Source of the DNA: Chitinophagales bacterium
GTDB lineage: Bacteria; Bacteroidota; Bacteroidia; Chitinophagales; Chitinophagaceae
Length of the DNA: 32,452 bases
Reading direction: 5' to 3'
NCBI GenBank assembly: GCA_020059395.1
Contig: JAGVCC010000338.1
Location: 1 to 32,452 of the forward strand
Both the position numbers and the translations under genes were made by a program. The notes beneath the pieces were generated by a model that was given only the letters and a program-made list of their open reading frames with translations, did not search any database and was not told the origin of the DNA. This document shows positions 1-32,452 of the stretch, in pieces (positions within the stretch are counted from its first letter, which is position 1; each line of letters begins with the position of its first letter).

Positions 1-92
1 ACCACCACCACAATTACCGTCATTAACAGTATACAAAAGAAAAATGTAGTTAGATATTTTGACAGTATATAGCGGTCGATTTTTTTCATCAT
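1..92 (-). CDS. LptF/LptG family permease (YjgP/YjgQ), N-terminal fragment cut by the window edge
   Basis: Reverse-strand reading gives MMKKIDRYILSKYLTTFFFCILLMTVIVVVV..., which resembles the start of Bacteroidota LptF/LptG permeases. Not in the ORF track because it is truncated. The start could be the ATG at 92 or 89. Confidence 0.7.
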   Translation of the reverse strand, partial: MMKKIDRYILSKYLTTFFFCILLMTVIVVV

Positions 93-125
93 TCAACGCA
101 GCAGTTTTTGCCTGTATAATTGCGG

Positions 126-133
126 CAAAGATA
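126..133 (-). promoter_or_regulatory. Putative Bacteroidota -7 element (TATCTTTG) for the LptF/G-like gene
   Basis: The reverse complement of CAAAGATA is TATCTTTG, matching TAnnTTTG. It lies about 35 nt upstream of the start. The -33 element is weak. Confidence 0.4.
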
Positions 134-178
134 GTTTTATTAAAATTTGATATTGAAAAGATTTTGCTAAAGCCTGCC

Positions 179-1417
179 TTACTGTTGCTGTGCAATATTA
201 CTTATTGCTTTAGCTGCAATCCAGCCGGTTGTCCATGCATTTTGAAAATTAAAGCCGCCGGTTACGCCATCAATATCCACTACTTCGCCGGCAAAAAACA
301 AGCCCGGCATTTTTTTACTTTGCATAGTATTAAAATCAATTTCTGCAAGTGCTACGCCTCCGGCAGTAACAAACTCTTCTTTAAACGTTGTTTTGCCTTT
401 TACTTCCAGCTCCTGTGCACATAAATTTTTTGCCAGTTTGTTTTGTTCTTTAGCTGGCAGGTCGGCCCAGCGCATATCTGCATTAATACCACTTTGGGTT
501 AGCAGATATTCCCATAACCTTGCAGGCAAATTAAAAGGGTTGCGGTTACTTATTTTTTGTGCAGCTATTGTAAAACGGAGTTGCTGTATTTTTTCTTTTA
601 CTGAGTTTTCGTTGTATTGCGGCAGCCAGTTTATTACAATAGAACAGTGCCAGTTTTTTGCAGCCAGTTCTTTTGCAGCCCACGCAGATAATTTTAATAC
701 CGCAGGGCCGCTTACTCCCCAATGTGTAATAAGCAGCGGACCCTCAGTTGCTAACTTAGTGCCTGTTATTTTTACCGCAGCAGCTTCAACACTTACGCCC
801 ATTAAAGCTGTAATACTATTGCCGGGCATATTAAATGTAAACAATGAAGGCACTGGGGTTTCCACTGTATGGTTTGTTTTCTGCAGCCAGTCAAACTGAT
901 TTATTTTTGGATAGCCACCACTGGCAACGCAAACATAATCTGCTGCAACAGTCTCACTGTTTTTAAAATTAATTTGCCACTTTTCATTTTCAAAAATCAG
1001 GCTGCTTACTTCCCGGTTCATTAATATTTCCACTCCGTATTTATTGGCCTCTTTAATTAAGCAGTCAATAATTGTTTGCGATGTATTGCTCACCGGAAAC
1101 ATTCTCCCATCTGCTTCTGTTTTTAATTCCACTCCTCTTTCTTTAAACCACGCAATGGTATCAGTTGTAAAAAAATGATGAAAAGCTTTTTTTAAAAATG
1201 AAGCCCCCCGTGGATATTTTTTTATCATTTCTGCAATACTGAAACAGGCATGTGTAACATTACAGCGGCCACCACCGCTTACTTTTACTTTGCTTAAAAG
1301 TTTAGACGATTTTTCAATTATAACAACCTGCAGCGCCGGATTCATTCTTGCTGCATTAACCGCACAAAAAAAACCTGCTGCACCGCCACCAATTATTATC
1401 AACTGTTTTTTATTCAT
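179..1417 (-). CDS. NAD(P)/FAD-dependent oxidoreductase, HI0933/BaiN family
   Basis: N-terminal Rossmann motif IIGGGAAGFFCAVNAAR, KVKVSGGGRCNVTH, and a C-terminal FFAGEVVDIDGVTGGFNFQNAWTTGWIAAK. Confidence 0.9.
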   Translation of the reverse strand: MNKKQLIIIGGGAAGFFCAVNAARMNPALQVVIIEKSSKLLSKVKVSGGGRCNVTHACFSIAEMIKKYPRGASFLKKAFHHFFTTDTIAWFKERGVELKTEADGRMFPVSNTSQTIIDCLIKEANKYGVEILMNREVSSLIFENEKWQINFKNSETVAADYVCVASGGYPKINQFDWLQKTNHTVETPVPSLFTFNMPGNSITALMGVSVEAAAVKITGTKLATEGPLLITHWGVSGPAVLKLSAWAAKELAAKNWHCSIVINWLPQYNENSVKEKIQQLRFTIAAQKISNRNPFNLPARLWEYLLTQSGINADMRWADLPAKEQNKLAKNLCAQELEVKGKTTFKEEFVTAGGVALAEIDFNTMQSKKMPGLFFAGEVVDIDGVTGGFNFQNAWTTGWIAAKAISNIAQQQ

Positions 1418-1483
1418 TCACCTTAATTCGTATCTTGAAAGCTAAATGTACACCCCTGTTGTTAAACTTAAAAATTGTATTTA

Positions 1484-2074
1484 ATGGCCAGTTCTGTTAC
1501 AAAAAAACAACTTAAACAAATGCCCGTAATGCCCTATGAAAAAATAAGGGCCTATTTAAAAACCGGCGATATTTTTTTCAGCAGCGGCAGTTATACTTTT
1601 TCGGGCATTATACAACGGCTTACTAAAAGTACCTGGAGCCATGTAGCCGTTATTTATAAAGACGAAGAGCTTGGCCGTGTGCTGGTGCTGGAAGCTGAAC
1701 CTTATGTTGGCATCCGTCTTATTCCGCTTTCAAAATATTTGCATGATTACAAAGGAAAGAAGCGGCCCTATAAAGGACAGGTTGTTATTGCTAAAATGAA
1801 CAATGCCATAGAGAAAGAAAAATTAAATAAGGGCATCAGTTTTGGGCTGGATGAACTGACAAGGCCGTATGACAATTTTGAAATTTTCCGCATTATGATG
1901 CGGATACTTTTTCATGTAAGTAAAAGAGAAAAAAACCGCAGCTATATATGCAGCGAACTGGTAAGGGATATTTTTGCCAAAGCCGGCGTTATTATGCAAT
2001 ACAAAGACACTTATGTAAGCCCTGATAATGTATGGAGCGATACAAGAGTAGAAATGAAGTACCGGATTTTATAA
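1484..2074 (+). CDS. YiiX/YebB-like NlpC/P60-superfamily (permuted papain fold) hydrolase
   Basis: TGDIFFSSGS...TKSTWSHVAVIYKDE and YICSELVRDIFAKAG (His and Cys active-site regions). The ORF-track start at 1475 is TTG; the ATG at 1484 is preferred. Confidence 0.7.
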   Translation: MASSVTKKQLKQMPVMPYEKIRAYLKTGDIFFSSGSYTFSGIIQRLTKSTWSHVAVIYKDEELGRVLVLEAEPYVGIRLIPLSKYLHDYKGKKRPYKGQVVIAKMNNAIEKEKLNKGISFGLDELTRPYDNFEIFRIMMRILFHVSKREKNRSYICSELVRDIFAKAGVIMQYKDTYVSPDNVWSDTRVEMKYRIL

Positions 2075-2158
2075 GCGGCAACTAAAATAAGTAATATTTT
2101 AAACCTCTTTTCAGCACGTGGCTTACAGTAATGACTGCTGACAACGCACTACTCACAA

Positions 2159-2959
2159 TCAATAATCAGAACATAAATTACCGTTGGCTTTTTCTGCCAC
2201 TTCAATTTCACTAAATGACGATAATATATCTGGCTTGCCTTTTTGTATCGCTACATTATGTTCGTAATGTGCTGCCGGTTTACCATCCTCTGTACGCACC
2301 GTCCAGCCATCTTTATCATGATACACATTTTTAGTACCCATATTTATCATTGGCTCAATGGCAATTACCATTCCCTCTTTTAATTTGGCACCTGTGCCAC
2401 GCTTGCCATAATTTGGCACTTGCGGCTCTTCATGTATTTTGCGGCCAAGGCCATGCCCCACCAAATCTCTCACCACGCCGTAACCATATTGTTTTTCAGT
2501 GTGGTTTTGTACAGCATAACCAATATCTCCCACCCTGTTGCCGTGTACCGCTTTTTCAATACCCTTGTAAAGCGACTCTTTTGTAACATGTAAAAGTTGT
2601 TTTACATCTTCGCCAATTTCGCCAATTGCAAAGGTGTAAGCGCTGTCACCATGAAACCCATTTTTATAAACTCCAACATCAACTGTTACAATATCTCCAT
2701 CCTTCAATGCATCTTTTGTAGGAAACCCATGCACCACAGCATCATTTACAGATATACAACAGGCAAATGGAAAATCCTGATACCCTTTAAATGACGGAGC
2801 CGCTCCATTATCCCTTATAAACTGTTCCGCATATGCATCCAGCTCAAAAGTGGAAATGCCGGGGCGAACAATTTTTGCGACTTCTGCAAGCGTATGGCTT
2901 ACCAGCAAACTGCTTATCCGCATCAGCTCAATTTCCTCTTTTGTTTTATAATGAATCAT
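2159..2959 (-). CDS. map: Type I methionyl aminopeptidase
   Basis: MIHYKTKEEIELMRISSLLVSHTLAEVAKIVRPG, VTVDVGV, HGLGRKIHEEPQVPNYG and AIEPMINMG motifs. Confidence 0.96.
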   Translation of the reverse strand: MIHYKTKEEIELMRISSLLVSHTLAEVAKIVRPGISTFELDAYAEQFIRDNGAAPSFKGYQDFPFACCISVNDAVVHGFPTKDALKDGDIVTVDVGVYKNGFHGDSAYTFAIGEIGEDVKQLLHVTKESLYKGIEKAVHGNRVGDIGYAVQNHTEKQYGYGVVRDLVGHGLGRKIHEEPQVPNYGKRGTGAKLKEGMVIAIEPMINMGTKNVYHDKDGWTVRTEDGKPAAHYEHNVAIQKGKPDILSSFSEIEVAEKANGNLCSDY

Positions 2960-2977
2960 AACAGTATTTAAAAGAAA

Positions 2978-2996
2978 CCCCGACGCAAGGTCGGGG
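2978..2996 (-). terminator. Hairpin between secY and map, possible terminator or attenuator
   Basis: Perfect 7-bp stem CCCCGAC-GCAAG-GTCGGGG. On the minus strand it is followed by TTTCTTTT. Confidence 0.55.
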
Positions 2997-3038
2997 CTTA
3001 AGTATTTTTAAGTCCCCCAAAATAAAGGGGAGTTGTAA

Positions 3039-4379
3039 TTAAACAGTTGTTGTTGCCTGTCTGCCTTGTATACGGCCACCACTCATTAAACCATCGTACT
3101 GGCGCATTAGCAATTGTGTTTCTATTTGCTGCAGGGTATCTAAAATTACACCCACCATAATCAACAAAGATGTACCGCCAAAAAAGGTAGAGAAATTTTG
3201 TTGCATACCTACGAAAGCTAACTGACACAAGCCTGGTAAAATACCTACCAGTGCAAGTAATACAGCGCCTGGCAAAGTAATTCTATCCATAATAGTACCA
3301 ATATAATCTGCAGTAGGCTGGCCGGGTTTAACGCCGGGTATAAAACCGTTGTTACGCTTCAACTCATCTGCCATTTGCTTAGGGTTGAAGATTAAAGCGG
3401 TATAAAGAAAGGTAAATCCAATTACAGCTATAGTGTAGATAAGCATGTACCATAAATTGGTATGGTCATTTAAAAAACTGTTTTGATCTGTTTTGCCAAG
3501 CCCAACAATAAATGCCACCAAAAACAATATGGCCTGTGCAAAAATTATTGGCATTACGCCTGATGCGTTTACTTTAAGTGGTAAAAAATTACGGGCTCCA
3601 CCAAATTGACGGTTACCTACAATTTGCTTTGCATAATTTACAGGCACCCTTCTTGTACCCTGTATCAGCATAATTAAACCCATAATTACTGCTATTAAGA
3701 ATACAATTTCAACCAGCATAATTAATAAACCACCAGCACCACGGGCACTGCGGGCAGCCCACTCCTGAGCTAACGCTTGTGGAAGGCGTGCCAATATACC
3801 CACCATTATAATGATAGAGGTACCATTACCAAGACCTTTGTCTGTAATTTTTTCGCCCAGCCACATTACAAACAATGTACCTGCGGTTAAAAGTATTACT
3901 GTAGAAAAACTAAACAATGTTGTGCCGTACGACTGAATAATTGCACCGCCGTAAGTTTGAGTTAAAAAGCTGATGTAGGCTATAGCCTGAAAAATGGTGA
4001 CACCAACAGTTAGATAACGGGTCCACTGGTTTATTTTCTTCCGGCCGCTTTCGCCTTCTTTTTGAATTTTTGAAATTTGCGGCACCAGTATTGTCATCAG
4101 CTGCATAAATATTGATGCAGAGATATATGGCATAATACCTAATGCAAAAATAGAAGCCCGGTTAAATGAACCACCAACAAATGTGTCAAGGAGGTTTAAT
4201 AAACCGCCGCCACCTTTGTTGTTTTGCGATTGTTTAGCAAGTTCGTTAGGATCTATACCTGGCAAAACAATATGTGTACCTACAATATAGATGAATATAA
4301 GCAGCAATGTAAAAGTGATTTTATTACGCAGCTCCTCAATACTCCAGATATTCTTAAGTGTTTTTATTAACTTCTTCAC
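3039..4379 (-). CDS. secY: Preprotein translocase subunit SecY
   Basis: Multi-TM protein with PYISASIFMQL, GLGNGTSIIIMVGI and the QTYGGAI region; located after rplO. Confidence 0.97.
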   Translation of the reverse strand: MKKLIKTLKNIWSIEELRNKITFTLLLIFIYIVGTHIVLPGIDPNELAKQSQNNKGGGGLLNLLDTFVGGSFNRASIFALGIMPYISASIFMQLMTILVPQISKIQKEGESGRKKINQWTRYLTVGVTIFQAIAYISFLTQTYGGAIIQSYGTTLFSFSTVILLTAGTLFVMWLGEKITDKGLGNGTSIIIMVGILARLPQALAQEWAARSARGAGGLLIMLVEIVFLIAVIMGLIMLIQGTRRVPVNYAKQIVGNRQFGGARNFLPLKVNASGVMPIIFAQAILFLVAFIVGLGKTDQNSFLNDHTNLWYMLIYTIAVIGFTFLYTALIFNPKQMADELKRNNGFIPGVKPGQPTADYIGTIMDRITLPGAVLLALVGILPGLCQLAFVGMQQNFSTFFGGTSLLIMVGVILDTLQQIETQLLMRQYDGLMSGGRIQGRQATTTV

Positions 4380-4411
4380 AGTTGTAAAACTATTTTATGT
4401 TTGCTCCAATT

Positions 4412-4438
4412 AAAAAAGACCCCGCTGTTGCGTGGGTC
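4412..4438 (-). terminator. Terminator-like hairpin plus U-tract between rplO and secY
   Basis: Minus strand GACCC-A-CGC-AACA-GCG-GGGTC followed by TTTTTT: 8 bp of stem with a single A bulge. Confidence 0.6.
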
Positions 4439-4455
4439 AGGCAAATATCGGGAAA

Positions 4456-4905
4456 TTATTTCACTATCTCTACAGAACCGCCAGCCGCTTCAATAGCAGC
4501 TTTTGCTTTTGCACTAATAGCATTTACTTTAAAGCTGAATTTTCCTTTTACTTCACCAGTACCTAGAATTTTTACATTGTCAAACTGGCTGATGAGATTA
4601 TTGATGTAAAGGTTTTGCAGGCTAAACTCTGTAATACCGTATTTTTCAGATAAGTGGTCTATCTGACCCAGGTTAAACACTTTGTATTCTATGCGGTTGA
4701 TGTTTTTAAACCCACGCTTAGGAACACGGCGCTGAATTGGCATCTGTCCACCTTCGTGTGCTTTTTTACTCTTGTAACCGGCACGGCTCTGTCCACCTTT
4801 GTTACCTTTTGTAGATGTGCCACCTTTACCGCTTGCTTCACCGCGGCCTAATCTTTTCTCTTTGTGTGTTGCGCCTTTTGCAGGCTTAAGTGCATGTAAT
4901 TTCAT
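4456..4905 (-). CDS. rplO: 50S ribosomal protein L15
   Basis: MKLHALKPAKGATHKEKRLGRGEASGKGGTSTKGNKGGQSRAG; position in the cluster. Confidence 0.97.
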   Translation of the reverse strand: MKLHALKPAKGATHKEKRLGRGEASGKGGTSTKGNKGGQSRAGYKSKKAHEGGQMPIQRRVPKRGFKNINRIEYKVFNLGQIDHLSEKYGITEFSLQNLYINNLISQFDNVKILGTGEVKGKFSFKVNAISAKAKAAIEAAGGSVEIVK

Positions 4906-4925
4906 TGTACCTATTTTAAACTTAC

Positions 4926-4943
4926 GCCCCGGGTAAACGGGGC
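4926..4943 (-). other. Intergenic hairpin between rpmD and rplO
   Basis: Perfect stem GCCCCG-GGTAAA-CGGGGC with no U-tract. Confidence 0.5.
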
Positions 4944-4974
4944 TCGCTGTTAATGAATATATTTTAATGGAGTA

Positions 4975-5157
4975 TTAAGCCAGTTCTTCCACTTTTATCA
5001 AGTGGTTAACTTTTTTAACCATACCCAATATCTGAGGAGTAGCTTCAACTTCAACAGTAGCGTTTAATTTTTTTAAACCTAAAGCCACCATTGTTCTTTT
5101 CTGGCGCTCTGACCTGTCGATTACACTTTTTACTTGTGTTACTTTTATCTTTTTCAT
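4975..5157 (-). CDS. rpmD: 50S ribosomal protein L30
   Basis: KKIKVTQVKSVIDRSERQKRTMVALGLKKLNATVEVEATPQILGMVKKVNHLIKV. Confidence 0.96.
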   Translation of the reverse strand: MKKIKVTQVKSVIDRSERQKRTMVALGLKKLNATVEVEATPQILGMVKKVNHLIKVEELA

Positions 5158-5218
5158 TATATTTGGTTAATGGTTCACAATTCACGGAAAAACCATGAGC
5201 AATGAACTATGAACTAAT

Positions 5219-5737
5219 TTATCCGTTAAATACTTTCTTTAGTGAAATGTTGCGTCTTTTAGCAGTAGCTAACGGCTCACGCAATGTAGCCAAAGCTTTA
5301 AAGGTTGCTTTAACCACGTTATGAGGATTTGCAGAACCTAAATTTTTAGCAAGTACGTCAGTAATTCCAGCTGCTTCAAGCACCGCTCTCATACTGCCAC
5401 CCGCAATTACACCTGTACCTTGAGCTGCAGGTTTAATGTAAACTTTGGCTGCACCTTCTTTGCTTAATTGGTCGTGAGGAATAGTGCCATGTAAAATAGG
5501 TACTTTAATCAAGTTCTTCTTAGCATCCTCAATACCCTTTGTAATAGCTTCCTGTACTTCCTTTGCTTTACCAAGCCCGTGGCCAACCACGCCAGCTTCG
5601 TTACCAACAACCACTAAAGCAGAAAAACTAAAAGCACGGCCGCCCTTTGTAGTTTTTACTACTCGGTTAATTGCAACCACTTTGTCTTTTAACTCAAGGT
5701 CGCCAGCTTTTACTTTATTTAAAATTACGTTTGACAT
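5219..5737 (-). CDS. rpsE: 30S ribosomal protein S5
   Basis: [45 protein letters not shown]. Confidence 0.97.
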
Positions 5738-5824
5738 TTATTATCGGTTTACGATTTTAGATTAACGATGTAGATTTTTTTTGTAATGCAGATAAATCTA
5801 ACAACTGCAGCTTTCTATGTGTAA

Positions 5825-6178
5825 TTAAAATTGAAGCCCGCCTTCTCTTGCACCCTCTGCCACAGCTTTTACACGGCCATGATAGATATAACCGCCACGG
5901 TCAAACACTACAGTTGTAATACCTAAATCTTTTGCTTTTGCGGCAATAGCAGACCCTACTAACTTACTCATTTCAGTTTTAGGCCCCTTTTGCGCAGCAA
6001 TATCTTTTTGCTTAGAAGATGCTGAAGCAATTGTTACTCCATTAGCATCATCAATTAACTGTGCATAAATATCGGTGTTGCTTCTAAACACACTTAAACG
6101 TGGGGTAGCAGCTGCACCGCTTATTTTTTTACGAATGCGGTAGCGTATCTTTTGCCTGGCACTTGTTTTACTGTTCAT
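5825..6178 (-). CDS. rplR: 50S ribosomal protein L18
   Basis: [31 protein letters not shown]...[26 protein letters not shown]. Confidence 0.97.
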
Positions 6179-6194
6179 GATTCTTGTATTTATA

Positions 6195-6213
6195 TTTCCG
6201 ATACTGCCGGAAA
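6195..6213 (-). other. Intergenic hairpin between rplF and rplR
   Basis: TTTCCG-ATACTGC-CGGAAA, a perfect 6-bp stem. Confidence 0.4.
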
Positions 6214-6292
6214 TGATTGTTAATTATTTTTTAGTAGTACAGATAATTAGTATTAAAATGAAATACCAAATCAAATTCTCTGCTTAACTATT

Positions 6293-6847
6293 TTATTTAC
6301 CAGCTGCTTTACCGGCTTTTCTTCTCAATACCTCACCCTCAAACTTAACACCTTTACCTTTGTATGGTTCCGGCTTACGCAAGCTCCTTATTTTAGCACA
6401 CACCTGACCCAATAATTGCTTATCAATACTTTCAAGTGTTATGCTTGGATTCTGTCCTTTTTCCTGTGCAGTAGTAACTTTTAACTCTTTAGGAACTTCA
6501 ATGATAATATTGTGGGAATAGCCTAAAGCTAAATCTAGAATATTGCCCTGATTAGCAGCTTTAAAACCCACGCCCACTAACTCAAGCTTTTTTTGATAGC
6601 CAATTGTAACACCATTAACCATGTTGTTAACTAAAGACCTGTACAAGCCATGCATTGCACGGTGACGGATTTGATCAGTTGGACGGCCAAACTCTACATT
6701 ACCATCTTTCACTTCTACTTTAATATCCGTGTCAACAGTTTGCTTCAATTCGCCTTTCGGTCCTTTAACTGTTACTACATTTTCAGCACTAACAGTAATT
6801 GTAACACCAGCTGGAATTGTGACTGGTTTTTTACCTATACGAGACAT
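6293..6847 (-). CDS. rplF: 50S ribosomal protein L6
   Basis: MSRIGKKPVTIPAGVTITV... and KPEPYKGKGVKFEGEVLRRKAGKAAGK. Confidence 0.97.
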   Translation of the reverse strand: MSRIGKKPVTIPAGVTITVSAENVVTVKGPKGELKQTVDTDIKVEVKDGNVEFGRPTDQIRHRAMHGLYRSLVNNMVNGVTIGYQKKLELVGVGFKAANQGNILDLALGYSHNIIIEVPKELKVTTAQEKGQNPSITLESIDKQLLGQVCAKIRSLRKPEPYKGKGVKFEGEVLRRKAGKAAGK

Positions 6848-6922
6848 AATGTATATTTTGTTTTTTTCTGAACAATCAGCCTGCTATAGGTTCGGCTTAA
6901 GGCGCAGAAAATGATTTAAAAA

Positions 6923-7321
6923 TTAATAAATGTTACAAAGAACTTCACCGCCAACATTCTGCGCTTTAGCTTCTTTATCTGTCATTACTCCCTTTGAAGT
7001 TGAAATAATCGCAATACCCAGGCCGTTCTTCACACGCTTAAATTCTTCAGGCTTTGCATAAGCACGCAAACCCGGACGGCTTACTCTTTCTAAACTTTGT
7101 ATTATCGGCAATTTTGTAGCAGCATCATACTTTAAGGCAATTTTAATAATGCCTTGTTTGCTGTCATCTTCAAATTTATATTTAAGGATGTACCCTTTAT
7201 CGTACAAAATTTCAGTAATGCGTTTTTTTAAGTTGCTTGCAGGAATTTCTACAATACGATGATTCGCCATTTGAGCGTTACGTATTCTTGTTAAATAATC
7301 TGCAATAGGATCAGTTACCAT
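6923..7321 (-). CDS. rpsH: 30S ribosomal protein S8
   Basis: MVTDPIADYLTRIRNAQMANH...GLGIAIISTSKGVMTDKEAKAQNVGGEVLCNIY. Confidence 0.97.
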   Translation of the reverse strand: MVTDPIADYLTRIRNAQMANHRIVEIPASNLKKRITEILYDKGYILKYKFEDDSKQGIIKIALKYDAATKLPIIQSLERVSRPGLRAYAKPEEFKRVKNGLGIAIISTSKGVMTDKEAKAQNVGGEVLCNIY

Positions 7322-7379
7322 TGTTATGTTGTAATTAGATTGTTTGAATAATTTATTTCAATGCGATATCCCGGTTGGC

Positions 7380-7649
7380 TTACCAGCTTGCTTTTCTTAC
7401 ACCTGGAATTTTGCCCTGCAAAGCCATATCACGAAACTGGTTTCTGCAAATACCAAAATGTCTCATATAACCTTTAGGACGGCCCGTTAACTGGCAACGG
7501 TTTCTTAAGCGGATGTAAGAAGCATTTTTAGGTAATAAATCAAGTGCAGCAAAATCGCCGGCAGCTTTTAAAGCAGCTTTCTTTTCTGCAAATTTGGCAA
7601 CCATAGCTTCACGCTTTTTTTGCCTGGCTTCTACTGATTTTTTTGCCAT
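7380..7649 (-). CDS. rpsN: 30S ribosomal protein S14, 89-aa form without CxxC zinc motifs
   Basis: [20 protein letters not shown]...[43 protein letters not shown]. Confidence 0.97.
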
Positions 7650-7661
7650 AATATTCTCTTA

Positions 7662-8228
7662 TTATTTTTTAGCGTTTTTAAATGGCATACCAAGCTCCTT
7701 CAGCAATTCATAAGCCTCTTCGTTGGTTTGCGCCGTGGTTACAAAAGTGATATCCAGTCCTGTAATTTTATTTACTTTATCAATATCAATCTCAGGAAAA
7801 ATGATTTGTTCAGTAACACCAAGTGTGTAGTTACCACGTCCATCAAACGACTTGTCGTTGATACCTTTAAAATCACGTACACGTGGTAAAGAAACTGAAA
7901 CCAGCCTGTCTAAAAATTCATACATTTTGACACCACGTAAAGTAACTCTTGCACCAATAGGCATGTTTTTACGCAGCTTAAAATTTGAAATATCTTTTTT
8001 AGACATTGTAGGCACAGCCTTTTGACCAGTGATGTTGCTTAACTCATCAACAGCAATATCAATTAATTTTTTATCGGCTACTGCACCGTTTACGCCACGG
8101 TTCAGGCAAATTTTAGCCAGCTTGGGAGCCTGCATTACAGTTTTATAACTGAATTTTTTCATTAAAGCAGGAACCACTTCTTTAGTGTATTTATCTGCCA
8201 GTCTTGCAGTGTTTGTTTTTGTACTCAT
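7662..8228 (-). CDS. rplE: 50S ribosomal protein L5
   Basis: [12 protein letters not shown]...[32 protein letters not shown]. The start overlaps the rplX stop by one base (TAATG). Confidence 0.97.
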
Positions 8229-8566
8229 TATTTGATTACCTCCCCTGATTTTTTAGAAATTCTAACTAATTTACCATCTTCTCTGGTACGTTTAACCTTT
8301 GTGGCTGCACCCGCTTTAACATCCCATAACATTACGTTACTTATTGCAATTGGCGCTTCTTTCTTAATAATACCACCCTTAGTGTTTTGAGATGTTGGCT
8401 TGCTGTGTTTTGTTACGATGTTGACACCTTCCACCAATACACGGCCCTTATCTAAAATAACTTCCAGTACCTTGCGTGGCTTTTTCAAATCTTTGTCCTC
8501 GCCGGAAATAACTACTACGTTATCGCCTTTTTTAATACTGAACTTAGGTTTAAATCTTGTACTCAT
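8228..8566 (-). CDS. rplX: 50S ribosomal protein L24
   Basis: [49 protein letters not shown]. Confidence 0.96.
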
Positions 8567-8583
8567 TTTTTATTCTGTTTGCA

Positions 8584-8601
8584 TTCCGGATTTTGCCGGA
8601 A
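8584..8601 (-). other. Intergenic hairpin between rplN and rplX
   Basis: TTCCGG-ATTTTG-CCGGAA, a perfect 6-bp stem. Confidence 0.45.
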
Positions 8602-8617
8602 CTGATTTTAATCTGAA

Positions 8618-8986
8618 TTATAATACTTCCGGAGCCAGAGAAATAATTTTCATGTACCCCTTATCTCTCAGCTCTCTTGCCACAGGCCCAAAAATACGTG
8701 TGCCTCTTGGTTCATCAGAGTTGTTTAATAATACAACTGCATTGTCATCAAACCGAATATAAGAACCATCTTTACGGCGCAGTTTATTTGTTGTACGTAC
8801 AATAACAGCTTTACTAACAGTACCTTTTTTAACACCACCTGCAGGCATGGCGTCTTTAACTGTTACAACGATTTTGTCACCAATTTTGGCATAGTCCTGG
8901 CCGCTGTTACCTAATACACGGATACATAAAACTTCTTTTGCACCGCTATTATCTGCTACATTTAATCTGCTTTCTTGCTGTATCAT
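8618..8986 (-). CDS. rplN: 50S ribosomal protein L14
   Basis: [26 protein letters not shown]...[28 protein letters not shown]. Confidence 0.98.
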
Positions 8987-9073
8987 TTGCTTTAGCTTTA
9001 GCTATTATTACAATTGTTTAATATCAGAGGCTGTTTGCATAAACTTAAGTTTGCTGCAGCAGCATGAAAAAAA

Positions 9074-9331
9074 TTATTTTACTTTTTCAACTACTTCAAC
9101 TAGTCTCCAGCGTTTTGTTTTGCTTAAAGGACGGCTCTCCATAATTTTTACGGTATCACCAATGTTGCACTCATTCTTTTCATCATGAGCATGAAATTTT
9201 GTACTTTTCTTTACAAACTTTCCATAAAGCGGATGCTTTACTTTCCTTTCAACATTAACGGTAATAGTCTTATCCATTTTGTTGCTGGATACCACACCTA
9301 ACTTTGTCTTTCTTAAATTTCTTTCAGCCAT
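9074..9331 (-). CDS. rpsQ: 30S ribosomal protein S17
   Basis: [55 protein letters not shown]. Confidence 0.97.
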
Positions 9332-9352
9332 TGTACTGCTTTTTATGGTTTG

Positions 9353-9562
9353 TTAAAAACCTAATTGTTTCTTTTTTAATTCAGTTTTAAGGCGGGCAAT
9401 ATCCCTTCTTAAACTACGTATGCTCTGTGGGTTTTCCAGTGGAGCAACAGCGTGTGCAAATGAAAGCTTCTTCAAACGCTGCTCATCTTCCCTGATTTTA
9501 GCAACCAGATCCGTTTCACTCAACTCTTTCAAGCTTTTTACAAAATCAACTTTCTTAGCCAT
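9353..9562 (-). CDS. rpmC: 50S ribosomal protein L29
   Basis: 69-aa helical protein: KELSETDLVAKIREDEQRLKKLSFAHAVAPLENPQSIRSLRRDIARLKTELKKK. Confidence 0.95.
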   Translation of the reverse strand: MAKKVDFVKSLKELSETDLVAKIREDEQRLKKLSFAHAVAPLENPQSIRSLRRDIARLKTELKKKQLGF

Positions 9563-9589
9563 TGTATTTAATTTGATAATTCTTTATTA

Positions 9590-10012
9590 CTATGCCGCTG
9601 AATAATCGTGGCGTTTTACAAATTTTGTTAAAATCGGCAATTTTTGTGCTGCCAGTTCAAACGCTTCTTTAGCCACTTGTTCAGGTACACCATCACATTC
9701 AAAAATGATACGGCCTGGTTGTACAATTGCAGCCCATCCCTCTGGGTTACCTTTACCTTTACCCATCCTTACCTCTGCAGGTTTTGCAGTAATTGGCTTG
9801 TCAGGAAATACACGAATCCATACGTTACCTTCACGTTTCATGTGACGAGTTAACGCCTGACGAGCACTTTCTATTTGACGGTTAGTTAACCAAACACTGT
9901 CAAGCGCCTTTAAGCCAAAACTTCCAAAGGACAAAGTTGCACCACGTTTAGTGTCGCCTTTCATTCTGCCTTTCTGCGTTTTTCTGTGTTTTGTTCTTTT
10001 TGGTGATAACAT
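9590..10012 (-). CDS. rplP: 50S ribosomal protein L16
   Basis: [62 protein letters not shown]. Confidence 0.98.
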
Positions 10013-10143
10013 CGTATTTCGATTTTTGATCTCAGACTGGAGACTTTAGATATCCCTAAATTTCCAACCGATTTCTAATTCTTTAATAGTTTTTATTCTT
10101 TTTGCAAATATGAAATAACAAATCCGCAATAGTAGATCCAAAT

Positions 10144-10941
10144 TTATCTTCTTCCGCCACCGCCGCCACCACGGTTATCTCTTCCTCCGCCACCACCTCT
10201 TCTATCATCTCTTCCACCGCCTCTTCTGTCATCTCTTCTTTCAAAACCACCTTGCCTTTCTCCACCTTCTTTACCTGCACCGGCAATAACATTAGGGTTT
10301 AAATCTCTTTTACCCAATACTTCACCTTTACAAATCCATACTTTAACACCTATTTTACCATAAACTGTTAAAGCAAATACATTCGCATAATCAATATCCA
10401 TTCTCCAGGTATGTAAGGGTGTACGACCTTGCTTAATTTCTTCACTACGTGCAATTTCAGCACCACCTAAACGGCCGCCAACTTTTACTTTAATACCTTC
10501 TGCACCCATGCGTAAAGCAGATGCAATAGACATTTTTATAGCTCTTTTATAATTGATACGATTTTCAATTTGGCGTGCAATAGTATCAGCAACAATGTTT
10601 GCATCCAGTTCCGGACGACGAATCTCTAAAATGTTGATTTGTACGTCTTCCTTACCGCATAATTTCTTCAGCTCTTCTTTAATCCTGTCAACTTCGCCAC
10701 CACCTTTACCAATGATAATACCTGGTTTAGATGTGTGTATAGTTACAATCAGTTTATTCAGTGTACGCTCAATTACAATTTTAGCAATGCCGCCTTTGTT
10801 AATACGTGCATTGAGGTAGTTTCTGATTTTATGATCTTCAATCAGTTTCTTTGGATAATCCGTTTTATTAGCATACCAGTTACTATCCCAACCACGAATG
10901 ATTCCTAACCTGGCACCTATTGGATTTGTTTTTTGACCCAT
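10144..10941 (-). CDS. rpsC: 30S ribosomal protein S3 with an Arg/Gly/Asp-rich C-terminal tail
   Basis: [43 protein letters not shown]..., [12 protein letters not shown] motif, and the tail [38 protein letters not shown]. Confidence 0.97.
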
Positions 10942-10964
10942 TGTATTTGCTTAATGTTTTGTTA

Positions 10965-11312
10965 TTAGTTTTTTGTTGCTTTAGTATCTACAATTATAGT
11001 TACGTGATTGCTGCGCTTACGCACACGGTAACCACGTCCCTGCGGAGCAGGACGCATACGTTTGATAACTCTTGCACCGTCTACAAATATAGTTTTAACC
11101 ACTAATGCACTTTCATCAGCACCTTCGTTTTTACTTTTCCAGTTGCTGATGGCGGAAACTACCAGCTTACGTAAAGGCACAGCGGGGTGCTTTGTATTAT
11201 GTTCCAGAATTGCCAAAGCTTTTTCTACTTCCATACCACGTATTAAATCGGCCAGTAAACGCATTTTACGGGGCGATGTGGGATAGTTATTCAGTTTTGC
11301 GGTTGCTTCCAT
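10965..11312 (-). CDS. rplV: 50S ribosomal protein L22
   Basis: [25 protein letters not shown]...[24 protein letters not shown]. Confidence 0.97.
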
Positions 11313-11392
11313 TTTATTTATTTGTTGGTTGTTAGTTGCTAGCTGTTAGTCGAAATTCTGTCAGCTGTCATCGGCATACTATCAACTTTTTA

Positions 11393-11665
11393 TTATGCAA
11401 TCTTTTTACTTGAGTGTCCTTTAAAGTTTCTTGTTGGTGCAAATTCACCCAGTTTGTGACCTACCATAAACTCAGTAGCATAAACAGGTATAAATTTGTT
11501 GCCATTGTGCACTGCAAATGTGTGGCCTACAAAATCAGGAGTTATTGTGCTTCTTCTGCTCCATGTTTTAATAACACCTCTTTTGCCTTTGCCATCATTC
11601 ATAGCATTTACTTTTTCAAGCAACTTTGTTTCTACGTAAGGACCTTTTTTTAACGAACGAGCCAT
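11393..11665 (-). CDS. rpsS: 30S ribosomal protein S19
   Basis: [19 protein letters not shown]...[24 protein letters not shown]. Confidence 0.98.
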
Positions 11666-11722
11666 GATTTATTTTTTTTTGTTGATTCTCTCCAGATACA
11701 TCGGAGATATTTTAACAATTGA

Positions 11723-12562
11723 TTACTTACTTATTTTTTTTCCGTTTCTGCGCTGAATAATCATTTTATCAGAGCCTTTGCCTCTTGTACGTGTAATTTC
11801 ACCTTTAGCATATTTGCCTGTACGGCTGCGTGGGTGACCACCAGAAGCTTTACCTTCACCACCACCCATTGGGTGATCAACAGGGTTCATTGCAACGGCA
11901 CGGGTACGTGGGCGAATACCCTTCCAACGGTTACGTCCTGCTTTACCCATACTCTCCAGATTATGGTCGCTGTTGCTAACCACACCTACAGTAGCGTAAC
12001 AGTTAATCAATACCTTTCTTAACTCGCCGCTTGGCATTTTTAAGATGGCATATTTTTCTTCTTTATTACTTAACTGTGCAGACGTACCGGCACTTCTTAC
12101 CAAAATACCTCCTTGTCCAGGTTGCATTTCAATATTGTGCACATTAGTACCTAAAGGCATAAATTTAAACTGCAGCGCATTTCCTAACTCAGGTGCTACG
12201 TTGTCGCCGCTTAAAACTGTCTGTCCAACTTGTAAACCCTGTGGGGCAATAATATAGCGCTTTTCACCGTCAGCATAATTTAATAATGCTATAAAGGCGG
12301 TACGGTTCGGATCGTACTCAATAGTTTTAACCACAGCCGGTACATTCTTCTTGTTACGCTTAAAGTCGATGATACGATACATGGTTTTATTACCGCCACC
12401 AATGTAGCGCATACTTCTGCGGCCCTGAACGTTACGGCCGCCAGTACTTTTTACTTTTTCAACCAATGTTTTTTCAGGAACATTTGTGGTAACCTCAGCA
12501 TAAGCGTTACCTATTCTCCATCTGGTACCTGCTGTTGTTGGTTTATATTTTCTTAATGCCAT
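11723..12562 (-). CDS. rplB: 50S ribosomal protein L2
   Basis: [16 protein letters not shown]...[38 protein letters not shown]-type C-terminus. Confidence 0.98.
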
Positions 12563-12658
12563 TTTTAAAAAATTTTATTTCAATTTTTGCGGTAATTGAA
12601 TACCATTCTTGTTAATAATTCTTCGGTCAACTCAGTACTCATTAAAGAGTCGGAAGAC

Positions 12659-12961
12659 TTAAATTCCGCTTCCGTAAATATCAATTGTTTCACCTGCTGC
12701 CACAGTTACAATTGCTTTCTTTTTTGATGGTTTGCGGCCATGTACAAAACCAGCTTTTGTATAACGGCTTTTTGCTTTTGAAGGAACCACAATAGTATTT
12801 ACTTCGCTAACTTGTACACCATAGAATTGTTCTACAGCCTTTTTTATTTCGAGTTTATTAGCCTTTTTGTCAACCACAAATGAATAGCGGTTTTGTTTTT
12901 CTGAAAGCTTGTTTGCTTTTTCAGATAAGATGGGCTTTATTAAAACATCAGACGGTTTCAT
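12659..12961 (-). CDS. rplW: 50S ribosomal protein L23
   Basis: MKPSDVLIKPILSEKANKLSEKQNRYSFVVDKKANKLEIKKAVEQFYGVQVSEVNTI. Confidence 0.96.
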   Translation of the reverse strand: MKPSDVLIKPILSEKANKLSEKQNRYSFVVDKKANKLEIKKAVEQFYGVQVSEVNTIVVPSKAKSRYTKAGFVHGRKPSKKKAIVTVAAGETIDIYGSGI

Positions 12962-12990
12962 GTCTTCTTAATTTGATAGTTTGTGTTTGC

Positions 12991-13620
12991 TTATGCTTCT
13001 TCCGTTACAGTAAATACTTTAGCTGCGTTTTCTGTCATTATCAATACATTGGCATTGATAAGATCATAGGTGTTAATGTCTCTTACCAAAGTACCGTTTA
13101 CTTTCGGTACGTTACGCAGGCTCAAGTACAGGTTAGTGTTATCTTCAGGCACAACAAACAAAGATTTTTTATTCTCAACACCAATATTTTTTAAGATAGA
13201 AACAAATTGCTTTGTTTTAGGTGTATCCATTGTAACATCTTCCAGTATAACAATGGCGTTTTCTTTTGCCTTGTAGGCTAATGCGCTCATCTTGGCCAAA
13301 GTTTTAACTTTCTGGTTCAGTTTAATATCATATTTGTGCGGCTTAGGGCCAAATATGGTACCACCACCTTTATACAATGGGTTACGCAGGTTACCTTTAC
13401 GGGCACCGCCAGTACCTTTTTGTTTGTGCAGTTTCTTAGAAGACCCATGCACTTCCATACGTGTTTTTACCTTGTGTGTACCCTGGCGTTGTGCCGCCTG
13501 GTATTGCTTAACTGCAAGGTAAATAACATGATCATTAGGTTCAATACCAAAAATCTCTTCTGGTAAGTCAACCGTTCTGCCGGTCTTTTTTCCTTCGATA
13601 TTTAAAACATCTACTTGCAT
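12991..13620 (-). CDS. rplD: 50S ribosomal protein L4
   Basis: VDLPEEIFGIEPNDHVIYLAVKQYQAAQRQGTHKVKTRMEVHGSSKKLHKQKGTGGARKGNLRNPLYKGGGTIFGPKP. Confidence 0.97.
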   Translation of the reverse strand: MQVDVLNIEGKKTGRTVDLPEEIFGIEPNDHVIYLAVKQYQAAQRQGTHKVKTRMEVHGSSKKLHKQKGTGGARKGNLRNPLYKGGGTIFGPKPHKYDIKLNQKVKTLAKMSALAYKAKENAIVILEDVTMDTPKTKQFVSILKNIGVENKKSLFVVPEDNTNLYLSLRNVPKVNGTLVRDINTYDLINANVLIMTENAAKVFTVTEEA

Positions 13621-13656
13621 CGTACTTATTATTTAAAGAGCCGTGGCCCCTGTTAC

Positions 13657-14274
13657 TTATTTTTGAATTAACACAATAGATCCGTTATGGCCTGGTACAG
13701 AACCACTGATAAGGATGTAATTTTTCTCTGGAAAAATTTTAACCACTTTCAGTCCTTTCATAGTAACCCTGTCCTGTCCCATACGGCCTGCCATGCGCAT
13801 ACCTTTAAATACACGGCTGGCATCAGATGAGTTACCGATAGAGCCCGGCGCTCTTTGCCTATCGTGCTGACCGTGAGATTGCTCACCAACACCACTAAAG
13901 CCATGACGCCTTACCACACCCTGAAAGCCTTTACCCTTGGTTGTACCCACGACTTCAACACTTTCACCTTCGGTAAAAATATCAACCGTAATGGATTCAC
14001 CCACGTTTTGACTCATTTCGCTATTGCGTATTTCTTTTACTATTTTTTTAGCAGCCGTTTGGGCTTTCGAGAAATGCCCGGCTTCTGATTTTGAGGTATG
14101 CTTTTCTTTCTTATCGCCAAATGCAATTTGAAGAGCATTGTAGCCGTCTGTTTCAACGGTTTTCTTTTGCGTTACAACGCATGGGCCAGCTTCGATAATA
14201 GTAACAGCAGTTTGCTTACCTGTTGTGTCGAAGATACTGGTCATGCCAATTTTCTTTCCAATAATACTTTTCAT
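13657..14274 (-). CDS. rplC: 50S ribosomal protein L3
   Basis: MKSIIGKKIGMTSIFDTTGKQTAVTIIEAGPCVV...GFQGVVRRHGFSG...GSIGNSSDASRVFKGMRMAGRMG. Confidence 0.97.
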   Translation of the reverse strand: MKSIIGKKIGMTSIFDTTGKQTAVTIIEAGPCVVTQKKTVETDGYNALQIAFGDKKEKHTSKSEAGHFSKAQTAAKKIVKEIRNSEMSQNVGESITVDIFTEGESVEVVGTTKGKGFQGVVRRHGFSGVGEQSHGQHDRQRAPGSIGNSSDASRVFKGMRMAGRMGQDRVTMKGLKVVKIFPEKNYILISGSVPGHNGSIVLIQK

Positions 14275-14355
14275 TGTATCTTATTTATGCCCAGCGGTAC
14301 CATTGATGGCACTTAAGCGTTCACATTTTTTCTTTTAAGAACTTACCTTTTGCTA

Positions 14356-14371
14356 TCCCGGTTTACCGGGA
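14356..14371 (-). other. Intergenic hairpin between rpsJ and rplC
   Basis: TCCCGG-TTTA-CCGGGA, a perfect 6-bp stem with a 4-nt loop. Confidence 0.45.
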
Positions 14372-14377
14372 AGTTCA

Positions 14378-14683
14378 TCAGGCCTTTATTTCAACATCAA
14401 CACCACTTGGTAAATCCAGCTTGCTTAAAGCATCCACTGTGCGGCTGCTGCTGGTGTAGATATCTAATAAACGTTTATGCGTACAGAGTTGAAATTGCTC
14501 ACGTGCCTTTTTATTTACGTGCGGACTGCGCAATACAGTAAATATTTTTTTGTGTGTTGGTAAAGGAATTGGACCTGTTACCACTGCACCTGTACTGCGT
14601 ACAGTTTTTACGATTTTTTCAGCTGATTTATCCACCAAATTGTGATCGTAAGACTGTAGTTTGATTCTGATTCTCTGTGACAT
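14378..14683 (-). CDS. rpsJ: 30S ribosomal protein S10
   Basis: [64 protein letters not shown]. Confidence 0.98.
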
Positions 14684-14723
14684 ATGTAAAGAACTTTAAA
14701 ATTTCCGTTTTAAATTTGGAGTG

Positions 14724-14754
14724 CAAAGGTAAGGGCTGTATTTGTAACAGCAAA
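14724..14754 (-). promoter_or_regulatory. Predicted Bacteroidota promoter of the S10-spc operon
   Basis: Minus strand reads TTTG (14754-14751), a 19-nt spacer, then TACCTTTG (14731-14724), a full match to TTTG-N19-TAnnTTTG, about 40 nt upstream of rpsJ. Confidence 0.75.
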
Positions 14755-14808
14755 GTATTGAGTAATTTTTTTTTTCTTTTTAGTACAATTGGGGATAAAA
14801 TAATAAAA

Positions 14809-14836
14809 AAAGCCTCCCGGTTACCCAGGAGGCTTT
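14809..14836 (-). terminator. Rho-independent terminator downstream of the 1910-aa protein gene
   Basis: Minus strand AAAGCCTCC...GGAGGCTTTTTTT, located just past the stop at 14859. Confidence 0.8.
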
Positions 14837-14858
14837 CATGTATAATGATAATATCAAA

Positions 14859-17800
14859 TTATCTTAACACTTCGGCACGCCCTATTGCTAAGCGGTTACC
14901 ATTAACATCCACCACTTCAATCCAGTAAACCCCGGTTCCGTGGTTTCTTAAATCAACATCCATTCTTGCATATGGTGCACCAATTGAGTAAGCTTGCGTA
15001 GATATACGCTTGCCTCTTGCATCATATACATTAATACCACGAGGTAAAACAACATTGTTTACTGCACTATGGTACCTAACTTGGAACTGCCCGCTGTTAG
15101 GATTAGGGTAGATGAATACCCTACCTGTAATAGAGTCACTTACTGTAACCATGTTGGAAGTGTTTACACAACCATTAACATCTGTTACACGTAAAGTATA
15201 ATCTCCAAGGCCATCAACATCTACAACCAATGTGCTTGCATTTGCACCACCCACAGTTGCACCGTTGCGTAACCATGTGTAAGTTGCAGCAGCAGGTGCT
15301 ACAGTAGAAGATATTGTTGTTTTAAGACCTGGGAACAGGCGTGTATAGGGAGCAACTCCTAAAACAATAGCTGGTAATGGATTAACCGTTAACCTGGCAT
15401 TGTTAGAAATTGCAGCGCCACAAGGTGCAGCACCTTTTACAGAGTCTCTGAATAACCAGCCGTTCATTGATACAGGTGGCGCAGTAATGGTTAACGTAGC
15501 TGTAGCAGCTCCGCTAAACACACCACCATTTGAAATTGTTACCCATGTACCCGGGTTACCATTTTGTGTACTGTATTGCCAGTTATGTGCAGGAGATGTA
15601 CCCGCTGCTGTAACCGTAAAGCTGGTTACTTTATCAGTACAAACAACAGCATTAACTGGTTGAGCAGTAATTGAAGCAGGAATATTTACCGTTACTGGAA
15701 CCAATGTGGCTGCTGAAGTACAACCAACAGTTGGGTATGCAAAAGTAATGTTCCAGCCACCACTTACATTACCATTATCACCAAACACATCATCTACAAT
15801 AAACAACCTCCAGGCACCATTAAAATTACCTGTAAAGCTGGCCAGTGCAGGGCTTGCGTCATTTAATGCGCCAGGTCCGGGAGCAGGATATGTATCTGCT
15901 GCACCATTATTAGTTGGCCTATAAGTGCCGGTAAGATTTGCAGCAGTAGTACTCATTGCAGCACCTGTACTGGTAAAGGTATAAGTAGCATTTGTGATAA
16001 TTCCTGTGCCACCTACATCACTCATAAGAGTTACATTGGTACCAGAAGGTGATTGAAGTACAACATCAATATCATCACTCCATGTGTGATTAACACCAGA
16101 CAATACTACTGATTGTACTCTTGCACCGCTTGTTGGTAACCCACTAACAGTAATGGCAGATGGATAAGGCGACGCTACGGCACCATCATTAATTGTTATA
16201 GCACTGTTGTTTGAGAATGTTGGGGTTGCATCAGGACCAATACCGTTTACTGTTACTGAGTAGGTGGTAGTAGCTGCTGGTTTTGCCCAAACAGTATCTC
16301 TTTGAGTACCGGCCACATATGGAATGGTACCTGCTGCATTAGTAAACAAACCTGCTGCAGGGCTCCACATTGCAGGAGATGCAGGAGTACCTACTGTGTA
16401 TGTAAGTCTTAATGACCATGAGGTTAATGTACCTTGGTCACCTGCAAAACCATCTCTCATGGCTAAAGTCCATGCGCCGTTACCATTTGTGCTGTTAAAG
16501 AATGCAGGCCATGTAGTAACATTAGGAATATTACCTGTGGGGCCACCAGGAGGTGCAGCTGCTGCACCAGCCAAATCTGCGGCAAAAGTACCAGTATAAG
16601 GGTTGCTTCCTGAGCTTAATGCTGCAGTACCAGTAGAACTGATAACTGTATTCACAAAGCCGGTTGTAGCACCCGTGCCTCCGCTTGCAGAAAGATAATA
16701 ATCAAGATTAATAACATTGTTGTTTGGAGCTCTTAACGCTATTGCAACATCACCAGCCCAAGTATGAGCCATGTTGAACGTTACAGCAGCACCAGTTACA
16801 ACAGCGTTAGCTGGTATACCACTTGCATTTATTGTATGTGTGGCACCTGCAGGGTTGTTATCTGGAACAACAACACTAATAGTACCTGAATTAAATGTGC
16901 TGTTTAGTGTAGTTGAAGTAGAGCTTGTAAGCCTTACTGCAGTATCTGTAGCACACATTACAACTGCACTTGGTGTTATTGTTGGTTTTGGCGGCATGTA
17001 ATTAACAAGTACTGTTGCAGTATTGCTGCAGCCTGTTGTTGAGTTAGTGCCGGTAATAGTATAATACTGGAAGGTTGAAGGTGCCGCATAAACAGTTGGT
17101 GTTTGCGTACCTAATACATAAGGAACAGTAGCTGTTGATTCAGTATACAAACCACCAGCAGGAGACCATGTATATGTTAATGGGTTGCCTGCACCACCAG
17201 GAGTGGTATAGTCAACAGTTATTGACCATGAAGTTAAAGTACCTAAATCGGGAGCACCTGCATCATACATAGCTAATGTCCATGCGCCATTTGGCACACT
17301 GTAAAGACTTGGCCATGTATTTACTGATGGAGTAAAGCCAACTGGTCCGCCAGCTAATGTAAAGCCAAAAGCAGAGAAAGTAGCCCCAACAAGATCAGCC
17401 CTGAAAGTACCAGTCCATGGTGATGTACCGGCATCAAGCCTTGTAGTACCAGCAGAACTTATTACTGTGTTTACAAAGTTAGCGCCTGGGTTATTGGTTG
17501 CATTTAAAATAGCGTCCAGATTTAATACTTGTCCGTTTGGCGCCTTTAATACCATTACTACATCACCAACATATGGGTGTGTAATATTTGTACTTACCCT
17601 TACACCTGTAATGGTTGCGTTTGCAGGAATACCAGCTACGTTGATGGTATTTTGTGCTGCAGTTGCAGGAGGGTTAGGGAAAGTACCTTCTGGAATGGCT
17701 ACGCTGATTGTACCAGAACTTGCTGTAACAGTACCAGGAACAGGAGGTAATTGAGAACCTGCTGTTATCTGCGTACCAGAAACACCTGCTATACCACCAC

Positions 17801-20591
17801 AAACCGGAGATGCTGGTGTATAGTCAATTACTGGTAAATCTTTAACTGTTAAAATAGCGGCAGCTGAATTTGCAGCCGGAGGACAAGTGCCTGAAACCAC
17901 CACACGGTAGCGATAGTTGTTCATGGCAGTTGTGGTTGGCGTAACAGTTAAAGTGGCAGTTGTTACACCTGAATATGGAGCACCGTTGTTCAGGTTAGTC
18001 CATGTAACACCTGCATCAGTGCTCAGCTGCCATCTATATGTAATACCTGCACCAGTTGCAGAAGCAGTAAATGTAGCTGGTTGGCCAGCACAAACAGATA
18101 TGCTTGCTGGCGGAACAGTAATTGCTGGTAACTGGTTAACATTAATAGTTAATGAGGCAGTAGTTTGACAACCGCCTGGGGCTGTTGCCAATACTGTGTA
18201 AGTTGTAGTTTGCATTGGAGATGCAGCCACGGGAACAGTAGTGGTTGTGCTTAAACCAGACGATGGCGTCCAGTAATAAGTGTATCCACCGGGCAATGGT
18301 GCCGCTGGTACATTAAACCTTATGCTCCATCCACCGCTAATAGAACCTAAATCGCCGCCAACATCATCAACTGCATATAGATTCCAGTTACCGTTTACAT
18401 TAGCTGCACTTCCAAATAAAGAAAGAGAAGGAGCAGCTTGCGTAACAGAACCAGGACCAGGAGCAATCCATGTATCTGGTGTACCACTATTGGTTGGCCT
18501 GTATGTTCCAGTTGGATTAGCTGCGGTTGTACTCATTACAGCACCTGCATCGCTAAATGTATAAGTAGCATTTGTTACAGCATTTCCACCACCAACATCA
18601 GACATCAATACAACATTTTGTCCGGTTGGAGATTGAACCAGTACGTCAACATCATTACTCCAGGTATGGTTGAAACCATTAAGTGTAACACTAACTACAG
18701 ATACACCTGTAGCAGGTAAACCACTTACTGCTATTGCAGATGGATATGGTGTAGCCGGACCTGAAGATGGTATTGCAATTGACCCTGTATTACTGAATAA
18801 CGGCAAAGCGGGAGCTCCTGTTACATTTAACAATGTAGGATCTCCGGCACAAAGTGTTGTGCTTGGATTTGAAGTAATCATTACAGGAGGAGTATTGGTA
18901 GCCAATACTGTTACCGTTGGGTTGCCACTGTTACCAGTACCCACACAACAAGGATTGTCTGATTGAACAACACTCACCAAAGTATATGAAGTGGTGACAG
19001 CAGGCGTTACAGGAATTAATGAACCACTAACGTAGTTAGTTACCGTAAATGCCGGGCCAACACTTGGCTGAATTCTTACATCGTATGCAGCACCATTACC
19101 ACCTGTAATATCAACTTTTAAGTTGGCAGTAGATCCTGTACAGGTAGTTATTGGTCCTGGAGTAAATGTGGTATAAACAACATCGTCAATACCAATATAA
19201 TCAGAATTAGCACCAGCCGGTCCACCGCTTTCTACAAAGTAGCGGAATGCTAAACGGCCAGATACACCGGCGTTAGGTAAACCAGATAATGTAACAGTGT
19301 ATTGAGTCCAGGCAGTTGGATAACCTGTACCTGTATAAGTAGGGTTAATATCAAGCAACAATGTTGTAAAATCACCCACACTTGTATTGCTTGTGCCAGC
19401 GTTAACACTTGTGCCATTAGTACTCATTCTTACCTGCAGCCTGTCAGGGAAAGTACCTGTGGTTGTTCTGGTAAAGAAAGAGAATCTGTCACCATTTTTA
19501 AGTGTTACGTTTGGCGTAAATAACCAGTTGCTAATAGTATTTGCACCGGTAGTATTATTAAAGTTAGCTGCGATATAGCCAGCACCACTATTAGCACCAA
19601 ACACCGCTGCATTACCTTGGAACCAACCAGTTGTACCAACCGGAGCGCTCAAATTTTGAGAAGCCCAGCCTGCTGGTAAAGGAACTACAGTATTAAATGT
19701 TTCGCTAAAAACGTTTGTGGCCACTGGAACACCACCCGCCTGACTTAAGACAGATGAAGTTGGTGGAACACAGGGAGGAGGAGGCGCACAATTGATGCCT
19801 GTAACAGTAATGCGGTATGAAGGACATTCTACCAAGTTACCCACACCACTTGCCACAAGAACGATGGTTGCATTTGCAGCCAAATTAAATGAATATGTTA
19901 CAGCCGGAGCACCAACCGGAACACTTGTACCACCATCAGCAAGATAGTTTGTACATACGTTAGCTGCGCTAAAACTGCCCGAATAAGCTGTTACAAAAAC
20001 ATCACCTACCTGTCCCACATTTTCATATGTTACAGTAACACACTGGGTAGCACAGGTAAGATTTTGCATGGTGTAGCTGTCAAAATAAACCGGCCCGGTA
20101 CCGTTTGGTCCAGGGCAAGCTTTAGGAGCCGCACATGTTGAAATAACACCCAGGCGAGCAATACGGTTTGCAATTGTAGGATCTGAAGCTGTAAGGCTTC
20201 CGTCGAACACACAAGTTGCAGCCGTTAAACTTGCAGTGGGAGGAATGGTTGAAGACGTAAAGCTTTCGCCAGCTGCCACAGCAGACTGCATCTTTTCTGC
20301 ATATTTGGCATTGATTGCGGGCACGTCTGAAACGTTTGCTGCGCCGCTGGCATTTGCGGTGCCGGTGCCGCCAAATGCCTGTTGCACCAACGCCTTTTTA
20401 GGGCCTGATGCCGCCTGAGTCGCTGAGGATTCCTTCGGTCGTTCCGTAGGCAACCCTTTCTTAGCGCTCGCCGGTTTCTGTAATCCCTCTTGTGCAAAAG
20501 AGGCCATTACAGAAATGCTCAAAACAATACTCATCAGTAAAGTTTTGAACAGAAACACCTTAAAGTTTTTAAGTGTAGCTGTTTTTTGCAT
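14859..20591 (-). CDS. Large secreted protein (1910 aa): signal peptide, adhesin-like (choice-of-anchor J) domain, four proprotein-convertase P-like domains, Ig/PKD-like linkers and a C-terminal T9SS sorting domain
   Basis: Signal peptide MQKTATLKNFKVFLFKTLLMSIVLSISVMASFAQ. Adhesin-like GWFQGNAAVFGANSGAGYIAANFNNTTGANTISNWLFTPNVTL. Four segments ending GGWSIRF/TSWSITV/TSWSLRL/GGWNITF. C-terminal VFIYPNPNSGQFQVRY...GVYWIEVVDVNGNRLAIGRAEVLR. Confidence 0.88.
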   Translation of the reverse strand: MQKTATLKNFKVFLFKTLLMSIVLSISVMASFAQEGLQKPASAKKGLPTERPKESSATQAASGPKKALVQQAFGGTGTANASGAANVSDVPAINAKYAEKMQSAVAAGESFTSSTIPPTASLTAATCVFDGSLTASDPTIANRIARLGVISTCAAPKACPGPNGTGPVYFDSYTMQNLTCATQCVTVTYENVGQVGDVFVTAYSGSFSAANVCTNYLADGGTSVPVGAPAVTYSFNLAANATIVLVASGVGNLVECPSYRITVTGINCAPPPPCVPPTSSVLSQAGGVPVATNVFSETFNTVVPLPAGWASQNLSAPVGTTGWFQGNAAVFGANSGAGYIAANFNNTTGANTISNWLFTPNVTLKNGDRFSFFTRTTTGTFPDRLQVRMSTNGTSVNAGTSNTSVGDFTTLLLDINPTYTGTGYPTAWTQYTVTLSGLPNAGVSGRLAFRYFVESGGPAGANSDYIGIDDVVYTTFTPGPITTCTGSTANLKVDITGGNGAAYDVRIQPSVGPAFTVTNYVSGSLIPVTPAVTTSYTLVSVVQSDNPCCVGTGNSGNPTVTVLATNTPPVMITSNPSTTLCAGDPTLLNVTGAPALPLFSNTGSIAIPSSGPATPYPSAIAVSGLPATGVSVVSVTLNGFNHTWSNDVDVLVQSPTGQNVVLMSDVGGGNAVTNATYTFSDAGAVMSTTAANPTGTYRPTNSGTPDTWIAPGPGSVTQAAPSLSLFGSAANVNGNWNLYAVDDVGGDLGSISGGWSIRFNVPAAPLPGGYTYYWTPSSGLSTTTTVPVAASPMQTTTYTVLATAPGGCQTTASLTINVNQLPAITVPPASISVCAGQPATFTASATGAGITYRWQLSTDAGVTWTNLNNGAPYSGVTTATLTVTPTTTAMNNYRYRVVVSGTCPPAANSAAAILTVKDLPVIDYTPASPVCGGIAGVSGTQITAGSQLPPVPGTVTASSGTISVAIPEGTFPNPPATAAQNTINVAGIPANATITGVRVSTNITHPYVGDVVMVLKAPNGQVLNLDAILNATNNPGANFVNTVISSAGTTRLDAGTSPWTGTFRADLVGATFSAFGFTLAGGPVGFTPSVNTWPSLYSVPNGAWTLAMYDAGAPDLGTLTSWSITVDYTTPGGAGNPLTYTWSPAGGLYTESTATVPYVLGTQTPTVYAAPSTFQYYTITGTNSTTGCSNTATVLVNYMPPKPTITPSAVVMCATDTAVRLTSSTSTTLNSTFNSGTISVVVPDNNPAGATHTINASGIPANAVVTGAAVTFNMAHTWAGDVAIALRAPNNNVINLDYYLSASGGTGATTGFVNTVISSTGTAALSSGSNPYTGTFAADLAGAAAAPPGGPTGNIPNVTTWPAFFNSTNGNGAWTLAMRDGFAGDQGTLTSWSLRLTYTVGTPASPAMWSPAAGLFTNAAGTIPYVAGTQRDTVWAKPAATTTYSVTVNGIGPDATPTFSNNSAITINDGAVASPYPSAITVSGLPTSGARVQSVVLSGVNHTWSDDIDVVLQSPSGTNVTLMSDVGGTGIITNATYTFTSTGAAMSTTAANLTGTYRPTNNGAADTYPAPGPGALNDASPALASFTGNFNGAWRLFIVDDVFGDNGNVSGGWNITFAYPTVGCTSAATLVPVTVNIPASITAQPVNAVVCTDKVTSFTVTAAGTSPAHNWQYSTQNGNPGTWVTISNGGVFSGAATATLTITAPPVSMNGWLFRDSVKGAAPCGAAISNNARLTVNPLPAIVLGVAPYTRLFPGLKTTISSTVAPAAATYTWLRNGATVGGANASTLVVDVDGLGDYTLRVTDVNGCVNTSNMVTVSDSITGRVFIYPNPNSGQFQVRYHSAVNNVVLPRGINVYDARGKRISTQAYSIGAPYARMDVDLRNHGTGVYWIEVVDVNGNRLAIGRAEVLR

Positions 20592-20797
20592 AATTAAATG
20601 GTTTTAGTTTGTTTGATACCTTAATGAAAGCAGTATTTACTGGTTTTGGTTTGTGCAGTACAGTTAAGGCAGTAGAATTTTAAAGGTAAATAATTTTAAC
20701 TTAAAATTAGGCATCTACCCTTCTTTTTTTAAAAGATGTAAACTCCTGAAGGGCTCGGATTGTGGAAAAAATGTAAAAAACAGCAGGATTCAGTTGC

Positions 20798-21472
20798 TTA
20801 AGAATTGCCAACTGGCTGCAATGCCTGTAAAAGCAGTGGTGTAAAATTGCTTAGCGAGGCTATTCTAAGGTCGGCGGCATGAAAGCGGGTATCTTTTGCA
20901 TTTTTAGGTTCCGGCACCACAACACATTTCATACGGGCTGCCTTTGCAGCTATTAAACCATTAAAAGAGTCTTCGAAACAAATACACTGCAAAGGAAGAG
21001 CCTGCAACTGTGTAGCACAGTTTAAATAAACCTGCGGATGCGGTTTGCCATATGGTAAGTTTGCGGCAGAAGCAAAAACATGTATTTTCTTACGGATGCC
21101 TAATAAATCAACCACGGTATCAATTAAGTTTAAAGGCGACGATGAAGCTAGGCCTATTTTAAATTTTTGTGCCATAAAAAAATTAAAAATATACTCAACA
21201 CCCGGCATGGGTTTGCACTTTTGATGCACCAGATCAATCACCAGTTTGATGATTTGATTTTCGGCCGCTGCTACGTATTTTTCATCAACTTTATACATTG
21301 TAAACCACCATTGCAAAAACTCACGTGTACGTAACCCGGTGGTTGTGGCATACTGCGTCGGCGTAAGTCTAATATCGTATTCTTCAAAAACTTTTGTGGC
21401 TGCCTGCTCCCACAACGGTTCCGAGTCTATCAGCAACCCGTCCATATCAAAAATTACAGTGTTTATGTCCAT
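20798..21472 (-). CDS. HAD-superfamily phosphatase (hexitol/2-deoxyglucose-6-phosphatase-like)
   Basis: MDINTVIFDMDGLLIDSEPLWEQAATKVFEEYDI, GLASSSPLNLI, GKPHPQVYL, CICFEDSFNGLIAAKAA. The ATG at 21472 is preferred to the track start at 21478. Confidence 0.88.
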   Translation of the reverse strand: MDINTVIFDMDGLLIDSEPLWEQAATKVFEEYDIRLTPTQYATTTGLRTREFLQWWFTMYKVDEKYVAAAENQIIKLVIDLVHQKCKPMPGVEYIFNFFMAQKFKIGLASSSPLNLIDTVVDLLGIRKKIHVFASAANLPYGKPHPQVYLNCATQLQALPLQCICFEDSFNGLIAAKAARMKCVVVPEPKNAKDTRFHAADLRIASLSNFTPLLLQALQPVGNS

Positions 21473-21475
21473 ACA

Positions 21476-21483
21476 CAAATATA
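21476..21483 (-). promoter_or_regulatory. Putative -7 element TATATTTG almost abutting the HAD phosphatase start
   Basis: The reverse complement of CAAATATA is TATATTTG, only 3 nt before ATG 21472. No clear -33 element. Confidence 0.3.
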
Positions 21484-21519
21484 GCAGCCATGTTTTAAAA
21501 TGGGATTACTTAAATTGCA

Positions 21520-22314
21520 ATGACATTTACCAAAAAGATTGCAATGAGGCGCTGGCTTGCCAATGTTAAAGAGTGGAAAATTGTAAAAAGCACTATATAT
21601 GCTGTTGTTGGTGCGTTTAGTTACCCCGGCCTTAATCTTATAAATAAACTGCAGATAAACGGTACGGAGCATATACAAGACTTGCCTAAAAAAAATGTGC
21701 TGTTTGTAAGCAATCATCAAACCTATTTTGCCGATGTAATTACGTTTTTACACATTTTTTGTGCTGTGAGCTGGCGCAAAAAAAACAGGCTGGGCATTCC
21801 CTACTATTTATTGTGGCCCTTTACAAAAGTAAAGTATGTGGCTGCAGAAGAAACCATGAAAGCAAACTGGATAAGCCGTTTATTTACCCTTGCAGGCGCA
21901 TTAACTGTTAAACGTACCTGGCGTGCCGAGGGGCAAGAAGTAAGAAGAGGATTAGACCCGGCAGATACCCGTAAAATTGAAAGAGCATTACAAAATAACT
22001 GGGTAATAACTTTTCCGCAGGGTACCACCAAACCATTTGCACCGGGGCGTAAAGGCACTGCATTTATTATTAAACAGCACCAGCCAATTGTGGTGCCCGT
22101 AGTAATTAGTGGTTACTGGCGGGCTTTTAATAAAAAAGGGCTTAAGTTTAAAAAGAAAGGCACTCGGCTTTCGGTAACATTTAAAGCGCCATTACAAATT
22201 GATTATAACGATACCACCGAAAATATTTTAAACACAGTAATGGATGCTATTGAACAAAGCAAAAAATTTATGCTAAAAAGCAAACATCATTTAATGACGG
22301 TGATTGATAAATAA
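21520..22314 (+). CDS. 1-acyl-sn-glycerol-3-phosphate acyltransferase-like (PlsC family)
   Basis: VLFVSNHQTYFADV (NHQ-x4-D variant of the HX4D motif) and ITFPQGTTKPFAPGRKGTAFIIKQHQPIVVPVVISG. Confidence 0.85.
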   Translation: MTFTKKIAMRRWLANVKEWKIVKSTIYAVVGAFSYPGLNLINKLQINGTEHIQDLPKKNVLFVSNHQTYFADVITFLHIFCAVSWRKKNRLGIPYYLLWPFTKVKYVAAEETMKANWISRLFTLAGALTVKRTWRAEGQEVRRGLDPADTRKIERALQNNWVITFPQGTTKPFAPGRKGTAFIIKQHQPIVVPVVISGYWRAFNKKGLKFKKKGTRLSVTFKAPLQIDYNDTTENILNTVMDAIEQSKKFMLKSKHHLMTVIDK

Positions 22315-22316
22315 CG

Positions 22317-22835
22317 TTATTGCTGAAACAGGGCTTTCAGTTCATCAGCATCCTGCGCTTTCATTTTACCCCCTAATACCAAACGAAGCTGTCTTCTTCT
22401 TAATGCGCCGTCAAACAATTTTTTTTCTTCTTCAGTTTCTGCAATTACGGGTGGCACAGGCCGGGGTTTGCGGTTGGGATCAAGCGCTACAAATGTAAAA
22501 TACGCCTCGTTACTTTCATATTTATATTGATGTACACTGTCTTCGCCCCATACCTTTAAGTGTATTTCCATGCTGGTGTTAAAGGCCCGGCTTACTTTGG
22601 CTTCAATGTGTACTACATTCCCAATTTTAATTGGATTTTTAAACGAAAGATTATCTACAGATGCCGTCATGCTGGGAGCATTGCAGTGCTTGCCAGCAGC
22701 AATGCCTGCGGCAATATCCATCCAGTACATTAAACGGCCACCCATTAAATTACCAAATACGTTAGTGTCATTTGGTAACACCAGTTCATTCATTATAGTA
22801 AAACTTTCACTTGCTTTTTTTGCCTCTAATTCCAT
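22317..22835 (-). CDS. Acyl-CoA thioesterase (hotdog fold)
   Basis: NELVLPNDTNVFGNLMGGRLMYWMDIAAGIAAGKHCNAPSMTASVDNLSFKNPIKIGNVVHIEAKV. Confidence 0.9.
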   Translation of the reverse strand: MELEAKKASESFTIMNELVLPNDTNVFGNLMGGRLMYWMDIAAGIAAGKHCNAPSMTASVDNLSFKNPIKIGNVVHIEAKVSRAFNTSMEIHLKVWGEDSVHQYKYESNEAYFTFVALDPNRKPRPVPPVIAETEEEKKLFDGALRRRQLRLVLGGKMKAQDADELKALFQQ

Positions 22836-22864
22836 GTAATTATTTTTGTAAAGATACGCCGCTG

Positions 22865-23983
22865 CTATGGCGTGGTAAAATCAAATTCATACTGCTCATT
22901 TAAATAACGTTCACATTTTTTCCAGTAGGCAAAAAAAGAGGGATAATAACCAGTAACCTGAGGAAACATCCATTCATACTCTTCTGCCACACCTCTGTAA
23001 TGCATAAAAGCAGTATGTTTTTTATAATAAATTTGTTGTCCTTTGTACTTTGTTGCCAGTGTATCAAATTCACCAACAAAAATTTGCAGCCCTTTAATAT
23101 TTTTTGCCAACTCTAATACAAATAAAAGTACTTTTTCACTTACAGGATATTTACAAAAATGTGTTGGTTCCAGCAATAATACCCTGTTTGCTTTTTCATT
23201 TTTATGCCAAAGCGGATCTAAATTATAAGAGTTAAAAATAAGCAGCGGATAATCGTTTTCCAGCACAGGCACAACACTATGCGGTAAAACTGTTTGCAAT
23301 GCAATTTTTTCATGCTGTTGTAACACAGAAGGTATAGCTGCATCTGTTAAGGCCTCATAACTTGTATCTAAAAAAGTGTTCCGCTGATTGGTGTGTGTAT
23401 ACCGGTTAATATTCTCCTGATTACAATAATATTTTTTGCCCGATAAAGTACCGGCTACCCATTGCCAGCTTAAAGTATTGCTGGCAATATCACCATCTAA
23501 TAAGTGGTAATACATCCATTGCGAAGGCTGCAGCCAGTGTGCTTTTGCAATATTGCATATTATGCTGCTTACATACATGCGTACATGGTTGTGCATGTAG
23601 CCAGTGGCGTAAAATTCTTTAATAAGATTGTCAATTATTGATATGCCGGTTGCGGCATTAAGCACCGCAGTAATCATGTAGTGGTGCTGCGTCTGTAATT
23701 GCATATGTTTTAAATCTGTAAAAACTGCATTGCCTTTATTTTGCCATATACGTTGCCAGTACTCCCGCCATGCCAGCTCTTGTAAAAACTTTTGCACTTC
23801 ATAGGGTTTATGCTTTTGTAATACGTATTTTTTTATTTGCGCCAAACTAATTACGCCTCTTGAAATATATGGTGATAAATAACTTACATCACCATTAATA
23901 AAATTTCTTGTTTTGGCATATCGTACAGGCTGCAGCTTCTGCAACTGTTGGATTATTTCAGTATAGTCTGTTACAAAATTCAT
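22865..23983 (-). CDS. Photolyase/cryptochrome FAD-binding-domain protein lacking the usual N-terminal antenna domain
   Basis: FLQELAWREYWQRIWQNKG, MHNHVRMYVSSIICNIAKAHW, LLDGDIASNTLSWQWVAGTLSGKKYYCNQENINRYT. The FAD domain starts at the N-terminus and is followed by an alpha/beta-looking C-terminal region. Confidence 0.85.
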   Translation of the reverse strand: MNFVTDYTEIIQQLQKLQPVRYAKTRNFINGDVSYLSPYISRGVISLAQIKKYVLQKHKPYEVQKFLQELAWREYWQRIWQNKGNAVFTDLKHMQLQTQHHYMITAVLNAATGISIIDNLIKEFYATGYMHNHVRMYVSSIICNIAKAHWLQPSQWMYYHLLDGDIASNTLSWQWVAGTLSGKKYYCNQENINRYTHTNQRNTFLDTSYEALTDAAIPSVLQQHEKIALQTVLPHSVVPVLENDYPLLIFNSYNLDPLWHKNEKANRVLLLEPTHFCKYPVSEKVLLFVLELAKNIKGLQIFVGEFDTLATKYKGQQIYYKKHTAFMHYRGVAEEYEWMFPQVTGYYPSFFAYWKKCERYLNEQYEFDFTTP

Positions 23984-24256
23984 TTACCGCTTGCTTATTT
24001 TATTGTGGCTAATGGTTTTTTGCAGGCTGCATTTAAAACGGCCCACAGCGTTATTTCTTAAAGCTGCATGTTTTGTTGTTCTGCCATTGGTACGTTTACG
24101 CCACATTTTAAAACTGCTGCTTTTCATTTGCTTTCGCATTAATTCAATTACTTCTTTTTCTTTAAGGCCAAACTGTATTTCAATAGCATCAAATGTGGTA
24201 CGGTCTTCCCAGGCCATTTCAATTATGCGGTCAATATCTTTTTCTGTTAATATCAT
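23984..24256 (-). CDS. TIGR03643/DUF2805 family protein
   Basis: [66 protein letters not shown]. The ATG at 24256 forms an ATGA overlap with the upstream DUF2256 stop; the track start at 24283 is less likely. Confidence 0.85.
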
Positions 24257-24402
24257 TTGTGTAAATGTTTTGATGTGCGGCATTTATCGCTGCAATATCT
24301 TACTTCATCCCAAACAGCTGCCCATTTTTTGCGCCATGCAAAAGGGCGCTTGCATACAAGGCAGATTTTCTGTGGCAGGTTTTCTTTTTTTATTTGTTTC
24401 AC
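24253..24402 (-). CDS. DUF2256 family zinc-ribbon microprotein (49 aa, GTG start)
   Basis: Manual translation: [49 protein letters not shown], with CxxC and CxxxC. Not in the ORF track. It starts 6 nt after the upstream photolyase-like stop. Confidence 0.88.
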
Positions 24403-24408
24403 TAAAAA

Positions 24409-25887
24409 TTATTTATCCAGCTGCTGCAAAAAATTTTCGGCAGCGGTTATATGTGCCTGTTGTTTTGATGCAGGCATTTTATCAAATGTTTTTATAAGCA
24501 TGCCCAGCCTTGGATTTTTTAAAAAGAAATTCCTGTGCACATGCATAAAACGCCAAAATAATCCATCCCACACATTGCACCATGCGCCTTTTTTATAATC
24601 ACTCATTTTAAGCAAATAATTGCTGCCGCTTATATAAGGCTTTGTGGTCATCAGGCCGCCATCGGCAAACTGCGTCATCCCATATACATTGGGCACCATC
24701 ACCCAATCATAACTGTCAACAAACAATTCCATAAACCATCTGTACACTTCATCCGGGTCAAACTCACAAAGCAGCATAAAATTGCCCAGCACCATCAGTC
24801 TTTCAATGTGGTGGCAATAGCCTGTTTCCAGCACTTTTTTTATGGTGTTATCTATAGGTTCAATGCCGGTGCTTCCTGTCCAAAACGATGCAGGAATTTT
24901 ACGACTAAACCCCCAATAATTTTTTGTACGCTGCTGCACACCCTCACGTGTGTAAACAATTTTTATAAACTCCCGCCAGCCAATTATTTGCCTTATAAAG
25001 CCTTCCAGTGAATTAAGGGGAATGTTATTTTTATTGGCAAACTGCAGCGTTGCGTCTATTATTTGCTGTGGGTTTAATAATCCAATGTTTAAAGCAGGCG
25101 TGAGAACGGCGTGGTTTAGATATTTTTCCTTGGCCACAAGTGCATCTTCATAAATACCAAAATCAAGCAGGCGGTTTTCTAAAAAATCATACAGCCAATT
25201 CTCTGCATCTTTAGATGTTACAGGATAAATAAAATTTGCAGTGCTGCCATAGTTATCTTTAAAATTTTCATTTACATACTCAATGGCAGCAGTAACATAT
25301 TTATTTGCTGCAGGAAATTTTAATGCAGGCGGTTGTAAGCCTGCAGGATACTTTTTGCGGTTATCTGCATCAAAGGTCCATTTACCACCAACCGGCTCGT
25401 TGTTAACTTCAATTAAAAGCTGCCGTTGTTTGCGCTGCTCAATATAAAAAGCAGTTTGAAAATATGTTTTCTTCTTTTCGAAGTAAGCAGCTCCTTCCTC
25501 TGCAGAATTTAAAAAATTAGGGCTGCGGTGTTTTTTAATGGCAACTTTATGTTTAGCGCAGGCAATGGCAATGCGTTTATAAAGCCAGTCATCGGCAACA
25601 TCACAAATATTAATTATTGTTATTTTTTGGCTGTGTAAATACGGTATCAGTTTTCTCACATCACTCAACCCACTTGCTGCTTCAATGTAATTTACGGTAA
25701 CATTATTTTTTTGTAATACTTCTTTATAAAACTGCATACTGGCCCGGTGCAATACCAATTTTTGTTTGTGAAAATTATAATGGTTGAAGAACAATACTTC
25801 TTCTATCAGATAAACAACACTATTTGGGGCTACAGCAGGATGCTGCTGAAACAACTGGTGGGGAAAAATTAAAACTGCCTCCTTCAT
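24409..25887 (-). CDS. COG3046 / FeS-BCP-type (prokaryotic 6-4) cryptochrome/photolyase family protein
   Basis: HHIERLMVLGNFMLLCEFDPDEVYRWFMELFVDSYDWVMVPNVYGMTQFADGGLMTTKPYISGSNYLLKMSDYKKGAWCNVWDGLFWRF; HHxxR motif present. Confidence 0.9.
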   Translation of the reverse strand: MKEAVLIFPHQLFQQHPAVAPNSVVYLIEEVLFFNHYNFHKQKLVLHRASMQFYKEVLQKNNVTVNYIEAASGLSDVRKLIPYLHSQKITIINICDVADDWLYKRIAIACAKHKVAIKKHRSPNFLNSAEEGAAYFEKKKTYFQTAFYIEQRKQRQLLIEVNNEPVGGKWTFDADNRKKYPAGLQPPALKFPAANKYVTAAIEYVNENFKDNYGSTANFIYPVTSKDAENWLYDFLENRLLDFGIYEDALVAKEKYLNHAVLTPALNIGLLNPQQIIDATLQFANKNNIPLNSLEGFIRQIIGWREFIKIVYTREGVQQRTKNYWGFSRKIPASFWTGSTGIEPIDNTIKKVLETGYCHHIERLMVLGNFMLLCEFDPDEVYRWFMELFVDSYDWVMVPNVYGMTQFADGGLMTTKPYISGSNYLLKMSDYKKGAWCNVWDGLFWRFMHVHRNFFLKNPRLGMLIKTFDKMPASKQQAHITAAENFLQQLDK

Positions 25888-25910
25888 GCATCACTAAACA
25901 AAAGCAACGC

Positions 25911-25938
25911 TTTATTGTTTACTGTTGAAAACAATAAA
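25911..25938. promoter_or_regulatory. Perfect 10-bp inverted repeat in the divergent photolyase-operon/SDR spacer
   Basis: TTTATTGTTT-ACTGTTGA-AAACAATAAA, immediately before the SDR ATG at 25939. Confidence 0.55.
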
Positions 25939-26655
25939 ATGGAAAGCTTAAAAGGTAAGAATATTTTACTGACGGGTGCCACCGGCGGAATTGGAGCTGC
26001 CACTGTAAAATTATTATCAGCTGGAGGTGCCCAACTTTTTTTAACAGGGCGAAATTTGGACAAATTGAAAGCTGTTGCCACTGCCAATAACATACCAGAA
26101 GAAAGGGTTTTTGTAGCAGACCTTTCTAACCCAGACTCGGTTGAACAACTCCGGCAGCATTTTTTTCAGCTGAACAGCCAAATTGATATTTTAATAAACG
26201 CAGCCGGCGTGGGTATTATTAAGAATATGGATACGCTGAGCGAAACTGATTTTCTGCGTTCACTTAATTATAATTTGTACGCTCCTTTTTTATTATTAAA
26301 GGCGTTTTTACCTGCCATGAAAGAACTAAAAAAAGGGCTCATCATTAATATTCCTGGTGTGTTGGGCAAAGTACCTATGGCAGGTGCTGCGGCATATTGT
26401 GCCAGCAAATACGGTTTGGTGGGCATGCTGCAGAGTGTGAGGGAAGAAGTAAAGCGCACTGAAATACGTATTACTAATTTATTTCTGGGTGGCACCAACT
26501 CTGCTTTTTGGGATACGATTGATTTAAAAATACAGCGGGAAAAAATGGTACAAGCCGAAGAAGCAGCCAAAGCTATTTGGTTTTTATGCCAGCAACCGGC
26601 AAGTGGTGTGGTAAATGAAATGGTTTTACAGCCCTTTAATCATCAGGCAATTTAA
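25939..26655 (+). CDS. SDR family NAD(P)-dependent oxidoreductase
   Basis: GKNILLTGATGGIGAATVKLLSAGG, INAAG, YCASKYGLVGM (YxxxK). The ORF-track start at 25915 is TTG; the ATG at 25939 is preferred. Confidence 0.9.
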   Translation: MESLKGKNILLTGATGGIGAATVKLLSAGGAQLFLTGRNLDKLKAVATANNIPEERVFVADLSNPDSVEQLRQHFFQLNSQIDILINAAGVGIIKNMDTLSETDFLRSLNYNLYAPFLLLKAFLPAMKELKKGLIINIPGVLGKVPMAGAAAYCASKYGLVGMLQSVREEVKRTEIRITNLFLGGTNSAFWDTIDLKIQREKMVQAEEAAKAIWFLCQQPASGVVNEMVLQPFNHQAI

Positions 26656-26713
26656 AATGCACAAAATTGATGATTATAATTATAATATTCACATAAATCT
26701 ATAAAAATAAATT

Positions 26714-26899
26714 ATGTTTAAAAAACTCACCGTTGCCGATTTTCTTTTGATGAGTGCTGCCTTGTTGTCGCTCATTTTCTCAGAAATATTATGGTTTAAA
26801 GGAGAAAGAGAGTCGGCTGTTTTTGTTGGCCTGTGGGTGCCTTCAATTATTGGGTTTGGAATTTATCTAAAACTTATTAATGCAAAAAAATATGACTGA
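26714..26899 (+). CDS. Small two-TM hypothetical membrane protein
   Basis: 61 aa with two hydrophobic stretches: FLLMSAALLSLIFSEILWF and VFVGLWVPSIIGFGIYL. Confidence 0.65.
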   Translation: MFKKLTVADFLLMSAALLSLIFSEILWFKGERESAVFVGLWVPSIIGFGIYLKLINAKKYD

Positions 26900-26987
26900 G
26901 TACATCCCGTATTTTGCAGGCATCATTACATTAATGTTTGGTGCCGGCTGTTACTTTTCGCTGCAGGAAGTTAAGCGTAAAAAATAA
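26892..26987 (+). CDS. 31-aa single-TM micro-ORF overlapping the 61-aa ORF
   Basis: ATG within ...aaaTATGACTGA: MTEYIPYFAGIITLMFGAGCYFSLQEVKRKK*. Overlaps the upstream ORF by 8 bp. Below the ORF track length limit. Confidence 0.5.
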   Translation: MTEYIPYFAGIITLMFGAGCYFSLQEVKRKK

Positions 26988-27183
26988 TCAAGTATTTGCT
27001 TAAAATTTTTCTGCACACTGTTAATTAGCAAGCTAAACAAGCATAGTTGATAATTTTGTGTCGGGCTTAACTTAAACGATAACATTATATTTCCTAACCT
27101 AGTTGTCAGCTTAAGTCATTTTATTAATTTGGCAATTTGCCTGCATTGTTGCAATTTCGAATTGCGAACTGCATTAAAAATTT

Positions 27184-28416
27184 ATGAGCCAGCCACAAAC
27201 TATTTCCTTCGATAATACCGAAGTTGCATTTGCATATAAAAACAAAAAGCAGCTTAAAAAAGCCCATTTTCTTTTTAACAGTATGGGTAAGCCTTGGTTG
27301 GTAAACTTTGGTTTAAAAATTACTCCCGTTGCTATTAAGTGGCATTTCCCTTTTACAAAAACGCTTATACGAAATACTATTTTTCAGCAGTTTGTTGGTG
27401 GCGAAACTTTGGAAGAAACAGCTAAGGTAGCCGACAAATTAGAAGAATATAAAGTGCAGGTAATTTTAGATTATGGAGTGGAAGGCAAGGAAGGTGAAGA
27501 TAATTTTGAACATGCAAGAGATGAATTTAAAAAGGTAATTGCTTACGCTGCCACACAAGCCAATATACCTTTTATGAGCATAAAAGTTACCGGCTTTGCC
27601 CGCTTTGGATTGCTTGAAAAATTAGATGCTGCTATGAACAGCAGCACGGGCACTTTAATGAAGCGTTATCTATACGCAGTAGAAAGTTTGGGTGCTGAAG
27701 AAAAAGAAGAGTGGCACCGGGTGCGCCTGCGTATGTTGCATGTATGCGAAGCAGGAGCTGAAAAAAATATTGGAGTACTTGTTGATGCTGAAGAAACATG
27801 GATACAGGACCCTGTGGATGCACTGACCATTTTAATGATGGATACTTTTAATAAAACAAAAGCGGTTGTTTATAATACTATTCAATTATACCGCCACGAC
27901 AGGTTGCAGTTTTTAAAAGACAGCCACGAAGCTGCCAGGGAACGCAATTTTATTTTAGGTGCCAAACTGGTACGTGGTGCTTATATGGAAAAGGAGAGAG
28001 CAAGGGCTACAGCTATGGAATACCCAAGCCCTATACAGCCAAACAAAGAAAGTAGCGACAGGGATTACAATGCAGCGGTTGAATTTGCTGTTGACAATAT
28101 TGAACGTATTGCAGTTATTGTAGCATCGCACAATGAATACAGCAATCTTTTAACCACGCAACTGCTTGCAAAAAAAGGGTTGTCTTTAAATCATGTACAT
28201 GTGCATTTTTCTCAATTGTATGGCATGAGTGATAATATTACCTTTAACCTTGCAGGGGCAGGATGCCATGTAAGTAAGTACCTGCCTTTTGGGCCTATAA
28301 AAGATGTGGTGCCGTATTTAATGCGCAGGGCACAGGAAAACAGCAGCGTGGCCGGGCAAACAGGGCGTGAGCTTGGACTGATTAAAAAAGAAATGCAGCG
28401 GCGGAGTTTAAAATAG
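27184..28416 (+). CDS. Proline dehydrogenase family protein
   Basis: Proline dehydrogenase-like TIM barrel motifs: VDAEETWIQDPVD, YNTIQLYRHDRLQFLKDS, LGAKLVRGAYMEKERARA, VASHNEYS, QLYGMSDNITFNLAGAG, KYLPFGPIKDVVPYLMRRAQENSS. Confidence 0.93.
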   Translation: MSQPQTISFDNTEVAFAYKNKKQLKKAHFLFNSMGKPWLVNFGLKITPVAIKWHFPFTKTLIRNTIFQQFVGGETLEETAKVADKLEEYKVQVILDYGVEGKEGEDNFEHARDEFKKVIAYAATQANIPFMSIKVTGFARFGLLEKLDAAMNSSTGTLMKRYLYAVESLGAEEKEEWHRVRLRMLHVCEAGAEKNIGVLVDAEETWIQDPVDALTILMMDTFNKTKAVVYNTIQLYRHDRLQFLKDSHEAARERNFILGAKLVRGAYMEKERARATAMEYPSPIQPNKESSDRDYNAAVEFAVDNIERIAVIVASHNEYSNLLTTQLLAKKGLSLNHVHVHFSQLYGMSDNITFNLAGAGCHVSKYLPFGPIKDVVPYLMRRAQENSSVAGQTGRELGLIKKEMQRRSLK

Positions 28417-28449
28417 TTTTAACTTTCACATCAATAAAACAACTTAATT

Positions 28450-28947
28450 ATGGAATCTAATGACTTGATTGAACCAAATAATGAGCCTGCAAAATTACCA
28501 ACAGGTTTAAATGTACTTACAATACTTACGCTTGTATGGTGTGCTTATGAGCTTTATTCTACAGTAAGTAATTTTTTTAAAGGTGAAAAAGCATTGAAGG
28601 AACTTATAGATGCAAGAGAGAAAATGGGACCTGAAGTTCCGGGCTGGGCAAAAAATATGGTAGGTCCGGACATGGAGGCTATGTTGGGAAAAGCGATAGA
28701 AAATAAAGTACCAATGGTGGTGATAGGCCTTGTGGCAGTTTCGCTGTGTATTTATGGTGCACTTGAAATGCGCAAATTAAAAAAACAAGGTTACCTGTTA
28801 TGGTTAGTGGGAGAAATATTGCCAATAATTTCTGCGATAATTTTTATAGGCGGAGTATTTTTTAAAACCTTTGCTGCTTTCTTTCTTATTTTCCCGGCTA
28901 TATTCATCGTTCTTTACACAGTACAGCGAAAGCATTTGAGACATTAA
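28450..28947 (+). CDS. Hypothetical multi-TM membrane protein
   Basis: 165 aa with several hydrophobic segments (e.g. VPMVVIGLVAVSLCIYGAL, EILPIISAIIFIGGVFF); followed by a terminator. Confidence 0.7.
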   Translation: MESNDLIEPNNEPAKLPTGLNVLTILTLVWCAYELYSTVSNFFKGEKALKELIDAREKMGPEVPGWAKNMVGPDMEAMLGKAIENKVPMVVIGLVAVSLCIYGALEMRKLKKQGYLLWLVGEILPIISAIIFIGGVFFKTFAAFFLIFPAIFIVLYTVQRKHLRH

Positions 28948-28950
28948 TTA

Positions 28951-28978
28951 AAAAAAGCCTCAGTGATGAGGCTTTTTT
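28951..28978. terminator. Bidirectional Rho-independent terminator
   Basis: AAAAAAGCCTCA-GTGA-TGAGGCTTTTTT between convergent genes. Confidence 0.9.
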
Positions 28979-28995
28979 ATTAGCGTATTTTTTTA

Positions 28996-29700
28996 TTAAT
29001 CCCTTTTATGCACACTCCCACTGCTACCCGTATTACTTTTTACTTCTCCCCCGCCGGTATACTCCACATCTCCACTGCTGTTGGCATTGGCTTTTAAACT
29101 AACGCTTGCATACACTTCTGCAGTGCCACTGCTGCTGGCACTCACGTCTGTATTTTCACTCATTAAATCAAAGGCTTTTATTTCGCCACTGCTGCTCACT
29201 TTTGCAATGTAATTTTTTGTGCGGCCGCTCAGGCTTATGGAGCCGCTGCTGCTGGCTTCTGTTTCAACTTCTGGTGCATCTACTTCAGCCTCTATATCTG
29301 CACTACTGCTTACATCAAACCTAACTGTTTTGCTGCTTTTAATAACATCCATCACTTTTACATCTGCGGAAGATCTTGCTTCAATACGCTCCAGCTCAGG
29401 CACTGTAACATATATTTTTATGTGTGAGTTGCGCAGGCTTACACCGCTTTCAATACCCAAATGCAGGGTATTACCAGATACGCTGGTTTTTACATACTGT
29501 ATAATGTTATCGTCAGCTTCCACTTCTACAGCTGCCGGCCCTGTTTTAACTTCCACATCAATAGCACTGCCGGCCACAATTGTCGTAAAATTGCCCACAT
29601 TTCTTTTTTGGGTTTCAATGTTTCCGCTGCCCGTTTCGCTGTCGAAAAAGCAGCCAGACAGCATTGCTGCCGCTGTAAGTGTAATAATTGTTTGTTTCAT
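28996..29700 (-). CDS. Head GIN domain/DUF2807 lipoprotein (putative auto-transporter adhesin family)
   Basis: Lipobox MKQTIITLTAAAMLSGCFF; beta-helix-like repeats (SGNTLHLGIESGV..., SSSADIEAEVDAPEVETEASSSGSISLSG, SSGEIKAF, SSGTAEVYA, SSGDVEYTGGGEV). Preferred start 29700. Confidence 0.82.
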   Translation of the reverse strand: MKQTIITLTAAAMLSGCFFDSETGSGNIETQKRNVGNFTTIVAGSAIDVEVKTGPAAVEVEADDNIIQYVKTSVSGNTLHLGIESGVSLRNSHIKIYVTVPELERIEARSSADVKVMDVIKSSKTVRFDVSSSADIEAEVDAPEVETEASSSGSISLSGRTKNYIAKVSSSGEIKAFDLMSENTDVSASSSGTAEVYASVSLKANANSSGDVEYTGGGEVKSNTGSSGSVHKRD

Positions 29701-29782
29701 GGCTAAAATAATTTTCAACAAATATAAATCCTGTTTGTAACGGCTGCAACAATCCATTAACATTATTTACCTTCGCCGCAAT

Positions 29783-31318
29783 ATGACAGAAAAAATTCTT
29801 ATTCTCGATTTTGGCTCTCAGTACACGCAATTAATTGCACGTACCGTAAGAGAGGCAAATGTGTATTGCGAAATTGTGCCTTACAACAAACCTATCAATT
29901 ACGATAGCGGGCTTAAAGGCATTATTCTTGGTGGCTCTCCTTTTTCTGTAAATGAAGAAAAAGCGCTGATTGTTGATATTAAGGCCATGGCAGATAAACT
30001 GCCTGTGCTGGGTATATGTTATGGCGCACAGTTAACTGCCAAACTGTTTGGTGGCAAAGTTGGTAAAAGTGATAAAAGAGAATATGGCAGGGCTCAGTTT
30101 AAAAAAGATAAAGAAGATGTTTTATTGCAAAATGTAAGCGCCCAAAGCCAGGTGTGGATGAGCCACAGCGACACGATTAAAGAATTACCTGATGGTTTTG
30201 AACTTCTGGGCACTACAGAAAGTATTCCCGTGGCTGCTTTTAAGCGCAAAGAAAACGGAGCTTGCCCTTTGTATGGTCTGCAGTTTCATCCGGAAGTGTA
30301 TCATTCTGCCGAAGGCAAAACAATTATCAAAAATTTTTTGGTACACATTTGCGGTTGTAAGCAGGACTGGACACCGGCACACTTTATTACCGACACAGTT
30401 GAGACACTTAAAAAACAAATTGGCAACCGCAAAGTAATTATGGCCCTTAGTGGCGGTGTTGACAGTACCGTTGCTGCCACATTAGTACATAAAGCCATTG
30501 GCGATAACCTTTATGGCATTTTTGTAGATAATGGTGTGTTAAGAAAAGATGAGTTTGAAAGTGTAATGGAGATGTACGGCAAGCTAGGTTTAAATGTAAA
30601 AGGTGTGAATGCAAAAAAACATTTTTACGATGAACTTGCTGGCAAAAGCGACCCCGAAGAAAAACGCAAAATTATAGGAAGGTGTTTCATTGAAATATTT
30701 GATGAGGAAGCCAGCAAAATTGAAGGTGTGGAATTGCTGGGGCAGGGCACTATTTATCCTGATGTGATTGAATCGCTTTCGGTACATGGGCCAAGCGCCA
30801 CTATAAAAAGCCATCATAATGTAGGGGGGTTACCAGATACTATGAAGCTGGAACTGGTAGAACCTTTGCGTTTATTGTTTAAAGATGAAGTGCGCCGTGT
30901 AGGATTAGAGCTGGGCATTCCTGCAGATATGCTGTTCCGCCACCCGTTTCCTGGGCCCGGTTTGGCCATTCGCATTTTAGGAGATATTACAGAAGAAAAG
31001 GTACGATTATTGCAGGATGCAGATGCCATATACATTAACGGGTTGAAAAAGCATAATTTGTATGCAACCGTATGGCAAGCAGGCACCATCTTGCTGCCGG
31101 TAAAGAGTGTGGGTGTTATGGGTGATGAACGTACCTATGAATTTACAGTAGCCTTAAGGGCAGTAACTTCTGTAGATGGTATGACGGCTGATTGGGCACA
31201 TTTACCTTATGACTTTCTTGCCAATATATCCAATGAAATAATTAATAACGTAAAAGGTATAAACCGTGTGGTATACGATATAAGCAGTAAACCGCCGGCC
31301 ACTATTGAATGGGAATAA
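29783..31318 (+). CDS. guaA: GMP synthase (glutamine-hydrolysing)
   Basis: [71 protein letters not shown]-terminal KPPATIEWE. Confidence 0.98.
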
Positions 31319-31335
31319 GAAGCTTAAAATAAAAT

Positions 31336-32452
31336 ATGAAGCAGCAATTATTTATTGGATTAGTTACACTTTTAAGCATTTGTTTTAACACAGCAAATGG
31401 ACAGGCGGATACTGCAAAAAAAATCCCCGTGTACAAAGTGGGTGTATTTGCACCCACGTACCTCGATTCTGTTTTTAGCAGTAATACCTTTCGGTACAAA
31501 GATGGCATGCCTAAATTTATTATGCCCGCAGTAGATTTTGTACAGGGCGCTTTAATTGCCATTGACAGCATGAAACTGTACAATGCCAACGTAAAAGCAT
31601 TTGTGTACGATACCAAATCCTACAAGCAAAATTTAAGCTGGCTTATTAAAAACAATAAACTCGACAGTCTGGATTTATTAATAGGCTCTGTAAGAGATAT
31701 GGATTATAAACTGCTGGCAGACTTTGCCGCAGAAAAAAATATACCTTTTATTTCTGCCACCTATCCTAACGATGGTGGTATAACTGCTAATCCTTTTACG
31801 GTAATTTTAACCTCCACATTAAAAGCTCATTGCGAGGCTATTTACAGCTATTTACTGCAAAACCATGGCACAGATTTAATTTACTTGTGCCGCCAAAAAG
31901 GGGTGCAGGAAGACAAAGTGGCCAACTATTTTAAACAGCTTAACGAGCAGGACGGAAGAACTTTGCTGAACATACAAACCTTAAACAGCGACAGTGTTTT
32001 TACAACTGATGCACTGCAGCCTAAATTAGACAGCAACCGCAAAAACATCATCATCGGCGGCAGTCTTGATGAAAGCTTTGCAAAAAATCTTGCAACGGCC
32101 TGTTACAATTTGTATCCATCTTACCCAATTACTTTAATTGGAATGCCCAACTGGGATGGGTTTGCATCTTTACACAGAAAAAAAGATTTGGAAGATTTTC
32201 CTGTGTATTACACCACCCCCTATTTTAATAATAAGTGGGATGCTTACAGTAAAATGCTTGCAGCAGCCTACAAAAAAAAGTATAAAATAAAACCAGGAGA
32301 TATTGCCTACAAAGGTTTTGAAGCTGTGTACCTTTTTACAAAACTGTACACCCTGCATCCCGACGATTTTATGAGCCACATAAACGATAAGAGTGTAAAA
32401 GTGTTTTGCGACTACAACATTCGCCCTGTAAAGCTTAATAAAGACAGTATTA
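31336..32452 (+). CDS. Secreted periplasmic-binding-protein-like (ABC substrate-binding type 1 fold) protein, truncated by the window end
   Basis: Manual translation from ATG 31336: MKQQLFIGLVTLLSICFNTANGQADTAKKIPVYKVGVFAPTYLDSVFSSNTF...; open to the window edge. Not in the ORF track. Confidence 0.7.
   Translation, partial: MKQQLFIGLVTLLSICFNTANGQADTAKKIPVYKVGVFAPTYLDSVFSSNTFRYKDGMPKFIMPAVDFVQGALIAIDSMKLYNANVKAFVYDTKSYKQNLSWLIKNNKLDSLDLLIGSVRDMDYKLLADFAAEKNIPFISATYPNDGGITANPFTVILTSTLKAHCEAIYSYLLQNHGTDLIYLCRQKGVQEDKVANYFKQLNEQDGRTLLNIQTLNSDSVFTTDALQPKLDSNRKNIIIGGSLDESFAKNLATACYNLYPSYPITLIGMPNWDGFASLHRKKDLEDFPVYYTTPYFNNKWDAYSKMLAAAYKKKYKIKPGDIAYKGFEAVYLFTKLYTLHPDDFMSHINDKSVKVFCDYNIRPVKLNKDSI

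Follow-up and report, generated by a model that had tools for sequence, protein, structure and literature searches.

How a photolyase can begin directly with its FAD domain, and what its C-terminal part then is, are the questions raised by one gene in a 32,452-nucleotide stretch of Chitinophagales DNA (contig JAGVCC010000338.1; the whole stretch is called the window below). The gene lies on the minus strand and starts with ATG according to ORF analysis (Table 1), and its product has two domains in the order opposite to that of a textbook photolyase.

Domain order of the photolyase

The 372-aa protein matched a single Pfam family, FAD_binding_7 (PF03441), at residues 66-189 with a score of 79.2 bits (cut-off 27; E 3.5e-22), and no family was matched in residues 190-372. 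When PDB was searched by phmmer, residues 22-179 were aligned with the FAD domain that standard photolyases have at their C-terminus. An N-terminal antenna domain is therefore absent, and both placements agree with the preliminary description, in which the protein started directly in the FAD domain. All the motifs quoted there are present in the protein, and so is the tail behind the FAD domain, whose length had been given as about 150 aa and was corrected to about 177 aa (residues 197-372).

The AlphaFold2 (AF2) model of the full protein, made with 74 sequences (pLDDT 95.7, pTM 0.92), was helical in residues 7-213 and alpha/beta in residues 247-365, and about 215 columns of it were aligned with known photolyases by Foldseek. 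By this fold match and the FAD_binding_7 score above cut-off, the protein is a member of the photolyase/cryptochrome superfamily. The tail was composed of a linker or cap (residues 197-244) and an alpha/beta domain of about 125 aa (residues about 245-365). Strands at residues 247-250 and 266-271 were followed by helices, a strand at 299-303 and a helix, then by strands at 318-321 and 332-334 and a long helix at 350-365, and this pattern was kept when the tail was folded alone (pLDDT 91).

Table 1. Features of the photolyase gene and of its gene run in the window
Feature	Position	Strand	Basis
Gene for the inverted-order photolyase (372 aa), with the FAD domain ahead of the antenna-like alpha/beta domain	22865..23983	-	ORF, PF03441, homologues, AF2 model
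FAD-binding catalytic domain, residues 20-196	23396..23926	-	PF03441 E 3.5e-22, Foldseek, active-site alignment
Signature WQWVAGTLSGKKYYCNQENI, residues 173-192, in place of WQWVAGTGTDxxPYFRxFNP of ordinary photolyases	23408..23467	-	FAD-first groups aligned with class I
Linker with short helices (residues 197-244), where conservation was lowest; mean column identity 0.47	23252..23395	-	AF2 model, conservation
Shortened antenna-like domain of alpha/beta (HUP/Rossmann-like) type at the C-terminus, residues 245-372	22868..23251	-	AF2, HHalign, Foldseek, conservation
TIGR03643/DUF2805 small protein	23984..24283	-	PF10985 E 4.5e-37, TIGR03643 E 6e-37
DUF2256 small Cys-rich (zinc-finger-like) protein	24253..24402	-	PF10013 E 1.7e-22
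DPRP-type prokaryotic (6-4)-like photolyase, normal order, first gene of run	24409..25887	-	PF04244 E 2.2e-55 and PF03441
SDR oxidoreductase, divergent, 27 bp from the DPRP photolyase	25915..26655	+	PF00106 E 2.4e-41

A scan of bacterial genomes gave 80 related loci, far more than expected by chance, most of them near-full-length matches with 42-65% identity; they were mainly from Bacteroidota, with Acidobacteriota and a few other groups also represented. Since the layout was common to these homologues, 73 of which could be used in full length (357-394 aa), it is not an accident of assembly. Mean column identity among the 73 was 0.68 in the FAD core, 0.62 in the C-terminal domain and 0.47 in the linker; conservation of the C-terminal domain thus comes close to that of the FAD core, and the tail is under selection. 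The gene was present in 17 of 297 sampled Bacteroidota genomes, and viral contigs yielded no relatives when either the Deinococcus protein or the family alignment was used as query.

Origin of the C-terminal domain

In HHalign comparisons, the tail family matched class I antenna domains at E 0.013, and matched an antenna profile merged with Deinococcus tails at E 0.0034 over 137 of 144 columns. The merged profile ranked first of 29, the best of 27 other families reaching E 0.068, and 2 of 300 column shuffles did equally well. The DPRP antenna alone gave E 0.014, yet with just 22 out-of-register columns, so that single HHalign values near 0.01 carry little weight.

More of the argument for antenna ancestry is carried by the Deinococcus relatives than by the tail's own matches. 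The Deinococcus tail matched the class I antenna at E 1.9e-7 (prob 93.7) in HHalign, and Deinococcus tails matched PF00875 at E 7.2e-4 and 2.3e-4, under the curated cut-off. On a plasmid of Deinococcus sp. QL22 (L125:696-1987), the FAD domain and then the antenna domain were encoded by two overlapping genes. The window-family tail matched the Deinococcus tail alone weakly (HHalign, E 0.03), and PF00875 was matched in none of 74 family tails. Sporadic Pfam matches (Ty3_capsid, TagH_C and others) were seen in single tails; members did not share them, and they were attributed to chance.

Foldseek of the predicted tail against PDB, following a check proposed beforehand, gave no significant antenna match; nothing was below E 0.18, and photolyase was absent from the top 50. 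The best PDB matches (E 0.18 and above) were PPAT, universal stress protein and NaMNAT, which belong with photolyase antenna domains to the HUP group of alpha/beta folds. In the viral library the top match was an annotated fowlpox photolyase (E 0.014, probability 0.97, 115 columns), an entry of 200 aa that may cover any part of a photolyase.

The HHalign path started at strand 1 (residues 246-250), passed through VLLLEP / PVFIFD and was co-linear as far as the final helix (FFxYWKK). Because the whole antenna domain was matched in order, the domain order is inverted, with no permutation inside the antenna domain. The preliminary description had seen a likeness to the second half of an antenna domain and had considered a circular permutation. 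Neither idea was borne out; permutation within the domain was ruled out by the co-linear alignments, and the domain would have changed place in one piece and become shorter, with no cutting and permuting. Its broader proposal, a domain rearrangement and not simple loss, was supported by the alpha/beta tail of the AF2 model, by the antenna as best profile match, by the photolyase as best viral fold match and by the antenna-like domain in the same place in Deinococcus. Descent of the Bacteroidota-type tail of the window protein from the photolyase antenna domain is thus likely, though not proven.

It is unlikely that loss of the antenna was followed by fusion of the FAD domain to an unrelated HUP/Rossmann-like alpha/beta domain, the antenna likeness then being a general likeness of fold. 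Such a fusion would suit the PDB fold search of the tail, which gave HUP/Rossmann-like proteins and none of them significant, and the failure of PF00875 in the 74 tails. It would also suit the stand-alone FAD-domain photolyases of Acidobacteriota (L167, L168, L169), which indicate that a bare FAD domain can persist; these are about 260 aa long with a Cys-rich end, have LLDGNPPPN in place of LLDGDxASN, and were not accompanied by an antenna-like gene in the flanking stretch examined. However, a recognisable antenna domain occupies the same place in the Deinococcus relatives (encoded in one of them by an overlapping ORF of its own), the antenna ranked first among the 29 profiles over its full length, and a photolyase was the top viral fold match. 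A decayed or truncated photolyase, or an assembly or frameshift artefact, might be thought of from the missing N-terminal antenna domain, but its probability is negligible given the intact ORF, the same boundaries in 73 full-length homologues from independent genomes, the conservation of both domains and the confident AF2 model.

Catalytic residues and relation to known photolyases

The departure of WQWVAGTLSGKKYYCNQENI from the usual photolyase motif, already remarked on in the preliminary description, was confirmed by alignment: class I has WQWAAGSGxDAAPYFRxFNP at this place, and WQWVAGTLSGKKYYCNQENI is a signature of the family, with Q189 and N191 invariant in 113/113 relatives. The motif is met again in Deinococcus as ..KPYIMNQANIEKY. 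The catalytic and lesion-binding residues W72, N132, M136, D163, N169, W173 and W175 were also invariant in the 113 relatives, and we take their E. coli equivalents to be W277, N341, M345, D372, N378, W382 and W384. W150, presumably equivalent to E. coli W359, was kept in 105 of the 113, and Trp was absent at the W306 position in the same alignment. Asn and Met at positions 132 and 136 are the CPD-type pair. The residues of the FAD pocket were conserved at the sequence level. The cysteines of a [4Fe-4S] cluster were absent, with HTNQRNTFLD standing where Deinococcus has a Cys-rich motif after NQ.NI, and the FeS-cluster type was ruled out for the window protein by these missing cysteines. In the DASH test (TIGR02765) the protein scored 73.3 bits, below the cut-off of 317.05. 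On the basis of its conserved residues the protein is predicted to repair CPDs, to use a Trp dyad and to lack an FeS cluster; the dyad W173-W150 without a third Trp agrees with the one reported for the D. shibae NewPHL (PMC8948257).

It is probable that the gene encodes a functional inverted-topology (NewPHL/SPL/Phr6-like) CPD photolyase with a relocated, shortened antenna domain. The N-terminal helical domain would bind U-shaped FAD and flip the cyclobutane pyrimidine dimer into its pocket, and light-excited FADH- would donate an electron, whereby the dimer is split. The two-Trp chain W173-W150, perhaps together with cellular reductants, would keep the flavin reduced. The ordinary antenna alpha/beta domain would have been moved whole to the C-terminus and shortened, and it would most likely seal the catalytic domain where the FAD lies. 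Conservation of the lesion residues points to CPD specificity, and by analogy with NewPHL the substrate is probably CPD in single-stranded DNA. In line with a single-stranded-DNA role, as a substitute for DASH, a DASH photolyase above cut-off was found in 1/16 genomes with the inverted gene and 44/90 without it (one-sided Fisher p 0.0009, ignoring phylogeny), among the 106 of 198 Bacteroidota genomes in which any photolyase was matched; when all 198 were compared, significance was not reached (p 0.083).

A tree was built on the FAD domain, with DPRP left out and the root placed by assumption. In a first tree with DPRP as outgroup, the long DPRP branch fell inside the Bacteroidota group, probably by long-branch attraction, and that tree was discarded. 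A 100/100 branch set the FAD-first proteins, namely the Bacteroidota type, the alphaproteobacterial NewPHL type (assigned by taxon and architecture), the Deinococcus type and the stand-alone type, apart from the normal-order photolyases (class I/III/DASH). The simplest reading is that the FAD-first state arose once. The window family was a clade with 99/98 support, and its grouping with the NewPHL type, the probable sister group, was not firmly supported (93/58).

Inverted-order photolyases are a kind already described in 2020-2022, and the window protein belongs to this NewPHL/SPL/Phr6 kind. Reverse domain order was published for Phr6, and the FAD domain is also first and the antenna last in the split Phr4/Phr5 of Synechococcus/Cyanobium (PMC9426592), a layout which in marine Synechococcus is like that of the Deinococcus QL22 split genes. 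For NewPHL/SPL, PMC13274461 gives the inverted order, and CPD repair by the described inverted relatives; the sources are Emmerich et al. 2020 and Xu et al. 2021, as cited in PMC13274461, PMC9649867 and PMC8948257. NewPHL/SPL, e.g. the Dinoroseobacter shibae NewPHL, likewise have FAD first, a non-canonical C-terminal domain last and no N-terminal antenna, and stand on the same side of the 100/100 branch. In contrast to NewPHL, the window family forms a separate clade with WQW and NQENI, not WRW, and its tail gave no profile match with the Z-type C-terminal domain of the alphaproteobacterial NewPHL (HHalign, E 0.47). Phr4 and Phr6 have FeS-cluster cysteines, whereas the window protein has no such Cys cluster, and shortening or divergence has put its tail out of reach of PF00875. 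Class I/III CPD photolyases share with it the FAD fold and the electron-transfer and lesion-binding residues, but have the antenna first and a third Trp, and lie across the 100/100 branch. The DPRP/FeS-BCP prokaryotic (6-4) photolyase, a neighbour in the same gene run and of the same superfamily, differs by its antenna-first order, its (6-4) type and a distant FAD domain. No paper on the Bacteroidota clade was found in the literature searched, which did not include the two founding NewPHL/SPL papers, and the Bacteroidota form, with a shortened tail, operon partners and no FeS cysteines, seems to be a subfamily that has been little characterised.

Photolyases with inverted domain order are widespread and form a graded series, with a full antenna-like tail in Deinococcus, split genes in Deinococcus QL22, the FAD domain alone in Acidobacteriota, a divergent tail in alphaproteobacteria and a shortened conserved tail in Bacteroidota. 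This series makes it testable how an antenna domain gets moved, reduced or lost, and bears on the proposal which places such short photolyases near the root of the superfamily.

Gene neighbourhood

The inverted photolyase is the last gene of a minus-strand run, preceded in order by the DPRP-type photolyase, DUF2256 and TIGR03643/DUF2805. For TIGR03643 the more likely start is an internal ATG (24254-24256), which would overlap the DUF2256 stop as ATGA, and its TAA abuts the ATG of the inverted photolyase. The two small genes (23984-24402, minus strand) sit between two photolyases, and they are paired in many others of the 80 loci too. TIGR03643 was a neighbour of the inverted photolyase in 48/80 loci and DUF2256 in 31/80, and in 33 loci neighbour clustering placed a true DPRP gene no more than 3 kb away; the DPRP query had hits in 64 loci, many of these hits being cross-matches to the inverted photolyase itself. 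The divergent SDR arrangement was repeated at related Chitinophagaceae loci. No paper in the literature searched mentions DUF2256 or TIGR03643/DUF2805 together with photolyase, and the conserved operon gives a first functional context for both.

It is rather doubtful whether the Bacteroidota/Acidobacteriota clade is a distinct subclass, in which a cut-down, pigment-free antenna would serve as FAD-capping or partner-binding module and form a joint repair unit with TIGR03643, DUF2256 and the DPRP-type photolyase, and with flavin reductase in some relatives. Quite improbable is a bacterial cryptochrome-like photosensor without repair activity, whose C-terminal domain would signal with TIGR03643 and DUF2256 as partners. 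The tight conserved linkage with small proteins of unknown function, the rhodopsin and beta-carotene dioxygenase neighbours of some relatives and the conserved tail could be taken for such a sensor, but the full set of CPD-lesion residues is invariant, a second photolyase adjoins in the window and in many relatives, and described inverted relatives repair CPDs (PMC13274461).

Flavin reductase-like genes of two families (15 and 11 loci) were located no farther than 3 kb from the inverted photolyase, and often next to it, in loci including L039, L040, L054, L060, L069, L072, L076 and L078, and might be a source of reduced flavin. Genes for bacteriorhodopsin-like proteins and for beta-carotene 15,15'-dioxygenase were observed within about 3 kb in L014, L016, L017, L018, L033 and L035, suggesting light-related gene islands. 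Elsewhere in the window (14859-20591, minus strand), a gene encodes a secreted protein of 1910 aa in which proprotein-convertase P domains and a cleaved-adhesin domain are combined with a Por secretion tail.
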